DNA of 64,000 nt from Desulforhabdus amnigena (GTDB taxonomy: Bacteria; Desulfobacterota; Syntrophobacteria; Syntrophobacterales; Syntrophobacteraceae). How positions within the stretch are numbered: the first letter of the stretch is position 1; every line of letters starts with the position of its first letter. Shown here in pieces: positions 1-64,000 of this stretch. The notes below the pieces were generated by a model that worked only from the letters and a program-made list of their open reading frames with translations, had not been told where the DNA came from and made no database searches. Where the stretch lies: the NCBI RefSeq assembly GCF_027925305.1, contig NZ_BSDR01000001.1, positions 461,001-525,000 on the forward strand, read 5' to 3'. A program made the translations under genes and the position numbers.

Positions 1-120
1 TTTTTGAGTTATCCCCATACCAATGATGTTTTGGGTTTCATAACTGTCTATTTCGATTTCAAGACTGTCTGCGGACATCAGGATCGCTCTTTTGAGATAA
101 ACAGTCACCAGTGCGGTCAT
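1..120 (-). CDS. partial hypothetical protein, N-terminal 40 residues
   Basis: An open frame starts at an ATG whose last base is 120 on the minus strand and runs off the left edge without a stop, giving 40 residues that begin MTALVTVYLKRAILM. A GAAGG ribosome-binding site lies 8 bases before the ATG. The overlapping plus-strand frame would need a TTG start and has a less natural composition. I do not recognise the family. The amphipathic first half followed by an acidic turn is not diagnostic. Confidence 0.4.
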   Translation of the reverse strand, partial: MTALVTVYLKRAILMSADSLEIEIDSYETQNIIGMGITQK

Positions 121-457
121 CTTAAACCTTCTATTGCAAATAAGCAGAATGAAGTATTTCTAAATTTATGTCATTGTTTGCTATACTCAGTACGGACAAG
201 ATCCTGACTTCTTGATGACCCTGCAGAAGTCGGAGTTTCAACTGTTCACAGTATAAGCGCTTTAATTCGCCGCATTCAATGGGTAAACCGGTTAGAGATT
301 GATAATATATTATAAATCAAATAGTTAAGTGCTTTTGTCGTTCGACTGGGCATGTATTGGCAAAAAAGTGTTTGATTGTCTTGTCTTATCGAAGTGTGGC
401 CGGCTTTGTCATGACCTGTATCCAAAAGATAAGAGCTTTTCATGAAGGAAGGACGTT
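121..457. other. intergenic, AT-rich, divergent promoter region
   Basis: This stretch separates the partial minus-strand gene from the HAD gene. It is AT-rich with no convincing coding frame. The only clear element is the AAGGAAGGA ribosome-binding site just before 458. Confidence 0.4.
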
Positions 458-928
458 ATGCTGAAAATCAAAATACCGGGTTATGGAATTCTGAATCTCT
501 CTTCGTTGGTCCTCGACTATAACGGAACCCTGGCTTGCGATGGGCGGCTCATCGAAGGAGTTGACGAGAGAATCAGAATCCTTTCAGAGCAGCTTAGCAT
601 CCACGTCCTGACTGCAGATACTTTTGGAAGCGTTCGGGATCAATTGGCTGATCTTCCCTGTAAACTTTTTGTGATTCCAGAAGGAGAACAGGACAAAGCC
701 AAAGCGGATTTTGTTGAATCCCTGGGATCTATGAATTGTGTATGTATTGGAAACGGTCGGAACGATCGATCGATGCTCAAGAACGCTGCCCTGGGAATTG
801 CCGTTGTGCAAGCAGAGGGGGTTGCTGTCGATGCTCTGCTTGCCGCAGATGTGGCGACCTGTCGGATTGTCGATGCGCTGGATCTTCTTCTACATCCACT
901 CAGGTTGACTGCGACTTTGAGATTCTGA
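458..928 (+). CDS. HAD-superfamily hydrolase, soluble P-type ATPase-like (COG4087 type)
   Basis: A 156-residue protein made almost entirely of a HAD core. Motif I is DYNGT near residue 20, with Asp as nucleophile. Motif II is the Thr of VLTAD near 53, motif III the Lys of QDKAK near 80, and motif IV GNGRND near 99-104. The DxNGT form and small size match the soluble P-type ATPase-like phosphatases rather than sugar phosphatases with a cap. It precedes transketolase by 46 bases on the same strand and may be co-transcribed. The substrate is unknown. The start is supported by a strong AAGGAAGGA. Confidence 0.8.
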   Translation: MLKIKIPGYGILNLSSLVLDYNGTLACDGRLIEGVDERIRILSEQLSIHVLTADTFGSVRDQLADLPCKLFVIPEGEQDKAKADFVESLGSMNCVCIGNGRNDRSMLKNAALGIAVVQAEGVAVDALLAADVATCRIVDALDLLLHPLRLTATLRF

Positions 929-974
929 GAGAACATGGTCATTCTCTTAAAAAGACATCTTCAAGGAAAAAAAC

Positions 975-3032
975 ATGCTGGAGAAAACGAATCTTTTGGA
1001 TGAACTTTGCATCAATACCATACGCACGCTCTGCATGGATGCAGTGCAAAAGGCGAATTCGGGTCATCCGGGTACACCCATGGCCCTGGCACCCCTGGCT
1101 TATGTTTTGTGGACTCAATTTCTGCGTTTCAATCCGGAAAATCCCAAATGGTTCGATCGGGATCGCTTCGTTCTCTCCAATGGGCATGCCTCCATGCTTC
1201 AGTACGCCATGCTTTATCTTACCGGCTATGATCTCTCCCTGGATGACATAGAAAACTTCCGTCAATGGGGAAGCAAAACGCCTGGGCACCCCGAATACGG
1301 TATCACGCCGGGGCTGGAAACAACCACTGGGCCTCTTGGACAGGGTATAATGAACGCGGTTGGAATGGCGATGGCCGAAGCGCATCTCGCAGCGGTTTTC
1401 AATCATGAAGGACATTCCATTGTGGATCATCATACCTACGTTTTCTGCGGGGATGGAGACTTGATGGAAGGCGCGTCCCACGAGGCTGCATCACTAGCGG
1501 GGCATTTTGGACTGGGTAAACTGATTTGTGTCTATGATGACAATCATATCAGCATTGAAGGGCCGACGGATCTTACTTATTCCGACGATGTGGCCGGCCG
1601 CTTCGAGTCATATCACTGGCATGTGCAGGACTTGGGGGATCGTGCGAACGACCTTGTGGCTCTTTTTGAAGCTTTTCATAGGGCTAAGGAGGCGAAAGAC
1701 CGTCCTTCTCTTATCATTCTTCGTTCTCACATCGGCTACGGATCGCCGAATCGACAGGACACCAGGGAAGCCCACGGTGAACCACTGGGCGAGGAAGAAG
1801 TGAAGCTCACCAAGAGGTTCTATGGGTGGCCGGAAGACAAAAAATTTTTCGTTCCCGAAGAAGTGCTTGCGCATATGCACAAGGCGGTAAGTCGAGGCAG
1901 GCGGCTTGAGGGAGAATGGAAGGAAAAATTCGCCGCTTACAGGAAGGTTTATCCTGCAGAAGCGGCGCAATTTGAGGCTGCGTTGGAATGTGATCTTCCT
2001 GAGGGCTGGGATGCGGATATTCCCGTTTTTCTACCGTCCGAAGGGGCCATTGCCACTCGTTCTGCTTCAGGCAGGGTGCTCAATAGTTTTGCTTCGAAAG
2101 TTCCCTGCCTTATGGGGGGCAGCGCGGATCTCTCTCCTTCGACCAAAACGCTCATCAGCGGGTCCCATTATTTTGGAAAAGAGCGTTACGCTCATCGCAA
2201 TGTTCCCTGGGGGGTTCGCGAACACGCCATGTGTGCCTGCTCTTCGGGTATGGCCCTTCACGGGGGCATTCGGCCATATGCGGCGACCTTTTTCGTATTT
2301 ACGGATTATGCGCGCCCGGCGATTCGGCTCGCTGCCATGATGGCATTGCCCGTTATTTATATAATGACTCATGATTCCATCGGGCTGGGGGAGGACGGCC
2401 CTACGCACCAGCCCGTTGAACAGCTTGCATCTCTGCGCGCTATGCCGAATCTATGTGTTCTTCGTCCTGCGGATGCCAATGAAACCGCACATGCCTGGCG
2501 CGTTGTCATGAGGCGAAAAACCGGTCCCAGCATACTCGTTCTCTCCCGGCAAGGTTTGCCCGTTCTGGATCCTTCCAAGTTCAGCATCGCTGAAGGAGTC
2601 TCAAAGGGAGCTTATGTTCTCTCCAGCGAAAAATCCGGCAGTCCTCATATGATTCTCATGGGTTCGGGATCTGAAGTGCACCTTCTGCTTCAGGTCCAGG
2701 AAAAACTTGCAGAAGATGGTGTCGACGCGCGAGTGGTGAGCATGCCCAGCTGGGAACTTTTTATTGAACAACCACAGAGCTACCGTGATCTGGTATTCCC
2801 GCCCCATGTCAAGGTGCGGTTGGCGGTTGAAGCCGGTTCTCCTCTCGGATGGCGCCAATGGGTCGGCGATGCGGGAGACGTTGTGGGAATCACTCGTTTT
2901 GGAGCGAGCGCTCCCGGAAAGGAAAACTTCAAGCGCTATGGTTTCACGGTGGAAAATGTGGTCGAACGTGCCAAAAGGCTTTTGAAGAGTGTCGATTCAG
3001 GCTTGACCTCATCGGCTACAAAAAAATTATAG
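975..3032 (+). CDS. tkt: transketolase
   Basis: A full-length 685-residue transketolase, the thiamine-diphosphate enzyme that moves two-carbon ketol units in the pentose phosphate pathway. The N-terminal domain carries the GHPGTPM substrate loop and the ThDP motif GDGDLMEG...DDN. The pyrimidine-binding domain has GGSADLSPS and the catalytic-Glu segment GVREHAM. The C-terminal domain is complete. The length matches the bacterial enzyme (about 660-690). It is probably transcribed with the HAD gene upstream. In an anaerobe it would supply pentoses and erythrose 4-phosphate. Confidence 0.96.
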   Translation: MLEKTNLLDELCINTIRTLCMDAVQKANSGHPGTPMALAPLAYVLWTQFLRFNPENPKWFDRDRFVLSNGHASMLQYAMLYLTGYDLSLDDIENFRQWGSKTPGHPEYGITPGLETTTGPLGQGIMNAVGMAMAEAHLAAVFNHEGHSIVDHHTYVFCGDGDLMEGASHEAASLAGHFGLGKLICVYDDNHISIEGPTDLTYSDDVAGRFESYHWHVQDLGDRANDLVALFEAFHRAKEAKDRPSLIILRSHIGYGSPNRQDTREAHGEPLGEEEVKLTKRFYGWPEDKKFFVPEEVLAHMHKAVSRGRRLEGEWKEKFAAYRKVYPAEAAQFEAALECDLPEGWDADIPVFLPSEGAIATRSASGRVLNSFASKVPCLMGGSADLSPSTKTLISGSHYFGKERYAHRNVPWGVREHAMCACSSGMALHGGIRPYAATFFVFTDYARPAIRLAAMMALPVIYIMTHDSIGLGEDGPTHQPVEQLASLRAMPNLCVLRPADANETAHAWRVVMRRKTGPSILVLSRQGLPVLDPSKFSIAEGVSKGAYVLSSEKSGSPHMILMGSGSEVHLLLQVQEKLAEDGVDARVVSMPSWELFIEQPQSYRDLVFPPHVKVRLAVEAGSPLGWRQWVGDAGDVVGITRFGASAPGKENFKRYGFTVENVVERAKRLLKSVDSGLTSSATKKL

Positions 3033-3083
3033 TTAGCCCACACAACACCAGGCAGAAAATTCGCTTGTGCTTCCAAAGAATTT

Positions 3084-3258
3084 TAGGTTCTGTTGACATT
3101 TCACCTCAACCAGATGAGAGCTGCGACAAAGCCAAGAAAGCCCAAGAAGCTTCTGTCGAGCTTGTCGAATCTGGAGAAGATGCGTCTGAAGTGTTTGATT
3201 TTGCCCATAAAGCACTCGATCAGATGTCTCTCACGGTAACATATAAGAAAAAACTTTG
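3084..3258 (-). pseudogene. C-terminal remnant of an IS5-family transposase
   Basis: On the minus strand an open stretch ends RERHLIECFMGKIKHFRRI, then a FDKL segment, then LGFVAALIWLR and a stop at 3101. The spacing and residues (E-x-F-x-K-x-K-x-x-R-R, then the FDKL segment, then an IWLR tail) match the DDE-transposase C terminus of the IS5/IS427 group. Only about 50 residues survive and there is no upstream catalytic domain. Just past the stop, TAGGTTCTGTTGACATTT could be the old element end. It sits between the convergent transketolase and response-regulator genes. Confidence 0.65.
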
Positions 3259-3287
3259 ACCCTACAGCTTCTAAAGAAGAAGCGGGC

Positions 3288-4679
3288 TTATTGTTGTATT
3301 TCACCCTGAGAGCGCAAATTCATAACCTTCATCTTCTGCATCAGAGTATTCCGGTGGATTTTTAGAAGACGAGCAGTATCTGTTTGATTCCATCGGCATT
3401 TCTCCAGGGCATTCAAAATATATTGACGTTCGAATGCCTGCCGGGCCTGAATGAGACCACTTTTATCGCTGGAAATACTTGTCTCATCCCCCACGAGAAT
3501 ATGATCCTCTCCCCCCAAGAGGTCGAAAGATAAATCTTTCTCATCTATCCACTCTCCCTCGGTCCCCATAACAACCATCCTTTCTATAATATTCTCCAGC
3601 TCGCGAACATTTCCGGGGAAGGGGTAGGATTCCAGAACATTCAGGACGCCACGGGTTATACCTTTTATTTTTTTGTTCGATAGTTGGCTGAATTTTTTTA
3701 GAAAATGCCTTGCTAAAAGAGAAACATCCCCTTTTCGGTCACGCAATGGGGGAAGGTTGATTGGAATCACATTGAGGCGAAAATAGAGGTCGCCGCGAAA
3801 CTTTCCCTCCTTGACCATATCTTCGAGGCGAGTATTGGTTGCGGCGATCACTCTGACGTCAGCATTTATCGTTTTATGGCTACCCACCCGGCAAAACTCG
3901 CGCTCCTGTAAAACCCTCAGCAATTTTGCCTGGAGTTCAAGCCGTAAGCTCGAAATTTCATCCAAAAATATACTGCTTCCATGCGCATATTCAAATTTAC
4001 CTATGTTTCTGATATGTGCTCCGGTAAAGGCGCCTTTTTCATGGCCGAAAAGTTCGCTTTCCATCAGTTCTGGAGGTATGGCTGCACAATTGATGGCGAC
4101 AAATGGCTTTCCTGCGCGGGCACTTTTGGCGTGAATCGCGCGAGCGATCAGCTCCTTACCTGTTCCACTCTCCCCCGTAATCAAAACATTGCTGGATGCA
4201 CACGCTACCTTATTTATGGCTTGGAAAACCTCATACATCCGCGGGGACTGGCTGATGATCGCCACGCTTCCAAAATTGAAGATCGTCTCACCAGAAGAAT
4301 AAGAGATGGGTTGTTCGTCAAACCGCTTTTTCACGACGCGTTCTATGCTCTTGAGGATCCGTTCGGGTTCGTATGGTTTGGTAATATAATCAAAGGCTCC
4401 ACTCTTCATGGACAATGTTGCTTCATGAGCACAATCCAGCCCGGAAACCATTATGACATCGATTCCCTCATTAAGTTCTTTGATTTTTTTAAGTATTTCA
4501 ATACCGTTCAATTTGGGCAGGGTGATATCCAAAAGCACCAAATCAAAGTTCTTTTGACGAAGCTTGGATAAAGCGCACAATCCATCCTCGGCGCACTCGA
4601 TCTCATAGTGATCTTCCAAAAGGACTTCAAGAGAATCCCTTGCCCCTTGTTCATCATCCACGACCAAGATCCGTGTCAC
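3288..4679 (-). CDS. sigma-54-dependent response regulator (NtrC family)
   Basis: Three domains in order. A receiver domain starts TRILVVDDEQ, with the phospho-accepting Asp in LVLLDITLP. A sigma-54 AAA+ domain has Walker A GESGTGKE, the GAFTGA loop that contacts sigma-54, Walker B FLDE and the R-finger region. A Fis-type helix-turn-helix ends the protein (NQTDTARLLKIHRNTL). I chose the GTG at 4679 because AGAGGA lies 9 bases upstream and the receiver domain begins at once. The frame continues upstream to 4868, but that extension looks non-domain. No histidine kinase is adjacent, so this is an orphan regulator. It is divergent from the GlcD-like gene. Confidence 0.9.
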   Translation of the reverse strand: MTRILVVDDEQGARDSLEVLLEDHYEIECAEDGLCALSKLRQKNFDLVLLDITLPKLNGIEILKKIKELNEGIDVIMVSGLDCAHEATLSMKSGAFDYITKPYEPERILKSIERVVKKRFDEQPISYSSGETIFNFGSVAIISQSPRMYEVFQAINKVACASSNVLITGESGTGKELIARAIHAKSARAGKPFVAINCAAIPPELMESELFGHEKGAFTGAHIRNIGKFEYAHGSSIFLDEISSLRLELQAKLLRVLQEREFCRVGSHKTINADVRVIAATNTRLEDMVKEGKFRGDLYFRLNVIPINLPPLRDRKGDVSLLARHFLKKFSQLSNKKIKGITRGVLNVLESYPFPGNVRELENIIERMVVMGTEGEWIDEKDLSFDLLGGEDHILVGDETSISSDKSGLIQARQAFERQYILNALEKCRWNQTDTARLLKIHRNTLMQKMKVMNLRSQGEIQQ

Positions 4680-5000
4680 GCTTTCAGATCCTCTTTCCAA
4701 CTTATCCCTCCCCTCTTCACAAAAAACTTTGGTTCGATCGATAGGAAAAAAACTCTCAGCTGCACGGGCGGCAAAAGTCTTCATTCCAACCTTGAAGATC
4801 GCACGATGTGCTTTTTTATCCTGTCCAATGTTGAATGAACTACAGGTCAAACAGCACAGCCGAGACAACCCGCCAAATTTAAATGTATGCGCCGTTTCTT
4901 GCGAAATCTCAAAGATTACACTATAATTTTTTAATGTATCAGGATTGAAAGACTGAATTCAAGGATACTCCTCTATCCGTATTTATACTATAAGGCAAAA

Positions 5001-6404
5001 ATGAACTGCAGGTCACTCCCAATTTTAGAATTTATTCGCACTGTGGGAAAAGAAAATGTTCTCACAACACTAGAAGAACGGTTCTGTTATAGTTACGATG
5101 CGAGCAAGCTCAACGCCTTGCCGGAATGTGTCGTGTTGCCCGGCAGCGCGGAAGAAATCGCCGAACTCGTCAAACTGGCCAACCGGGATCGGTTTCCGAT
5201 TTTTCCCCGTGGTGCAGGCACCGGGATGGTTGGAGCATCCATCCCGGCAGGTGGAGGGCTGGTCATTTCCCTGCGCCGCTTGAACCGTATTCTCGAGATC
5301 GATCCCGAAAACATGTTTGCCATTGTCGAGCCGGGCGTTGTCACTGGGGAGTTTCAAAGGAAAGTCCTGCAGTATGGTCTCTTCTATCCACCGGATCCCG
5401 CTAGCCTTCAATTTTCCACCCTGGGAGGAAACGTCGCCATGTGCGCGGGGGGACCAAGGGCCGTCAAGTATGGTGTCACCAGAGATTATGTCATGGGACT
5501 CGAAGCCGTACTGCCCACCGGGAGCATTATACGCACAGGAACGCGAACCATGAAGGGCGTAGTGGGGTATGACCTTACCCGCCTTCTCGTCGGATCGGAA
5601 GGCACCCTGGGTATATTTACAAAATTAACCTTACGGCTGATTCCCGCGCCGGAGGATGTCCGGACCCTCATGGCCGTCTTTCCAAGGATTGACGATGCAG
5701 CAAGGACGGTCTGTGAGATCATCAAGAATCGCATCATCCCTTCTACACTTGAACTTCTCGATCAAGCCACCATTCAGGCCGTGGAGAACTACCTGCACAT
5801 GGGGTTGCCCTTGAATTGTGAGGCGCTGTTGCTTATAGAGGTGGATGGGAGAAGCTGCCTTCTCGACGAGGACGCCCTGCGAATTGAAAGAATTTGCCGA
5901 CAAAACGGAGCTTCACAAACGGAAGTCGCTCGTGATCCAACCGACCGTGAACGTTTGTGGCGTGCGCGCAGGGCCATCTCTCCCGCACTGGGACAAATAA
6001 GACCTGGAAAAATCAACGAAGACGTAACGGTCCCGCGCACCTTGATCCCCACCCTGATTCGTTCGATCCGAACCCTCGCGGAAAAGTATAAGCTCATCAT
6101 CGTGTGCTTCGGCCATGCAGGCGATGGGAACATTCACACAAACATCATGCTGAACCGCAAAGACAAGGATGAACTCGCCAGAGCAGAAAAGGCCGTTGAA
6201 GAGCTCTTTCGCATCGTATTGCAACTCGGGGGCACCCTTTCCGGCGAGCACGGCATAGGGATTACCAAGTCTCCCTTTTTTCAGTGGGAAGTGGGTGCTG
6301 AAGGGTTTCAGGCCATGTGGAAGATCAAACAAGCACTCGATCCTCTCAACATTATGAATCCGGGAAAAATGTTTGTTCCCAATCGCAGCTTCTTTCAAAG
6401 CTGA
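5001..6404 (+). CDS. FAD-linked 2-hydroxyacid oxidase/dehydrogenase, GlcD-like
   Basis: A 467-residue member of the VAO/PCMH flavoprotein family related to GlcD and D-lactate dehydrogenases. The FAD-binding domain contains PRGAGTGMVGASIP near 70-85 and GGNVAMCAGG near 140. The C-terminal FAD-oxidase cap has FGHAGDGNIHTN near 370 and SGEHGIGITK near 415, both typical of this group. It would oxidise a D-2-hydroxyacid such as lactate or glycolate and needs an electron acceptor that is not encoded beside it. Pyruvate kinase follows on the same strand after about 100 bases, so the pair may serve pyruvate metabolism. Confidence 0.9.
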   Translation: MNCRSLPILEFIRTVGKENVLTTLEERFCYSYDASKLNALPECVVLPGSAEEIAELVKLANRDRFPIFPRGAGTGMVGASIPAGGGLVISLRRLNRILEIDPENMFAIVEPGVVTGEFQRKVLQYGLFYPPDPASLQFSTLGGNVAMCAGGPRAVKYGVTRDYVMGLEAVLPTGSIIRTGTRTMKGVVGYDLTRLLVGSEGTLGIFTKLTLRLIPAPEDVRTLMAVFPRIDDAARTVCEIIKNRIIPSTLELLDQATIQAVENYLHMGLPLNCEALLLIEVDGRSCLLDEDALRIERICRQNGASQTEVARDPTDRERLWRARRAISPALGQIRPGKINEDVTVPRTLIPTLIRSIRTLAEKYKLIIVCFGHAGDGNIHTNIMLNRKDKDELARAEKAVEELFRIVLQLGGTLSGEHGIGITKSPFFQWEVGAEGFQAMWKIKQALDPLNIMNPGKMFVPNRSFFQS

Positions 6405-6501
6405 AAGCCCTTTGCATTTTCATTTCCGGAAGCAGTCCGATCTGTTTCCTTTGAGGAACCCGCGGCCATGAAGAAATTTTTTCATCTAACAAAGGAGAGC
6501 C

Positions 6502-7932
6502 ATGAAACCTCAGTCTAAATTCAGAAGGACCAAGATTGTCTGTACCATTGGCCCGAATACGCAGTCACCCGAAAGTATTAAGCGACTCATTGAAAGTGGC
6601 ATGGACGTGGCTCGACTGAATTTCTCCCACGGAGAGAGGGAAAGTCATCGTAAAACGATTCGCTTGCTTCGCAGGGTATCCGCTGAATTGGGTAAAGAGA
6701 TCGGGATCTTGCAAGATCTCGGTGGACCCAAGATCCGCCTTGGGGTTATCCGGCAGGAAGAAAGGATCCTGGAAGCCGGAGAGCGAGTCATGCTCTCGCC
6801 GGAAGAGTCATCCGATTCAGAGAGTATTCCAGTGGGTTATCCCTATTTGCTGGAAGACATCAACGTGGGAGACAGTATCCTGCTGGCGGATGGAACGGTC
6901 CAACTCCTGGTGCGAGAGAAACGCACAAACCAGGCCGTCTGCGAGGTGCTTGTGGGGGGTGCTATTCGATCCCACAAGGGTATCAATCTGCCGTCGAGCA
7001 ACCTCAGAATCAGTGCTTTTACGGAAAAGGATAGAAAAGATCTCTTGGTAGGTCTGGAGGAGGGTGTGGACTTCGTTGCGCTCTCCTTCGTGCGTAGCGA
7101 AAGGGACCTGGATGAAGTACTCGCAATTTTGAGCTCTCTCAAAAACCGTCCCATGCTCATTGCCAAGATTGAAAAACCCCAAGCTGTTCAAGGCCTTGTA
7201 AATATTCTGGAGAGAGTCGACGGCATAATGGTCGCCCGGGGCGATTTGGGAGTGGAAATGCCTCTCGAAGATGTACCCATTATTCAAAAGCATATCATTC
7301 GAACCACACGCCAGGCGGGAAAACCTGTGATTACGGCCACTCAAATGCTCACTTCCATGATGAGCAACCCTCGTCCCACTCGAGCGGAAGCAACGGATGT
7401 GGCCAATGCCATACTGGACGGAACGGATGCTCTCATGCTCTCCGATGAAACAGCAGTGGGAGCCTTTCCCATGGAAGCGGTATCCACTCTGGACCGCATT
7501 GCCAGAACCACGGAACCTTATCTCGATGAACGTCCCCTCCTGAATGAAAGCATCTCCGAGTTTCTTCCCTCAACCGCCGCAGCCATAAGCCGTGCCGCCT
7601 GTTGGCTGGTCCTCGACCTGAAAGCGGCGGCGGTCGTAGCCTCTTCTTCTTCGGGGAGCACTGCCCGGCTCGTGGCCCGTTATCGGCCTCCCTGCCCCAT
7701 CATGGCCCTGACCGATCGCATCGAAACCCAGAGGCAGCTCTCTCTCTCCTGGGGGGTAATTCCGCACCTGGTAGGTTCTTTCGGCGATACGGACCAAATG
7801 TTCAATTCTGCACGAACTTGGGCGCTGGAAAAAGGCGTCGCCAAGGAAGGGGATCGTCTCATTATCACTGCGGGGGTGCCGGTGGGCGTATCGGGAACAA
7901 CGAATCTATTGAAGGTGATGGAGCTAAAATAG
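6502..7932 (+). CDS. pyk: pyruvate kinase
   Basis: A 476-residue pyruvate kinase converting phosphoenolpyruvate and ADP to pyruvate and ATP. Visible are the N-terminal RTKIVCTIGP, the active-site segments MLIAKIEKPQ and MVARGDLGVE, and the ADP/metal region ITATQMLTSMM. The C-terminal allosteric-type domain is present (VVASSSSGSTARLVARYRP, then VSGTTN near the end). The start has AAAGGAGAG 6 bases upstream. It lies about 100 bases after the GlcD-like gene, and a hairpin follows the stop. Confidence 0.96.
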   Translation: MKPQSKFRRTKIVCTIGPNTQSPESIKRLIESGMDVARLNFSHGERESHRKTIRLLRRVSAELGKEIGILQDLGGPKIRLGVIRQEERILEAGERVMLSPEESSDSESIPVGYPYLLEDINVGDSILLADGTVQLLVREKRTNQAVCEVLVGGAIRSHKGINLPSSNLRISAFTEKDRKDLLVGLEEGVDFVALSFVRSERDLDEVLAILSSLKNRPMLIAKIEKPQAVQGLVNILERVDGIMVARGDLGVEMPLEDVPIIQKHIIRTTRQAGKPVITATQMLTSMMSNPRPTRAEATDVANAILDGTDALMLSDETAVGAFPMEAVSTLDRIARTTEPYLDERPLLNESISEFLPSTAAAISRAACWLVLDLKAAAVVASSSSGSTARLVARYRPPCPIMALTDRIETQRQLSLSWGVIPHLVGSFGDTDQMFNSARTWALEKGVAKEGDRLIITAGVPVGVSGTTNLLKVMELK

Positions 7933-7965
7933 GGAAGGGTAAATCCATTTTGCGAGAGAGATTCA

Positions 7966-7998
7966 GCGGGCTTGGGAATCGAATCTCCTCAAGCCCGC
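7966..7998. terminator. hairpin between convergent genes, possible bidirectional terminator
   Basis: GCGGGCTTG (7966-7974) pairs perfectly with CAAGCCCGC (7990-7998) across a 15-base loop. It lies between the pyruvate kinase stop and the stop of the small minus-strand gene, so it could end both transcripts. The T-tracts on either side are weak. Confidence 0.45.
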
Positions 7999-8033
7999 CT
8001 TCCCATCTCTTTCGAGAAAGCCGAAGAAATGAA

Positions 8034-8168
8034 TTATTTCGCTTCCGCAGTTTTCTGGAGCACTTCAATGTTTTTCTGAATAAGCTTTTGAAGAGTCTTC
8101 AAATTAACCTTGTTGGAACGGTGTTTCTTGGCACGAATGCTTTCAGTTTTCTGAGTTTTTGAAGCCAT
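8034..8168 (-). CDS. 44-residue basic protein of unknown function
   Basis: A short minus-strand gene with ATG at 8168, a TAA at 8034-8036 and a strong AAGAAGGAG upstream. The product is Lys-rich: it begins MASKTQKTESIRAKKH, then has a predicted amphipathic helix (VNLKTLQKLIQKNIEVLQ), and ends KTAEAK. The basic N terminus plus leucine/isoleucine-spaced helix suggests a nucleic-acid-binding or coiled-coil peptide, but I cannot name a family. The usable ribosome-binding site, coherent composition and hairpin beyond the stop support a real gene. It is isolated, 77 bases upstream of the end of the kinase operon. Confidence 0.6.
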   Translation of the reverse strand: MASKTQKTESIRAKKHRSNKVNLKTLQKLIQKNIEVLQKTAEAK

Positions 8169-8245
8169 GTGATTTTTCTCCTTCTTTTGCTGCAGTCTCT
8201 ATTTCGTTCCAGGCAAACCGCCTATACCAATTTAAATGATCGATG

Positions 8246-9319
8246 TCACGCAAAATTTTTGTAATGCAGGGGACTACTCAACCGGGCTTTCGCACTCCGG
8301 TGGATATGGTTCACCCACTTTTCAAGCTTCGGATATTTTCCTTTCGCTGCATCATTCAACCAATAATGCAATTGCTGCCATGCTCTCGGAATATATTGAA
8401 AAAAAGATGTCTTACCTTTCACGCATCCCAGATACCCATAGGCTCCCAGAGCCTGCAAATTTCTGGAAACGCGGACAGCTCTATATGAATCCCTGAATTG
8501 CCTGGACGAATATCCAAGAAATTTTCTGGCAACCGACCAGTAGGTTTCTACCATGCTTTCCTGCATTCTACAAGGCAACACAACGTATGGGTCTATCAGC
8601 AAAGAAGCCAGGTCATAGGCTGGAGGACCGAACCGAACCCCTTGAAAATCCAGCAGCCCCAGTTGGCCCCGGCAGATCATGATATTTCGGCTCTGAAAAT
8701 CCCGATGCATGACATTATCGGACCTATGCACCCCGGCTCCTTCCGCCAGATTTTCAAAATCATGGCGCATTTCCTCTGCATCGATCTCCAGCCCGAGGTA
8801 GGTCCCCAGGAATGCCTTGCGAAAGTATTCCAGTTCCCGTTCGTAGACGAAAGAAGGGGTAAAAAGACTGCCATCGAAGCAAAATTCCTCTCGAAAACCA
8901 TGCGGAGCCCGTTCATGAAATTTAAGCAGAAAGCGCAGTACGAGGCGATAGAGTTTCTCCACATTCATTCCACCCCGACGGGCATGCCTCTGCAAATGGA
9001 GATCTCCCAAGTCTTCCAAAAGGAAAAAACCCTCCCGCACATCAGCCCAGAAGATGCGCGGAACAGGGATATCGAGGTTCAGGAGGTGCCTTCCAATATT
9101 GAAATAGGAATCGTTTTCATCCGTACCGTCGCTTTTCCTGCGGGGTGAAAAGAGGCCGATAAAATGAGAAGTCCCCTGACGGATGCGAAAAAAACGCCGG
9201 TCGGACCCATCGCCCTGAAGAGCAACGACAGTAGCTCGACCATCGAACAGTCCGGTTTCCGAAGCGGCCCTTTGCAGGAATGGAGTGAGGCAGGGATCGT
9301 TAAAGGATATTTCTTTCAT
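8246..9319 (-). CDS. APH-family sugar kinase, AmgK-like
   Basis: A 357-residue aminoglycoside-phosphotransferase-fold kinase. The catalytic loop is MHRDFQSRNIM (Brenner motif HxDxxxxN) near residue 205, followed by LLDFQG, equivalent to the DFG metal-binding motif. A conserved LLEDLGDL lies near 100. It overlaps the nucleotidyltransferase upstream by an ATGA, a layout seen for the AmgK-MurU pair that phosphorylates N-acetylmuramate or N-acetylglucosamine at C1 and makes the UDP-sugar. The fold assignment is firm. The cell-wall sugar recycling role is inferred from the pairing. Confidence 0.82.
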   Translation of the reverse strand: MKEISFNDPCLTPFLQRAASETGLFDGRATVVALQGDGSDRRFFRIRQGTSHFIGLFSPRRKSDGTDENDSYFNIGRHLLNLDIPVPRIFWADVREGFFLLEDLGDLHLQRHARRGGMNVEKLYRLVLRFLLKFHERAPHGFREEFCFDGSLFTPSFVYERELEYFRKAFLGTYLGLEIDAEEMRHDFENLAEGAGVHRSDNVMHRDFQSRNIMICRGQLGLLDFQGVRFGPPAYDLASLLIDPYVVLPCRMQESMVETYWSVARKFLGYSSRQFRDSYRAVRVSRNLQALGAYGYLGCVKGKTSFFQYIPRAWQQLHYWLNDAAKGKYPKLEKWVNHIHRSAKARLSSPLHYKNFA

Positions 9320-10287
9320 TTTTTCACTTGGAAAAGTGTTTCGTTGTCATGCACTCCGTTCACCCTCATTCCATCCGTAACGATGCAATTGCGCAAAACA
9401 CTGCCGGTTTCGATTTCAACATGATCCCAAAGAATGACGTTTTCCAGTACGACGTTTGCGTGCACCCGGCAACCCTCTCCCGCGACAACGAATCCCTTGA
9501 GAGAAGCCGAAGAAGAAATGCTCGCCCTTGGATGCAAGCACACTCCCCTGCCGGTCACCAGCGGAGGGAGGAAATTCTCGGAAAGCCTGGAGAGTTCCTC
9601 GTTCAAACTACGGTAAGCCTCGAGAGAACCCATTTCTCTCCAGAAAATGCCAGGATGAAAGAGGGCAAGAGGGGGATTTCCATCGGCAATGAGCTTTCGG
9701 TAGACCGTAAGAATGTCCTCTGGAACACCGAGTGACAAACCCTTCAGGATTTCGGGGTCTATGAAGTGGATTCCCGTAAAGGCCTTCAACTCCACATCCG
9801 CCCCCCTGCTATCCATCTCGATGGCTTCTTTGCCGAACCCCAGAATGTTCTTTTTCCCTTTCACCGCCACATTATTGAAGGCAGGGAAATCATGCATCAG
9901 TAGGCTTGCGCCGGCGCCGGAGTCCAGATGCCGCTCATAGAGCTCTTTGAGGGGAATTTTGCAGATCGTATCCCCATTGATTACCGCAAAAGGTTTATTT
10001 TCAAAAAAATCTAGAACATTGCGAACTCCTCCCCCCGTCCCCAGAAGGACCGGCTCGGCTTCCACCCACACCGGAATGGGCCAAGTTCTCTCCTTTACCG
10101 CGGCCAGAAGTTCATCCTGCAAATGAAAGGCATTCACGACTACAGCTTCAAAACCTGCTTCATACAACTGTGTCACCCAGTAATCGAGAACAGGGGTCCC
10201 CATCACCGGAACCAATGCTTTTGGACGTACCAGCGTTAGAGGACGCAACCGAGTGCCAAGCCCCGCTGCAAGTATCATCGCTCGCAT
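9316..10287 (-). CDS. sugar-1-phosphate nucleotidyltransferase with C-terminal beta-helix
   Basis: A 323-residue NDP-sugar pyrophosphorylase. The N terminus MILAAGLGTRLRPLT and PKALVPV are the nucleotide- and metal-binding signature, and INGDT near 115 holds the metal Asp. Unlike MurU (about 225 residues), it continues into a hexapeptide-type tail (LHPRASISSSASLKGFVVAG and onward). The start at 10287 is used because the longer upstream frame adds unrelated residues. It is translationally coupled to the kinase downstream. It probably makes a UDP- or GDP-sugar from the kinase product. The sugar is not determined. Confidence 0.85.
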   Translation of the reverse strand: MRAMILAAGLGTRLRPLTLVRPKALVPVMGTPVLDYWVTQLYEAGFEAVVVNAFHLQDELLAAVKERTWPIPVWVEAEPVLLGTGGGVRNVLDFFENKPFAVINGDTICKIPLKELYERHLDSGAGASLLMHDFPAFNNVAVKGKKNILGFGKEAIEMDSRGADVELKAFTGIHFIDPEILKGLSLGVPEDILTVYRKLIADGNPPLALFHPGIFWREMGSLEAYRSLNEELSRLSENFLPPLVTGRGVCLHPRASISSSASLKGFVVAGEGCRVHANVVLENVILWDHVEIETGSVLRNCIVTDGMRVNGVHDNETLFQVKK

Positions 10288-10612
10288 GCAAAATATCCCT
10301 GCATCTGAACTGTTTGAAAACGCCGTGCGCCGTCTTCGTTTGTCCTGCCCCCTCCTTCCGGATACTTGAAGAAAAATGACAAGCAACGAGAAGGCAAATC
10401 TTTGGACCTTGTTTTTTCAATATTCAAAGATGCTTTCCGTCGAAAGATCATCTCACCCAAAAACAAACAGGCGAAAAGCAAAGGGACGAGGCCGGAGGCA
10501 TACCGGGATATCATCGCAAAAGATAGCCTCCCGCCCCATCCCGCTTGCCTTCCGCCTAAAGATTTTTTGGCATCCAGCGTTGCAAAATCTACGGGGCTGA
10601 GTTCATCATACT
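10288..10612. other. spacer between nucleotidyltransferase and SLBB gene
   Basis: Minus-strand reading shows one open frame that overlaps both neighbours. Its internal ATG at about 10516 would give a roughly 78-residue product starting MISRYASGLVPLLFACLFLG, with GGGAGG upstream. The hydrophobic start is suggestive, but the rest is unlike a normal protein, so I do not call a gene. Confidence 0.25.
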
Positions 10613-13600
10613 TTATTGAAAGAAAACGCGAGCCCCTACAGCAATCTGATAGAGAATCTGTGTGAAGTCTTTTACAACAGGCAGCCACGGCAGATTGACA
10701 ATCTTATCCGGTACAACAATGGTATCTCCCGACTCTACAGCATCCGAATAGCCTGAAACCCATTTGTGCGAATCAGCATCCCAGGCCAACCCTCCCTTAC
10801 TAGGCCTGATGGCGGAGCCGTCCACTTTCAATATGTAGACTCCTCCCTTGTCTGCTGTTTTGCTAAATCCGCCGGCCCTTTTTATGTAAAAGGAGTAGTC
10901 TTTTTTGGGTTCATAAACAAAGTTGGACTGGCTGTATACTGCTCCAACAACCTGAACAGCTAGAGGATTGACTGGAATGAAGAGCGTATCGTTTTCCTCG
11001 AGTGTGATGTCGTAGGGAGTGCCTTTCATTTTATTCACCTCATCCAGAATCACGACCATTCGACCCTTCGCCTCTATTCGCCGCAACCCCTCTATCAACT
11101 GCCGCTTCTGATCCGTTTGATACCCGATTGCCTTGGCTTCGGTTGAAGAGAGTGTGCTTGCAACATCCGTATTCCCCATGGCAAAAAGCTCTCTTTCGAG
11201 CCGATTGATCATCTCATTGATCTGATTCTGCTGCATGTACTTAGCGCTCACTCGATTGAACATCGCCCCCCTCAAGTAGGCATTGGTCGTATAGCCTCCA
11301 GCACGCTCAATAAGAGAAGAAAGTTTTTCGCCTTTCTTGAATGCGTATTCACCGGGAAATTTAACCTCTCCATAGATAAATACCTTACTGTAAAGCTGCC
11401 ATTCCGGAACGGCTCGGACCAACAGGTAATCATTCTCCCGGAGTGTGAAGTCCTGCGACTCATCCCCATTGAGAGCATCTGTGAGGTTCACATAGAGCTG
11501 TTCCGTCTTGGGTCCCGAATCTGTGGGAACAATGCGCGTAAGTTCCGCGGAAGGGGTGAATGCAAAGGCGGTGAGTCCACCGGCCAGTTTGACCAGATCC
11601 GACACCTTCATGTTTTCTTTGTATTCGAATTCACCAGGTTTGTTAACGGCTCCCGTAACTTTGACCTTGCGAAATTGCACCATTTCCTTTGTGTTGAAGA
11701 CTGTGACGACATCAAAAGGTTCAAGGGCAATATCGGCTTCGAGGTCGCTCCCGGAAAACAATTTGTCAAGACTGAATGTTCTGTACTCTTGATGCAGGTC
11801 CGGTGGAACTAGCCTTTCAACAATGGCATAATCCATAAATGTGCCCGGCAGAAGCACTTCCGAGGAAGTGAGGATATCGCTCACTCGCATTCCCTGTTTC
11901 CACTCATACTCACCAGGCCTTCGAACGTTTCCCTGTAAAGTCACCTTATTGGAAACCAGAGAAGTAATAGGGAAAATCTTTACAATATCCCCGTTTTGAA
12001 GCAAAATATCATCTTTTCCTTTGATGTTTTGCAGATCGAGATCCAAAAAGACCTTGGATTTTTGTTGAAAAACTCTTTCCACCTGGACTCTTTGGAGATA
12101 AGCCGATGCGGTTACGCCCCCCGCCATTTTAATGGCCTCGGAGAGCCTTGTCCTTCCTTTCAATTCATAAATAGCCGGTCTTGCAACGTTCCCAGCCACC
12201 CCTACCATGGGGCCAATGGGAGGGACAAAGACGACATCCTCAGGCATAAGCCTTTCATCCTTGGCACGATCCCCCCGGATGAGAAAATCATAAAGGTCCA
12301 AATTGGCTACAAGTTTTCCATTACGTTTTACCTGAATATCTCTCATGCTTCCCGCTTTGCTCGGTCCTCCAGATACAAGCAATGCATTGATAATGGTAGA
12401 AAGAGACGAAATGTTATAAGCTCCGGGCATCCTGGCGTTTCCGACCACATAGACTTTGTAGGTCTTGAGTGATCCCATGCTGATGTTCATATCAAAATCG
12501 GTATAATACTTTGAAAATTCCTTTCGCAGCATATCCTTCAGCTGTTGGAAAGTGAGATTGGTCACGCCAAGGAGGCCAAGCTTCGGAAGGTTGATATTTC
12601 CGTCTCGGTCTACCAGGGTGCTCCAAGTTCCTTCAACTCCCCCCCAAACCGCGACACGAATTTCGTCACCAGGGCCTATAACATAATCGGGACTCACAGG
12701 AACGTCCGGGCTGGGCATGCCTGGATAGAGGGGAACTTGAAAGGCTGCAGGCTGCTGGGAAGTTGTAGGAGCCGGTTTCCCTTGAACTTGGTTCCCTTGG
12801 TTGAGCATTTGATTGATTATTCCCTGGGTCTGCAGAACATCGGAGGGCAGACCCGGCAGAGGCATTCCTTGAGGCACTGCCCCTGGAGGGTAAGCTGCTC
12901 CCTGCTGGCTTTGCATTCCCTGAGGGTAAATTCCCTGGGGATACATTCCCTGAGTCACCCCCTCCGGTGAAGGGATTCCCTGGCTTTGTATTCCCTGGTA
13001 GTACATGCTTTGCGGCATTGTCCCCTGAGCAGGGATTCCCTGACCGGGAGGCAAACCCTGCGTCGGCATTCCCTGGTAGTACGTGCTTTGCGGCGTAATC
13101 CCCTGGGAAACCCCACCCTGATTTGTGACAACCTGAGCAGACGTTTCCGGAGTTGTCACTGTTCGGGGCTGGGTCGGTACAATGGGGTATCTGACGAACA
13201 AATCATATCCAAACTGTTTGATATCAAAAGAAATAGTAGACGGGACGACGCCGGAAACATATTGTTCGAAAGGAGATAAAGGTTCCTCCTCCACACCACC
13301 CCCTTCAGTGGGGACATAAGGGCGTAAAGCAGAGATCGCGGGAGGTATGCGAGGCTGAGACGGTTGCATGCCATAACCGGGGTATGTAGGATAAGCGGGG
13401 ACACCGGCAGAGGGATAGCCGGCAGAGACTTGAGCGGGGCCCCCCGTAGGAGCGGTGCCGGGTATGTAGCCAGGTGGCTGAGCTGGATAAGTCTGTGCTT
13501 GGGTCGCGCCCGGCATCACCGAAGATCCCGTCGTTTGAGGCACAGTCTGAGGAGCGGTATATGCCGGAACCTGGGAATTTCCCATCTGGCTTTGAATGGG

Positions 13601-13702
13601 CGAAGGGATAGGTACAATCTGTGGAACTTGTGCTTGCGTTGGGCTCCAAGAAACAAGGCTACAAAGTACCAACCCCACACAAAACCATTTTGCTTTTGAC
13701 AT
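10613..13702 (-). CDS. SLBB-domain polysaccharide export protein, Wza-like
   Basis: About 1029 residues. It begins with a signal peptide (MSKAKWFCVGLVLCSLVSW, cleavage near AQA). A long Pro/Gln/Gly-rich low-complexity region covers roughly residues 25-320. The Poly_export domain follows (DYVIGPGDEIRVAVWGG), then repeated SLBB domains recognised by recurring 'G-N-x-x-x-P-G-x-Y' and 'AGG' segments (VYVVGNARMPGAYN, VAGNVARPAIYEL, LQGNVRRPGEYEW, VTGAVNKPGEFEY, IYGEVKFPGEYAF). The family forms periplasmic or outer-membrane channels for capsule or exopolysaccharide. It is far longer than Wza (about 380). The start is placed at the ATG 7 bases after AGGAG. A longer start at 13735 is less likely. Confidence 0.88.
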   Translation of the reverse strand: MSKAKWFCVGLVLCSLVSWSPTQAQVPQIVPIPSPIQSQMGNSQVPAYTAPQTVPQTTGSSVMPGATQAQTYPAQPPGYIPGTAPTGGPAQVSAGYPSAGVPAYPTYPGYGMQPSQPRIPPAISALRPYVPTEGGGVEEEPLSPFEQYVSGVVPSTISFDIKQFGYDLFVRYPIVPTQPRTVTTPETSAQVVTNQGGVSQGITPQSTYYQGMPTQGLPPGQGIPAQGTMPQSMYYQGIQSQGIPSPEGVTQGMYPQGIYPQGMQSQQGAAYPPGAVPQGMPLPGLPSDVLQTQGIINQMLNQGNQVQGKPAPTTSQQPAAFQVPLYPGMPSPDVPVSPDYVIGPGDEIRVAVWGGVEGTWSTLVDRDGNINLPKLGLLGVTNLTFQQLKDMLRKEFSKYYTDFDMNISMGSLKTYKVYVVGNARMPGAYNISSLSTIINALLVSGGPSKAGSMRDIQVKRNGKLVANLDLYDFLIRGDRAKDERLMPEDVVFVPPIGPMVGVAGNVARPAIYELKGRTRLSEAIKMAGGVTASAYLQRVQVERVFQQKSKVFLDLDLQNIKGKDDILLQNGDIVKIFPITSLVSNKVTLQGNVRRPGEYEWKQGMRVSDILTSSEVLLPGTFMDYAIVERLVPPDLHQEYRTFSLDKLFSGSDLEADIALEPFDVVTVFNTKEMVQFRKVKVTGAVNKPGEFEYKENMKVSDLVKLAGGLTAFAFTPSAELTRIVPTDSGPKTEQLYVNLTDALNGDESQDFTLRENDYLLVRAVPEWQLYSKVFIYGEVKFPGEYAFKKGEKLSSLIERAGGYTTNAYLRGAMFNRVSAKYMQQNQINEMINRLERELFAMGNTDVASTLSSTEAKAIGYQTDQKRQLIEGLRRIEAKGRMVVILDEVNKMKGTPYDITLEENDTLFIPVNPLAVQVVGAVYSQSNFVYEPKKDYSFYIKRAGGFSKTADKGGVYILKVDGSAIRPSKGGLAWDADSHKWVSGYSDAVESGDTIVVPDKIVNLPWLPVVKDFTQILYQIAVGARVFFQ
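12860..13115 (-). repeat. degenerate QG[MI]P-type repeats inside the SLBB protein
   Basis: The coding strand contains many copies of a short unit built on CAGGGAAT, giving peptides such as YYQGMPTQGLP, YYQGIQSQGIP, YPQGIYPQGM. TACTACCAGGGAAT occurs twice about 80 bases apart. Such a unit can expand or contract by slippage and probably forms a flexible, Gln/Gly/Pro-rich linker between signal peptide and export domain. Confidence 0.7.
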
Positions 13703-14006
13703 CATAAGGCTCCTGACGAATTTAAAATATTCCATTCCATCAATATGGCACGCTGTTTCCGCCTGATAATCTCTTTAATCTCGCTAGATATCAAGATAGC
13801 CGGATATAAGGAAAAACCCTCCATAGAAATCCCTAAAGATTTTTTTCATTCCATTCGAGAAGGCGAGTGATTATCTTGAAAAAATTTTCGGATGTCAAGT
13901 TTTGGAAATGGCAATGCAAGGAGGAGCTTTAAAGTAAATAAAAAAACAAACTAACTAATTGAAAAATATAAATAAACATCTTAAATAACAAAAGATGACA
14001 CCGATC
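13703..14006. other. AT-rich intergenic region upstream of the SLBB gene
   Basis: This is among the most AT-rich stretches of the window, especially 13910-14000 (runs of A, aaaaacaaactaactaattg). It presumably holds the SLBB promoter. No coding frame or clear operator is visible. Confidence 0.4.
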
Positions 14007-14035
14007 TTGACACTCTGTAAGCTCCGTGATATTAC
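14007..14035 (+). promoter_or_regulatory. sigma-70 type promoter for the tRNA gene
   Basis: TTGACA at 14007-14012, a 17-base spacer and TATTAC at 14030-14035. Transcription would start about 6-8 bases before the mature tRNA. Confidence 0.6.
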
Positions 14036-14050
14036 CCTTCCAAAATGTTT

Positions 14051-14125
14051 GCCGGCGTAGCTCAGTGGTAGAGCAGCTGATTCGTAATCAGCAGGTCGTA
14101 GGTTCGAATCCCATCGCCGGCTCCA
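14051..14125 (+). tRNA. tRNA-Thr(CGT)
   Basis: A complete 75-base cloverleaf with encoded CCA. The acceptor stem is GCCGGCG/CGCCGGC, the D-arm includes AGCTCAGTGGTAGAGC, and the anticodon stem is GCTGA/TCAGC with loop TTCGTAA, anticodon CGT at 14083-14085, reading ACG. The T-loop is GGTTCGAATCC. The discriminator is T, which is acceptable for bacterial tRNA-Thr. It has its own promoter and terminator. It marks the left edge of the catabolic region and is a possible integration site, though I found no repeated 3' end elsewhere. Confidence 0.95.
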
Positions 14126-14155
14126 GGAAATACCTAAGTATAACGCTTAGTTGAG

Positions 14156-14190
14156 AGAGGGTTGCAGTGTGTGGGCTGTAACCCTCTTTT
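14156..14190 (+). terminator. Rho-independent terminator after tRNA-Thr
   Basis: AGAGGGTTGCAG and CTGTAACCCTCT form a nearly perfect stem around an 8-base loop, followed by TTTT. Confidence 0.8.
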
Positions 14191-14218
14191 CGTTTATGTG
14201 AGACTCTGTGTGAGAATT

Positions 14219-14458
14219 TTACCGTGCGTGCTCACACACAGCTATTGTAGGGCGCCCAAAAGGGCCAAAATCGCCCAGATCTATTACCCGGTTTTTGGCC
14301 TTCGAGAAATGCTTCTGAGCCAAGATGTTTCGGGCTACTAAGCCGTAAATTTTGAGGTCCAAAAATCGGTCAATATTCAAAAGCCAGTTTAGATTCTGCT
14401 TTTCCGGCTCCGGCAGATGATCGAAGGAGTGGTTGATTTGTTGTGCCGACATGGTCAT
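14219..14458 (-). CDS. small hypothetical protein next to the tRNA
   Basis: A 79-residue frame starting MTMSAQQINHSFDHLPEPEK, with an excellent AGGAGG 5 bases before the ATG. The opening ('...L.-pepeK') recalls the start of short antitoxin-like proteins, but the remainder (LLNIDRFLDLKIYGLVARN and a Gly/Pro-containing tail) does not match any family I know, and no toxin gene is visible. It may be a remnant left beside the tRNA. Confidence 0.35.
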   Translation of the reverse strand: MTMSAQQINHSFDHLPEPEKQNLNWLLNIDRFLDLKIYGLVARNILAQKHFSKAKNRVIDLGDFGPFGRPTIAVCEHAR

Positions 14459-14668
14459 CTCGGCCTCCTGCTTGGAATTAGCAGTTTAAAATTAGCATGA
14501 TCATTTCCTTCGAGCAACATAGCTCTCCTCTGTGTCGCGTTTCCCGATGCAATTCCGGACCTTTTCATTTCCAAAACGCACCTTGAACTTTGCTGCTTCG
14601 TGTTTCCTTGGCTGCCTGCGCATGAGAAACCAGCCCACCTTTTTTGTGATCTTCTCGCGAAAAATCTC
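14459..14668. other. non-coding stretch between the small hypothetical gene and the Mo-operon promoter
   Basis: A minus-strand frame of about 107 residues (stop at 14455) spans this and the promoter beyond. It is rich in His, Phe and Arg with no recognisable order, and it overlaps a good plus-strand promoter, so I treat it as chance. Confidence 0.35.
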
Positions 14669-14729
14669 TTGACAAAGCAGTCAAAGTGAAAATAATAGTG
14701 CACCAAGTGGTGATACATAAAGGTGATAC
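14669..14729 (+). promoter_or_regulatory. promoter plus palindromic operator upstream of the Mo/2-oxoacid dehydrogenase operon
   Basis: TTGACA (14669-14674), an 18-base spacer and TAATAG (14693-14698) make a good sigma-70 promoter. Two bases later lies the perfect palindrome CACCAAGTGGTG (14701-14712). The right half-site runs into GGTGATAC (14709-14716), repeated directly at 14722-14729. The palindrome shares half-sites with those near 51100, 55260 and 55510 (CACYA...TRGTG), pointing to a common repressor binding at the transcription start. The untranslated leader to 14868 is about 160 bases. Confidence 0.6.
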
Positions 14730-14867
14730 CATGTAGATTAAAATATTGCCTCCTAAAGATGCGGAAACTGGCTTTCACATTAGACGCTGATACCTCAGAT
14801 TCTAATGATGTATCCCGCCTGGCAAAAAAAGACCTTTTCCATGCAACGTTAACTGGAGGAAGAAAGA

Positions 14868-17369
14868 ATGGGCGAAACAGAGATCAAGACAACTACATGT
14901 TACGGATGTGCCCACACAGCCTGCTTTGTAAAAGCGCATCTCGAAGATGGGAAGCTAGTGAAGGTCACGCCGGACCGGGAAAAAATCTGCGTGGACGTCT
15001 GTACCAGAGGTTTTCTTGCTGATGACGGCAAGGCAAGTATCGAATACCATTATGGGGAGAAGCGTATCAACTACCCGCTCAAACGCGCCGGAAAACGCGG
15101 GGAGAACAAATGGGAGCGCATCTCCTGGAACCAGGCGTTGGATGAAATCGCAGCCAAGCTCCGGGATCTGAAAGAGGAATATGGCCCTCATACGGTTTGT
15201 CTTGCCACAGGGACGGCTCACCATTCCGACAACAACTGGGTGCCCTGGCGATGGATGGTCGGCTTCAGGACCATGAACAAAATCGGCAATGAGCAGATCT
15301 GCTACGGGGTGCAGTTCATCACGTCGGAGCAAACCTTCGGCTGGCCCAACAGCCCGTTCCCTTCTCCTGAGGCGCCCCCCAGGTCCATGATTGTGGTGGG
15401 TAACACCCACGAAACCGTTCCGAATATCTTCAATTCATTCAAGTTCGCCTCACAACTCGGGGTCAAGATCATCTCGGTCGATCCGCGGGCGACCGCAATG
15501 ACGAACCTGGCCACCCACTGGCTCCAGATCAGGCCCGGAACCGACATCGCCCTGTGGATGTCCTGGTTGCGGCTCATCATTCAGAATGAGTGGTTCGACA
15601 AGGAATTCGTCTACGACTGGACGAACGCTCCTTTTCTGGTGCGCACCGACATCCGGAAAATACTCCGGGCCGAAGAGCTGGTCGACAATGTCCCAAGGGA
15701 TGCCTTCGTGGTGTGGAACACGAAAACGCAAGCCCCGACTATCTGGGATGCCGAAGAACGCAAATACCTCGAAGAAGGCGTCGAAAAAGCTTTGACGGGG
15801 AGCTACTCCATCAAGCTCAAAAACGGTGAGACCGTAGAATGCAAGACTGCGTGGACCCTCCTTACGGAACGCGTCGAAGAGTGGACTCCGGAGAAAGCCT
15901 CCGAGGTCACGGGCATACCGACAAGCAAGATAGCCAACGCCTGTGAAACCTATGCGCAAAACCAGCCCAGTCTCTTCCTGGTGCCGGGACACTGCTACGA
16001 CGCCTTCGCCCCCGGTTCCTCAAGTGTTTTTCGCCTGCAGAACATCATCAAATCGATCATGGGCAATATGGATCGAACCGAGCTGCTGACCGGGTGCTAT
16101 GACAACACGAAACTAGTCAGCATCTACGAGATGGAGCTCAAACCCGATGAGGCTTTCACCGAAGAGGAGAAGAAGCATCAGCCAGGCTGGGACCGTTTCC
16201 GCGCCCTGTCTTGGGTGGGTTATGACCTGAAAGCCAAATACGAGAAGAAGCACTGGGGTCTCGCGTCCAATGCCATGTACTCCAACCAGGGCCATCATCA
16301 TGTGATGTGGCAAGACATTATCGAAGAGAAGCCTGGCCGCACGCGCGCCATGATCATCAACGGAAGCAACCCGATGATCAAATACGGCAATTCCAAGCGA
16401 GTTTACGAGGCGATGAAAAAGCTGGATCTCATCGTCGCGCTCGAATTTACCATGACTCCCAGCGCAGCGATGAGCGACTACGTGCTGCCCATGTCCGACT
16501 GGTTCGAGCGGCCGGAAATCGGTCCATCGACGCCTTGCGACATTTTCAATTTCATTCACGTCTCCGATGCGGTGATGCCGCCGGAATTCGAGCGGCGCTC
16601 CGACTACGATGTCTTCAAGGGACTGGCCGACAGGCTTGGCTTTGGGAAGGATTGGCAATGGAAAGACCTCACGGAATGCTACAACTGGCGCGCCAAAGGA
16701 TTGCTCGATGAGCACGGGTGCAAGGATATCGCCGAATTCGCCGAGAAAGTCGGCTTCGACTACCCGTCACCTATTCCCGAGCAATACAAGCTCAGGAACG
16801 GCTTCGCCACGCCCACGGGCAAAGCCGAAATCTGGTCGGTGATGCTTGAGGAACTGGGATACGATCCGATTCCCTACTTCGTCGAGCCGGCGATGAGTCC
16901 CAGAAATGTTCCCGAGCTTTACGAAGAATACCCGTTGACTCTGATTGGTATCGACCGTCATCTGCCGAACTACCATTCCCAATTCTACGAAGTCCCCTCC
17001 CTCAGAAGGATGATGCCGGAGCCGCTCGTGGATATCCATTTCGACACGGCACGGCTGGCGAGTCCGCCCATCAACAACGGGGATTGGGTGTGGATCGAAA
17101 CCCGGAAAGGCCGGATCAAGCAGCGGGCCCGCCTGACGTTCGGAATCGACGAGAACTGTGTCAAGACGACGCATCACTTCTGGTATCCGGAAATGCCGGG
17201 AGAGGAGCCATATCTGCATGGGGTATGGGTATCGAACACCAACGTGCTGACGGAAGACGATCCGGAACTGTGCGATCCCGTTTTCGGGTCTTGGCCGCAC
17301 ACGGCCATTCCCTGCAAGGTCTACAAGGTTGTGGACGGCACCAATCTGGAAGGCGACAGATCGCGTTAA
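14868..17369 (+). CDS. bis-MGD Mo/W oxidoreductase or hydratase, enzyme 1
   Basis: An 833-residue DMSO-reductase-family protein. An N-terminal [4Fe-4S] site has the unusual spacing C11-x2-C14-x4-C19 with the fourth Cys in VCTRG near 45. Then come RAGKRGENKWERISWNQALD, a putative metal-ligand Cys in QICYGVQF, and the molybdopterin-binding C-terminal domain (ATPTGKAEIW ... HHFWYPE). There is no Tat signal, so it should be cytoplasmic. It resembles the acetylene hydratase/transhydroxylase branch and shares a roughly 100-residue insertion with enzyme 2, but lacks the Asp next to the second cluster Cys that acetylene hydratase uses. It heads the operon, with AGGAGG-type ribosome-binding site. Substrate unknown. 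Confidence 0.85.
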   Translation: MGETEIKTTTCYGCAHTACFVKAHLEDGKLVKVTPDREKICVDVCTRGFLADDGKASIEYHYGEKRINYPLKRAGKRGENKWERISWNQALDEIAAKLRDLKEEYGPHTVCLATGTAHHSDNNWVPWRWMVGFRTMNKIGNEQICYGVQFITSEQTFGWPNSPFPSPEAPPRSMIVVGNTHETVPNIFNSFKFASQLGVKIISVDPRATAMTNLATHWLQIRPGTDIALWMSWLRLIIQNEWFDKEFVYDWTNAPFLVRTDIRKILRAEELVDNVPRDAFVVWNTKTQAPTIWDAEERKYLEEGVEKALTGSYSIKLKNGETVECKTAWTLLTERVEEWTPEKASEVTGIPTSKIANACETYAQNQPSLFLVPGHCYDAFAPGSSSVFRLQNIIKSIMGNMDRTELLTGCYDNTKLVSIYEMELKPDEAFTEEEKKHQPGWDRFRALSWVGYDLKAKYEKKHWGLASNAMYSNQGHHHVMWQDIIEEKPGRTRAMIINGSNPMIKYGNSKRVYEAMKKLDLIVALEFTMTPSAAMSDYVLPMSDWFERPEIGPSTPCDIFNFIHVSDAVMPPEFERRSDYDVFKGLADRLGFGKDWQWKDLTECYNWRAKGLLDEHGCKDIAEFAEKVGFDYPSPIPEQYKLRNGFATPTGKAEIWSVMLEELGYDPIPYFVEPAMSPRNVPELYEEYPLTLIGIDRHLPNYHSQFYEVPSLRRMMPEPLVDIHFDTARLASPPINNGDWVWIETRKGRIKQRARLTFGIDENCVKTTHHFWYPEMPGEEPYLHGVWVSNTNVLTEDDPELCDPVFGSWPHTAIPCKVYKVVDGTNLEGDRSR

Positions 17370-17441
17370 GAGTAACTGGTAAAGGACGGATAGCGCCGAC
17401 TACGCGTTGTCCGGGGCTTTTCTTCAACGAAAAGGGAGTAC

Positions 17442-18329
17442 ATGGCTATGACAAGCTCAAGCGTTTCCAATCAGAAATTGAAGGATAAGGTCGCGATCAT
17501 AACGGGCTCGTCCCGCGGAATGGGAAGAGCGGCAGCTATCCTGTTCGCTCAACACGGCGCCAAAGTCGTTGTGAACTATCATGGCAATAAAGAGGCCGCT
17601 GACCAGGTTGTGAAGAAAATCGAAGAAACGGGGGGCAGCGCCATCGCCATTCAGGCTGATATCGGAAAGATCGCCGATCTGCCCAGGCTCGTGGATGGAT
17701 GCATTGAGAAATTTGGCAAGCTCGATATTCTCTACCACAATGCTGCCATCCACTATGTGTGCCCGGACCTGGAAGATGTGACGGAAGGAGTCTGGGACAT
17801 GACCTACAACAGCATCATCAAGGGACCGTTCTTTCTAACCAAACTGGCCATACCACACCTGAAGAAGAGCGGAAACGGCTGCATCATTTTCACTTCGACC
17901 AGCTCCGCAGGGACCGCCACGCCGGCCGATCCGCACTACATGACCGCAAAGAACGCCGTAAACGCGCTTTACCGGATCCTGGGCGGATGGCTTGCTCCTG
18001 AAATCCGCGTGAATTGCGTGGTTCCCGGTTTTGTCAAGACGGACATGTTCCGCCATCATCCGCCGCAGATGTGGGACGTCCTGGGATCGATGGTTCCCAT
18101 GAACCGTATGTGCACGCCGCTCGATATCGCCAATGCCGCGTTGTTCCTGGCTTCCGATGACGCCTGTAATATCACCGCCCAGGAGATCGTCGTCGACGGC
18201 GGAAGATCGAGCGCCATACCCAGGAGAAATGTGCTTCCGGTCCTCCAGGCGATGAAGCCCGGTGTCAGCACCTACGACAAGCAGGCCTACGGCAGCGACA
18301 ACATTAAAGAAATGGATGTGGGAATCTAA
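17442..18329 (+). CDS. short-chain dehydrogenase/reductase (SDR)
   Basis: A 295-residue classical SDR. The cofactor motif is TGSSRGMG near residue 22. NAA (HNAAIH) follows, the catalytic Ser lies in FTSTSSAG, and the YxxxK pair in DPHYMTAK near 166-170. VVPGFVKTDM and VVDGG complete the fold. The family reduces or oxidises an alcohol/ketone with NAD(P)H. It is about 70 bases after Mo enzyme 1, with AAAGGGAG upstream of ATG, and a 30-residue C-terminal tail extends beyond the usual end. In context it probably acts on the product of the Mo enzyme, making or using a ketone, but the substrate is not deducible. Confidence 0.9.
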   Translation: MAMTSSSVSNQKLKDKVAIITGSSRGMGRAAAILFAQHGAKVVVNYHGNKEAADQVVKKIEETGGSAIAIQADIGKIADLPRLVDGCIEKFGKLDILYHNAAIHYVCPDLEDVTEGVWDMTYNSIIKGPFFLTKLAIPHLKKSGNGCIIFTSTSSAGTATPADPHYMTAKNAVNALYRILGGWLAPEIRVNCVVPGFVKTDMFRHHPPQMWDVLGSMVPMNRMCTPLDIANAALFLASDDACNITAQEIVVDGGRSSAIPRRNVLPVLQAMKPGVSTYDKQAYGSDNIKEMDVGI

Positions 18330-18384
18330 TAGCGTCCGTGGCTGTTCGTTCCGCTAACAAAGCTGGATAGCAGGAGGTAAGGAA

Positions 18385-19605
18385 ATGACATTAGGCATGA
18401 TGGCCACAGATGCCGAGCAAAGAATCGATTTCGAAGCGATGCGAAGCTACAAGCTCAAGAGGATTCAAGCCCAGTTGGCCGAAAAAGACCTTGGAGCCAT
18501 GCTGTGCTTCGATCCGGATAACGTGAGATACGCCACCTCCACCGCCATCGGCGAATGGAGCAGGGATAAATATGTCCGCTGGTGCGTTGTCCCACGCGAA
18601 GGCGAACCGTACCTCTTTGAGCTGGGATCCGCTCAGGAGGTCAAGAAGGAGATCTGCCCGTGGATTCCCTCCGAGCGCATCTTTCCAGGCGGCGGATGGC
18701 TTCGCGGGGCCAATACGAAGGGCGCGACAAGCATGGCGCTTATGGGAACCGTCGCTCGCATCAAGGCGGTTCTCGAAGCCAGCAAGGTTGCCGAGATGGC
18801 CATCGGGATCGATACGGTGGATCTCTATATGTTGGATGCCTTGAAGAGCGCCGGCCTGAAGATCGTGAACGGTTGGGACGTCATGTGGGACGCGCGTCTC
18901 ATCAAGTGCCCCCAGGAACTCACCATCATCGAAACCGCAGCCTCACTGGCGGATGGATGCTTCGAATACATTGCGGACAAAATCCGGCCGGGTGTAAGAG
19001 AATCGGAGATTGTCGCAGAGATCTATGGATGGCTCCTCAAACAGGGGTGCGATCGTGTGACGGGTGTCAACTGCGTTTCCGGTCCCCGGAGCAACCCCCA
19101 TCCGCATGACTTCTCCGACCGAATGATCCGTCCGGGCGAACTGGTCTTTATCGATATCATGGCTCATTACCTCGGCTACGGCACCTGCTACTACCGCACG
19201 TTTGCAGCCACCCGGACCACTCAGAAGCAAAAGGATCTCTACAAGAAGGCCCATGAATGGCTGCAGGCTTCCATTGAAGTCGTACGCCCCGGAATCACCA
19301 CGGCCGATATTGCCAACCAATGGCCCACAGCCCAGGAACTGGGATACCCGGACGAGCTCGCGGCAGCGGGCTTGTGCGTCGGGCACGGGATTGGGGTCAG
19401 CATACACGAAAAACCCTTCATCACCCGGCTCTTCAGCGCGGAACCGATGCCGATCGAAGCCGGGATGCACTTTGCCCTGGAAACCTTCTGCGGCGAAGGC
19501 GTGGACGGCGCCAGGATCGAGCAGCAAATCATCGTCACGGAAACGGGTCACAAGGTCATTACCCAGTGGCCATGTGATGAATTGATGGTCTGCTCGGCCC
19601 GATAG
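18385..19605 (+). CDS. M24 (pita-bread fold) protein, creatinase/Xaa-Pro peptidase-like, one metal ligand altered
   Basis: A 406-residue protein with a creatinase-type N-terminal domain (to about 160) and an M24 C-terminal domain. Of the five metal ligands of active M24 peptidases, the first Asp (VFIDIM), the His (GHGIGVSIHE), and both Glu (FALETF and ARIEQQ) are present. The second Asp is replaced: where 'D-x-x-R-T' is expected the sequence reads GTCYYRTF, placing Cys at the ligand position. This may mean a non-peptidase activity, as in creatinase or DddP-type members. AGGAGG precedes ATG. It sits between SDR and the 2-oxoacid dehydrogenase genes, so a small-molecule hydrolase or lyase is more likely than proteolysis. 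Confidence 0.82.
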   Translation: MTLGMMATDAEQRIDFEAMRSYKLKRIQAQLAEKDLGAMLCFDPDNVRYATSTAIGEWSRDKYVRWCVVPREGEPYLFELGSAQEVKKEICPWIPSERIFPGGGWLRGANTKGATSMALMGTVARIKAVLEASKVAEMAIGIDTVDLYMLDALKSAGLKIVNGWDVMWDARLIKCPQELTIIETAASLADGCFEYIADKIRPGVRESEIVAEIYGWLLKQGCDRVTGVNCVSGPRSNPHPHDFSDRMIRPGELVFIDIMAHYLGYGTCYYRTFAATRTTQKQKDLYKKAHEWLQASIEVVRPGITTADIANQWPTAQELGYPDELAAAGLCVGHGIGVSIHEKPFITRLFSAEPMPIEAGMHFALETFCGEGVDGARIEQQIIVTETGHKVITQWPCDELMVCSAR

Positions 19606-19706
19606 ATCAACGGCGGAAGATAGGAGTCAGAGGACAGAATCACAGCACTGCTCCTCTTCAGAATTTTGACTCCTGAATGCTGTCTGCTTCAAAGGAGGCG
19701 GGAATT

Positions 19707-20687
19707 ATGCCTGAACTCACGAAAGATCAGAAACTGGCGCTATACCGGGGGCTCGTTCGTGCTCGAAAATATGATGAGCTCAATGTCCGCATGGCTTCGG
19801 AAGGAAAGCTCCTCACTTTCTATCACAGCGCACAGGGCCATGAAGCCATCGGTGTCGGCGCCTGCTCGGTTCTGAGAAAAGACGACTACGTGTACATGCA
19901 CATCCGCGGTCATGGCGTGCCTTACGCCATCGGCAAAGGGATCGATCCCAAGAACTGCGTCGCCGAGCACCTCGGCAAGGCTACCGGCTGGGGGGGCGGA
20001 ATCACGGGCGTCCACATGGTGGACAAGGAAAATGGTGTCCTCGGCGTGGGCGGAACCATCGGCTCGTGCTTTGTCTTATCGGCGGGATATGCCCTGGCGG
20101 CCAAAAAACGAGGAAAAGGACAGGTTTGTGTCTGCTTTACCGGTGACGGCGGAATGCAGAGGGGCCAGGCTCACGAAGCCATGAACATGGCGGCCAGCTG
20201 GAAGCTTCCGGTTGTCTGGGTCGTCGAAAACAACCTCATGGCCTGGTTCACGCCGTTTTGCGATACCAGCGCCGTCAAAGATATCGCCCAGGTGGCCAAA
20301 GCCTACGACATGCCGGGAGTCATCGTAGACGGTATGGATGTCTTTGCGGTGCGTGAAGCCGTTGAGAAAGCCGTCAAGCGAGCTAGAAAAGGAGAGGGCC
20401 CTTCCCTGATTGAATGCAAGACATACCGGTTCAGAAGCCATTCAGAGGGCAGACCGGATGCTTGCCATAACAAGCTGAGGCCCCAAGAAGAGATCGAGAA
20501 GTGGAAGGAGAGGGATCCTGTCAAATTGTGTAGGGAAAGACTGCTGGAAGAAGGAGTTCTGACGGTTGAGCTCATGGACGGGATTGAGCGGGAATATGCG
20601 GTGGAAATGGAAGAGGCGGAGAAATTCGCCCTGGAGAGCCCCTATCCCGATCCTTCCAGACTGCCTGAAATCGTCTATGCACCTTAA
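19707..20687 (+). CDS. thiamine-dependent dehydrogenase E1 alpha subunit (acetoin/pyruvate type)
   Basis: A 326-residue E1-alpha. The ThDP motif is GDGGMQRGQAHEAMN ... ENN, with the preceding TGWGGG and the phosphorylation-loop-like FRSHSEG. It decarboxylates a 2-oxoacid or cleaves acetoin, passing the acyl group to lipoyl-E2. Its length and separate beta subunit fit the AcoAB/PdhAB type rather than the long AceE. The start at 19707 has AAAGGAGG 7 bases upstream. The spacer before it holds a GGAGTCA/TGACTCC inverted repeat. E1-beta follows after 17 bases. Acetoin and branched-chain 2-oxoacids are both possible substrates. Confidence 0.9.
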   Translation: MPELTKDQKLALYRGLVRARKYDELNVRMASEGKLLTFYHSAQGHEAIGVGACSVLRKDDYVYMHIRGHGVPYAIGKGIDPKNCVAEHLGKATGWGGGITGVHMVDKENGVLGVGGTIGSCFVLSAGYALAAKKRGKGQVCVCFTGDGGMQRGQAHEAMNMAASWKLPVVWVVENNLMAWFTPFCDTSAVKDIAQVAKAYDMPGVIVDGMDVFAVREAVEKAVKRARKGEGPSLIECKTYRFRSHSEGRPDACHNKLRPQEEIEKWKERDPVKLCRERLLEEGVLTVELMDGIEREYAVEMEEAEKFALESPYPDPSRLPEIVYAP

Positions 20688-20704
20688 GCTGGAGGGACTC
20701 CGTT

Positions 20705-21667
20705 ATGAAAACACTGAACTATTGGCAGGCGATCTCTGAGGCTTTTGCCGAGGAAATGGAAAGGGATGAGACCGTTTTCATCATCGGCGAAAACGTTCAA
20801 GAAAGCCCTTTCATGATCACCAAGGGCCTTGTGGAGCGGTTCGGACCGGAGCGCGTCATGGACGCACCGCTCAGCGAACTGGCCAACGCCGGTGCAACGG
20901 TCGGGGCCGCCTGTGCGGGGTATCGTCCCATATGTGACCTGACCTTTGCCGATTTCATATATTGCGCGGCCGATGAAGTATTGCTGAAGGCCGCTCAGCA
21001 GTACTTCGCCCACAACGGCCAGGTCAATGCCCCCTGTGTCTTCGTTGGCGTCGCCGGGGGCGGGTTCGGTACGGGCCCCGAGCACTCCCACGTTCCTTCC
21101 GCCATGATCCTGAATAATCCGGGCCTCAAGCTTGTTCTGCCCAGCACGCCCTATGACGCCAAGGGGCTGATGAAGGCGGCCATACGCGACAACAATCCGG
21201 TATGCTATTTCTTCCACAAGAAGTTAATGGGCCTGACCGGGGAAATTCCCGAAGAAGAGTACGTCATTCCCCTGGGGCAGGCCGACATCAAGCGCAAGGG
21301 CTCCGATGTCACCGTCGTTGCCACCTTGTACATGGTCCATCATGCCCTCACCGCCGCGGAGAAACTGAAAGACGAAATCAGCGTTGAAGTCATCGACCCG
21401 CGGTCTTTGGAGCCCCTCGACATGGATACGATCCTCGAGTCGGTGAAGAAGACGAACCGCGTCGTCATCGTGGATGAAGACACGGAACGATGCGGGGTGG
21501 CCGCGGAGTTGGGCCAGCAGATCATGGAGCAGGCCTTCGACTATCTCGATGCTCCCGTACGGCGGGTGTGCTCCAGGAATATGCCGGTTGCCGGAGCGGC
21601 CATGGAAAAATACACCATTCCCAACGCCGACCAGGTCATTTCCGCCATCCGGTCAATGGTCGAGTAA
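20705..21667 (+). CDS. thiamine-dependent dehydrogenase E1 beta subunit
   Basis: A 320-residue E1-beta (transketolase pyrimidine-binding plus C-terminal domain). It opens with LNYWQAISEAFAEEMERDET, has the IGENV and DAPLSELANAGATVGAA segments typical of the subunit, and the conserved VIDPRSLEPLD. Paired with the alpha subunit it forms the alpha2beta2 decarboxylase. GGAGGG precedes the ATG. It is followed after 38 bases by the E2 gene, completing the E1-E1-E2 order known from aco and pdh operons. Confidence 0.93.
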   Translation: MKTLNYWQAISEAFAEEMERDETVFIIGENVQESPFMITKGLVERFGPERVMDAPLSELANAGATVGAACAGYRPICDLTFADFIYCAADEVLLKAAQQYFAHNGQVNAPCVFVGVAGGGFGTGPEHSHVPSAMILNNPGLKLVLPSTPYDAKGLMKAAIRDNNPVCYFFHKKLMGLTGEIPEEEYVIPLGQADIKRKGSDVTVVATLYMVHHALTAAEKLKDEISVEVIDPRSLEPLDMDTILESVKKTNRVVIVDEDTERCGVAAELGQQIMEQAFDYLDAPVRRVCSRNMPVAGAAMEKYTIPNADQVISAIRSMVE

Positions 21668-21705
21668 AATCCATATATTTTAATTATATCAGTAAGGAGG
21701 GAGCC

Positions 21706-23010
21706 TTGATCAAAAATTTATTCATACCGAAGCTGGGTATGACTATGGAGAAAGGAAGAATCGCCCAGTGGACGGCCAACGATGGTGATCAGGTGCAGGC
21801 GGAGCAGGTTGTCCTGATCCTTGAAACGGAGAAGGTCGCCCATGAAATCGCGGCTCCCATTTCCGGAATCCTGGCCATTCTGGGGAAGGCCGGTGATGAG
21901 TATCCCTGTGGGACGGTTGTCGGTGTGGTCGCTGAAACCGCACAAGAATATGAAGCCGTGAAGAAGAACCCAGCCGCGTATGCTGCTTCAACCGAAGCCG
22001 GTGCGTCATCCGATGAAGCAGAGGCTCTGGAGCACAGAGATCTTCCTGTCGAGATCCCGATCCAGGTAGAGATCGGCGCACGGGAAAGGATCCGAATCTC
22101 TCCTCTGGCCAGAAAGCTTGCCCAGATGCAAGAGCTCGACATTTCCGTTCTGACCGGCTCAGGGCCCGAAGGCAGGATTGTCAAGCGGGATATCGAGCAG
22201 GCCGTGGAAGCTCGAGAACAGAAAAAGGCGACCAGTGAGCCTGCTCCCGTTTCCAGAGCGGTCTCCGCGCCCGTATCGGCGGAGGTTTGCGCCGGCAAGC
22301 GGGTCAGGGCCGTTATTCCGCTCACCGGCATGCGAAAGAGGATCGCGGATAACCTCCATAAAAGCACCTCGACGACCTCTCGCGTTTCGGCAATGGTGGA
22401 ATTCGACATGACGGAGCTTGTGAATCTCCGGAGCCATTATGTCAGCAAAGCCCCGATCCTGGGCTTCAAGATTACCTACACGGATTTGTTCATCTATATG
22501 GCTGCAAAGGCACTCAAAGCTGTTCCGATCATCAACTCGAGCCTCGTCGGTGATGAGATCAAATTGTGGGAAGACATCAATATCGGCTTTGCCGTATCGG
22601 TGATGAAGGGTGCAGATGAAAGCGGCCTTCTGGTACCGGTCATCCGCAATGCCGATCGGATGACTCTCGGGCAGATCAGCAGGGCCAGAAAGGACCTGAT
22701 GGACAAAGCCAGGGCAGGAACGATATCCCTGGACGAATTGACGGGAGGCACGTTTACGATCACCAATACTGGCACGTTCACTTCTCTCTGGCACATTCAG
22801 ACTCCCATCATCAATCTACCGGAAGCTGCAATCCTCGGTACGTCCTCCATTGTCGAACGGCCCGTCGTCATAAACGGTGAGATCGCCATCAGGCCGATTA
22901 TGCCCATGTCCTTTGCCTTTGACCATCGCGTCATGGATGGCGCGCCCCCCGCTCAGTTCATGGGACTGTTGCAGCAAATGATCGAGGATCCATGGATGAT
23001 CCTGATGTAG
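21706..23010 (+). CDS. dihydrolipoamide acyltransferase E2 component
   Basis: A 434-residue E2 from a TTG start preceded by AAGGAGGGAG. The N-terminal lipoyl domain carries the lipoylated Lys in ETEKVAHEI near residue 43. A linker leads to the peripheral-subunit-binding domain (RISPLARKLAQMQELD ... GPEGRIVKRDI), then the catalytic core with FDHRVMDGAP (HxxxDG) near the C terminus. There is a single lipoyl domain. It transfers the acyl group to CoA and would be lipoylated by the LipB-LipA fusion encoded at the end of the operon. The frame is open upstream through the end of E1-beta, which is not a real start. Confidence 0.92.
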   Translation: MIKNLFIPKLGMTMEKGRIAQWTANDGDQVQAEQVVLILETEKVAHEIAAPISGILAILGKAGDEYPCGTVVGVVAETAQEYEAVKKNPAAYAASTEAGASSDEAEALEHRDLPVEIPIQVEIGARERIRISPLARKLAQMQELDISVLTGSGPEGRIVKRDIEQAVEAREQKKATSEPAPVSRAVSAPVSAEVCAGKRVRAVIPLTGMRKRIADNLHKSTSTTSRVSAMVEFDMTELVNLRSHYVSKAPILGFKITYTDLFIYMAAKALKAVPIINSSLVGDEIKLWEDINIGFAVSVMKGADESGLLVPVIRNADRMTLGQISRARKDLMDKARAGTISLDELTGGTFTITNTGTFTSLWHIQTPIINLPEAAILGTSSIVERPVVINGEIAIRPIMPMSFAFDHRVMDGAPPAQFMGLLQQMIEDPWMILM

Positions 23011-23067
23011 CCGGAGGGTGCCGGAGCAAAGCATACGAAGAATCGAAAACAACAGGGAGAAACAGCC

Positions 23068-25680
23068 ATGTCAGATGATTTGACGATAGAGGGCTACGTG
23101 GATGAGGACGGTATAAAATGGATGAAATCGCGGTGCTTCTTTTGCCACGTGCACTGCGGCATGCTGGTTGGAACCAAAGATGGCAAGATCGTCAGAATGA
23201 AGCCCGATGAATTGGATCCGTTGACGGGAATGTGCGAGCGGATCGGGCCAAATGGTGAGCGAGCCATTAAGAACCACTACCATCCCAAGCGCATCAATCA
23301 TGCTCTCAAGCGTGTGGGCGAGCGCGGTGAGAACAAGTGGGAGAAGATCCCCTACGAGCAGGCGCTGGATGAAATTGCGGCCAAGCTCAACGAATTGAAA
23401 GAGAAATACGGTCCCGAGACGCTCGCCGTCACCGAGGGGACCTACCGTTCCGACCATCTCTGGGCCCGCAGCCGCTTCACCAATCTCTGGGGCAATCCCG
23501 GCAACCTGGCCGATCCGGGCAGCATTTGCTGGTGCTGGCTGTATACCATCAACCTGGCGATGGTCGGGTTCCTCTCGGAAACTGCCCTCAACGCCACCAT
23601 CGGCCTGTCCAAGACCATTGTCATCTGGGGCGCCCGCATCAATGAGCGCCACAGTCCCCAGGCCTGGACCGTGAAGCAGCTCAGGGCCGCCTGCTCAAAC
23701 GAAGACCAGAAGCCAAACGTCATCGTCATCGATCCCTACATGATCGATGCGGTTCGGGATGCCGAGACCTACCTGCCCATTCGCCCCGGCACCGATACGG
23801 CGATGATGCTGGCCTGGCTGAACGTCATCTTCAACGAGAAGCTCTATGACGTGGATTTCGTGAAGAACTGGTCCAACGGCCCCTTTCTCGTGCGCCAGGA
23901 TACCAAGAAATTGCTGCGGGAAAGCGATCTGCGCAAAGGCGGCAAAAGGGAAAATTTTGTGGCCTGGAACACCGAGACGGAGAAGCCGGCCGTGTGGGTG
24001 TCCAGCCAGAACCGCTACGAGGAAGAGGGCGTGGAAAATGCGATCGAGGGAGAATTCGGAGTAACCCTCGAGGATGGCAAAAAAGTCGCCTGCCGGACGG
24101 CCTTTTCCCTGCTCAAGGAGCGCTGCGACGAATACCCGCCGGAGAAAGTCGCCCAGATCACCGGGGTGCCGGCCCATAAGATTGAGCATGCTGCGAGAAC
24201 CTACGCCACGGAGAAGCCGAGCTGCATGGGCTGGGGGGTCGGCTGCATCGACCAGGCCGGATGGAACGCGACCAGCGGGGCGGTCTGCAAAGTCATTCTG
24301 CGCTCGATCACCGGCAACCTGGACGTTCCCGGCGGTGATTACCTCCCCGAGCCCGGCCCGGTCATCAACGGGCAGTTCCCGGTCCGCGACGGCGAACTGG
24401 AGCTGTCGGAAATGGTGTCGCCGGAGGCGCGCGCCAAACTGCTCGGCAACGACCGGTTCCGCATGATGGGCTGGAAAGGTTTCGAACTCTCCGATGGACC
24501 CTTCCGGGAGATGTGGGGAGTCGCACGCCCGCAGCTCCATCAGATGCTGAGCGCCACACCGCTGTTGTGGCGGGCCATCCTGAACGACGATCCCTATCCG
24601 GTTCGTGCCGTCATCTCCTGGTCGTCCAATCCCATGGTTTGGGCGCCGAATACCAAGATGGTTTACAAGGCTTTGAAATCGCTGGATCTGTTTGTTTCTC
24701 TCGAGTACTGGATGACCCCAACCGCTGCGCTGGCCGACTACGTCCTTCCCGCTGCTGACTGGATGGAGCGCCCCATGTTCACCAATATCGAGGATTCCCT
24801 CGATATGTTCCTGGGCGGGCCCCGTGCTTCCGAGCCAGTCGCGGATCGACGCATGGACTACGACTTCTTCCGGGGCCTTGGACTGAGAATGGGGCAGAAA
24901 GAGCACTGGCCGTGGGAAACCTATGAGGAAGTAATCGCCCACCGGCTCGAGCGGATCGGCGTAACCTACAAGGAATTCTGTGAAACCGGCATGCTCTTCC
25001 CCGATATGTCCTCCGCGGACCAGTTCGAGAAGCACAAGTCTATCCGCCAGGACGGCCAGGTTCGCGGCTTTGCGACACCTTCCCGGCGCTGTGAGATTTA
25101 TTCGAGCATCATCGAGGACTTGGATTACGATCCCCTGCCGCTCTTCCGGGAACCTGCCGAATCTCCCATCAGCACCCCCGAGGTGGCCAAGGAGTATCCC
25201 ATCATCCTCACCACGGGCGGTAGATTCGTGCCGATGTTCCACTCGGAGCACAGGGTACCGGGGACCGGCACACGGGAGATGCATCCCTGGCCCATTTTCG
25301 AGATCCACATGGAAACCGCAAGAGAGCTGGGAATCCGCGATGGCGACTGGTGTTGGATAGAGACGCCGCGAGGACGTATTCGCCAGGTTGCGCGACTCGG
25401 GTTCGCCCTCAAGGCCGGAGTCATCATTGCCCAGCCGAGCTGGTGGTATCCGGAGCTTCCCGCGGAGGAGCCATGGCTGTGCGGGGCGTTCATTTCCAAC
25501 GCCAACGTGCTCACGGATGACAACCCCGACATTCTCGATCCCATCTGTGGCAACTGGTCCAATCGCGGGCTGCTGTGCAAGGTTTACCGCTGCGAAGAGC
25601 CTGAGTGGTTGTCAGACCGGGTACCCCATGAATTGTTCCTGGAAGAAAAATCCGGATATCCCAAGGCCTTCAAGGCATAG
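23068..25680 (+). CDS. bis-MGD Mo/W oxidoreductase or hydratase, enzyme 2
   Basis: An 870-residue paralogue of enzyme 1. The cluster motif is CFFCHVHC near 24-31 with a fourth Cys in GMCERIG. RVGERGENKWEKIPYEQALDE follows, and the putative metal-ligand Cys is in GSICWCWLY. It shares the insertion around WNTETEKPAVW and the C-terminal pterin-binding domain (GFATPSRRCEIY, IAQPSWWYPELPAEEPW). No Tat signal. Position 4 of the cluster motif is followed by His, not the Asp of acetylene hydratase. A ferredoxin gene starts 13 bases downstream, so it may be an electron-transferring partner. Confidence 0.86.
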   Translation: MSDDLTIEGYVDEDGIKWMKSRCFFCHVHCGMLVGTKDGKIVRMKPDELDPLTGMCERIGPNGERAIKNHYHPKRINHALKRVGERGENKWEKIPYEQALDEIAAKLNELKEKYGPETLAVTEGTYRSDHLWARSRFTNLWGNPGNLADPGSICWCWLYTINLAMVGFLSETALNATIGLSKTIVIWGARINERHSPQAWTVKQLRAACSNEDQKPNVIVIDPYMIDAVRDAETYLPIRPGTDTAMMLAWLNVIFNEKLYDVDFVKNWSNGPFLVRQDTKKLLRESDLRKGGKRENFVAWNTETEKPAVWVSSQNRYEEEGVENAIEGEFGVTLEDGKKVACRTAFSLLKERCDEYPPEKVAQITGVPAHKIEHAARTYATEKPSCMGWGVGCIDQAGWNATSGAVCKVILRSITGNLDVPGGDYLPEPGPVINGQFPVRDGELELSEMVSPEARAKLLGNDRFRMMGWKGFELSDGPFREMWGVARPQLHQMLSATPLLWRAILNDDPYPVRAVISWSSNPMVWAPNTKMVYKALKSLDLFVSLEYWMTPTAALADYVLPAADWMERPMFTNIEDSLDMFLGGPRASEPVADRRMDYDFFRGLGLRMGQKEHWPWETYEEVIAHRLERIGVTYKEFCETGMLFPDMSSADQFEKHKSIRQDGQVRGFATPSRRCEIYSSIIEDLDYDPLPLFREPAESPISTPEVAKEYPIILTTGGRFVPMFHSEHRVPGTGTREMHPWPIFEIHMETARELGIRDGDWCWIETPRGRIRQVARLGFALKAGVIIAQPSWWYPELPAEEPWLCGAFISNANVLTDDNPDILDPICGNWSNRGLLCKVYRCEEPEWLSDRVPHELFLEEKSGYPKAFKA

Positions 25681-25693
25681 ATGCGAGGGGCAA

Positions 25694-25975
25694 ATGCCGG
25701 ACCAAACCGGAGATGACGCCAACGGGAGGAGCATCCATAACCTGCAGCGAGCAGGAGTAGGTCGTTTATTCACTGCTCGCGTGAAGTCCCTGCTTTGCGT
25801 GGGATGCGATGAGTGTCTGGCCGTGTGCAAGTACGGAGTCCTTAGGCGAACAGCGGATGGAAAAGTGGAAGCCAAGAGCGGGCAGCATTGTGCGGGCTGT
25901 CTCAAGTGCGTCGGGGTTTGCCGCACGAAAGCCATTCACATTCTGCCCGGGAACTGCTTCGCCCGACCGCGGTAA
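25694..25975 (+). CDS. small 2x[4Fe-4S] ferredoxin-like protein
   Basis: A 93-residue protein with two clusters: CVGCDECLAVCKYG near 38-51 and CAGCLKCVGVCRTKAI near 69-84. The N-terminal 35 residues are unmatched. The start at 25694 is set by GAGGGG just upstream. The frame before it belongs to the previous gene's out-of-frame reading. It is probably the electron carrier for Mo/W enzyme 2. Confidence 0.8.
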   Translation: MPDQTGDDANGRSIHNLQRAGVGRLFTARVKSLLCVGCDECLAVCKYGVLRRTADGKVEAKSGQHCAGCLKCVGVCRTKAIHILPGNCFARPR

Positions 25976-26026
25976 CCTGGTTGTGGAATCAGAACTCGAT
26001 CCGCAACGACTCGTTGGAGAAATGGG

Positions 26027-26301
26027 ATGTCAAAAGACGCGGATCGCCTGTTCCAGCTCCAAGAAAAAGGCCTTTGCTGCAGCCAGATGCTTCTTCTGAT
26101 GGGGTTGGCGAATTAGTCGAATGGTTTTCACGGGAATACGGCCAGTTCTTCGGGGGCATCCGTTGTGACGATATCCTCGGGGACGATCCGAACGCGTGCA
26201 CCAGTTGCGGCTCCATTGTGCTTGGTACGTACGGAAGGGTGAGAGCATTACTCACGGAAAACGGTTTCGATCTCAAATGCAGCGGATCTAGAAAGGAATT
26301 T
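26027..26301 (+). pseudogene. C_GCAxxG_C_C family protein (DVU_1555-like), internal deletion and frameshift
   Basis: The first piece starts at ATG 26027 (GGAGA upstream) and reads to RLFQLQEKGLCCSQMLLLMG, the characteristic start of this redox-protein family, ending at TAG 26114-26116. The second piece, one frame over from about 26098, reads ELVEWFSREYGQFFGGIRCD and then CTSCGSIVLGTYGRVR, the characteristic C-terminal part. The central half with the GCAxxG motif is missing, so about 50-60 residues were deleted and the frame changed. The second piece has no stop before the next gene and is in frame with it. The intact family is found near Mo-hydroxylase maturation genes (recalled, not verified). 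Confidence 0.7.
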
Positions 26302-26640
26302 ATGTCTATGGAGTCCTATTACGATCCTGGCGACCTGGCGAGGTTTCCGGAAATCGGAGAAGACGCATCCGAGTTGTCAGGCAAGTTCTTCGAATATTAT
26401 GCAGCAGTGTTTGCTGAAGGGCTGCTCAGTGAGAGGGAAAAGGCCCTCATCGCCCTGGCAGTAGCTCACACTGTCCAATGTCCCTACTGCATCGACGCGT
26501 ATACGCAAGGCTGTCTGGAGAAAGGATCCAACCTTGGAGAAATGACCGAAGCCATCCATGTAGCAACCGCAATACGCGGCGGTGCTTCGCTGGTACATGG
26601 TATCCAGATGCGGAGGATCGCAAAGAAGATATCCATGTGA
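26302..26640 (+). CDS. AhpD-like/carboxymuconolactone decarboxylase-fold protein
   Basis: A 112-residue protein starting MSMESYYDPGDLARF, with the AhpD-type CxxC in VQCPYCIDAY near 61-64 and GGASLVHGIQMRRI at the end. It closely resembles the peroxidase-like protein encoded next to arsenosugar-synthesis radical SAM genes (recalled from memory), but no such partner is nearby. The start is chosen for AGAAAGGA just upstream and for the family's usual N terminus. The frame continues open upstream into the C_GCAxxG_C_C remnant, so a fused product is possible. A CxxC redox or peroxidase role is likely. Confidence 0.8.
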   Translation: MSMESYYDPGDLARFPEIGEDASELSGKFFEYYAAVFAEGLLSEREKALIALAVAHTVQCPYCIDAYTQGCLEKGSNLGEMTEAIHVATAIRGGASLVHGIQMRRIAKKISM

Positions 26641-26715
26641 GCTTTACACAAAGGCAGGAGCCCGAAACACTCCATTGAATCGATTAACTCTATCTTAGGA
26701 AAAAAGGAGAATAAA

Positions 26716-26925
26716 ATGGCACTGACAGCTGAATCGACGATTGCTGTACTTTTGGCTAATGAGCAAGCCAAGGCGATCCTTGAGAAACATCTTCCCGGCA
26801 TGACCAGCGATCCGAGGCTGAAGATGGCCATGGGAATGACTCTCAAACAGATCATGCCTCTTTCCCAAGGAAAGATCACTCTCAGCAAAATCGAGGCGGT
26901 CGCGGCAGATCTGGCAGCGCTTTAG
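26716..26925 (+). CDS. small helical-domain protein (GMTLKQIMPLSQGK type)
   Basis: A 69-residue, nearly all-helical protein with strong AAAAAGGAG before ATG. It begins with a Leu/Ala helix (ESTIAVLLANEQAKAILEKH), then a DPRLKMAMGMTLKQIMPLSQ core and a final helix. The same domain, with long identical runs, is inserted in the zinc-ribbon protein at 50685-51053. Similar three-helix modules occur at the ends of some glycosidases and esterases. The function is unknown. Its place between redox genes and dihydrolipoamide dehydrogenase suggests a complex-assembly or docking role (inference). Confidence 0.75.
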   Translation: MALTAESTIAVLLANEQAKAILEKHLPGMTSDPRLKMAMGMTLKQIMPLSQGKITLSKIEAVAADLAAL

Positions 26926-27025
26926 CTGAGGTGAACGGCATTTTGCATTGGGGCGCCTCCTTCGGGGGGTGCCCTTCACATTTGTGATCATGGCAATGGG
27001 GAGCAAGAAACAAGGGGGGAGAGGG

Positions 27026-28423
27026 GTGTCAGATTTCAGTTCGTATGATGTCATCATCATTGGTGCCGGGCCCGGGGGCTACGTGGCGGGCATAAGAGCC
27101 GCTCAACTGGGCCTCAAGGTCTGTATCATCGAAAAGGATAAACCCGGGGGGATTTGCCTGAATTGGGGATGCATCCCATCGAAGAGCTTGATCCACCAGG
27201 CGCGCCTGTATAATGACAGGCATGAACTGGAGCGGATGGGGCTCGCCATCGATACTCGGAGCTTCGACTATGGCCGGGTGCAAAAGAAATCCCGCGAGGC
27301 AACCCAACACTTGAATGCGGGGGTCGAGTATCTGCTCAAAAAGAATAAAGTGGATTTGATTCAAGGAACAGCCAGAATTGCGAGCCGCAACAAAGTTGTG
27401 ATCCAGGGCAGCGACAGGACGATAGAAGGCCGCAACATCATCATTGCCACCGGATCGCGTCCGGCCGAGATCCCCGGTTTTGAGTTCGATGAAAAACAGG
27501 TGTTGTCATCCACCGGCATCCTTTCTATGATGAAGCTTCCTCAGAGCCTGATTATCCTCGGAGCCGGGGCCATCGGCTGCGAGTTCGCCTATGTCATGAG
27601 CTCGTTCGGCGTGAAAGTGACGCTCGTGGAGATGGCGCCTCATGTACTCCCCTTCGAAGACGCCGAAGTGGCTGGAGCTCTCGAGAATTCTTTCAAACAA
27701 TCCGGAATCCGGGTGTTGACCGCCACGCATGCCGTTTCGCTGGAAAAAACGGATACAAAGGTCGTGGTCAGCCTGGTGGGTGATGATGGAAAGCAACAGA
27801 AAGCAGAAGCTGAAAAAGCTTTGTGTGTTTTCGGCAGGAAGCCGAATACAGACGATATCGGCCTGGAGAGCATCGGATTGAAAACCGAGAAAGGCTACAT
27901 CCCGGTCGGGGATTATTATGAGACATCCGTTAAAGGCGTTTTTGCCATTGGCGATGTGGTGGCTACGCCGCTGCTCGCCCATGTGGCATCCAAAGAAGGG
28001 GAGATCGCCGTTGAGCACATTGCCGGACGAAAGCCAAGACCGCGAGTTGACGTCAATGCGATCCCCTCTGCGATCTACTGCGCCCCCCAGGTAGCAAGTT
28101 TCGGCCTTCGGGAATCGCAGCTCCAGGAGAAAGGGGTAGCTTACAAGAAGGCTCTCTTCCCCTACAGAGCTGTGGGAAAAGCCGTTGCCATCGACCATGC
28201 AGAAGGAATGGCCAAGCTGCTCTATGATCCGGAGACTCAAGAGATATTGGGCTGCCACATCATCGGTCATGATGCCACTGAATTGATACATGAGGTTCTG
28301 CTGGCAAAATCATCCGAGCTGCTGCCTGAAGATGTCGCCGGCATGGTCCATGCCCATCCAACTATATCCGAAGTTGTGATGGAAATGGCGAAGGCTGTGA
28401 ATGGAGAGGCAATTCACTTATAG
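27026..28423 (+). CDS. lpdA: dihydrolipoamide dehydrogenase (E3)
   Basis: A 465-residue flavoprotein that reoxidises dihydrolipoyl-E2 with NAD+. It has the FAD GxGxxG (IIGAGPGGYVAG), the redox disulfide GGICLNWGCIPSK, the NAD-binding GAGAIGCEFA, the second FAD motif GVFAIGD, and the interface HAHPTISE His-Glu pair. The GTG start has an AGGGGGGAGAG-type ribosome-binding site; ATG starts 36 bases or more upstream are possible. It completes the E1-E2-E3 complex, separated from E2 by Mo enzyme 2 and the small redox genes. Confidence 0.93.
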   Translation: MSDFSSYDVIIIGAGPGGYVAGIRAAQLGLKVCIIEKDKPGGICLNWGCIPSKSLIHQARLYNDRHELERMGLAIDTRSFDYGRVQKKSREATQHLNAGVEYLLKKNKVDLIQGTARIASRNKVVIQGSDRTIEGRNIIIATGSRPAEIPGFEFDEKQVLSSTGILSMMKLPQSLIILGAGAIGCEFAYVMSSFGVKVTLVEMAPHVLPFEDAEVAGALENSFKQSGIRVLTATHAVSLEKTDTKVVVSLVGDDGKQQKAEAEKALCVFGRKPNTDDIGLESIGLKTEKGYIPVGDYYETSVKGVFAIGDVVATPLLAHVASKEGEIAVEHIAGRKPRPRVDVNAIPSAIYCAPQVASFGLRESQLQEKGVAYKKALFPYRAVGKAVAIDHAEGMAKLLYDPETQEILGCHIIGHDATELIHEVLLAKSSELLPEDVAGMVHAHPTISEVVMEMAKAVNGEAIHL

Positions 28424-28457
28424 GACAGTGACAAGTGACGAGTGACAAGTCCCCATT
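28424..28457 (+). repeat. short GTGAC-A/G-AGT tandem spacer repeat
   Basis: GTGACAAGT, GTGACGAGT and GTGACAAGT follow each other directly at 28429-28450. This is degenerate 9-base spacer DNA, probably not functional. Confidence 0.5.
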
Positions 28458-28560
28458 GTGGCAGGGTCTCCCGACCCTGTCACCGGATCGACCGCAGGTC
28501 TCAAATGCCAGAGGAGACCTTCGGTCGGACCAATGGCGCGGTCGGGAGACCGCGTCATAA
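28458..28560. repeat. imperfect ~44-bp inverted repeat (dispersed intergenic repeat)
   Basis: The left arm contains GGGTCTCCCGACCC and CGACCGCAGGTCTC. The right arm contains GAGACCTTCGGTCG and GCGGTCGGGAGACCGC. Read against each other they match over most of 44 bases around a 10-15-base centre. Each arm also has its own 5-6-bp hairpin (GGGTC-TCCC-GACCC and GCGGTC-GGGA-GACCGC) with complementary loops. It lies in the leader of the lipBA gene. Confidence 0.65.
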
Positions 28561-28639
28561 CCATTGTTGGAGACCACACCTTATCCGTGGTGTTCTCTGT
28601 TCACTCTTCCGGCTGTTCACTTTTCACTGGAGTAGGGAT

Positions 28640-30160
28640 TTGACAGAGCTCGATATCATAGATTTAGGGCTGATAGAGTACTCGGAAGCTCTTTCACTTC
28701 AGAAGGACCTGGTCAGGGAACGTATGAATGGCGGCCCAAGGGACCGCCTGTTGCTGTTGGAACATCCTCCGGTGATCACCATAGGCCGAAGCGGCAACGA
28801 GCATGATCTGAAATTACAGGAAGAAATGCTCGTGAAGAGGGGGGTTGCGGTCCATGCAAGTGACAGGGGAGGCAAGGCAACGTTCCATGGTCCCGGCCAG
28901 CTGGTAGCCTATCCTATCATGAAGTTGGAGAACAAGGACGCTCATTGGTATGTTGAGAAGCTCCTGGAAGTTGTTGCGAGCCTTCTTAAGGAGTATGGCT
29001 TACAGCCCGGGTTGAAGGATGGGGCTCCGGGCATATGGATCCAAGATAGAAAGATTGCCAGCATAGGAGTTTCCATCAAGAAATGGGTAACGTCACACGG
29101 CATTGCCCTGAACGTCAATACGCAGCTGAACGGCTTCGAATTCATTGTTCCCTGCGGAATGCCCGGACAAGAGATCACTTCAATGGAAAAGGAGCTGGGG
29201 GCTCCGCAGGATTTCATTAGGGTCAAGGATCGATTTATCCAGCATTTCAAAAGAGTCTTTGGTTATGAGGAGTTTCAGGCCCGCACCCGTCCGAAATGGC
29301 TGACAATGCTGCCGCCGAAGCAGGAGCACATGGAGAAGATGCAAGCCTTTATTCAAAAGATGCATCTGGGCACGGTTTGCCAAAGCGCCCATTGCCCCAA
29401 TATGGGAGAATGTTTCAGCAAAGGCACGGCTACTTTTATGATTTTGGGCAGGTATTGCACCCGCAAGTGTCGGTTTTGCGCAGTGGAGAAGGGCACCCCT
29501 CTTCCTTCGGACCCACAGGAGCCCGGGCGCGTGGCCAAAGCGGTGCAAGAGCTCGGCCTGCACTATGCCGTGATTACATCCGTCACCCGAGATGATCTGC
29601 AAGACGGCGGTGCGGATCAATTCGTTCAAACGATCAGGGAAATTAGGTCATTGTCTTCGGATACGAGGATCGAAATCCTGGTGCCGGATTTTCAGGGCAG
29701 GCCGGAAGCCATCGAAAGAGTGTGCTCCGCCGGGCCGGACATGTTCAACCACAATTTGGAAACCATAGCTCGCCTCTATCCACTTGTACGGCCACAAGCG
29801 AGGTACAACCGATCCCTCGATGTTCTGTCATATGCCGCAAGGTATGGCCTGCCGGTAAAGTCCGGACTGATGCTCGGCCTCGGTGAGTCCAACGATGAAG
29901 TGATGAGAACTCTCGATGATCTCCGCGAGGCTGGCTGTGAGTACCTGACCCTGGGGCAGTATCTCGCTCCTTCCAGAACCCATGTCCCCATCTCGAGGTA
30001 CGTATCCCCGGAGGAATTCGAAGAATGGAGCAGTACAGCCAGGACAATGGGGTTCAAAGGAGTGGCTTCCGGACCGTTGGTCAGAAGCTCTTATAGGGCA
30101 GAACATTTCTTTTTATTCGCAGAGCTGGAAAAGGATCGAGTTCAAACCGCTGTGATCTAA
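28640..30160 (+). CDS. fused octanoyltransferase-lipoyl synthase (LipB-LipA)
   Basis: About 506 residues from a TTG start with GGAG upstream. The N-terminal 215 residues are LipB: RGGKATFHGPGQLVAYP, the lysine region KIASIGVSIKKWVTSHGIALN and the acyl-accepting Cys in IVPCGMPG. The rest is LipA: the auxiliary cluster CQSAHCPNMGEC, radical SAM CTRKCRFC, and RSSYRAEHF near the end (the RSSY cluster ligand). The two steps of lipoate assembly would be on one chain. The TTG has upstream in-frame sequence through a repeat, which I exclude. As the last gene of the operon it can lipoylate the E2. An acoS gene for a LipA homologue in the Pelobacter carbinolicus aco operon is a known parallel (from memory). 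Confidence 0.9.
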   Translation: MTELDIIDLGLIEYSEALSLQKDLVRERMNGGPRDRLLLLEHPPVITIGRSGNEHDLKLQEEMLVKRGVAVHASDRGGKATFHGPGQLVAYPIMKLENKDAHWYVEKLLEVVASLLKEYGLQPGLKDGAPGIWIQDRKIASIGVSIKKWVTSHGIALNVNTQLNGFEFIVPCGMPGQEITSMEKELGAPQDFIRVKDRFIQHFKRVFGYEEFQARTRPKWLTMLPPKQEHMEKMQAFIQKMHLGTVCQSAHCPNMGECFSKGTATFMILGRYCTRKCRFCAVEKGTPLPSDPQEPGRVAKAVQELGLHYAVITSVTRDDLQDGGADQFVQTIREIRSLSSDTRIEILVPDFQGRPEAIERVCSAGPDMFNHNLETIARLYPLVRPQARYNRSLDVLSYAARYGLPVKSGLMLGLGESNDEVMRTLDDLREAGCEYLTLGQYLAPSRTHVPISRYVSPEEFEEWSSTARTMGFKGVASGPLVRSSYRAEHFFLFAELEKDRVQTAVI

Positions 30161-30179
30161 TTGTCTACTCAGAAGATTC

Positions 30180-30839
30180 TTAACATGCGGAACATTCATC
30201 TCTTGCCGGCTTGATCCGCCTCGGGTCTACGACGATCACCTTCCCGGCTCTTTTCAATGCTCTTTCGATCATGCCGCCGCACATGCCGTCCGCCGATCCG
30301 GAATGGGTGATGTTGCAGCCCCAGACCACCATGCACTCCGGGTCCTTTCCACCAAATCCGTAAACTTCGGTGACCGGCAGCTGCCCCATGGTGATTTTGC
30401 TCGCCGCCACCCTGGGCAGATAACATACATGGCCGACAGACACGAAGTTGGGGGTCCCAAAGGCGTTGGCGAACCGAACGGTGAACTCGATCAACGGCCT
30501 GCCCGTCCCTTGCCCGATGGCCACGTATTCCGATCCGCTTTCAGCCTTTATTGCGGCGAAACGGTGGGCGATTTCATCAAGAGCTTCCTCCCACGCGATA
30601 CGCTTCCATTTGTTTTCTCCCCGCTTTCCCGCGCGCCGGAGGGGATGGATCAATCGATCCGGATGGTATAGGAGCTCCGGAGAGGCGGTCCCTTTCGGAC
30701 ATAAGTAACCTCTGCTCACCGGGCTTTCAGGGTCTCCCGTAATCTTTACGACACGTTCCCCTTGCATGTGGACCATCACCTGGCACACGCCATGACACAT
30801 GCGGCATGCGGAACGTATGATTCGGTTGTCTTTTTCCAT
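30180..30839 (-). pseudogene. truncated bis-MGD oxidoreductase, N-terminal part only
   Basis: The frame starts MEKDNRIIRSACRMCHGVC with a standard cluster motif (CRMCHGVC ... YLCPKG), goes through RAGKRGENKWKRIAWEEALDEI, a putative ligand Cys in GHVCYLPR, and VVDPRRIKPARDE, then ends after four foreign residues at TAA 30180-30182. The family runs to 700 or more residues, so the pterin-binding half and C-terminal domain are gone. The cut lies 20 bases from the end of the convergent lipBA gene, suggesting a deletion that joined the two regions. GGAG is 8 bases before the ATG, so the stub may still be translated. Confidence 0.8.
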
Positions 30840-30938
30840 ACCAAGCACTCCGATTATATCTTTCTATCCACGGGGATTTTGCGAGCTTCCTCCTGTTTTG
30901 TTAACGGTGATCGAGAGAATACGCACGCCTTCCCCTTT

Positions 30939-32711
30939 TCACGTCAAATCGACAGGAATCCCTTCTTTGTCCCAGCCCCTCAGGCGGTAATAGTCCGCGA
31001 GCATCCGTTCCATCTCTTCCTCGGTCAGTTTGTGCCCCGAAGGTAATGCTTCCCGATGAAGCCTTTTGGGCAGGCGATCCTGTTCAGGCAGTAATCCTTC
31101 CCGCAGATTGAACTTTCTGGACAGATTGGCTATGAGAAAGGCCGTCTTGCGAAGTTGTTCTTTCGAAGACGGTAGTCCGGTCACGAGCTCTACCAACGTG
31201 GCAAGTTCTTCCCAGGGGTAGAGGTCCCTGTAAAAGCGGCAGAAGATCAACGTGTCGAAAATCGTCAGCCGGTCCTCGTAATCGATCAGCAGCTCCGCTT
31301 TCCCTTCGATGGAATCGCGGGGAGTAAGTCCTGCCAGCTCAGGCTTGTAGAAGGTGGCTCGCAAGTGGCAGGCTCCTCGGTCCGAAGTGCCATAGGCAAG
31401 GCCCATCCCCTTCATGACCCGCGGATCGTAGCCCGCTGGCTCCATTCCCTTCACGTGAACCGCGACGTCCTCCATGCCCCAGGTCTTTGCCGCATGGACA
31501 ATGCCTTCAGCCAGGATGTCGCCTATGCCGGCCCGGTAAGCAATCTGGTTTAAGAGCATGGCAATCGCAACGGAATCACCGTAGTCGATCTTGTAGTCCA
31601 CTTTTCCCCGTCGTGAGGCCTCTATTGTGAAAGCGCAAAGGTTGCCCGCCGTGATGGTGTCCATCCCAAGGCGATCACAGATGTCGTTCAGGTAGGCGAC
31701 CTCCTCCATTTCCTCTATCATGCACAAGCCGCCAAAGGCGTAGATGGTTTCATATTCAGGCCCTTCGATGACGAGCCCCTTATGACGGCCTTTGGTGATC
31801 GTGGCCAACCGCCCACAAGCCATGAAGCATTTGGCGCAGGCATGCGGCTTGACGTCATGATCCGCATGAAAGGTCTGGCCGCTGATCTTTTCCCAGTACT
31901 CGCAAGTCCCCAAAGTCCAATACCGCGTCGGAAACGCTCCGGCATCGTTCATGATCTTTACCATCATGGTCGTGCCCAAGGCTTTGTACGCTTTGACTCC
32001 AGGTTTTTCGACGTTTTCCCTGGCGAAAGCTTTGCAGTATTCGGCAACACCTTCAGGATCATGGAGGCTGCGCTGTCGGTCGCCCTGGAATACAACGGCC
32101 TTGAGCCGCTTTGATCCCATGACGGCGCCTACACCACCGCGCCCGGCAGAGCGCCACTTATCGTTTTCAATGACTGCGAATCGAAGCAGCCTTTCGCCTG
32201 CAGGACCTATGACGACGGCGCCCGGCTTGCGGTAGCCGTCTTTGACGACGGCAAAGCGGGCCTTGGCTTCTTCTTCGGTCCGGAAAGTGTCCGCTCCCCA
32301 CAGGTCGTCAGCATCGAAGAGCTCCGCGCCGTCCGGATGGATCGAGGCTACCGTCGGTCGGGCAGCCCTGCCGGTAAAGACAACGGCATCGAATCCCGCG
32401 GCATCGATAGCTTCGGGGACCTTGCCTCCGGAATAGGATTCAAGATAGAGCCCTGTCAAGGGTGATTTGGTGAACACTCCATAGCGGCTCGCACCCCAGA
32501 TGCGGCTCTGGCAGAAAGGACCGGTGGCAAAGATCAGCTGATTTTCCGGGGAAAAAGGGTCCACTCCGGGAGGGTTTCCATCGAGCAGCAATTTAGTCGC
32601 CAGCCCCTTCCCTCCGAGGTGATCGGAAAGGATCTCGTCGGCTATCGGCTCAATGCGAAATGTCTTGCTACTCAGGTCGACAAACAGAATACGGCCATAA
32701 AAACCCTGCAT
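30939..32711 (-). CDS. aldehyde:ferredoxin oxidoreductase family protein
   Basis: A 590-residue AOR-family tungsto- or molybdopterin enzyme. The N-terminal AOR_N domain begins GFYGRILFVDLSSKT and has GPFCQSRIWGASRYGVFTKSP and SAGRGGVGAVMGSK. The [4Fe-4S] ligands are in KPHACAKCFMACGR, and the distal Cys is in FDTLIFCRFYRDL. The family oxidises aldehydes to acids or reduces acids, coupled to ferredoxin. AAAGGAGAT precedes the ATG. It is transcribed toward the truncated Mo gene. The MoaA, MoeA-like and MobA genes nearby could supply its pterin. The actual aldehyde is unknown. Confidence 0.92.
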   Translation of the reverse strand: MQGFYGRILFVDLSSKTFRIEPIADEILSDHLGGKGLATKLLLDGNPPGVDPFSPENQLIFATGPFCQSRIWGASRYGVFTKSPLTGLYLESYSGGKVPEAIDAAGFDAVVFTGRAARPTVASIHPDGAELFDADDLWGADTFRTEEEAKARFAVVKDGYRKPGAVVIGPAGERLLRFAVIENDKWRSAGRGGVGAVMGSKRLKAVVFQGDRQRSLHDPEGVAEYCKAFARENVEKPGVKAYKALGTTMMVKIMNDAGAFPTRYWTLGTCEYWEKISGQTFHADHDVKPHACAKCFMACGRLATITKGRHKGLVIEGPEYETIYAFGGLCMIEEMEEVAYLNDICDRLGMDTITAGNLCAFTIEASRRGKVDYKIDYGDSVAIAMLLNQIAYRAGIGDILAEGIVHAAKTWGMEDVAVHVKGMEPAGYDPRVMKGMGLAYGTSDRGACHLRATFYKPELAGLTPRDSIEGKAELLIDYEDRLTIFDTLIFCRFYRDLYPWEELATLVELVTGLPSSKEQLRKTAFLIANLSRKFNLREGLLPEQDRLPKRLHREALPSGHKLTEEEMERMLADYYRLRGWDKEGIPVDLT

Positions 32712-32785
32712 TGCTATCTCCTTTCAAGAACGAGCCATCCGGATCTGGAAAAGCCCGGCAGGACGAGAGTCGTGCTAGGAAAGGT

Positions 32786-34003
32786 TCAACCACAGACCCT
32801 CTCCTTCGGAACGTCTATTTCAGAAGAAGATCCCATACTACCTTCTATAGATTTGAATATGTCATGTGGAGTTTGCAGGTCATATCCCAGCATAATGAGG
32901 GGAGGAGTTGCGCTGTCACTGTTGAGATGGAACCTGGGATGGTTTAGGATAGCTTTAGTCCTATAGTCTATTTCTGATCTTGAGATCTTGCCGTTTAGAA
33001 AGGAAGATCTGGCATCCTTTCGATCCGTGTAATAGAAGTATATGACGCTATCGAAGTATTCGGCTGCACTAAAAGAGCTTTCGAATTCTTCCCGGCTCTC
33101 CGTTGGAAAGCCATACATTATATGAGTTTCGAGGTATATTCCTGGGTAGCTCCGCCTCATCTCCTGCATGAGCCGCAATACGTCATCGAAATCGTAATGA
33201 CGCCCCATCAGCTTGATAATGCGGTTTGACGTGGACTGAATCGGTATATTGATGAACTCGATACGTTCAAGCGTGCTTCGCCGCAACTTGGGGTACAAGT
33301 ACAGAAACCTGCCCGGCTCTACATAGTTGATACTTATCCCTGCATCGAAACGGACGAGCTCGTTTAGAAGATCCGAAAAATCGATACCCAGATCCACACC
33401 ATAGCTTCCGCAGTCATCTCCAAGCAGCATGATACGGCTGAAGCCATCCTTTATGGCCTGCTCCAGCTCATGAATGACTTTGTTTAGCGGTTTACTCGTC
33501 ACATAACCTTTTGCCTTCTTGATGGCACAGTATGTACAATTGTTTACACATCCCTGACAGATTTGGAGGTAATAGGCATCCAGAATTCCATAGCCGCTGT
33601 CAATGAATCGATTGTTCAGCTTTCCTCCTGAAACGTCTTCGATCCGTATTTCCGGCTGAAAAATCTCATTGAATCTATGAAGGTTTTTGGGACCTATGGT
33701 GATGACATCGGTTTGGTCAAATAGGTTCGGATGAATCTTGGTCAGGCATCCGCATATAATTATAAGCTTGTGCTTCGAGAACCGGTCTATATATTGGTCG
33801 ATGATATGCCTGGATGCATTTTCACGCTCCTGGTCGAACCCACAGGTGCTTATCACAATACAATCGGCTTCTTCCGCAGTCTCGACCATCCTGAAGTCAT
33901 TACGGCAGAAGAAATTGTTGATCTGTGTACTCGTATATCCATTATTGTCACATAGTTTAAAGGTAGTAAGAAGGAATACCCTCTTTCTCGACTTGTATAG
34001 CAT
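32786..34003 (-). CDS. radical SAM protein of the methylthiotransferase (MiaB/RimO-like) type, lacking a TRAM domain
   Basis: A 405-residue protein. The N-terminal UPF0004-like half contains three separated Cys (KLCDNNG near 18, VISTCGF near 54, IIICGCLTK near 85) that would bind a second cluster. The radical SAM motif CVNNCTYCAIKKAKG starts near 151. The order matches MiaB/RimO. The C terminus after about 350 does not look like a TRAM domain and ends KERVCG, so target recognition would differ. Its codons are more A/T-rich than its neighbours', a hint of transfer. UspA is the next gene upstream. It could modify a peptide or protein rather than tRNA (inference). Confidence 0.78.
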   Translation of the reverse strand: MLYKSRKRVFLLTTFKLCDNNGYTSTQINNFFCRNDFRMVETAEEADCIVISTCGFDQERENASRHIIDQYIDRFSKHKLIIICGCLTKIHPNLFDQTDVITIGPKNLHRFNEIFQPEIRIEDVSGGKLNNRFIDSGYGILDAYYLQICQGCVNNCTYCAIKKAKGYVTSKPLNKVIHELEQAIKDGFSRIMLLGDDCGSYGVDLGIDFSDLLNELVRFDAGISINYVEPGRFLYLYPKLRRSTLERIEFINIPIQSTSNRIIKLMGRHYDFDDVLRLMQEMRRSYPGIYLETHIMYGFPTESREEFESSFSAAEYFDSVIYFYYTDRKDARSSFLNGKISRSEIDYRTKAILNHPRFHLNSDSATPPLIMLGYDLQTPHDIFKSIEGSMGSSSEIDVPKERVCG

Positions 34004-34027
34004 CTTGAAGAGCTCCCTGGCTCCAGT

Positions 34028-34441
34028 CTAACGAGTCATCATCTTCTTCACCCCGATGACGGGACATTCAGCCTTGAGCATGAGCCATTGAGCCACGGAA
34101 CCCAGCAGGAATTTACCAACCCTGGATCTGGCCCTGATACCGACGATCACCTCATCGGCATGCTCTCTTCTTGCAAACTCCACAAGATCTTCCCCTATGC
34201 TCATATCAACTCCCCGGTAGGATATGCACGTTTTACAGATTATATTGTTTTCGTCTAAAAGAGCTTGAGCTTGGTTCAGGTTCTGTTCAACCGGTTCCAT
34301 CATTATTGGATAATCTTTGTGGTCACTCAGAGCCGACGTAACCACCATTACTTCAGCATCAAAAGCTTTGGCGTGCTTTATTGCTTCCATCAGCCCTTCT
34401 CTGGATTCATCCGAACCATCGTAGCAGACCATGATTCTCAT
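34028..34441 (-). CDS. universal stress protein (UspA family)
   Basis: A 137-residue UspA-type alpha/beta protein. It starts MRIMVCYDGSDESREGL, and the nucleotide-binding loop lies near the C-terminal end (VGIRARSRVGKFLLGSVAQW, equivalent to G-x2-G-x9-G-S/T). The start at 34441 is fixed by GGAGATCGCG; an upstream in-frame ATG would overlap that ribosome-binding site. It is divided from MoaA upstream by 53 bases. The domain is complete and single. Confidence 0.88.
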   Translation of the reverse strand: MRIMVCYDGSDESREGLMEAIKHAKAFDAEVMVVTSALSDHKDYPIMMEPVEQNLNQAQALLDENNIICKTCISYRGVDMSIGEDLVEFARREHADEVIVGIRARSRVGKFLLGSVAQWLMLKAECPVIGVKKMMTR

Positions 34442-34494
34442 CGCGATCTCCTCCATCGTTGTGTCTTATGCTTATCTGCCGTTATGTCTTACGC

Positions 34495-35541
34495 CTATCC
34501 ACCAATCGCTGACATTTGGTCCCAAATAACAGCCTCTGTCCCCAAGCTGAAAACATGTTGGGACGGTTTCTGATGAACAGTTTTCAAGAAGATTCCTTCC
34601 AATTCGGCATCCGTAGCACCATCTCTCATTGGCCCTTTTATGTCCTGCTGAGTATTGGAGAGCAAACAAGGTCTCAAATAGCCGTTGGCTGTAAGCCGAA
34701 GCCTGTTGCACGAATCGCAGAAATGATTGCTCATACTGCCGATAAATCCGATCTCACCAGCGCCGCCCTCAAATCTATAGCGCTCTGCCGGGCCGTCATT
34801 AATACCTCTCGGAACGGGCATCAATTTGCCGATTCCTGCCTCGATCCTGTTTCGTATCGTGCTTATTGGAACGGTATAGATAATGGTATCCGCTTGATTG
34901 CGCCCCACCGGCATGTATTCGATGAATCTTACGTAATAGGGGTATGACCGGGCAAGTAAAGCCATATCGGCGACTTCATCGTCATTGAAGCCTTTTATGA
35001 CGACCATGTTGATCTTTATGGGGTGGAATCTCATCCTCCGGGCAAGCTCGATCGCCTCCCGGACGTCATTAAAGGCATCTGTTCCCGTAATCCGATGGTA
35101 TTTCTCTTGTTTGAGAGTATCCAGGCTGATGTTGATTCTATGGATACCGCTCTCTTGTATTTGCTCGAGATGCTGCTTCAGCAGGACACCGTTGGTTGTC
35201 AGGGAAACATCTTCCAGACCCTGTATTTGCGCCAGCTCAGAGAGGAATGCTGCCGCTCCCCTGCGCACCAGGGGCTCGCCCCCTGTGACCCGAACTTTCC
35301 TGATCCCGAGATTCACGGCAATCCTTGTCAGTCTATGGAGCTCTTCATAGGTGAGGATGTCCGCATGCGCGAGGGAAGCAGGGCTTCCTTCCGGTTTGCA
35401 GTACCAGCAACGCAGGTTGCATCGATCGGTTATGGAGAGGCGCAAATAGGATATCGTTCTCCCAAACGAATCCATGAGCTTCTTCTGTCCGGGTGCTCTC
35501 TTTGCCGTATCGCTCTGTTGAATAACGCGGTCAGAGGTCAT
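34495..35541 (-). CDS. moaA: GTP 3',8-cyclase
   Basis: A 348-residue radical SAM enzyme catalysing the first step of molybdopterin synthesis. The N-terminal SAM cluster is CNLRCWYC, followed by VRVTGGEPLVRRG. The C-terminal substrate-binding cluster is CDSCNRLRLTANGYLRPC. It lacks the usual GG at the very end in canonical form but ends AIGG, as the family does. The methionine of MDSFGRTISYLRLSITDRC is an alternative start. The neighbouring MoeA-like, FmdE and AOR genes make a pterin-cofactor block. Confidence 0.94.
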   Translation of the reverse strand: MTSDRVIQQSDTAKRAPGQKKLMDSFGRTISYLRLSITDRCNLRCWYCKPEGSPASLAHADILTYEELHRLTRIAVNLGIRKVRVTGGEPLVRRGAAAFLSELAQIQGLEDVSLTTNGVLLKQHLEQIQESGIHRINISLDTLKQEKYHRITGTDAFNDVREAIELARRMRFHPIKINMVVIKGFNDDEVADMALLARSYPYYVRFIEYMPVGRNQADTIIYTVPISTIRNRIEAGIGKLMPVPRGINDGPAERYRFEGGAGEIGFIGSMSNHFCDSCNRLRLTANGYLRPCLLSNTQQDIKGPMRDGATDAELEGIFLKTVHQKPSQHVFSLGTEAVIWDQMSAIGG

Positions 35542-35704
35542 TTCCCGTTTTCCCTTTTCCAGTTGCGGATTGAGAGTTGCGAACTCGCAAATGAGCTTAC
35601 GGCTCAGAGTAAATTGGGCATAAATTGAGCAGGAGCGTGTTTACAATACGAGTCAACATGGCTTTTCAAACCCGTTACCCGCAACCCGCAACCCCATTCT
35701 CGAT

Positions 35705-36736
35705 TCAGTACGCCTTGCCGAACGGGCAGCTTGGATAGCGACAGGTGTCGCATTTCAAACAGAGTCCACCATGGCCGATTTTCGCTATATCTTTTCGAGT
35801 GATCCGATCTCCAGCCAATATGCGCGGATAGATGAGGTCGAAGACGGTAACGGGAGCAAACAGGCCGCAGGCTGGAATTCCTAACACCGGTATATCCAGC
35901 AGGTTTGCCGCCATGAACATTGCTCCCGGCAGCACGGCGGAGCCGTAGATCATGTCTTGGGCGCCTGCTTTGAGCAAACCGAACCGGGTACGGTCATCGG
36001 GATCGACCGACATGCCGCCGGTTGTTATGAGCAGGTCGGCTCCCCGGGCGATGAGATCGAGGGCCGATTCGGCGATCCGTTGATCGTCGTCCGGCAGGAA
36101 GACGGCGTCGAGGACGGTTCCTTTGTACGCTTCGACTTTCTTTCGGATGATCGGCTCGAACTTGTCTTCGATCCGTCCATAGAAAACTTCATTGCCGGTA
36201 ATCATCAACCCCACCTTAGGCTGCCGGAAGGGCAGAACCCGCAGTACCCGTTGATTCTGCTTAGCGATCCTGACGGCTTCCTCCACGATGGGCCGGTCGA
36301 TAAAGAGCGGAATCGCCCGTGTGGCAGCCACCTGGTCTCCCATCGCAACAGTGGAATTGGTGTGCCGGGTTGCGCACATGACTTCTCCGAGTTCATTGAA
36401 GCGGGTCAAGGCATCGACATCTACTTTGAGCAAGCCGTCTCGGGTCGCCTTCAGGGAAATCTTTCCCTCACGCGGCTCACCCGACCAGCCGACGCCTTCT
36501 CCGCAAAGGGCATTGGCGATGGCTACGGCTGCTTCATCCTCGTGCATCTGACCCGGTTCGAGCTTCAAGATATACAGGTGGTCCTTGCCCAAGCGTCGCA
36601 GATGATTCACATCGCGGCTTTCCACAATATGGCCCCGCCTGAATGCAGGCCCCTTGAATTCTCCCGGGCGAATTTCGGTAATATCATGTGCTAGGGGCTG
36701 CCCTATCGCTTCTTCCACTCTCACCATCTGAACCAT
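35705..36736 (-). CDS. molybdopterin-binding protein, MoeA/MoCF_biosynth-like
   Basis: A 343-residue protein with the molybdopterin-binding MoCF domain in its C-terminal half: MITGNEVFYGRI near 185 and LLITTGGMSVDPDD near 240. IPACGLFAPVTVFD near 290 and a Cys cluster CLKCDTCRYPSCPFGKAY at the end follow. The N terminus (EEAIGQPLAHDITEIRPG) resembles MoeA. It is shorter than MoeA (about 400). The C-terminal four-Cys tail is unusual and could bind a metal. AAAGGAGA precedes ATG. Likely role: Mo/W insertion or adenylylation of the pterin. Confidence 0.88.
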   Translation of the reverse strand: MVQMVRVEEAIGQPLAHDITEIRPGEFKGPAFRRGHIVESRDVNHLRRLGKDHLYILKLEPGQMHEDEAAVAIANALCGEGVGWSGEPREGKISLKATRDGLLKVDVDALTRFNELGEVMCATRHTNSTVAMGDQVAATRAIPLFIDRPIVEEAVRIAKQNQRVLRVLPFRQPKVGLMITGNEVFYGRIEDKFEPIIRKKVEAYKGTVLDAVFLPDDDQRIAESALDLIARGADLLITTGGMSVDPDDRTRFGLLKAGAQDMIYGSAVLPGAMFMAANLLDIPVLGIPACGLFAPVTVFDLIYPRILAGDRITRKDIAKIGHGGLCLKCDTCRYPSCPFGKAY

Positions 36737-36781
36737 TTTCGATCTCCTTTCTGGTACCTTGCATGCGCCGGTATTCCGATC

Positions 36782-37405
36782 CTAATGAAGCCCGCCTGCT
36801 AAATGACAATCCACATCCGGGGCATTAGCTTCGAAATATCCCAACCCGCTACAGGGGCGGCATAGCGCGATGCCATCCTGTATCACCTCCCTGCCATCTC
36901 GAACGATCTGGCCGCACCTTTCGCAGGTCGTTTTTCTGCGGGCAGGGCCGGGCATTTCCCATTCCTCCAGCCGCACATTCACTTCCTGAACATGGAAGAG
37001 GTCTGCATCCGGCATCTGCTGGTAGCCGATCAGTTGACGCCGTGCCAGGTCAGGCTCCTCGGAGGCATACAGCTCGGCTAGCTTGCGGGATTCCTCGGTC
37101 GAAACGATCCGATAGGCTTCCCCGGTTTCTAGATTCAAAAACGTGGCTGCATTGATGCCGAAGTCGCGAAACTTGAGGGTTCGTTTCCCCATGCTGCAAC
37201 CCGTAACGCTCTGGATGGCATCCGTTGCACATCGGTCGATCTCGACAAAAACCATGATCTTCTTTCGCCAGCCGTCGGATTTGGGATTTTCTATGCCAAT
37301 GAGTTTGCATCCCAGCATGGACATTCTGACGCCGATGACCTGCCCAGCACAAAGATGGCCATGCTGGGCTACCGATTCCTTCAACAAATCTTCAAACGGT
37401 CTCAT
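36782..37405 (-). CDS. FmdE-family protein with C-terminal zinc finger
   Basis: A 207-residue FmdE-type protein: QHGHLCAGQVIGVRMSML near the N terminus (conserved His/Cys), VEIDRCATDAIQSVTGCSMGK, then a C-terminal zinc-ribbon (CERCGQIVRDGREV ... GIALCRPC). The family is named from tungsten formylmethanofuran dehydrogenase operons and co-occurs with Mo/W enzymes. The start at 37405 is where the family begins; 26 more in-frame residues overlap the upstream gene. It lies between the DUF169 gene and the MoeA-like gene. Confidence 0.88.
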   Translation of the reverse strand: MRPFEDLLKESVAQHGHLCAGQVIGVRMSMLGCKLIGIENPKSDGWRKKIMVFVEIDRCATDAIQSVTGCSMGKRTLKFRDFGINAATFLNLETGEAYRIVSTEESRKLAELYASEEPDLARRQLIGYQQMPDADLFHVQEVNVRLEEWEMPGPARRKTTCERCGQIVRDGREVIQDGIALCRPCSGLGYFEANAPDVDCHLAGGLH

Positions 37406-37445
37406 GGCTTTTTCTCTCTGAATCAAAAGGCACTTTGGCTCTTTG

Positions 37446-38426
37446 TTAAATGAGTGGGGGCAAATACGTTTTGGATCGAGCATCCGGTATGGCTTTTCGA
37501 CCCAGGTGCGTGAGGCCCGCTATGAGTTGCTCCATTTTTTCGAGCGGAATTCCCATGAACATGAGATCGTCGCTCAGATCGGAGATGGCCCGGCATCCGT
37601 AGCATCCGAGCGATAGGTTGATTTCACGGGTCGTATAGGGATAGACTGTCGTCTCCAGACACTGGGCGTTGTAGGAGCCCATTTGGAAATTCATCCTTCT
37701 GCCCGTAAAGTACGTTGAAGCCATACTGAGCCACATCATGGTTTCAGGAGGCGCAATGATCACGACGATGTCTGCTCTCAGGACGGGATCATCCAGCGGT
37801 GTCACGAGGGTTGCCCGGATGGATTCCTCGGGCAGGGTCGACCGGCCATTCACCAGTGTTTGTGCCGCTTCCCTGCTGGCGAGCTTTCCCAGTTTAATGT
37901 AGATGTCTCCCGAGGCCAGTTTCGGGGGGATCTTCGTCAGACCCAGGATGGAAGTTCCATCCGGGCATGCATGGGATGAGGGAGGCATCAAGATCTGTTT
38001 GCCGCGTCGGGCCATGATCAGCGACTGGCAATAGCGAAGCTTCACTCGAGGGACCGGAACATGCGGGAATGGCTCGCCCTGTTGGATGAGCGTTACGGCG
38101 ACGGGCTTCCATCTCAGCTTCAAGATTCCATCCAGGACCGACGCGTACTCCTTGTACCGGGTCTCTTCCTCCTGGTCGAGAAGGACGGCGGGGCTTTCGC
38201 TTTCGTCGTCCAGCCAGCGTTTGGGTGGATCGCTCTGAGCGACCCGTATTGCCGATTGGGGACACTTGCCCGAGCAGGTCATGCAGGCGCAGCAGGCCTC
38301 GGGTCGTTTGACTTCCGGTACGGAATTCCCACCAGGGGCGGCAAAGTCAAAGACCGACAGGGGGCACAGTTCCACGCAAAGCCCGCATCCGGTACAGCTT
38401 TTCGTATCTATTTGTATGCTAACCAT
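37446..38426 (-). CDS. ferredoxin-DUF169 fusion protein
   Basis: About 326 residues. The first 70 form a two-cluster ferredoxin: CTGCGLCVELCPLSV and CCACMTCSGKCPQSAI. The rest is DUF169, including YCQSLIMARRGK, ACPDGTSILGL, APPETMMWL and GCYGCRAISDL with several conserved Cys. DUF169 proteins occur beside Mo/W enzymes and methanogen-type metabolism and may be redox or cofactor proteins, but no activity is known to me. GGGAG is 7 bases before the ATG at 38426, which overlaps the preceding gene's end by 8 bases. The two are likely translationally coupled. Confidence 0.82.
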   Translation of the reverse strand: MVSIQIDTKSCTGCGLCVELCPLSVFDFAAPGGNSVPEVKRPEACCACMTCSGKCPQSAIRVAQSDPPKRWLDDESESPAVLLDQEEETRYKEYASVLDGILKLRWKPVAVTLIQQGEPFPHVPVPRVKLRYCQSLIMARRGKQILMPPSSHACPDGTSILGLTKIPPKLASGDIYIKLGKLASREAAQTLVNGRSTLPEESIRATLVTPLDDPVLRADIVVIIAPPETMMWLSMASTYFTGRRMNFQMGSYNAQCLETTVYPYTTREINLSLGCYGCRAISDLSDDLMFMGIPLEKMEQLIAGLTHLGRKAIPDARSKTYLPPLI

Positions 38427-39267
38427 CGATGGTCTCCCGGGGATCTCTGGATTCATTGGGTTGAGAGATGGCAGCCAGACCGGTGCTGGAAATAAAATCC
38501 AACGTTCTTCGAGGAACCAGGAACCCTTCGTCGAATCGGGAAGCGTAGGACATCGCGTTGATGACCGAAATCATGTGGCCGAGGTCTTCGCCGTAGTCCA
38601 CATCGAAAAGCGCTTCGAAGAGAGCGACGGGTATGTCTTTTTGTGAGGCAAGATCGATGAGGGCATCGAGTGCGGTTACGCCTCGGGTGTTGTAGAAGAC
38701 ACCTCCGAAAGTGATGGGAGTTTCCCTGGTGATTCCAACCAGAGAGACGCCGCCGGCCTGGCATGGGGCGAGGACCATGGCCCCTCGGCCCGAAGAGTCT
38801 CCGAGGCGAAAGAGCGACTGAAAGGCGCGGCAGACCAGGTTCGGCGTGATTCCAGGCAGGTCTCCTCCGATACATACGACCGTATGGTATCCCCTGTCGA
38901 AGAGCTGGCGGTAGCAGCTGTCGAAGTGTTCATCGAAATTTCTGCCTTTATCCTCGACATACTCAATCATGTCGAACGGGAACTCGGCACGGAACATCTC
39001 CTGAACCTTGGGCAACTGTTCGGCGGGAGAGGAGATGCAAAACCTGAAATCGTCCCCCGGACGGTCCTGGTACAGGCCGTTGCTCAAGATATGAAGAGCC
39101 ACGGAGGCTGTATCGAGGACCATGGCTTTGTACAGTGCAGCGGCCTCCGCAGGGGTGAGGTTTCCTCCGTTTTCCTCCATCAGCCGCGTCTTGGTAAGGC
39201 CCGGTTCGGGATACTTCGTGAAAAGGACCAAGGCATGTTTCTTTGCTTTCATCGAAATGCTATCCAT
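38419..39267 (-). CDS. TIGR04282/DUF2064 family glycosyltransferase-like protein
   Basis: A 282-residue protein with an N-terminal nucleotidyl- or glycosyl-transferase-like fold: ALVLFTKYPEPGLTKTRLM (the family signature), VVCIGGDLPGITPNLVCRAF with the presumed metal Asp, and LAPCQAGGVSLVG. It resembles the TIGR04282 family, whose substrate is unknown to me. No clear ribosome-binding site precedes ATG at 39267. The fold and length are complete. Its operon context is the cofactor block with DUF169, FmdE and the MoeA-like protein. Confidence 0.82.
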   Translation of the reverse strand: MDSISMKAKKHALVLFTKYPEPGLTKTRLMEENGGNLTPAEAAALYKAMVLDTASVALHILSNGLYQDRPGDDFRFCISSPAEQLPKVQEMFRAEFPFDMIEYVEDKGRNFDEHFDSCYRQLFDRGYHTVVCIGGDLPGITPNLVCRAFQSLFRLGDSSGRGAMVLAPCQAGGVSLVGITRETPITFGGVFYNTRGVTALDALIDLASQKDIPVALFEALFDVDYGEDLGHMISVINAMSYASRFDEGFLVPRRTLDFISSTGLAAISQPNESRDPRETIDG

Positions 39268-39325
39268 TGTGAAATCAATAGTTTAAGGATTGTCATCCGT
39301 TCCGATTATTGAACGATCAACCGTT

Positions 39326-39472
39326 TTAGGAATAGATGACGCGATAGAGAATGCAGTGCTCCCACGCTATGGAGATGGCTCTTGCCACTCGCTTACCCAA
39401 GAGCGGACGCAGACGACAGTAAAGGTGCAAAGCATTCCCCCAGTGCTGAATCATCGATCTGATCTTCTTCAT
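39326..39472 (-). CDS. 48-residue protein of the NxLHxYCRLR type
   Basis: A short gene with ATG at 39472, AAAAGGA upstream and TAA at 39326. The product opens MKKIRSMIQHWGNALHLYC, continues RLRPLLGKRVARAISIAWEH and ends with a hydrophobic tail. A second copy of the same core lies at 55855-55989. Basic, Trp- and aromatic-containing. It is the last gene of the Mo/Hdr operon, 21 bases after the GNAT gene. I believe related short proteins (W-x-N-x-LHxYCRLR) exist in other Deltaproteobacteria, but I know no function. Confidence 0.65.
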   Translation of the reverse strand: MKKIRSMIQHWGNALHLYCRLRPLLGKRVARAISIAWEHCILYRVIYS

Positions 39473-39493
39473 AGCCGTCCTTTTCCTAATTCA

Positions 39494-39907
39494 TTACAAG
39501 CTGTAGACCATGGGCTGAGGACAACATTCCGCCCGATCGGGGCAGGTTGTGCATTCATGGGCTTGATGGATGGGAATGGTCTGCCAGTCTGCAAAGGTGA
39601 ACCCAAATGCACTGTAAAAGCTTACCGACTCTCCTCGTGCCACAATAACGGCGGGCTTTCCGGCCGGCAGGATTCGCTCCAGAAGAAGCCGTCCGATTCC
39701 CCTGCGGCGGAAGCTTTCTGCAACCACCAGGGGACGTACCATCACCACATCCGGGTAATCTTCGATCCGTCCACATCCGACAATGTCATCGCCCTGCCTT
39801 GCCAGCATGAAATCCTCTATGGGGTCCGCATAGCCCATTCCGTTCTCCCACAAAAGCGCTTCCAGCTTTCTCCGGTCTTCGGCCCTCGCCTTATCCAACT
39901 GAAGCAT
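39494..39907 (-). CDS. GNAT-family N-acetyltransferase
   Basis: A 137-residue acetyltransferase fold. The acetyl-CoA-binding segment RRRGIGRLLLERIL is the RxxGxG/A motif, and FYSAFGF lies near residue 108. It ends with an extra Cys-rich tail, CTTCPDRAECCP, which is not standard for GNAT and could bind metal. It overlaps the end of Mo enzyme 3 by 17 bases and is probably co-translated. The substrate is unknown. It might be a modifier of a protein in the operon. Confidence 0.78.
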   Translation of the reverse strand: MLQLDKARAEDRRKLEALLWENGMGYADPIEDFMLARQGDDIVGCGRIEDYPDVVMVRPLVVAESFRRRGIGRLLLERILPAGKPAVIVARGESVSFYSAFGFTFADWQTIPIHQAHECTTCPDRAECCPQPMVYSL

Positions 39908-42077
39908 CGGAGACTCCTTCCACCTTGTAGATTCTGCAGGGAATGGAACGGAAATCCCATTGCCCCAGGATCGGATCGCAAAAAGCCGTGTCAGCCGCTG
40001 TCAGGACGTTGGCATTAGACTCCCAAAGCCCTCCAAGGCCAGGCTCCATGGCTCCCTTCTCCGGGTACCACCAGCCGTACTCGACGCTGACAAGGTCGTC
40101 GCGCATTTCGGCAATTGTCGCCTCCTGTTTGATTCTTCCCTGCCGGGTCTCGATCCAGATCATGTCTCCGGGCCGGATGGCGAATCGATCCGCCGTTGCA
40201 AGGGAAATCTCCGCCACCGGCCGTGGGTGCAGCCTTCGAATCCGCTTTACCTGCCTGAATTCCGATGCGTAGTAGGGATGCTTCCTGGCGCCGGTCATCA
40301 AAGCCAGCGGGAATTCATGGTCGGCCCTGTTTGTCGGAAGATAGGCGGGGAGAGGGTCGTGGCCGAATTCTTCAAGGAGGGTGGATCTGAGCTCCACTTT
40401 TCCGCTGGGAGTTGCAAACCCGTTCTTTTCCCATTTCCGGTATTCTTTTTCCGGAGCATAAAATCCTGTACGGCAGAAATCGCTCCAAGACATGCCGGCG
40501 GGAGCCAGAACATCAGTGAGGGTCTCTTCCAGTGTGTTCCAGGGCCAATACTCCTCCTGGCCGCATCGTCTACCGAGCTCGTTCCAGAAGTCGAAATCCG
40601 TACGGCGCTCAAAGCGGGGAGCCAACGCCGCAGGACCGCCGTACGCGATGTTGGCGACGCCGCCATTGGTCTGCATGAGCGGCTGCTCAAAGCTGCCCGT
40701 AACTGGGAGGACATAGTCGGCGAGCATGGCCGTGGGCGTCAGGAATTGTTCGAGCACCACGAGCAGATCCAAAGACTTGAGTGCCTGGTAAACCAGTTTC
40801 GTATTGGCCTGGCATAGAAGAGGGTTGCTTGCCATGCAGATCAGCGCCCGAATCGGATAGGGCTCGCCGGTGATCATGGCTTGCCAGAGCAGGTGAGGAT
40901 GAGCGGACGTCAGGTAGCGAGCCGGCAGTTGCTTGCCATGGCGCATGGTAAACTGAGTCAGCCTTTCGTAGCCCTCGTATCGCTGGAGCCTGAAGAGCCC
41001 AGCTCCGAGCTTCTTCGCTCTCTGAGAGTCCGGAAGCCTGTCGCTCAGCTCCAATTCGATCTCAGGTACAAAATCCGGCCTGTCGTTGATGAAGGACGCT
41101 CCCGGCACATCGAGATTCCCGGTGACGGCCCGAAGCGCTGCAATGGCACGCAGCGCCTGGGTGCAGTGAATCCCGCTCATATCGATACCGAGTCCGGTGA
41201 AAATGGCGGCCGGTTTGCTCGATGCATACAGAACGGCCGATTCGACTATATCGGATGCAGAAATTCCCGTGATACCGGCCACCATTTGCGGAGTGTATTC
41301 TTTGACTCTCTGGGCCAGCCCTGCATAACCGGAGCACCAATGTTCCACAAATCCATGGTCCACAAGCCCTTCCTGAATCACCACGTTCAGGATGCCCAGT
41401 GCAAGTGCACCATCGGTGCCCGGTCTAACAGCGAGCCACCGGTCGGTCAGACGTGCCGTCGCGGTCCGGCGGGGGTCGATCACGATGAGGGTGCCTCCGG
41501 ATGCGGCATAATCTTTCACCGTCCTCCAGAACAGGGACCTGTCCGATTCCGCCGGATTGATGCCCCACAACATGACGCACCGGGTGGCGGAGGGATCCAG
41601 CTCATCTTCCAGAGGCCAGCCATAGGTCAGGCTGTTCACCCAAATCCTCGGATTCCAGCACACAGTGCCGATGCCCACGTTATTGGGCGTTCCCCACAGG
41701 TTGAGAAATCGGTGCAGCGGCCAGTAGATGGTGTGGGGAGCGCTGATGCAGCTAGCAAGCGTTTCGGCGCCGTATCGGAATTTCAGATCCTTCAAACGCG
41801 AAGCAATATCGGCCATTGCTTCTTCCCACGTGACTCGCTGCCATTTTCCGGATCCACGCTCTCCATTGCGTTTGAGGGGGTGGTTCAAACGCTCGGGGTG
41901 GTCCAGGATTTCTTTGTTCGCCGCAAACCGGCGGCACTGGGCAATGACAGATGGGTCGTGAGGATAACGGGCAGAATCGGGCCTGACCCTGGTTACCCTT
42001 TCGTTGTCATCGACCGAGACCCTGAGGCCGCAAAAATAGCCGCACAGCTGGCAGTTCGACTCACGCACAAGCGACAT
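39891..42077 (-). CDS. bis-MGD Mo/W enzyme 3, acetylene-hydratase-sized
   Basis: A 728-residue DMSO-reductase-family protein, almost the length of acetylene hydratase (730). The cluster site is CQLCGYFC near 9-16 with a later Cys in IAQCRRFAAN. Also visible are RNGERGSGKWQRVTWEEAMADI, the putative metal-ligand Cys in GTVCWNPRIW, IDPRRTATARLTDRW, and the C-terminal pterin domain (FATPSGKVELRST, VEYGWWYPEKGAMEPG). The residue after the second Cys is Gly, not the catalytic Asp13 of acetylene hydratase, so that reaction is not supported. No Tat signal. The ribosome-binding site is AAGGAGG. It overlaps the radical SAM gene upstream by 17 bases. Confidence 0.87.
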   Translation of the reverse strand: MSLVRESNCQLCGYFCGLRVSVDDNERVTRVRPDSARYPHDPSVIAQCRRFAANKEILDHPERLNHPLKRNGERGSGKWQRVTWEEAMADIASRLKDLKFRYGAETLASCISAPHTIYWPLHRFLNLWGTPNNVGIGTVCWNPRIWVNSLTYGWPLEDELDPSATRCVMLWGINPAESDRSLFWRTVKDYAASGGTLIVIDPRRTATARLTDRWLAVRPGTDGALALGILNVVIQEGLVDHGFVEHWCSGYAGLAQRVKEYTPQMVAGITGISASDIVESAVLYASSKPAAIFTGLGIDMSGIHCTQALRAIAALRAVTGNLDVPGASFINDRPDFVPEIELELSDRLPDSQRAKKLGAGLFRLQRYEGYERLTQFTMRHGKQLPARYLTSAHPHLLWQAMITGEPYPIRALICMASNPLLCQANTKLVYQALKSLDLLVVLEQFLTPTAMLADYVLPVTGSFEQPLMQTNGGVANIAYGGPAALAPRFERRTDFDFWNELGRRCGQEEYWPWNTLEETLTDVLAPAGMSWSDFCRTGFYAPEKEYRKWEKNGFATPSGKVELRSTLLEEFGHDPLPAYLPTNRADHEFPLALMTGARKHPYYASEFRQVKRIRRLHPRPVAEISLATADRFAIRPGDMIWIETRQGRIKQEATIAEMRDDLVSVEYGWWYPEKGAMEPGLGGLWESNANVLTAADTAFCDPILGQWDFRSIPCRIYKVEGVSDASVG

Positions 42078-43362
42078 GTCGCCTCCTTCCCCCGTGTGGA
42101 TAAAGCCTCTCGCCCAAGCTGTTGGTCAGATGGTACACGCAAAACGGAATCGATGATCCATTGGAGAGGGTAACGGCCAGATTGCATTCCCGGGTTCTTG
42201 CCAGGTCCATGGTCCAGGCATCCATGTACTCCATGATGAGTATGGGAAGCCCGGGTGGAGGTGTCTTCGAAGGAGAGCCTCCGGCGACGATATCCATGAA
42301 TACCGCCCCTTGAGGGCTTGTGCTGTTGAAGCATCGCCGATAGTCTTCTTCTTTGAGATGCCTTGTAAAGGGTATGTACCCGCCGTTTTCACGGAGAAGA
42401 TACGTCGATCCGTAGCACAGCGGATGACTGCTGCCGACGGGCCAAAAGTCCGTAGCTTTGATCATGCCTTCCGTCTGACGGGATATCAGGCGAGCCACAT
42501 CGCCGACGGAAAGATGCTTGTGCTTGCCGAGTTCGAACCGCCCGGAAACAAACGCCGGCTGCAGGGCCAGGCCGCCAATGACATCGAGATTGTCCATGGC
42601 AAAATGAATGATGTCCCCCAACTCCCCTTCATTGACGCCTTCTACGATCGTTACGGACAGGATGACGGGTATCTTTTCCGCGCGGCAATTCTCGATAGCC
42701 TGAAGCTTGTCGCAAAGCACGTCCCGCCCGCGCAGAACCCTGGTTGTCGATGGGTCGAGTCCGTCAAACTGGAGATAGATATTCGTCAATCCCGAATCTT
42801 TCAGTGCCCTGAGGTATTTGATATCACGACCTATAATGAGTCCGTTGGTATTCAATTCCACCGCACTGGCGCCCTGCCTTCCGGCCATTTCGACAATCTC
42901 GGGCAGGTCAGCTCGAATCGTCGGCTCACCGCCTGTGATCTGTAAAGGAAAGCAGGGGCCGTCAAAGCTTCGGATCGTCTCCACCATCCTGTGGATTTCA
43001 TCGAGAGATGGATCCGGCGGCACATGACGGTCGGACATGAAACAAACTGGGCAGGCAAGATTGCATCGCCAGGTGACCTCGATCTCGGGGAGCGTGATTC
43101 GCCTTGCATGGTCGGGGCACAGGCCGCAATCGTGCGGACAGCCTTCGACCTTCTCCGTTTGCGGTACACGTGAGAATCCAGGAAATGTAAACCCGCAAAA
43201 CCATTCGTAGTGCTCCACATCCGGCCACAGATAGACGTCGAAGCGACCGTGGTCGGGGCAGGACTTTGCCATCCAGACTTCTCCATATTTCTCATAGACC
43301 GTGGCCGGTACTGAGATGAGGCAGTGAGGGCATACGCTTTCGGTCGTTCGGATCGTCTTCAT
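42061..43362 (-). CDS. radical SAM protein resembling tetraether-lipid synthase (Tes) type
   Basis: A 433-residue radical SAM enzyme. An N-terminal Cys-rich domain reads VCPHCLISVPATVYEKYGE, then SCPDHGRFD, VEGCPHDCGLCPDH. The SAM cluster is CNLACPVCFM near 100, with ITGGEPTIRADL after it. More Cys occur near the C-terminal part (CNLAVTLSNG, IPFCVYH). The order resembles MJ0619/Tes, but it is shorter than that family. It is preceded by the HdrD-like gene and overlaps Mo enzyme 3. Which C-H bond it activates is not known. A pathway-specific or lipid or cofactor role are all possible. Confidence 0.8.
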   Translation of the reverse strand: MKTIRTTESVCPHCLISVPATVYEKYGEVWMAKSCPDHGRFDVYLWPDVEHYEWFCGFTFPGFSRVPQTEKVEGCPHDCGLCPDHARRITLPEIEVTWRCNLACPVCFMSDRHVPPDPSLDEIHRMVETIRSFDGPCFPLQITGGEPTIRADLPEIVEMAGRQGASAVELNTNGLIIGRDIKYLRALKDSGLTNIYLQFDGLDPSTTRVLRGRDVLCDKLQAIENCRAEKIPVILSVTIVEGVNEGELGDIIHFAMDNLDVIGGLALQPAFVSGRFELGKHKHLSVGDVARLISRQTEGMIKATDFWPVGSSHPLCYGSTYLLRENGGYIPFTRHLKEEDYRRCFNSTSPQGAVFMDIVAGGSPSKTPPPGLPILIMEYMDAWTMDLARTRECNLAVTLSNGSSIPFCVYHLTNSLGERLYPHGGRRRHVACA

Positions 43363-43377
43363 AACCGGGAAGCTTTC

Positions 43378-44529
43378 CTATTCATGCGGCCTGAAAGATG
43401 AGGGGCTTGAGTTTTGGAGGCGAAGAAAGTTCTCTTCGCCACGTTCCCCCTGGAACAGGCCGTGGACCAGTTGGTCAAATTCCTTGTGCTCAACCGTTTT
43501 ATTAAAGATAAGCTCCAGAATATGGCGAACGGAGCTCGGTACTCCCCGGGCCGCCAACCGGTGGCTGCAGCTCATGCAATATGTCACACATGTTTCGGCA
43601 CCCACGTCTTCGGCTTCTTTCAAGCGCCGCAGAGCCCGTTCGGCGCAAAGATCCGGATCGACGGACGAAACCAGGCCTCCCGATCCGCAGCAGATGGTTT
43701 CTTTGCCGTGGTGCTCCATTTCCACCAGGTTGCAGTCCCGGAGCAGTTCCCTGACAGCACGTCCGATCAGGCCTTCCCGATCGCTGCACGAGTCGTGCAC
43801 GGTGATCTTCCCGGAACCCGGCGCAGGAGCCCTAAGGCCCGACTCGGCCATGAGCTGATAGAGCGAATGAACTTGAACATCGCAATTCGGCCGGGTTTCC
43901 ATCATCCTCGCATGGCAGGTGGGGCATGAGGTGACGAGAGTGCGCGTCCCCGCCTGCACGATCTGCTCCCAAACACCCTGCGAATAGGCTTTGGCGCGCT
44001 CTTTTTGACCCATCTGATCGAGGGGCTCGCCGCAGCACTGAAGCGATATCCCGACCTCGTCGCCGTAGGCGCTCCTAAGCCATTGGGCCGCACGCCGGAT
44101 CAGGTCGGGCCCCTCGAGAGTGAGCATGCATCCGGGAAAGAAGAGGACTTCGCAGTTGTTCTTGACCAGGTCCTGGTAGGTTATGTCGAGCCAGTAGCTC
44201 GCCCTGAAGAGAGTGAACAGATTCCAGTCGTGGTCGACCCACAAGTGCCGATAGCATTCCTGGTCGATCAACCCTTCATTCATGAGCGAATTCCTGGCAT
44301 AGGTCACCATGCCCCGGATATCCACTCCATAGGAGCAGAGCTCGTTGCACAGGCTGCAAAGCGAGCATTTCATGACGAAATCGAGTACCTTCTCGTCGGC
44401 CTGCCCGTTCAGGACCACCCGGGCGACATCCCCGGGCGAACGCTTATCGAACGCTTGCAGCCGCCTGCAGGCGGTCTTGCACTGCTGGCAGTGGAGGCAT
44501 CTCTCTATGGTATCTTGCAGGACATCCAT
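43378..44529 (-). CDS. HdrD/GlpC-type Fe-S oxidoreductase with CCG domains
   Basis: A 383-residue iron-sulfur protein. The N-terminal two [4Fe-4S] motifs are CLHCQQCKTACRRL near 11-24 and CSLCSLCNELCSYG near 55-68. Two CCG domains follow: FFPGCMLTLEG ... QCCGEPLDQMG, and HDSCSDREGL ... CCGSGGLVSSV. The architecture is that of HdrD, GlpC, DsrK and related electron-transfer subunits. Upstream lie a small membrane protein and the NarI/DsrM-like cytochrome gene, its normal partner. Together they could pass electrons between menaquinone and the Mo-enzyme products. It ends with a 35-residue tail rich in Ser, Pro and His. Confidence 0.86.
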   Translation of the reverse strand: MDVLQDTIERCLHCQQCKTACRRLQAFDKRSPGDVARVVLNGQADEKVLDFVMKCSLCSLCNELCSYGVDIRGMVTYARNSLMNEGLIDQECYRHLWVDHDWNLFTLFRASYWLDITYQDLVKNNCEVLFFPGCMLTLEGPDLIRRAAQWLRSAYGDEVGISLQCCGEPLDQMGQKERAKAYSQGVWEQIVQAGTRTLVTSCPTCHARMMETRPNCDVQVHSLYQLMAESGLRAPAPGSGKITVHDSCSDREGLIGRAVRELLRDCNLVEMEHHGKETICCGSGGLVSSVDPDLCAERALRRLKEAEDVGAETCVTYCMSCSHRLAARGVPSSVRHILELIFNKTVEHKEFDQLVHGLFQGERGEENFLRLQNSSPSSFRPHE

Positions 44530-44543
44530 CTCGGAAGGACCTT

Positions 44544-44738
44544 TTATTTCGCTGCATCTGTGTCATGGTTAACAACAAAGTATACGATGGAACCTATTGC
44601 AATCAGTGCTGTCAGCATTACCAGCAAGAACGAGGGGGATCCCATCTTCAGATATACTGAGGAAGCCGACGCAATCATCAGTTCAATCACTCCTGCAATA
44701 AACAGGTACACTGTTCGAACCTTTCTTCGAGATATCAT
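44544..44738 (-). CDS. small two-helix membrane protein
   Basis: A 64-residue protein with a basic start (MISRRKVRTVYL), a first hydrophobic helix from about 10 to 30, a short polar turn around KMGS, and a second helix from about 36 to 57. It lies 3 bases after the NarI-like gene and 14 bases before the HdrD-like gene, so it is probably an accessory subunit of that membrane complex. I know no named family. Confidence 0.68.
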   Translation of the reverse strand: MISRRKVRTVYLFIAGVIELMIASASSVYLKMGSPSFLLVMLTALIAIGSIVYFVVNHDTDAAK

Positions 44739-44741
44739 GGC

Positions 44742-45428
44742 CTACAATAGTCCTTCCGCTATCTTTTCCCTTTTCAACATGGAGGTATCCCTACCCATAG
44801 TGATGCTTCGCCCGATGGGAGCAATAAATATGTGTACGAACTTGGTGAAAGGGATGACGGCAAAAAAGAAAGCGATCAGAATCACATGAATGACCCACAT
44901 TGATGGGTACAGAACGTCCCATTGCCAGGGAAATTTCCCCAGCCATCGTGCCAGGGGAGCCATCATAAAAGAGTATTGGATGAAAACATCATGGGGTTCG
45001 GTGACAAATCGAAAGGCTTCCGTCATGAATCCGGTGGCTACAATTAACCATAGAAGCAACAGGAGCCGCATATCCACCAGTACCTTTTCCTGCTCGGTAT
45101 GCATGATTCGATGAATCAACCCCAGAGTAAGCCCCACAAAGAGAACCAGTCCGGTCAACTCGAGGCCGAATTTGAGATAACCCCTGCCTGTCCCGCTGAC
45201 AAAGTACTCGATGGGGTAGACTTTTATGAGAAGCGCATAGAGCTGGGCTACGACAAAGAGGGAGACAAATCCGAAGGCAATGAGCAAATGCCTGAGCCAG
45301 AGGAACGTAGATCGGTTCTCGATCCTCTTCTGGATAACGGCTTCACGAAAGATGGTCTCAATACTGGGAAACGGCAAGCGAACACGGGGGTCACGACCGA
45401 TCGTTCCAGTTGCGCCGGGGTCGTTCAC
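44742..45428 (-). CDS. NarI/DsrM-like membrane cytochrome b subunit, probably the 3' part of an IS-interrupted gene
   Basis: A 228-residue reading frame with about five hydrophobic helices and His in membrane positions: WLRHLLIAFGF near 47, GLIHRIMH near 107-111, MWVIHVILI, and FTKFVHIFIAP near the end. It has the pattern of NarI and DsrM haem-b quinone subunits. The GTG start has no ribosome-binding site, and the first 20 residues look mid-protein (linker to PFPSIETIFREAVIQKRIENRS). The missing first helix is encoded at 47014-47149, on the other side of the IS110 element. I infer the original gene was split. As it stands, expression is doubtful. Confidence 0.72.
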   Translation of the reverse strand: MNDPGATGTIGRDPRVRLPFPSIETIFREAVIQKRIENRSTFLWLRHLLIAFGFVSLFVVAQLYALLIKVYPIEYFVSGTGRGYLKFGLELTGLVLFVGLTLGLIHRIMHTEQEKVLVDMRLLLLLWLIVATGFMTEAFRFVTEPHDVFIQYSFMMAPLARWLGKFPWQWDVLYPSMWVIHVILIAFFFAVIPFTKFVHIFIAPIGRSITMGRDTSMLKREKIAEGLL

Positions 45429-45538
45429 CCATAGAATATGAGCGATTTTACCGTGAAAGTACTATGAGCTCTCGGGAACAGTCCACCATCTCCGCTTTTG
45501 GGCGGATTGAAAAAAACCTGAGTTGTGGTAAGGTCTGT

Positions 45539-46759
45539 TCAGATCGCAGTGGGCAGCATATGGTACTGGCGCAAAGCCGCGATCCATCGAGGAGCATTGC
45601 GCTGAACCATCAGCTCTTTGTAATCCACCTGTGAATCTCGATAAGGTACCCTGCGACTGAGCAGAATGAAAACGATTTTCAGAATCTTATGAGCCAAAGC
45701 AATAATGGCGCGCTTGTGTCCCCGGCGTATGACAAGCCCCGAATACTTGCTTTGGAACATGCTTTTGGTACGACGTGCGGCATTGGCCATTTCGCACAAC
45801 AGTCGTCGTACATATGGGTTGCCCTTGCGAATGCGACCGCTTTTTCGCTTTCCGGCGGATTCGTTATTGCCAGGGCAGACCCCGGCCCACGAGGCCAGAC
45901 GCTGTGGGGAGCCGAAGGCCTCCATGTCCAGTCCGATCTCGACGATCAACATAGCCGCACCCACGGCATCGATTCCAGGTATGGTCTGGAGAAGGTCCAG
46001 AGCCCAGCGGTGAGACTCCAGTTCAGCCAGCAATTGGGTGTCGAATCGAGCGATACGGGCCTCGAGCTCACGGATGTGCTGGAGGATTTCGCGCAGGACG
46101 AATCGATGGGCGGGAGTCAAATCGCCATCGAGTGCGTCGAGCAACTCCTCGGGAGTGGCTTTGAGCCTGGAGTTGGCAAACTCCAGCGCCTGCAGGGGTG
46201 TTCCGCCCTCGATCAAACATTCGATCATATGCCGGGCGGCTTGACCGTGAATATCACTGACCACCACGGAAAGACGTATTCCGCCATCCGTGAGGACTTT
46301 ATGAAGCCTGTTCTTTTCACTGGCAAGCATCCCAACCAGCTTCTGTCTCTCACGGGAAATCAGACGGAGGTTTCCCAGTTCTTCTGGAGGAATGAAGCTC
46401 CCGCGAAGCAGGCCGCAACGGGCCAGCATGGCCAGCCAGCGACTGTCGGCCACATCCGTTTTGCGACCGGGAACCTGCTTGACGTGTCGGGCATTGACAA
46501 CGGCGGCAACGATTCCCTCGCGTTCCAAGGCCGAGTAGATGCTCTTCCAGTAGATGCCCGTGCTCTCCATGACCACAATTTCGGGGTTGGCGTCTCTGGC
46601 CCACCTGGCCAAAGCTCGCCGATCCCGCTTAAACGTACCGAAAGTCAGTGTTTCCGTGTGGATCGATCCGTCTTCCTGTTCCGCAATCAGACAGGCCGTC
46701 ACATGCTTTTGATGAACATCAAGGCCTATAGCGCTCTTGTGGATCGGTTCCAGTTCCAT
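45539..46759 (-). CDS. IS110-family transposase (DEDD recombinase)
   Basis: A 406-residue transposase. The N-terminal DEDD_Tnp_IS110 domain begins AIGLDVHQKHVTAC, with VVMESTGIYWK carrying the second acid and RKTDVADSRWLA the last Asp pair. The C-terminal Transposase_20 domain has TIPGIDAVGAAMLIVEIG and FGSPQRLASWAGVCPGNNES, including the serine used in strand cleavage in the family. Length is typical. It seems intact and possibly active. Ribosome-binding site AGGAGGAG precedes the ATG but lies in a hairpin loop. Confidence 0.95.
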   Translation of the reverse strand: MELEPIHKSAIGLDVHQKHVTACLIAEQEDGSIHTETLTFGTFKRDRRALARWARDANPEIVVMESTGIYWKSIYSALEREGIVAAVVNARHVKQVPGRKTDVADSRWLAMLARCGLLRGSFIPPEELGNLRLISRERQKLVGMLASEKNRLHKVLTDGGIRLSVVVSDIHGQAARHMIECLIEGGTPLQALEFANSRLKATPEELLDALDGDLTPAHRFVLREILQHIRELEARIARFDTQLLAELESHRWALDLLQTIPGIDAVGAAMLIVEIGLDMEAFGSPQRLASWAGVCPGNNESAGKRKSGRIRKGNPYVRRLLCEMANAARRTKSMFQSKYSGLVIRRGHKRAIIALAHKILKIVFILLSRRVPYRDSQVDYKELMVQRNAPRWIAALRQYHMLPTAI

Positions 46760-46806
46760 GTCCTCGACTCCTCCTGTAAAATGTATGTTGAGATGGCGAG
46801 GACATG
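46757..46806 (-). promoter_or_regulatory. hairpin enclosing the transposase ribosome-binding site and start codon
   Basis: A perfect 10-base inverted repeat, CATGTCCTCG at 46757-46766 and CGAGGACATG at 46797-46806, flanks a 30-base loop. In mRNA the arm nearer the gene contains the ATG start, and the loop contains AGGAGGAG. Folding would hide the start codon, limiting transposase translation. Confidence 0.55.
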
Positions 46807-46963
46807 TTTCGAATCAACCTGCGGGTGCCCGGCACCCGTGGCCCTATTACCGTGCGCTCTCTATAGAAGCAATCCGGGGTGCGATGCGAAACAATGGGTC
46901 TCGTTAGCTGACTGGGTCCAAGCCACGTATTCACTTGCGCGACCTCGCCCTCGCCAGCTCCCT

Positions 46964-47063
46964 TTATACCACCTTTCATCATCAGGGGTGCCGCGAACAT
47001 CTCGGCATGAACGTTATACCACCTTTCATCATCAGGGGTGCCGCGAACATCTCGGCATGAACG
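46964..47063. repeat. 50-bp perfect tandem duplication
   Basis: The unit TTATACC...CATGAACG at 46964-47013 is repeated exactly at 47014-47063, and the following bases TTAGC start as if a third copy began. It abuts the presumed IS110 end and duplicates host coding sequence for AEMFAAPLMMKGGI. Confidence 0.85.
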
Positions 47064-47149
47064 TTAGCTACGATGTTCCTGTAGACACCGACCAGAAAGA
47101 AGGCCATCGACACCAGGACCAGCACCCATATGAAAGTGTATTTGAGCAT
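47014..47149 (-). pseudogene. 5' fragment of the interrupted NarI/DsrM-like membrane gene
   Basis: From ATG 47149, 2 bases after the ferredoxin stop, the frame reads MLKYTFIWVLVLVSMAFFLV, then GVYRNIVANVHAEM and onward: a first transmembrane helix and the start of a cytoplasmic loop. It then enters the 50-base duplication and becomes out of frame in the second copy, where it soon meets a stop. The rest of the protein resumes at 45428 beyond the IS110 element. The usual operon order (Mo subunit, Fe-S subunit, membrane subunit) agrees. Confidence 0.65.
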
Positions 47150-47151
47150 GG

Positions 47152-47679
47152 TTACGCCCCTTCATGGCCCAGAAGGACCCCACCTGCCTCTTCATAAAAA
47201 AGGCGGTCTGCCGTGTTCTTCTTGGAGAATTTGGCGAGCTCATCGATGAGTCCTGAGACAATAGCCTGCGTCGGGCAGATTTCTTCACAGGCCCGCTTCA
47301 TTCCCCTGGGACGTTCCTGGCAGAAGTTGCATTTCTCCATTCGGCCTTTCACGCTCATCTTGGGTGCACCGAAGGGGCAGGCCCACAGGCAGAGCATGCA
47401 CCCCACGCACTTTGACTGGTCAACGGTCACGGCACCGGTTTCTTCGCTCTTGCTGATGGCCTGCCGGGGACATGCTTTTTTGCACGGCGCATCTGCGCAA
47501 TGCATACAGGCCAGGGAAACGTTCACACCGGTGATTTCGGGAAACTGCCCTCTCGTCAGGCACGTGACATTTCTCCATTTCACCGTCTGGTTCGAGCCGT
47601 TCCACACCTGGCAGGCAACCTCACAGGCGCGGCAGCCGACACATTTTTCTTTATCGAAGTAAAATCCGTACTGGCTCAT
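47152..47679 (-). CDS. four-cluster ferredoxin subunit, DmsB/PhsB/HybA-like
   Basis: A 175-residue iron-sulfur electron-transfer subunit with four 4Fe-4S groupings: CVGCRACEVAC near 13-23, CMHCADAPCKKACP near 58-71, CVGCMLCLWACPFG near 91-104, and CNFCQ ... CEEICP near 117-136. This is the standard subunit between a Mo catalytic subunit and a membrane anchor. It lies 7 bases after Mo enzyme 4 and 2 bases before the interrupted membrane gene. The subunits lack a Tat signal, so the complex would face the cytoplasm. Confidence 0.93.
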   Translation of the reverse strand: MSQYGFYFDKEKCVGCRACEVACQVWNGSNQTVKWRNVTCLTRGQFPEITGVNVSLACMHCADAPCKKACPRQAISKSEETGAVTVDQSKCVGCMLCLWACPFGAPKMSVKGRMEKCNFCQERPRGMKRACEEICPTQAIVSGLIDELAKFSKKNTADRLFYEEAGGVLLGHEGA

Positions 47680-47686
47680 GAGGCAC

Positions 47687-49780
47687 CTAAACCTTCCTTA
47701 CGCTCACCTTGCATTCGTTGTATCCGATCCCTCCGGACACGGAATTGACCATGGAATCGAAGATCGGGTTCACATGAGACCCTTTGCCCCTGGCAATGGA
47801 TCCCATGGTGCGGCCGAAACCGTGGCCATGCAGGACACGCACAATGCCGGGCTTGAGGCCCTCTTTGACTCGCGCGGCGATGGTCACCCTCCCCAGGGGC
47901 GAGGCGAGCTCGACGCGGTCTCCGTCGGAAATGCCCAACTCCCCGGCGTCCCGAGCGCTGAGTTCCGCCCAGTTTTCACCCTCGATTTCCATCAGGTAGG
48001 GATTGTTTTGCGTATGGGTCCCGCAGTGGTTTTGCATCTTGGCGTTGATGAGCTGAAAAGGGTATTCGGGATCGGGCTTTACGCGCTGATCTTCCTCGTA
48101 GACGGGCATCGGATCGTAGCCGTTTTCTGCCAGGAGCTCGGAATAGACCTCGACTCTGCCTGTAGAGGTCATAAAGCCTTCTTCGAGGTATTTGCGGTAG
48201 CGCATCTCTCCGTGCCAGACTCCCTTTTCCTTGAGCTCCTCGAAGGAAACCGGAAGAAAGGAAGTGACGGTCCTTGCCCAGTCTTCCCAGGTTTCCCACT
48301 GGAAGTAATGGCCGTATCCCATCTTCTGGGCCAGCCCCTTCATGATCTCGTAATGGGGTTTCGAGCTTCCCATGCAGGGGATGGCGGGTTGGGAGAGAAT
48401 CACCTGCGGCCCGGACCAGAGACTTTCCCTGACCTCCGCCCGCTCGAACATGGAGGCTTCTGGCAGGACAATATCGGATAACTGAGCGGTTTCACTCATG
48501 TAGAGATCGATCGTGACGGAGAGGTCCAACCCCGCCATCATTTTTCGAAAGAGCCCGGTGTTCGGATCACTCATGGCCGGGTTGACGATGTGGAAAAAGA
48601 GAGTTCTTACCGGGTACGGATCTCCCTCCAGGACCGCCTTGGGCAGCAGCTGGCTGGGGATATCGGGGGCAAGGGGATAGCCCATGGCGGTACTGAGATT
48701 CGGCCGCATCGGGACGGCGATTTCTTCCTCGGGAATATCGAGGGGCGGGAGAAGAGGCCCGGCTTCCTTCAAAATCAAGCAACCAGGGCCATCGACATTG
48801 CCCGTGATCGCATTGAGGCAGAAGATGGCTCTCAGCGCCTGGAAGCCATTCGAATAATTGACGATACCCTTCAGTCCGTCCATCACGGCCGGTTTGGTCC
48901 GGGCGAATTCGTCGGCGAGCTCGATGATCGTCTCGGCAGGAATGCCGGTGATTCCTTCCGCCCACTGGGGAGTGTACCCGTTAGCCTTGACGTGCTCGGC
49001 GAAAGCATCGAAACCGTACACGTAGTTTTCGCAAAACTCCGCATCGTGGGCGCCCGTCTCGATGATGCGGTGGGCCATGGCGAGCGCTAGAGCCCCGTCG
49101 GTGCCCGGATTGATGGGGAGCCAGACGTGGGCCTTTTCCGCGGTTCTACTGCGATAGGGGTCTACCACCACGAGCTTCGCATTTCGTTTGACGACCTCCA
49201 CCAACTCGCGGTTTTCGTGCAGACTCTGATTCGGGCCCAGCGGATCTTCACCCCATAACATGATGAACCGGCTGTTCTCGTAGTCCTTGGTGGGAAGAGG
49301 GTGACCGTAGGTTGCCAACCCGGCCAGGCGTCGACTCTGGTCACAGGCCGCACCATGGCCCGACCAGTTGGGCGTCCCATAGAGCTGGACGAAGAGCTGC
49401 TGGGAAAACATCTCGTTGGAATCGAGGTGCCACAGGTAGGCCACGGCTTCGGGGCCGTATTTTTCTTTAATATTCTGGAGCTTTTCCGCAATGAAGGAGA
49501 AGGCCTCATCCCAGGAGATGACCTTGAAGTTGCCGTTCTTGCCTTTTTTCATCGGATGGAGCAACCGGTCGGGGTCTCTGGCGAGGTGAATGCTCGAAAT
49601 CCCCTTGACACACCGCGTCGTTCGGTTTGGAGCATTCTCATTTCCCCTCACATAGACCACCTTGTTGTCACGCACGAAGACTTCGGTGGGACAATGCCAG
49701 GGACACACGATACATACCCCGGGCACCACCCTGGTTCCCCGAATCTCATTGATGATATGGCGAGTGCTTTGTGGATTCAT
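47687..49780 (-). CDS. bis-MGD Mo/W oxidoreductase, enzyme 4 (PhsA/FdhF-like)
   Basis: A 697-residue DMSO-reductase-family catalytic subunit. The cluster is CIVCPWHC near 23-30 with a fourth Cys in TRCVKG. Putative metal-ligand Cys lies in GHGAACDQSRR, then VVVDPYRSRTAEKAHVWLPI, and the C-terminal pterin domain contains NAKMQNHCGTHTQNNPYL and LHGHGFGRTMGS. The order catalytic subunit, four-cluster ferredoxin, membrane cytochrome b fits a respiratory-type complex, but no twin-Arg signal is visible. AAGAGGA precedes ATG. Substrate could be a sulfur compound, formate or a pathway intermediate. The sequence alone does not say. Confidence 0.87.
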   Translation of the reverse strand: MNPQSTRHIINEIRGTRVVPGVCIVCPWHCPTEVFVRDNKVVYVRGNENAPNRTTRCVKGISSIHLARDPDRLLHPMKKGKNGNFKVISWDEAFSFIAEKLQNIKEKYGPEAVAYLWHLDSNEMFSQQLFVQLYGTPNWSGHGAACDQSRRLAGLATYGHPLPTKDYENSRFIMLWGEDPLGPNQSLHENRELVEVVKRNAKLVVVDPYRSRTAEKAHVWLPINPGTDGALALAMAHRIIETGAHDAEFCENYVYGFDAFAEHVKANGYTPQWAEGITGIPAETIIELADEFARTKPAVMDGLKGIVNYSNGFQALRAIFCLNAITGNVDGPGCLILKEAGPLLPPLDIPEEEIAVPMRPNLSTAMGYPLAPDIPSQLLPKAVLEGDPYPVRTLFFHIVNPAMSDPNTGLFRKMMAGLDLSVTIDLYMSETAQLSDIVLPEASMFERAEVRESLWSGPQVILSQPAIPCMGSSKPHYEIMKGLAQKMGYGHYFQWETWEDWARTVTSFLPVSFEELKEKGVWHGEMRYRKYLEEGFMTSTGRVEVYSELLAENGYDPMPVYEEDQRVKPDPEYPFQLINAKMQNHCGTHTQNNPYLMEIEGENWAELSARDAGELGISDGDRVELASPLGRVTIAARVKEGLKPGIVRVLHGHGFGRTMGSIARGKGSHVNPIFDSMVNSVSGGIGYNECKVSVRKV

Positions 49781-49866
49781 TCCTCTTGCTCTTTTCTTGT
49801 TCGTAAGTCCGTTTTGTCTGTTGTTGCGGAGACAGCGCCTTCAGATCGCTGCAGGTCTGAACATCT

Positions 49867-50652
49867 CTATCCGAGCGAAATTCGCAGACCGTCATAGGCG
49901 AGCCTGACCTTGCCCCCATAAGGTTCTATGGCGCTCTCGATCTCCTGGCTCGTTACGGGCTTGCCGTAGTGCATGGAAAGATGCGTCAGGTAGAGCACTC
50001 CGACATTGAGCTCCCGCGCTGTCTGAATGGTCTGTTCAAACGCCAGATGTTTGCCCGGATACCAGTTCTCTTCCCAGAAGGTCGCATCCAGTATGAGGTT
50101 TTCGATACCGGTCAGAAGGTCTCGCATGCGATGGGGCAAGGGTCCCGTATCAGGCAGATAGGCCGTGCGCTCAGCCCTGGTGTCGATGAGGTAGCCCAGC
50201 GTCCCCCGCGAATGGGCGACTTCGACCGCTGTAATGGAAACCCCGAACCGGTGCACCGTTTCCCCTGGCTGGATGGGAACGACGTCCATCCATTCCTCCA
50301 CCGACCCATGGCGGCTTTGCAGCTCTTCGAGCGTTTCAGAGCTCATGACCGACGGTAGCCTCTCTTTGCGATGGAAGCGGGCGTAGAGCTCGAGATCACC
50401 GAGCGCAGCGCAATGATCATGATGAGCGTGAGTGAGGAAGAAACAATCGATACGACTAAGCTGCTCTCGAAGTAGTTGCGAGGAGAGCTCAGGTGGTGCG
50501 TCGAACAGCAGATTGCCTTCTCCACAGAGTGCAACGGCGCAGCGAGTTCGTCTGTATCGAGGATCCTCCCAGGCCTCTTTGCACACCCTGCAGTTGCAGT
50601 AGAATTCGGGCACACCATTCCCAGCACCGGTGCCCAGGAAAACCAGTTCCAT
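49867..50652 (-). CDS. metallo-beta-lactamase-fold hydrolase, PhnP-like
   Basis: A 261-residue MBL-fold protein. It opens FLGTGAGNGVPEFYCNCRVC, with the Cys-rich start of PhnP, then LTHAHHDHCAALGDLELYA (HxHxDH metal site), and later VAHSRG, YLPDTGPL and LTHLSMHYGKP, supplying the other His/Asp ligands. PhnP hydrolyses cyclic phosphodiesters, and relatives act on RNA or other phosphoesters. AAGGAGGG precedes ATG. It precedes Mo enzyme 4 by 86 bases and follows the zinc-ribbon gene in the same operon, so a pterin- or nucleotide-linked job is possible. Confidence 0.85.
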   Translation of the reverse strand: MELVFLGTGAGNGVPEFYCNCRVCKEAWEDPRYRRTRCAVALCGEGNLLFDAPPELSSQLLREQLSRIDCFFLTHAHHDHCAALGDLELYARFHRKERLPSVMSSETLEELQSRHGSVEEWMDVVPIQPGETVHRFGVSITAVEVAHSRGTLGYLIDTRAERTAYLPDTGPLPHRMRDLLTGIENLILDATFWEENWYPGKHLAFEQTIQTARELNVGVLYLTHLSMHYGKPVTSQEIESAIEPYGGKVRLAYDGLRISLG

Positions 50653-50684
50653 TCGAATGCCCTCCTTGATGTCGCATCGACCAT

Positions 50685-51053
50685 CTATTTCTTCACCGGG
50701 CCTGCCGGACCCGCGGAGCGCTGCAGGCTCAGAGGAAGCGTTTCACCGCAAGACGCACAGGATTTCGTGTCGGTCAGTTGGGTCAGGTCGGCCGCAACCA
50801 GGTCAATCATTGCCTGGGTGAGCTTCCCCTGGGACAGAGGCATGATCTGTTTGAGGGTCATACCCATGGCCATTTTGAGTCTTGGATCGGCGGTCATGGC
50901 CTGGCAGTGCTTTTCGAGAATGGCCTTGGAATGCTCGTTCCCCATGAGTTCGGACAGGTTCGAGTCCATGGAAAGAGGCAGTGGATTCATTTTGCCGCAC
51001 TTGGGGCATGCGATCTCTCTTTTTTTGATGGCCGTAGCCGGTCTGAAGCACAT
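50685..51053 (-). CDS. zinc-ribbon protein with inserted helical domain
   Basis: About 122 residues from MCFRPATAIK. A CPKCGKMNP knuckle is separated from a CASCGETLP knuckle by about 75 residues; in ordinary short 'MCFRP' zinc-ribbon proteins the two lie close together. The insertion (NEHSKAILEKHCQAMTADP, then RLKMAMGMTLKQIMPLSQGK) is the same helical domain as at 26716-26925. Start chosen at 51053, after GAGAGGGA. An upstream ATG adds 16 residues. It is the first gene of the Mo/Hdr operon, directly under the palindromic operator. Possibly a scaffold or regulatory protein. Confidence 0.75.
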   Translation of the reverse strand: MCFRPATAIKKREIACPKCGKMNPLPLSMDSNLSELMGNEHSKAILEKHCQAMTADPRLKMAMGMTLKQIMPLSQGKLTQAMIDLVAADLTQLTDTKSCASCGETLPLSLQRSAGPAGPVKK

Positions 51054-51099
51054 GTCGTTTTCCCTCTCTCTTTTGGATAACATAATTTCACCTATTGGT

Positions 51100-51145
51100 G
51101 ACACTCTATAGTGTCTATCAATAGCCTATTTTACACATAAGTCAA
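51100..51145 (-). promoter_or_regulatory. promoter and palindromic operator of the Mo/Hdr operon
   Basis: Read on the minus strand, TTGACT (51145-51140), a 16-base spacer and TATTGA (51123-51118) are followed by GACACTATAGAGTGTC (51115-51100), an inverted repeat with 6-base arms. Its core matches the operators at 14701, 55260 and 55510. The transcript would begin about 45-55 bases before the zinc-ribbon gene's start. Confidence 0.6.
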
Positions 51146-51524
51146 GATTTTTTTTGCGGTAGATTCAAGTATTGGAAATGGTACCGGATATCGTTCTTCA
51201 GTCGATGAAGTACACTGTGATACCAGGCGACATCGAATTCAAAACGAATCCTCAACGGGTTTGCCAAAGGAGGGCTTGCCATGCCTTTTTCTGGTGCGGA
51301 TAGCCCCTGACTCGGGGCCTTTCCTGTGGCGACAATTTCGCACTGAAAAGGAAATCGTGGTGCGAGCAGGGTGTTTTTAGTGAGGGAGAGACGACCTCCG
51401 CTCTGTATGGAGGCCCGGTGGTTTCAGGTAATAAAGTCGTGATGGGTAGGGTTTGCTGAGGGAGGAGAGAGCCCGCTGGAACTTCCCATTAAGCCAGGGT
51501 CCAGCGAGTCAAATCATCCTTCTC
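51146..51524. other. intergenic region between TetR gene and Mo/Hdr promoter
   Basis: About 380 bases with no coding frame. A GCCCC/GGGGC hairpin with a 6-base loop near 51304-51320, followed by TTT, could be a weak plus-strand terminator. Otherwise I see no gene, repeat or known RNA. Confidence 0.4.
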
Positions 51525-52148
51525 TTATAGAAATTTGACAAAAATCTTGTGAACTTCATCGATAAGTGGATCGCTGACACCGGTGCCAAGCGCCGTAATT
51601 TCCGCAGTCCGCACGTCGGCCTTGGCCATGAACGGAATGACAAGGTTCCAATGCACAAAAAAGGAAAAAAGCATCAGGCACGCAACGACCGGGTTGATGT
51701 CCCCAGGACGGATTTCTTTTTTGCCTTCTTCCAGAATACTGCTGAAGGTGGCAAACAGCTTGTCTAATCCCTCCACGACATCTTTCGGCAGGAACTCACC
51801 CCCTGAGAGCAACTCCCGCAGAACGATCGAGTGGAGTTCTCGATTATTCCCGATTTGGGCGACGCTAAGGATAAAATGGCGCAGCTTCTCTTCGGGTGTC
51901 ATCTTGTCTGTGATATTGACATCGATAAGCTTATATGCTCCGTTCAACATTTCTTTAATGACAGAAGCATAGAGTGTATCTTTGTCACCCATATAGTAGT
52001 ACATGCTGCGTTTGCTGATGCCTGCCAGATCCGCTATCTCGTTGGTGCTAGCACCGGCATATCCTTTTTCAGCAAATACTTCCGTAGCTGTTTTGAGGAT
52101 ATGGCGCATCTTCTCCTGTCTTCTGTTTTTCACATCTTTTAGCGACAC
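51525..52148 (-). CDS. TetR/AcrR-family transcriptional regulator 1
   Basis: A 207-residue regulator. The N-terminal HTH is ILKTATEVFAEKGYAGAST, then NEIADLAGISKRSMYYYMGD, the standard TetR pattern. The C-terminal ligand-binding domain (from about 70) is all-helical. GTG start with GGAGA upstream. It lies beside the operator-bearing promoter of the Mo/Hdr operon and is co-directional with it, making it the best candidate to bind the CACYA-N2-TRGTG sites (inference). The MobA gene is 28 bases upstream and may be co-transcribed. Confidence 0.92.
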   Translation of the reverse strand: MSLKDVKNRRQEKMRHILKTATEVFAEKGYAGASTNEIADLAGISKRSMYYYMGDKDTLYASVIKEMLNGAYKLIDVNITDKMTPEEKLRHFILSVAQIGNNRELHSIVLRELLSGGEFLPKDVVEGLDKLFATFSSILEEGKKEIRPGDINPVVACLMLFSFFVHWNLVIPFMAKADVRTAEITALGTGVSDPLIDEVHKIFVKFL

Positions 52149-52176
52149 AATCGATTCTCCGCTATAATCTGGTCAA

Positions 52177-52758
52177 TCAACAAAACTTGGCAGTCAACTC
52201 GGCCCAATCCTCGGGAGTATTCACGTTCAGAAAACTGCTTCCCTCAGCATCAACGATCCGCCACTGTTCTTCTCCGATAGTCTTCAGTCTCAGCTTTTCA
52301 AAGATGGCCGTCACGCTGCGTTCACCACTTTTCAAGACGCTGGCAATTGCTGGTATACATCGCCGATTGTACAACGCCAAAAGCGGTTCGAATAGCTTCC
52401 CATGAACAGGAATCACCAAATCCGCGTCCCTGGTCGAATCAAGCATCATTCGGAAAAGCTCTGGAACAAAGAAGGGCATGTCCGCAGCCTTGATGAATAC
52501 CCATTCGTGGGGGCTTGAAATGAGCGCTGTCTGGATGCCGCCGATGGGACCCTGGTGGGGAATCAGATCTCGGATCAACGTGGCTTGCAGATCGAGATAG
52601 GGCTCAAGGTCATTCGCCACCACGAAAACAGGATCACAATGAACACATATACCCTCAAGAGAGTGATTTATCAAGCGTTTTCCACGAAAGACCTCGACCG
52701 CCTTGTTTCTACCAAAGCGGCTACTCCTTCCTCCGGCAAGTATCGCTCCCGTAACCAA
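52177..52758 (-). CDS. mobA: molybdenum cofactor guanylyltransferase
   Basis: A 193-residue nucleotidyltransferase. It begins GAILAGGRSSRFGRNKAVEV (the LAGGxSxRxGxxK motif), with the metal Asp in FIKAADMPFF and DLIPHQGPIGGIQTAL conserved in MobA. It attaches GMP to Mo-molybdopterin to make the bis-MGD cofactor of the several DMSO-reductase-family enzymes in this region. The TTG start has GGAGG 8 bases upstream. Its place beside the TetR gene suggests that cofactor supply is regulated with the enzymes. Confidence 0.9.
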   Translation of the reverse strand: MVTGAILAGGRSSRFGRNKAVEVFRGKRLINHSLEGICVHCDPVFVVANDLEPYLDLQATLIRDLIPHQGPIGGIQTALISSPHEWVFIKAADMPFFVPELFRMMLDSTRDADLVIPVHGKLFEPLLALYNRRCIPAIASVLKSGERSVTAIFEKLRLKTIGEEQWRIVDAEGSSFLNVNTPEDWAELTAKFC

Positions 52759-52799
52759 TCAGGCATCCTCCGATCAAATGTGGATATCAATTTGCCCGG

Positions 52800-53285
52800 A
52801 ACGCTCCAAACCCACTTTCACATTTTGAATGCGCAGCACAGAACAATCCTTCTCGCTTTAAGGCGGATAACAGACATCGATTGTCCGACTTGCACATTGC
52901 CTTCCGCAGATCTCCTGATTTTCAGCGATTGATGAAATCAGGCTCTTGAATGAGAGGGCGTAAAAGCGAAACGTAATCCGCCAGTCCCTCCCTGATGATT
53001 TTCTCAGCCACCTGCCATGATCGAATTCCACCCCCCAGCATCATTTGATAAGGACAGGGAAACGATTTCCTACACCTTCCCGGATACGCCGCAAGACTTC
53101 CATGACAATCCTTGCCCGGTTTGCGATGTTTCCCCCGTAGTCATCTTCTCGCCTGTTGTAGCAAGGAGAAAGAAGCCGGCTTAGCCAATAGCCGTGAGCG
53201 ACATGGAATTGGATTCCGTCGAAACCTGCTTTCTTTGCCTGAATTGCCCCTTGTGTGAAGTGATCGATGGTTTTCGAATCTGCTC
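52800..53285 (-). pseudogene. decayed Old Yellow Enzyme-family flavoprotein
   Basis: From about 53285 a frame reads DHFTQGAIQAKKAGFDGIQF, HVAHGYWLSRLLSPCYNRRE, then DDYGGNIANRARIVMEVLRR, the conserved middle of OYE/2,4-dienoyl-CoA reductase-like TIM barrels, ending at a stop after FPVLIK. After a gap, another frame reads GGIRSWQVAEKIIREGLADY, then RPLIQEPDFINR, and a TGA replaces the usual Trp of 'NRWxSGDL'; the frame then continues KSGDLRKAMCKSDNRCL, the Cys-rich region. The N-terminal third is missing and there is an internal deletion and stops. It lies between MobA and the FadL-like gene. Confidence 0.75.
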
Positions 53286-53466
53286 AAGGATCATGGCTCG
53301 GCATTGGATGCCTTGCATATTGTCCAGGGCGGAAGGTCCCAAGCTTCGGCGGTTTTGAATGAGTACTGGAGGTGGCGGGAGCCATCCCCGCCGCTGCAGG
53401 GGGAGGCTTTGACCTGCAGCGGCAGAGATTGATAGATCTAGTCATTTGGTCCGGCCACAGTGACCC

Positions 53467-54732
53467 CTAAAATCGAAAGATTATCCCTGTATCGAAAGTA
53501 TTGCCGCTCACCTCGGTTTGCAGGGTGACTGGTTGTCCAGTAAGATCCGTGCCCGTTGACGTCAAGGTATTTTGGAAGGAATGCTCATATCCAATATTAA
53601 CCACCAGGTTTGGAGTCAATTCATAGCTGGCGCCGAATGTCAGCTGGTGCTCCAGGATGGTGGCAAAACCTATAGTCCTGTAGGTTTCGTAGTAATAAGT
53701 GGGCAGAGAGTGGCCCTCCAGCTTTGATATACCAGTGCCATTGAAACCGTGGTGGCCATCCAGGGGGCTCTTGCCGTAATTGTAACCTGCTCTGAGAGCC
53801 ACTTTGGAGATTGGCTTGTACTGCAGACCGAGCGCAAACACCCACTGGTTGTCATAATCAAGGTCATCATAGCCGTTGGCGTTTGCCCAGTTTAGCCACT
53901 TGACATCACCCTCGACCACCAGCTTGTCAGCCTGCACGTGATAGGCCGCACCGAAACCGATTTGCTGGGGAGCTTGGACTTTCTGGGAGTCCAGATTTCC
54001 ATCGTGGTCGATATCCACGACATTATCATGTGTCACATTCTGTGGGGAAATGTAGGTCAAACCGAGAGAGATATTGTCTGTAGGCTTGTAGAGGGTCCCT
54101 AATTGAACACCCCATCCGAAATCGTAAGAGGATCCGTGCCTGAGATCGAGGGTTTCATAGTCTAGGTGAAAGGCGAGACCAAATGACAAGCAATCAGAGG
54201 GTTCAAAAGCGATGGCTGGGGCAGTTTTGACGGTCTGCAGGTTGGTGTATTCGCCAGCAATGAGGGGTACTTCGGGGGCGAAAAAATTGGGCTGGTCCAA
54301 AGCCGTACCTCGAAAATCAGCGCCCAGGCCGGATACCCCATAGGCTGCCAAGCCGAGTCGCCATAACGGCATCGCTTTGTTTAGTGGTATCGATACCCCG
54401 ATGGCGGGAATCTCAAAGACATTGTTATTGGCGTTCGCTTCGATCGTTCCTCCAACACCCGGCCCCGTCACTTTGGATTGGATGTCGGGCACTAGGAAAG
54501 AGACGGCGAAATCAGCCTGCGAACCCGGGCAGTAGAGGCCGAAACACATGGCGGCGGGATTGCTGAAAACAGCGCTGATTGCATCCATTGGGTAGGCGAC
54601 GCCAACACCGCCCATCGATCTGGCAACGGGTCCAATGCCTATGAGTTGGTTGCCATTCACCGCTGCCACGCTAAGGCCAGGCAGCATCACGATCAGGCAT
54701 ATTGTTGCCAGGGTTCTGAATACTCTCTTCAT
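53467..54732 (-). CDS. OmpP1/FadL-family outer-membrane transporter
   Basis: About 421 residues. Signal peptide MKRVFRTLATICLIVMLPGL with cleavage near SVA-AV. The mature start contains IGPVARSMGGVGVAYPMDAI and VFSNPAAMCF, the FadL plug/NPA region. The rest alternates amphipathic beta strands and ends in GIIFRF with a terminal Phe, as outer-membrane beta-barrels do. The family imports hydrophobic compounds such as fatty acids or aromatics. The ATG at 54732 has GAGGAGAGG upstream. It is divergent from the CoA-transferase operon and may feed it. A palindromic operator lies about 530 bases upstream. Confidence 0.88.
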   Translation of the reverse strand: MKRVFRTLATICLIVMLPGLSVAAVNGNQLIGIGPVARSMGGVGVAYPMDAISAVFSNPAAMCFGLYCPGSQADFAVSFLVPDIQSKVTGPGVGGTIEANANNNVFEIPAIGVSIPLNKAMPLWRLGLAAYGVSGLGADFRGTALDQPNFFAPEVPLIAGEYTNLQTVKTAPAIAFEPSDCLSFGLAFHLDYETLDLRHGSSYDFGWGVQLGTLYKPTDNISLGLTYISPQNVTHDNVVDIDHDGNLDSQKVQAPQQIGFGAAYHVQADKLVVEGDVKWLNWANANGYDDLDYDNQWVFALGLQYKPISKVALRAGYNYGKSPLDGHHGFNGTGISKLEGHSLPTYYYETYRTIGFATILEHQLTFGASYELTPNLVVNIGYEHSFQNTLTSTGTDLTGQPVTLQTEVSGNTFDTGIIFRF

Positions 54733-55259
54733 AAGTACCTCTCCTCTCTTTCTTTGGCCTGTCGCTAGACACGCGGGTTTTGGAAATTCTTGCTCTCCAT
54801 CTTCACTCACCCCGATTAGGAACCGCAACATTCGATGGTGAATGAAACACTATTGTTCATGCAGCCGGAAGCAGTTGGTTCGTTCGCTTCTTTACGCAGC
54901 GCTCCTATCAGTTCTTTGGCCTTGCCCGCGGTATCCAGGCCGCGCCGCCCATAGTGCGCCACGGTTTTCGTTCTGGAGGCATTTCAAGGGAAATGAGCTG
55001 GGTCTTGGTCTTTCCAGACGTAAACTCTGAAAACCCAAACCCAGCTCTTCGATCTGCCTCACCTACGAAACATCTGCTGAATATCAGCCATAGAAATCCA
55101 GCGTCCTTGGGTACCGTACCCGAGGCAAGCTTTTTCACTGGGGAGAATTAGGGGAATTGTCAGCTAAATCGGTTATCAGCTCGAACATGAGACAACAGCT
55201 CTCCCGGAGAACCCAGCTTCGGGGTTATCTGATCACGACCGATGGTTTCCAATTGGTTT
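54733..55259. other. non-coding region between the FadL-like gene and operator
   Basis: About 530 bases. Open frames on both strands (for example plus 54954-55151) are short, mutually overlapping and without ribosome-binding sites. I see no gene, though a decayed one cannot be excluded. Confidence 0.35.
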
Positions 55260-55271
55260 CACTATATAGTG
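55260..55271. promoter_or_regulatory. operator-like palindrome CACTATATAGTG
   Basis: A perfect 12-base palindrome, CACTATATAGTG, of the same form as the cores at 14701, 51102 and 55510. A TATATA that could act as a -10 in either direction is included. It may regulate the FadL-like gene or the divergent operon. No good -35 is visible. Confidence 0.45.
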
Positions 55272-55476
55272 GCACCATTTAGGAGCAATGCTAAGTGCGC
55301 TTCAGATTCTTTGTCAAGCCTTTTTTTCAGTTTTTTTTCTTCAAGCCGGAGCACCTGTTTTGGCCACTCTGTTGGTCAACGCTACTCAACAAACAAACCC
55401 TCAGACCAGACGAATCCAGGCCAAATCGAACGGTCTGATCCACCCTCCAGCGTTCAAAAGCCCTGAAAGAAATGGC

Positions 55477-55523
55477 TTGACAAACAAATTGGTGTGTCTT
55501 TAATATTGACACCATATGGTGTC
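55477..55523 (+). promoter_or_regulatory. promoter and 16-bp palindromic operator upstream of the CoA-transferase operon
   Basis: TTGACA at 55477-55482, a 17-base spacer and TTAATA at 55500-55505 form a sigma-70 promoter. GACACCATATGGTGTC, a perfect 16-base palindrome, starts 2 bases later at 55508. The core CACCATATGGTG differs only in the centre from CACCAAGTGGTG at 14701. The transcript would have a leader of about 520 bases containing two short frames before the CoA-transferase. Confidence 0.65.
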
Positions 55524-55698
55524 ACTCTTTGGAAATAATTGTCTTCCCTGTTACCCACTGTTGTTGATGACGCCTACTGCAAAGCTGGCACTGTTGAGAC
55601 ACCAAAGGAAACTGATCGGTCAAGGTGCTTGGGTTCTGACATGCTCTTGCCCTGGCCGGTTGCCTGTGTGCAAGAGCGAGAGGGGGAGAGCGAAGGCT

Positions 55699-55776
55699 AT
55701 GAAGATTCAATACTGCAACAAGCACGGGAAGTATCTGAGCGTCCATCACTGCGAATTTTCCAATGGAGGACCGTGA
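55699..55776 (+). CDS. possible 25-residue Cys/His peptide
   Basis: ATG at 55699 with AAGG close upstream; the product has a C-N-K-H followed nine residues on by H-H-C, which could bind zinc. It lies in the leader of the CoA-transferase transcript. Short, without homologues I know, so weak. Confidence 0.2.
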   Translation: MKIQYCNKHGKYLSVHHCEFSNGGP

Positions 55777-55854
55777 ACGACCAAAGCAGGAAGTCTACGG
55801 TGTCATTAAACCTTTCCACTGCAGCTTGATCGTTACCAATTCAAAACAGGGATG

Positions 55855-55989
55855 TTGAGGACACAGAAGGATGCAGCTAAAAAGAAGACCAGATCGTTTC
55901 TTCAGTATGAAGCGAATTCGTTGCACGTCTTCTGCCGCCTGCGTGTGCTCGTGGGTAAGCCAATGGCAACAGCCGCCTCCAAACCTTGA
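55855..55989 (+). CDS. second NxLHxxCRLR-type small protein or remnant
   Basis: A TTG-initiated frame of 44 residues containing SFLQYEANSLHVFCRLRVLV, then GKPMATAASKP. It matches the core of the 48-residue protein at 39326-39472 (HWGNALHLYCRLRPLLGK). It lacks a good ribosome-binding site and ends earlier, so it may be a decayed copy. It lies 45 bases before the CoA-transferase gene and in the same transcript. Confidence 0.4.
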   Translation: MRTQKDAAKKKTRSFLQYEANSLHVFCRLRVLVGKPMATAASKP

Positions 55990-56034
55990 GAGCGCTGCCT
56001 CTTGTACCGCGTTATCTATTAAAGGGAACCGAAA

Positions 56035-57384
56035 ATGGCGAATAATTATCTGATTGAATATAAACAAAAACTTGTATCTGCAGCGGAAGCGGTAAAAGTG
56101 GTTCGTTCGGGGGATTGGGTGGCGTACGGGCATTTCGCCATGGCGCCGAAACTCCTGGATCAAGCGCTCGCCCACAGAAAAGACGAGCTTAGGGATGTGA
56201 AGGTAAGGTGCGTTAGCCCAATGCACATGGTGGAAGTGGCGCAAATAGACCCCAAGTATGAACACTTTATCTATCACAGCTCATTTCTTGGCCCTTATGA
56301 CCGGAAACTGGGCGACCGGTGCATGCATATACCAGGATTGTATCGAACGGCTGCTGCTACCATTCGTGAAGAGCATGCGCCTCACGTCAATACTGTCTTT
56401 CTGAAGACCACTCCCATGGATGATCATGGCTTTTTCAACTTCGGCACTTCCTGCTCGTACCAACGGGCTTTGTGTGACAGGGCTGACCATATCGTGGTGG
56501 AAGTCAACAATAAGGTCCCGGTTTGTCTGGGGGGAGAGCAGGAAAATGTTCATATTTCTGAAGTCACTCACATTGTAGAGTCGGATGATTATCCGATGCC
56601 GGTTTTACAGCAGGATACCTGCGCAACGGACGTTCATAAAAACATCGCAAGGTATGTTGTGGAGAAACTGGAAGACGGTTGCACGCTGCAATTGGGAATA
56701 GGTGGTCTGGCCAATTATATTGGTAAGATGATAGCGGATTCCGATCTCAAAAACCTTGGTGTTCATAGCGAGATGATGTGCGATGCCTTTGTCGATCTTT
56801 TCGAGAAAGGGAAAATTACCGGGAGCCAAAAAAGCAGACACAAATATAAGATGGTCTATACCTTCGCCCTCGGCTCTCAGCGTCTTTATGATTTCCTGGA
56901 TCGAAATCCGGCCTGTGCCATTTATCCTGCAGATATCACAAACGATCCTGAAAGGATCGGCCTGAATCACAGGCAGGTTGCAATCAATAATGCTCTGATG
57001 GTCGACATTTATGGGCAGGTGTGTTCCGAGTCCGTTGATTTTAGGCAGATTTCCGGGACGGGGGGGCAACTTGATTTCACCTACGGAGCGCAGCTGTCTA
57101 AGGGTGGTAAATCCTTTATCTGTATGCCTTCCACACAAAGGATGAAAGATGGGACTGTAGTATCGAGAATTACTCCATTTATTACTAGAGGAAACATTGT
57201 CACAGCCCCTAGAACACTCCCCATGTATATTGTAACTGAATACGGAAGGGCAAATATTATGGGTAAATCGGTATGGAAACGTGCGGAGATGCTAATAAAT
57301 ATCGCTCATCCCGACTTCAGAAGCAAACTCATAGAAGAAGCCGATAAGCAAAAGATATGGACAAGGACTAATAGAATCTTATAG
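56035..57384 (+). CDS. acetyl-CoA hydrolase/4-hydroxybutyrate-type CoA-transferase
   Basis: A 449-residue class I CoA-transferase. The N-terminal domain has HFAMAPKLLDQAL; the middle contains LQLGIGGLANYIGK; the catalytic Glu is in VCSESVDFRQISGTGGQLDF. This pattern groups it with butyryl-CoA:acetate and 4-hydroxybutyrate CoA-transferases. It would activate an acid with the CoA of another acyl-CoA, saving ATP. It starts the beta-oxidation operon together with acyl-CoA dehydrogenase, thiolase and the FadB-like enzyme, so a butyrate-like substrate is likely. Confidence 0.9.
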   Translation: MANNYLIEYKQKLVSAAEAVKVVRSGDWVAYGHFAMAPKLLDQALAHRKDELRDVKVRCVSPMHMVEVAQIDPKYEHFIYHSSFLGPYDRKLGDRCMHIPGLYRTAAATIREEHAPHVNTVFLKTTPMDDHGFFNFGTSCSYQRALCDRADHIVVEVNNKVPVCLGGEQENVHISEVTHIVESDDYPMPVLQQDTCATDVHKNIARYVVEKLEDGCTLQLGIGGLANYIGKMIADSDLKNLGVHSEMMCDAFVDLFEKGKITGSQKSRHKYKMVYTFALGSQRLYDFLDRNPACAIYPADITNDPERIGLNHRQVAINNALMVDIYGQVCSESVDFRQISGTGGQLDFTYGAQLSKGGKSFICMPSTQRMKDGTVVSRITPFITRGNIVTAPRTLPMYIVTEYGRANIMGKSVWKRAEMLINIAHPDFRSKLIEEADKQKIWTRTNRIL

Positions 57385-57565
57385 CCAGCCTTGGAAAACC
57401 ACAATAATACGGAAATCGCTTTAAGGAATGCAGTAAAAATGCATCCCCATCATACTCTTTCCTTCGAAGATAAAGATGTTTGATTGTTGGTGATGATAAG
57501 TTGTGTTTTGGCCTCATGGATTGCACCCGGTGTGCATTCCTTTGAAAAACATTTAAAAGGAGAAA

Positions 57566-58717
57566 ATGATGGATTTCGAACTCCCCGAGGAACTAAGGAT
57601 ACTCAAACAAGAAGCCTACAAATTTGCAGTACGTGAATTCGGTCCCATTGCACAGGAATGCGACCGCGAAGAAAAGTATCCGAAAGATGTATGGAAGAAT
57701 GCCTGCGAATACGGGCTCATCGGAGCCTGGATTCCCGAGGAATATGGCGGGACCGGCGCAGGGTTTCTCGCCCATGCGCTCATCACCGAGCAGTTCGCTC
57801 GGGTGGATCTTGGCATCAGTCTGATCGCCGCAGCGGTCTTCGGCTCCGAGAACATCTATCTTCATGGCTCGGAAGAACAGAAGCAAGCTTACCTTCCCAG
57901 GCTGGTAGCAGGTGAGATCATCTTTGCCGGGGCCTACACCGAGCCCAATGCCGGAACCGATGTGGCAGGGATCAGGACCCGCGCCGTACGGGACGGAAAC
58001 GAATACGTGCTCAACGGCTCCAAGATGTTCATCACCAACGGCACGATTTGCGATTACATGGTGGTTCTTTGCATCACCAATCCCGATGCTCCCCGCCACA
58101 ACCGCTTGAGCCTCCTCATTGTCGATGGCACTCTTCCGGGCATCACCCGCAACAAGATCCATGGGAAAATGGGGATTCGTGCAAGCGACACGGCCGAGAT
58201 CAGCTTCGAAGACGTGCGGGTTCCCGCCTCAAGTCTGATCGGAGAAGAAGGCAAGGGTTTTTACTACCTGATGGATTTCTTCAACACAACCCGCACCATG
58301 GTAGCAGCCCAGGGGGTGGGGCTCGCTCAGGGGGCTTTGGATAAGGCTGCTCGCTACGTACAGGAGCGCATGGCCTTCGGGCAGCCCCTTGCCAAGCTCC
58401 AGGGGGTGCAGATGCAGCTTGGTGAGATGGCAACCCGAGTCGAGCTTGCGCGCCAGTTGACCTACAAAGCCGCCTGGCAGCTCGACCACGGAAAGATCGA
58501 TCCCAAGCTGAGCGCCATGGCCAAGTTCTATGCCGGGGAGACGGCCGTATGGGTGGCTGACAAGGCCCTGCAGCTCCACGGAGGCTACGGGTATATCGAT
58601 GAATACGATGTGCAGCGCTTCTACCGGGATGCCAAGATCCTCGATATCTACGAGGGAACCAAGGAAGCGGAGAAGCTCACCATTGCCAAATGCGTCCTCG
58701 CTGAATGTGCCAAATAG
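57566..58717 (+). CDS. acyl-CoA dehydrogenase, short-chain type
   Basis: A 383-residue acyl-CoA dehydrogenase. The FAD/substrate loops AYTEPNAGTDVAGIRT and MFITNG are clear, and the catalytic base Glu is in LDIYEGTKEAEKL near the C terminus (E in the YEGT motif). RMAFGQPLAKLQ and QLHGGYGY are also conserved. It oxidises an acyl-CoA to the 2-enoyl-CoA, passing electrons to ETF. AAAGGAG precedes ATG. A TGCAC/GTGCA inverted repeat lies in the 180-base gap upstream. Confidence 0.94.
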   Translation: MMDFELPEELRILKQEAYKFAVREFGPIAQECDREEKYPKDVWKNACEYGLIGAWIPEEYGGTGAGFLAHALITEQFARVDLGISLIAAAVFGSENIYLHGSEEQKQAYLPRLVAGEIIFAGAYTEPNAGTDVAGIRTRAVRDGNEYVLNGSKMFITNGTICDYMVVLCITNPDAPRHNRLSLLIVDGTLPGITRNKIHGKMGIRASDTAEISFEDVRVPASSLIGEEGKGFYYLMDFFNTTRTMVAAQGVGLAQGALDKAARYVQERMAFGQPLAKLQGVQMQLGEMATRVELARQLTYKAAWQLDHGKIDPKLSAMAKFYAGETAVWVADKALQLHGGYGYIDEYDVQRFYRDAKILDIYEGTKEAEKLTIAKCVLAECAK

Positions 58718-58750
58718 ATCAGTGATCGACGTGGAAAGGGAGGAAAAAGA

Positions 58751-60001
58751 ATGAAAGACGTTGTTATCGTTTCAGCCTGCCGCACGGCCATTGGTAGTTT
58801 CGGTGGAACTCTGCGCGATCTCAATGCAGCCACGCTTGCGAGTGTGACCATGAAAGAGGCGGTCAAGAGGGCCGGCATTGATCCTGCCTTGATCGATGAT
58901 GTCCGCTACGGATGCTGCCTCGAGCCCGAAGACAGCATGAACGTGGCCCGTGTAGGGGCACTTATGGCCGGCATTCCGGAAACAGTTCCCGCTGCAACGG
59001 TGAACCGGGTCTGCATCTCGGGAATGGAAGCCGTTCTTTCTGGAACGGCCATGATACAGGCGGGAGTGGCCGATGTGATTCTGGCTGGAGGCGTCGAGCA
59101 CATGTCGGGGACTCCTTACACTATACCTAAAGCCCGCTGGGGGTGCCGTATGCAGGACCAGATGCTGGTGGATGCCATGATGCACGGGCTGCATTGCGGA
59201 TCGCATCTTCTGCCCTTTTCCCCCGATGCCCCTCTCGATACCGGGCAGGCGCCTGCGAGCCTTTTCATTGGCAAGCCCTATATCATGGGCCACACGGCTG
59301 AATTTGTAGCCCAGAAGCTTGGCATCAGCCGGGAGGAAATGGATGAAGTGGCTCTGAGAAGCCATAACAGCACGGAGCGGGCCACCGTTGAGGGTTCTTT
59401 CAAAGAGGAAATCGTTGCCATCGAAGTCCCTCAGCCCAAGAAATCTCCGCTCATTTTTGAGAAAGACGAGCACTTCCGGCCCGGCTTGACCATGGAACAG
59501 CTGCAAAAGCTCGCGCCCGCCTTCGTTCCAAAAGGGGGAAAGGTGACGGCCGGCAACGCGAGTGGCGTTAATGACGGCTCTTCCGGGATGGTCATCATGT
59601 CGGCGGAAAAGGCAAAGGAGCTCAACATCGCTCCCATTGCACGAATCAAGGCTATGGGAAGAGGCGCCTGCCATCCAGCCGTCATGGGTCTTTCCCCGGT
59701 GCCGGCCGTAAAAGATCTGATGAAAAGAAGCGGTCTCCAGATTGCAGATTTCGACCTCATCGAGGTGAACGAAGCCTTCGCCGCTCAGTACATCGCCTGC
59801 GAGCGCGAGCTCGGCCTCAATCGGCAAATCACCAATGTAAACGGCTCGGGCATCGGGCTGGGGCATCCGGTAGGATCTACCGGCTGCCGCATTATGGTGA
59901 CCTTGATCCATGCCATGAAAAAACGGGGCAACACCCTCGGGCTTGCAACGCTCTGCGGCGGTGGAGGGGTGGCCATGGCCTGTGCTCTGGAGATGTTCTG
60001 A
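58751..60001 (+). CDS. acetyl-CoA C-acyltransferase (thiolase)
   Basis: A 416-residue thiolase. The acyl-accepting Cys is in NRVCISGMEAV near 92, the His in GSGIGLGHPVGSTGCR, and the second Cys in LCGGGGVAMA near the C terminus. The family cleaves 3-ketoacyl-CoA with CoA, or condenses acetyl-CoA. It is a little longer than the typical 390-395 residues. It follows the acyl-CoA dehydrogenase by 33 bases. AGGGAGGAAAAAG precedes ATG. With the FadB-like enzyme it completes beta-oxidation of a four-carbon unit. Confidence 0.94.
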   Translation: MKDVVIVSACRTAIGSFGGTLRDLNAATLASVTMKEAVKRAGIDPALIDDVRYGCCLEPEDSMNVARVGALMAGIPETVPAATVNRVCISGMEAVLSGTAMIQAGVADVILAGGVEHMSGTPYTIPKARWGCRMQDQMLVDAMMHGLHCGSHLLPFSPDAPLDTGQAPASLFIGKPYIMGHTAEFVAQKLGISREEMDEVALRSHNSTERATVEGSFKEEIVAIEVPQPKKSPLIFEKDEHFRPGLTMEQLQKLAPAFVPKGGKVTAGNASGVNDGSSGMVIMSAEKAKELNIAPIARIKAMGRGACHPAVMGLSPVPAVKDLMKRSGLQIADFDLIEVNEAFAAQYIACERELGLNRQITNVNGSGIGLGHPVGSTGCRIMVTLIHAMKKRGNTLGLATLCGGGGVAMACALEMF

Positions 60002-60109
60002 GGAAGGACGAATGAGGAATGGTGTGTGATGAGTGAACAGTGTTGAATGAAGCATTTATTCATCACTCATCATTTCTAGAGAGGTTGGCTTCATATCGGG
60101 AGACCTGGG

Positions 60110-62119
60110 ATGAGCACTAAAAGGATCTATAATCTGGAAATAGAGGGAGGCCTCGGCCTCGTGACCATTGACCTGCCAGACAAGCCTGTGAACAGCTGGA
60201 CGGATGCGGCAATCGAAGAACTGGGGCAAATGCTGAGCGCGTTGGAAACGCAGGCGGACCTGAAAGGATTGATTTTCATGTCCGGAAAGCCGGGAAACTT
60301 CCACGCGGGTGCGGACCTCAACATGCTCACCAAAATGAAGAGCAGGACCGATGCGGCGGCTGTGCTCGGCCGCTTGCACGGAGTGTTCAACCGCATCAGT
60401 GGACTGCCCTTCCCGACCCTTGCGGCCATAGATGGCTACTGCCTGGGGGCAGGGCTGGAATTCGCCCTCGCCTGCACCGCTCGTATGGCCAAAGATTCCA
60501 AATCCACCCAACTGGGGCTGCCGGAATGCAACTTGGGAATCTTTCCCGGGGCGGGAGGATCCCAACGGCTTCCGCGCCTGATAGGAGCCCCTGCATTTCA
60601 GCTCATTCTCAAAGGGATGGTCTACCCGGCCTCCAAAGCGTTGGAGCTGGGCGTGATTGACAGAATCGTGCCCGCCGATGCCGATCTTCGAGCAAAGGCG
60701 CTGGAATTTCTCCAGGAAATCCTCAAGGGGAAAATCGACTTGAAGCGGCCCGAGCATGATTTCTCCCATGTGGATGAAGTCGCGCAAGTGGCTCGAGGGG
60801 AGGTTCTCAAGGCGACCAGAGGCAGAGAGATACCCGGACCGATGCTGGCGATCGAATCCATGCGGGAAGGGCTTAAGGTCTCGCTGGAGGAAGGCCTCGA
60901 GATCGAAAAACGTTATTTCATCGATGCCGTGCTCTCGGATCAGGCCAAGGGGAGTATCCACACGTTCTTCCTCAAGACCATGAGCGACAAGCCAAAGGGG
61001 ATGATTACCAAAGGCTTTGATCCCAAACCTATCAAGAAGGTCGCCATTCTTGGTTTTGGTACGATGGGGCGGGGTATTGCCATAGACATTCTTCGCCACA
61101 CTGGAATGGAAGTCGTTGCCAAAGAGATCCCCCAGGCGATCGAGCCGGGAAGAGAGTTTGTTAAGAAAATCCTCGGTGAAATGGAGGCAAGGAAGAGGCT
61201 CAAAATGCCCGTAGAGGACCTGATGGGGCGACTCAAGATCGTATCCGAGTACGGGGAAAGCTTCAAGGATGTGGATCTCGTGATCGAAGCAGTCTTCGAG
61301 GACATGCAAGTAAAAGAGCAGGTCTACCAGGAAATCTGCCAGGTGGTGGCGGAAGATTGCATCCTGGCGAGCAACACCTCATCCATCCCTCTTGATTCCA
61401 TGTCTCCTTTCGTCAAAGGCCGGGATCGTTTTGCGGGTCTTCACTTTTTCTCTCCGGTCTGGAAGATGGAGCTCGTAGAAGTCATCCAGGGGGAGAAGAC
61501 CAGCCAGGCTACTGTGGATAACCTACTTGGTTTTGTAGGACAAATCCGCAAGCGCCCTGTCGTGTGCAGGGACAATCCGGGGTTTGTGGTCAATGCCTTG
61601 CTCTTTCCCTACTTTCTGGCCGCACTCGATTTCATCGAAACCGGCAATTCCATTGAGGAAGTTGATAAGGCCTTCGTCCAATTCGGAATGCCGGTCGGGC
61701 CGATTCGGCTGACCGACGAAGTCGGTATCGACGTGGTGTATAAAATCATGAAGGGCATGAAGATCGAGCAAAACACCCTGAAGAGCCTATCCGATCAGGG
61801 GCGCCTGGGACTGAAAAAATGCGGCAAGGGATTCTTCTCTCAAGATGGAAGCGTAGACCTCGATGCGTTGCCACTCATTCAGAAGAAGAACCCGAAGAAG
61901 CTTACGGCCAAAGAGATGCAGACCATCGTCCTTACCGAAATGGCCACAGTGGGCAAAGACCTTCTCGACAGGGGAATCGTCAAAGACCCGCATATGATCG
62001 ACATGGGGATGATCTGGGGAACCGGATTCCCTCCCGATAAAGGTGGACCTCTGATGTGGGCGGACCTGACAGGGCTCAGCAAGCAACACTTCGGAAGAAC
62101 CTTCTACGAGACAAAGTAA
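60110..62119 (+). CDS. enoyl-CoA hydratase/3-hydroxyacyl-CoA dehydrogenase fusion, FadB/FadJ-like
   Basis: A 669-residue bifunctional enzyme. The crotonase domain covers the first ~200 residues: NFHAGADLNML (oxyanion hole) and LPECNLGIFPGAGGSQRLPR with catalytic Glu. The dehydrogenase half starts KKVAILGFGTMGRGIAIDIL (NAD motif), with the catalytic His in FAGLHFFSPVWKMELVEVI and an all-helical C-terminal domain. It hydrates enoyl-CoA and oxidises the 3-hydroxyacyl-CoA. The crotonase half is close to FadJ/FadB. The start is supported by the frame's full length. A GATGAGT-type spacer repeat lies just upstream. A long hairpin follows the stop. Confidence 0.93.
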   Translation: MSTKRIYNLEIEGGLGLVTIDLPDKPVNSWTDAAIEELGQMLSALETQADLKGLIFMSGKPGNFHAGADLNMLTKMKSRTDAAAVLGRLHGVFNRISGLPFPTLAAIDGYCLGAGLEFALACTARMAKDSKSTQLGLPECNLGIFPGAGGSQRLPRLIGAPAFQLILKGMVYPASKALELGVIDRIVPADADLRAKALEFLQEILKGKIDLKRPEHDFSHVDEVAQVARGEVLKATRGREIPGPMLAIESMREGLKVSLEEGLEIEKRYFIDAVLSDQAKGSIHTFFLKTMSDKPKGMITKGFDPKPIKKVAILGFGTMGRGIAIDILRHTGMEVVAKEIPQAIEPGREFVKKILGEMEARKRLKMPVEDLMGRLKIVSEYGESFKDVDLVIEAVFEDMQVKEQVYQEICQVVAEDCILASNTSSIPLDSMSPFVKGRDRFAGLHFFSPVWKMELVEVIQGEKTSQATVDNLLGFVGQIRKRPVVCRDNPGFVVNALLFPYFLAALDFIETGNSIEEVDKAFVQFGMPVGPIRLTDEVGIDVVYKIMKGMKIEQNTLKSLSDQGRLGLKKCGKGFFSQDGSVDLDALPLIQKKNPKKLTAKEMQTIVLTEMATVGKDLLDRGIVKDPHMIDMGMIWGTGFPPDKGGPLMWADLTGLSKQHFGRTFYETK

Positions 62120-62158
62120 GTACCTGAGCATATATTTCTTAACATTTTGTCTTGCTGT

Positions 62159-62224
62159 CCGTTCGCCCTGAGCCTGTCGAAGGGCATGTCTGGTTGTGCC
62201 CTTCGACAGGCTCAGGGCGAACGG
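62159..62224. repeat. perfect 28-bp inverted repeat after the FadB-like gene
   Basis: CCGTTCGCCCTGAGCCTGTC... at 62159-62186 is the exact reverse complement of 62197-62224, with a 10-base loop (TGTCTGGTTG). The sequence CCTGAGCCTGTCGAAGGGC is a widespread dispersed bacterial repeat. TTTGTTTTG follows, so it can also terminate the operon transcript. Confidence 0.85.
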
Positions 62225-62334
62225 TTTGTTTTGTTAGAAAACTTTTTCTGATGTTTGGCTAGCGATTTTGCGGCGGTTTCCACGAGACTCGATCTGAGCC
62301 CGTTCCCGGAGGAGTCGTCAAGAGTAAGGGGTTA

Positions 62335-62489
62335 GCCGATGCATGTAGACATCGCTCAGATCGACCAGATTGAGCATGCGGCCTCCAGCCCCGACCAATT
62401 CGCCCCGGATGCGCCACCCGGTACTGCACGCGGCCGTCACGAGGGGCCTTGAGATCGCTGTCGGCAATGTCTGCCTTATCACCCTCCAT
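62335..62489 (-). pseudogene. fragment of a HlyD-family membrane-fusion protein
   Basis: Two minus-strand pieces are one base out of frame: [20 protein letters not shown] and RVAHPG, then [20 protein letters not shown]. Together they read like the barrel-sandwich hybrid region of periplasmic adaptor proteins of the YbhG/YhiI kind (LxAPxDGxVxxR...PGExV...G..lx.lvDLSdvym). A single extra G at about 62400-62405 shifts the frame. The rest is lost, and it lies just downstream of a TetR gene, suggesting a former TetR-adaptor-ABC transporter operon. Confidence 0.65.
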
Positions 62490-62519
62490 TCAACTCCCGG
62501 GTTTCTCGCAAGGCATCGT

Positions 62520-63176
62520 TCATTCGTATTCAGCCATAGGACTCTGGCACGACTGACGGAACACCAGTCCATTTAAAAAAATATCCAAAATGGTTTCAGT
62601 GACTTCCGGGTCAGGATGGATCTCGGGCATATCCAGATGGAGAAGGAAAAACGCATCGAGAACACTGTCCAGCGCAACGGCCAAATGGAACGGATCGGCG
62701 ATCATCTTGAATCGTTTGTTTTTGATTCCGCTTTCAAAGATCGCGGTTAGTTTTTTGAGAAAGGTGTAATGGCGTTTTCGCAACTCGTCGTCGAGGCCCG
62801 CATTGATATTGAAGCTAGCCCCTTTGCACTCCGCTAGAAAAAGGCGGATGAAGGGAAGATTTCCGTGGAAACTCTTTCTCTTGGTACGGATGAAATTTCG
62901 CAGCTTTTCAACCTCATCATCCGGTTCCTCAATCGCATGCGTGATCGTTTCCTCGAACTTGTCGCATTGATCCAGAACAAGGGCCTTATAGAGATCCTCC
63001 TTGTTCTGGAAGAGCTTGTAGAGTGTTCCGATAGCAAATTCGGCCGTCTTTGCAATCTCGTGCATGGATACTCCGTGGTATCCTTTCTCCGAGAACAGAT
63101 CGTATGCCGCCGCCAGTATCTCCCTTCGCTGCCGCAGCTTCTCTCTTTCTCGCCTTGGGAGTGTCTCTTTTCCCAT
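62520..63176 (-). CDS. TetR/AcrR-family transcriptional regulator 2
   Basis: About 218 residues. The HTH is ILAAAYDLFSEKGYHGVSMH, then EIAKTAEFAIGTLYKLFQNK, and the C-terminal helical domain ends with a substrate-pocket tail. ATG at 63176 begins MGKETLPRREREKLRQRRE; the frame is open 35 residues further upstream but with no reasonable start. It is followed by a decayed HlyD-like gene and is not obviously linked to the catabolic operators. TetR 1 at 51525 is the other candidate for them. Confidence 0.9.
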   Translation of the reverse strand: MGKETLPRREREKLRQRREILAAAYDLFSEKGYHGVSMHEIAKTAEFAIGTLYKLFQNKEDLYKALVLDQCDKFEETITHAIEEPDDEVEKLRNFIRTKRKSFHGNLPFIRLFLAECKGASFNINAGLDDELRKRHYTFLKKLTAIFESGIKNKRFKMIADPFHLAVALDSVLDAFFLLHLDMPEIHPDPEVTETILDIFLNGLVFRQSCQSPMAEYE

Positions 63177-63368
63177 GGAATAAGCTTCCACCTTCTGTTC
63201 TCGAATAACCGCGGTTACGGAAATGGCCTCGCAGTTGCGCAGTGCACCGGTGATCATTCCTGGGCCGCCGATTCGACCCAAAGGGAATGATGGACAAACC
63301 CAAGCCTCCTCGAGGGGCAGGAAAGCCGTTGTCCCAGCGTACAGGTGTTGGTAGGTTGTTTTTGTCGC

Positions 63369-64000
63369 TTATACTTCTATGAGGCTGGAAGACAACTGTT
63401 CCCATACGGTCACCATACCGTCGTTCCATCTGACAAGCTGCGCTGTTCCATCCTGAGAGACTACCACCACCACAACGTTATGCAACGCATTGCACAAACT
63501 GTAAGCCGAGTGATGGCGGGAGCCGACGCAGTCGGTTTGTTCCTGCAGAATCTCCCATCCTTCCGGGTCCAGAGCGTGCGCCACTGCATCGACACGCTCC
63601 AGTTTGCCGGATATTTGGGCTCCAAACCCGACCAGTTCCAGTCTTTGTGTTATCACTACGGCGCCGTCCACCTGCGTCATGCCGGCTACTAAATGAGCCC
63701 ACTCGAATAATGATTCATCCAGTTTGGAAAGAGTTTGATTTTTACTGGCCAGGTATTCCGTCCAGCCTACCGTTCTTTTGGGAGCTTCAAGAGAGCCGTA
63801 GAATTCCGCCAACGCATTGGCTATTTTGACAATAAGGGTTCGAAACCGTTTGCACGGTTCTTCCTCAACGAATCTGTACTTTAATTTTACGTAAAGGTTC
63901 TCTGACAAAAACTCCTCTTTGAGCTCATCGGGGATGCAAATCAGGGCGCCGCCATGCCTCGAGGAGCGAATCCTGCCCAGGAGTCTCATTGAGATCTGTT
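63369..64000 (-). CDS. DisA-N/diadenylate-cyclase-domain protein, 5' end off the window
   Basis: At least 206 residues of an open frame, continuing past the right edge. The C-terminal part reads QVDGAVVITQRLELVGFGAQ (DGA motif), then CVGSRHHSAYSLCNALHNVV and VVVSQDGTAQLV, the DisA_N fold. DisA has RHR where this has RHH. The first residues RLLGRIRSSRHGGALICIPD recall the segment ahead of the cyclase domain in longer sensor-domain (DACNV-like) proteins, so ATG 63989 is probably internal. A c-di-AMP synthesis role is plausible but unproved. Confidence 0.68.
   Translation of the reverse strand, partial: QISMRLLGRIRSSRHGGALICIPDELKEEFLSENLYVKLKYRFVEEEPCKRFRTLIVKIANALAEFYGSLEAPKRTVGWTEYLASKNQTLSKLDESLFEWAHLVAGMTQVDGAVVITQRLELVGFGAQISGKLERVDAVAHALDPEGWEILQEQTDCVGSRHHSAYSLCNALHNVVVVVVSQDGTAQLVRWNDGMVTVWEQLSSSLIEV

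Follow-up and report, generated by a model that had tools for sequence, protein, structure and literature searches.

Lipoylation de novo takes two steps: LipB carries octanoyl from octanoyl-ACP to a lipoyl-domain lysine by way of a cysteine thioester, and LipA inserts two sulfurs into the octanoylated domain. The locus studied here, in a window of 64,000 nucleotides from Desulforhabdus amnigena, raises the question of whether both steps reside in one protein and, if so, which lipoyl domains such a protein would load. It would be a natural single-chain form of the two-step pathway, and would let one ask directly whether the hand-over of the octanoylated domain benefits from LipB and LipA being joined, as well as whether separate complexes have separate lipoylation lines in cells.

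The first-pass annotation had read the locus as LipB and LipA in one chain, and this is borne out. We found a single frame (28442-30160, plus strand, 572 codons) that stays open from a GTG at 28442, its first, to a stop codon at 30158-30160, in which profile searches place a complete LipB (residues 67-276 of this frame) followed by a complete LipA (residues 278-558); the motifs quoted in that annotation (IVPCGMPG, CQSAHCPNMGEC and CTRKCRFC) are all present in the translation. The start is most likely TTG 28640, judging from the letters upstream, which gives a gene of 506 codons (28640-30160, plus strand) for a predicted chain of about 56 kDa. We prefer it, and rejected the first GTG, because the 66 codons ahead of the TTG lie outside every family match and overlie an inverted repeat, and because a Shine-Dalgarno-like GGAG is present (Table 1). 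The repeat, which stands between lpd and the fusion, matches nothing in Rfam at E 0.1 and occurs only once in the genome, the sole other match being its own reverse arm.

Table 1. Features of the fusion gene and its operon; scores are given against curated cut-offs, and residues are counted from TTG 28640.
Feature	Position	Strand	Remarks
E1 alpha	19677-20687	+	TIGR03182, 280 bits vs 394
E1 beta	20705-21667	+	NF006667, 318 bits vs 321
E2 acyltransferase ORF	21490-23010	+	PF00198, PF02817, PF00364; true start probably near 21706; one lipoyl domain, 21724-21921
Molybdopterin oxidoreductase	23068-25680	+	matches under curated cut-offs
Ferredoxin-like stretch	25646-25975	+	start not settled; matches under curated cut-offs
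Frame with C-GCAxxG-like and arsenosugar-associated AhpD-like segments	25888-26640	+	TIGR04169, 181 bits vs 120
Dihydrolipoyl dehydrogenase (E3, lpd)	26948-28423	+	TIGR01350, 544 bits vs 409
Inverted repeat, imperfect	28456-28502 / 28514-28560		47 nt, 74% complementary
Shine-Dalgarno-like GGAG	28629-28632	+	sequence; seven bases before TTG 28640
LipB half	28640-29263	+	residues 1-208; K138 at 29051-29053, C172 at 29153-29155
Linker, short	29264-29290	+	residues 209-217; length varies among the 12 fusions
LipA half	29291-30157	+	C247/C252/C258 (29378, 29393, 29411), C273/C277/C280 (29456, 29468, 29477)
RSSY of LipA half	30086-30091 (serines)	+

Both halves pass curated cut-offs of their families. 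The LipB half scores 146.5 bits with TIGR00214 (cut-off 83.55) and 170.3 with NF010925 (cut-off 155), and falls below the cut-off of three other LipB models (NF010921, NF010922 and NF010923); the LipA half reaches 363.3 bits with TIGR00510 (cut-off 310.25), and the two halves also match PF21948 and PF04055, respectively. K138 and C172 are the catalytic lysine and cysteine of LipB; the LipA half carries the CX4CX5C and CX3CX2C motifs, which hold the cluster cysteines, and RSSY. Compared with LipB (TIGR00214; PDB 2qhs and 1w66), the window protein shares the entire domain, both catalytic residues (Lys and Cys) and the fold, but continues into LipA; compared with LipA (TIGR00510; PDB 5exi, 4u0o and human LIAS 8tsk), it shares the cluster motifs, RSSY and the fold, but its LipA has no free N-terminus and begins right after LipB. 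An attaching enzyme is likewise fused ahead of LipA in NF053790 (bifunctional lipoate-protein ligase/lipoyl synthase). However, the partner there is a ligase, and membership was rejected on a score of 396.8 bits against a cut-off of 800, the match covering only the LipA part of the profile (positions 324-605). No model in the NCBIfam library searched is named for a LipB-LipA fusion.

An AlphaFold2 model of the fusion, built from a 61-row alignment, has a mean pLDDT of 92.9 and a pTM of 0.70, with low confidence at residues 212-214 and 500-506, and its halves superpose on solved structures of LipA (5exk, rmsd 1.0) and LipB (2qhs, rmsd 1.5). Since the relative placing of the halves is uncertain (pTM 0.70, residues 212-214), the model bears nothing on channelling.

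A search of relatives, as the annotation had proposed, recovered at least 11 orthologous joined open frames in other genomes. Three of the 26 genomes of the window's family (G000, the window's own, G014 and G023) carry a full-length fusion, and a search of 395 genomes of the phylum with the LipB half showed the close, fused form in at least ten (G000 and nine others), among matches listed to about E 1e-37, such that fusions with a weaker LipB may exist. Twelve distinct fusions, the window's included, are open through the join when read from the DNA; that of G014 runs to the end of its contig, and that of G214 has one ambiguous residue in LipB. Identity to the window protein is 53-59% among the other 11. 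K138 and C172 of LipB, C247/C252/C258 and C273/C277/C280 of LipA, and RSSY are invariant in all 12, and 18-24 residues lie between two fixed points flanking the join. Three close pairs, the only ones used, gave dN/dS values of 0.11-0.17 for either half and of 0.23-0.31 over 30 codons spanning the linker, and the fusion is thus under purifying selection in these pairs.

Several other long frames are not fusions. In G144, G328, G268 and G325, as in G398 and for the second LipB of G329 and G429, LipB is preceded by an in-frame stretch; in G329 a small Biotin_lipoyl match (C2:137289-137504, a 107-aa frame) lies directly ahead of the second LipB (L177). The 590-aa frame of G011 holds LipB and LipA in one frame divided by a single TGA (L046, 3738-3740, minus strand), downstream of E1, E2 and lpd.

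In the window operon the order is E1 alpha, E1 beta and E2, then the molybdopterin oxidoreductase, the ferredoxin-like stretch and the AhpD-like frame, and finally lpd and the fusion. The first-pass annotation had placed an E2 in the fusion's own operon, rightly: E2 and E3 are encoded together with it. By its gene content the operon is of acetoin/2-oxoacid-dehydrogenase type, with all four components (E1 alpha, E1 beta, E2, E3) encoded in it and the E1 models below their cut-offs (E1 alpha below that of each family matched). This linkage is general among the relatives, E2, E1 alpha and E1 beta being found near 11 of the 12 fusions and Lpd near nine. An acoX-like gene is near eight of the 12, on contigs some of which are short, and no acoX match was found in the 64-kb window or in L044, L060 or L061.

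Lipoylation genes have been placed in such clusters before. In the portions of the Pelobacter carbinolicus report available to us, lipB (Pcar_0350) and acoS (Pcar_0346, lipoyl synthase) are ancillary genes of the acetoin dehydrogenase cluster and are treated as the only lipoate source of the organism (PMC3543383); these are the same two enzymes with an acetoin cluster, but in two separate genes. The same portions give acoX as typical of acetoin dehydrogenase clusters, that of Pelobacter holding one, and put LarG near an Act complex (PMC3543383). The available part of a report on Acinetobacter describes a putative lipoyl synthase gene in an acetoin cluster, with acoABC-type genes as here, and mentions no fusion (PMC6595428). 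Dedicated lipoylation enzymes are also attributed, in the extracts at hand, to the sHdr/LbpA sulfur-oxidation system (PMC6067878, PMC10332631), where they are likewise encoded beside one client, but are an LplA-like ligase and LipS1/S2, and the client is another. We found no report of a LipB-LipA fusion of this kind in the openly licensed literature by title or abstract start, nor is one described in the available portions of PMC10332631, PMC4398509, PMC3917532, PMC3904984 and PMC6067878. Separate lipoylation genes of acetoin operons are already known (PMC3543383).

Taken together, we consider it likely that the product is truly bifunctional and provides lipoylation for an operon of the acetoin/2-oxoacid-dehydrogenase type, most probably loading the adjacent E2. 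The LipB half would take octanoyl from octanoyl-ACP as a thioester on Cys172 and pass it to the lysine of a lipoyl domain, and the LipA half would then insert two sulfurs into the same octanoylated domain. We count in favour of this reading the cut-offs passed, the invariant motifs, the confidently modelled halves, the low dN/dS, the linkage to E1 and E2 and the Pelobacter precedent; against it we count an unfused LipB within the LipB group of the fusions and their weak grouping in the LipA tree (see below), and the window's want of acoX. We infer both activities, expression as one chain and the operon E2 as the main client. The annotation had gone further, suggesting that fusion channels octanoyl groups to the E2 of the same operon; given the linkage this is plausible, and a hand-over between the LipB and LipA sites is a guess.

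A substantial possibility, somewhat short of an even chance, is that the operon simply collapsed neutrally: both halves would work as an ordinary general LipB and LipA, and joining would affect neither rate nor client choice. Repeated fusion is what one would expect if a lipB-lipA pair occasionally loses its stop, and at least seven further joined frames were found outside the clade among the best 80 of 588 relatives, a set that may leave out near kin of the window. They come from MAGs named Pelosinus fermentans, Anaerolineae, Desulfocapsa, Brevinema, Gammaproteobacteria, Nitrosomonadales and Acidimicrobium, and E2 is near three of the seven (L094, L095 and L105). Quick trees without bootstraps were drawn after removal of rows with stops, short cover or duplicates, which took LipB from 114 to 85 rows and LipA from 165 to 133 (the latter after the stop and cover filters). 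In the LipB tree the 12 fusions fall in a group of 13 with an SH-aLRT of 96, one unfused LipB (G227) lying inside, and a constraint holding the 12 together was not rejected (p 0.577). In the LipA tree they are again joined by a single unfused sequence, a planctomycete LipA, to make a group of 13 (support 81), while as a split against all others the 12 are held weakly (support 28). A single clade of all 19 fusions was rejected with both LipB (p 1.3e-30) and LipA (p 0.0014); the fusion groups for these AU tests were defined from gene structure at a point when the trees already existed but the tests had still to be run.

Rejection of a single clade for the 19 is most simply explained by repeated fusion, and LipB has probably been joined to LipA on several occasions; an ancient fusion that later split many times stays a formal alternative. 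The statement of the annotation that the two enzymes are normally separate fits most of the pairs seen, but for these probable repeated fusions. For the clade of 12 a single origin is most likely, through the collapse of lipB and lipA genes that closed an E1/E2-type operon. The G011 arrangement, with its lone TGA, is one step short of fusion and suits a neutral collapse, as does the fusion of G214, which seems to serve all lipoyl proteins; against neutrality, 12 genomes spread over several families of the phylum have retained the joined form, at 53-59% identity.

Service to particular clients would be stricter if cells kept two insulated de novo lines, a reading that we regard as unlikely. The fused enzyme would recognize the lipoyl domains encoded alongside (in the E2 of the operon and, in relatives, a LarG-like H-protein) and pass the octanoylated domain from LipB to LipA unreleased, while a separate LipB and LipA would serve the other complex. 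The window genome has a second operon with E1 alpha, E1 beta, E2 (its lipoyl domain at 3421524-3421742 of the genome) and lpd followed by separate lipB and lipA genes. A second LipB was found, among the matches listed, in 11 of the 12 fusion genomes (all but G214), and a second LipA in ten (all but G069 and G214). Three second LipA copies were flagged with an internal stop (G411, G128 and G238): that of G411 is at residue 274 of 276 matched, and the other two have none in the aligned part. In G214 we found no LipB besides the fusion (E<=1e-25, among the matches listed) and no other LipA (E<=1e-30), so that this organism seems, in a search covering LipB and LipA rather than LipS1/S2 or LipM, to depend on the fused enzyme as its sole route of de novo lipoylation. 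As G214 also has three H-protein matches, this argues that the fusion works and is not strictly E2-specific, and hence against its serving the operon E2 exclusively; an LplA-like gene is present there as well.

We think it still less likely that the principal client of the fusion is an H-protein-like (LarG-like) carrier within an electron-transfer module, linkage to E2 being secondary. Downstream of the fusion, H-protein-like and LplA-like genes occur in eight of the 12 loci (L056-L063, in G069, G411, G238, G376, G055, G129, G128 and G214), and the fusion's client need thus not be E2. Seven of these eight also have a multihaem cytochrome/NarI-like membrane protein and a CCG iron-sulfur protein, and six a GGR-like flavoprotein, a gene content suggestive of a module for lipoyl-linked electron transfer. 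The 27.9-kb contig of G055 has the fusion together with an H-protein-like gene and yielded no match to E1, E2 or lpd along its whole length, which again speaks against exclusive service to E2. However, the window genome itself has no GCV_H match at E 0.001, E1 and E2 accompany the fusion at all loci but that one, and the LplA-like gene of the same modules could serve the H-protein.

Returning to the bifunctional enzyme loading the operon E2, it would fail if one half were dead or repurposed and a separate lipB/lipA pair did the work. The second copies in most genomes would allow this, but we judge it very unlikely: the motifs are invariant and dN/dS is low in both halves, and the fused LipA should function in G069 and G214 because no other LipA was found there. 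An assembly or sequencing error joining two genes has a negligible chance, and with 11 orthologous joined open frames elsewhere and a window genome in one contig (4,536,740 bases), such error and chance can in practice be excluded as the source of the join.

Two other frames of the window deserve mention. On the minus strand at 30180-30848, a 222-aa molybdopterin-oxidoreductase frame matches only the start of its family and is possibly a truncated gene, and a 502-aa frame at 45689-47197 (plus strand), with no Pfam match at E 1e-6, may be the non-coding strand.
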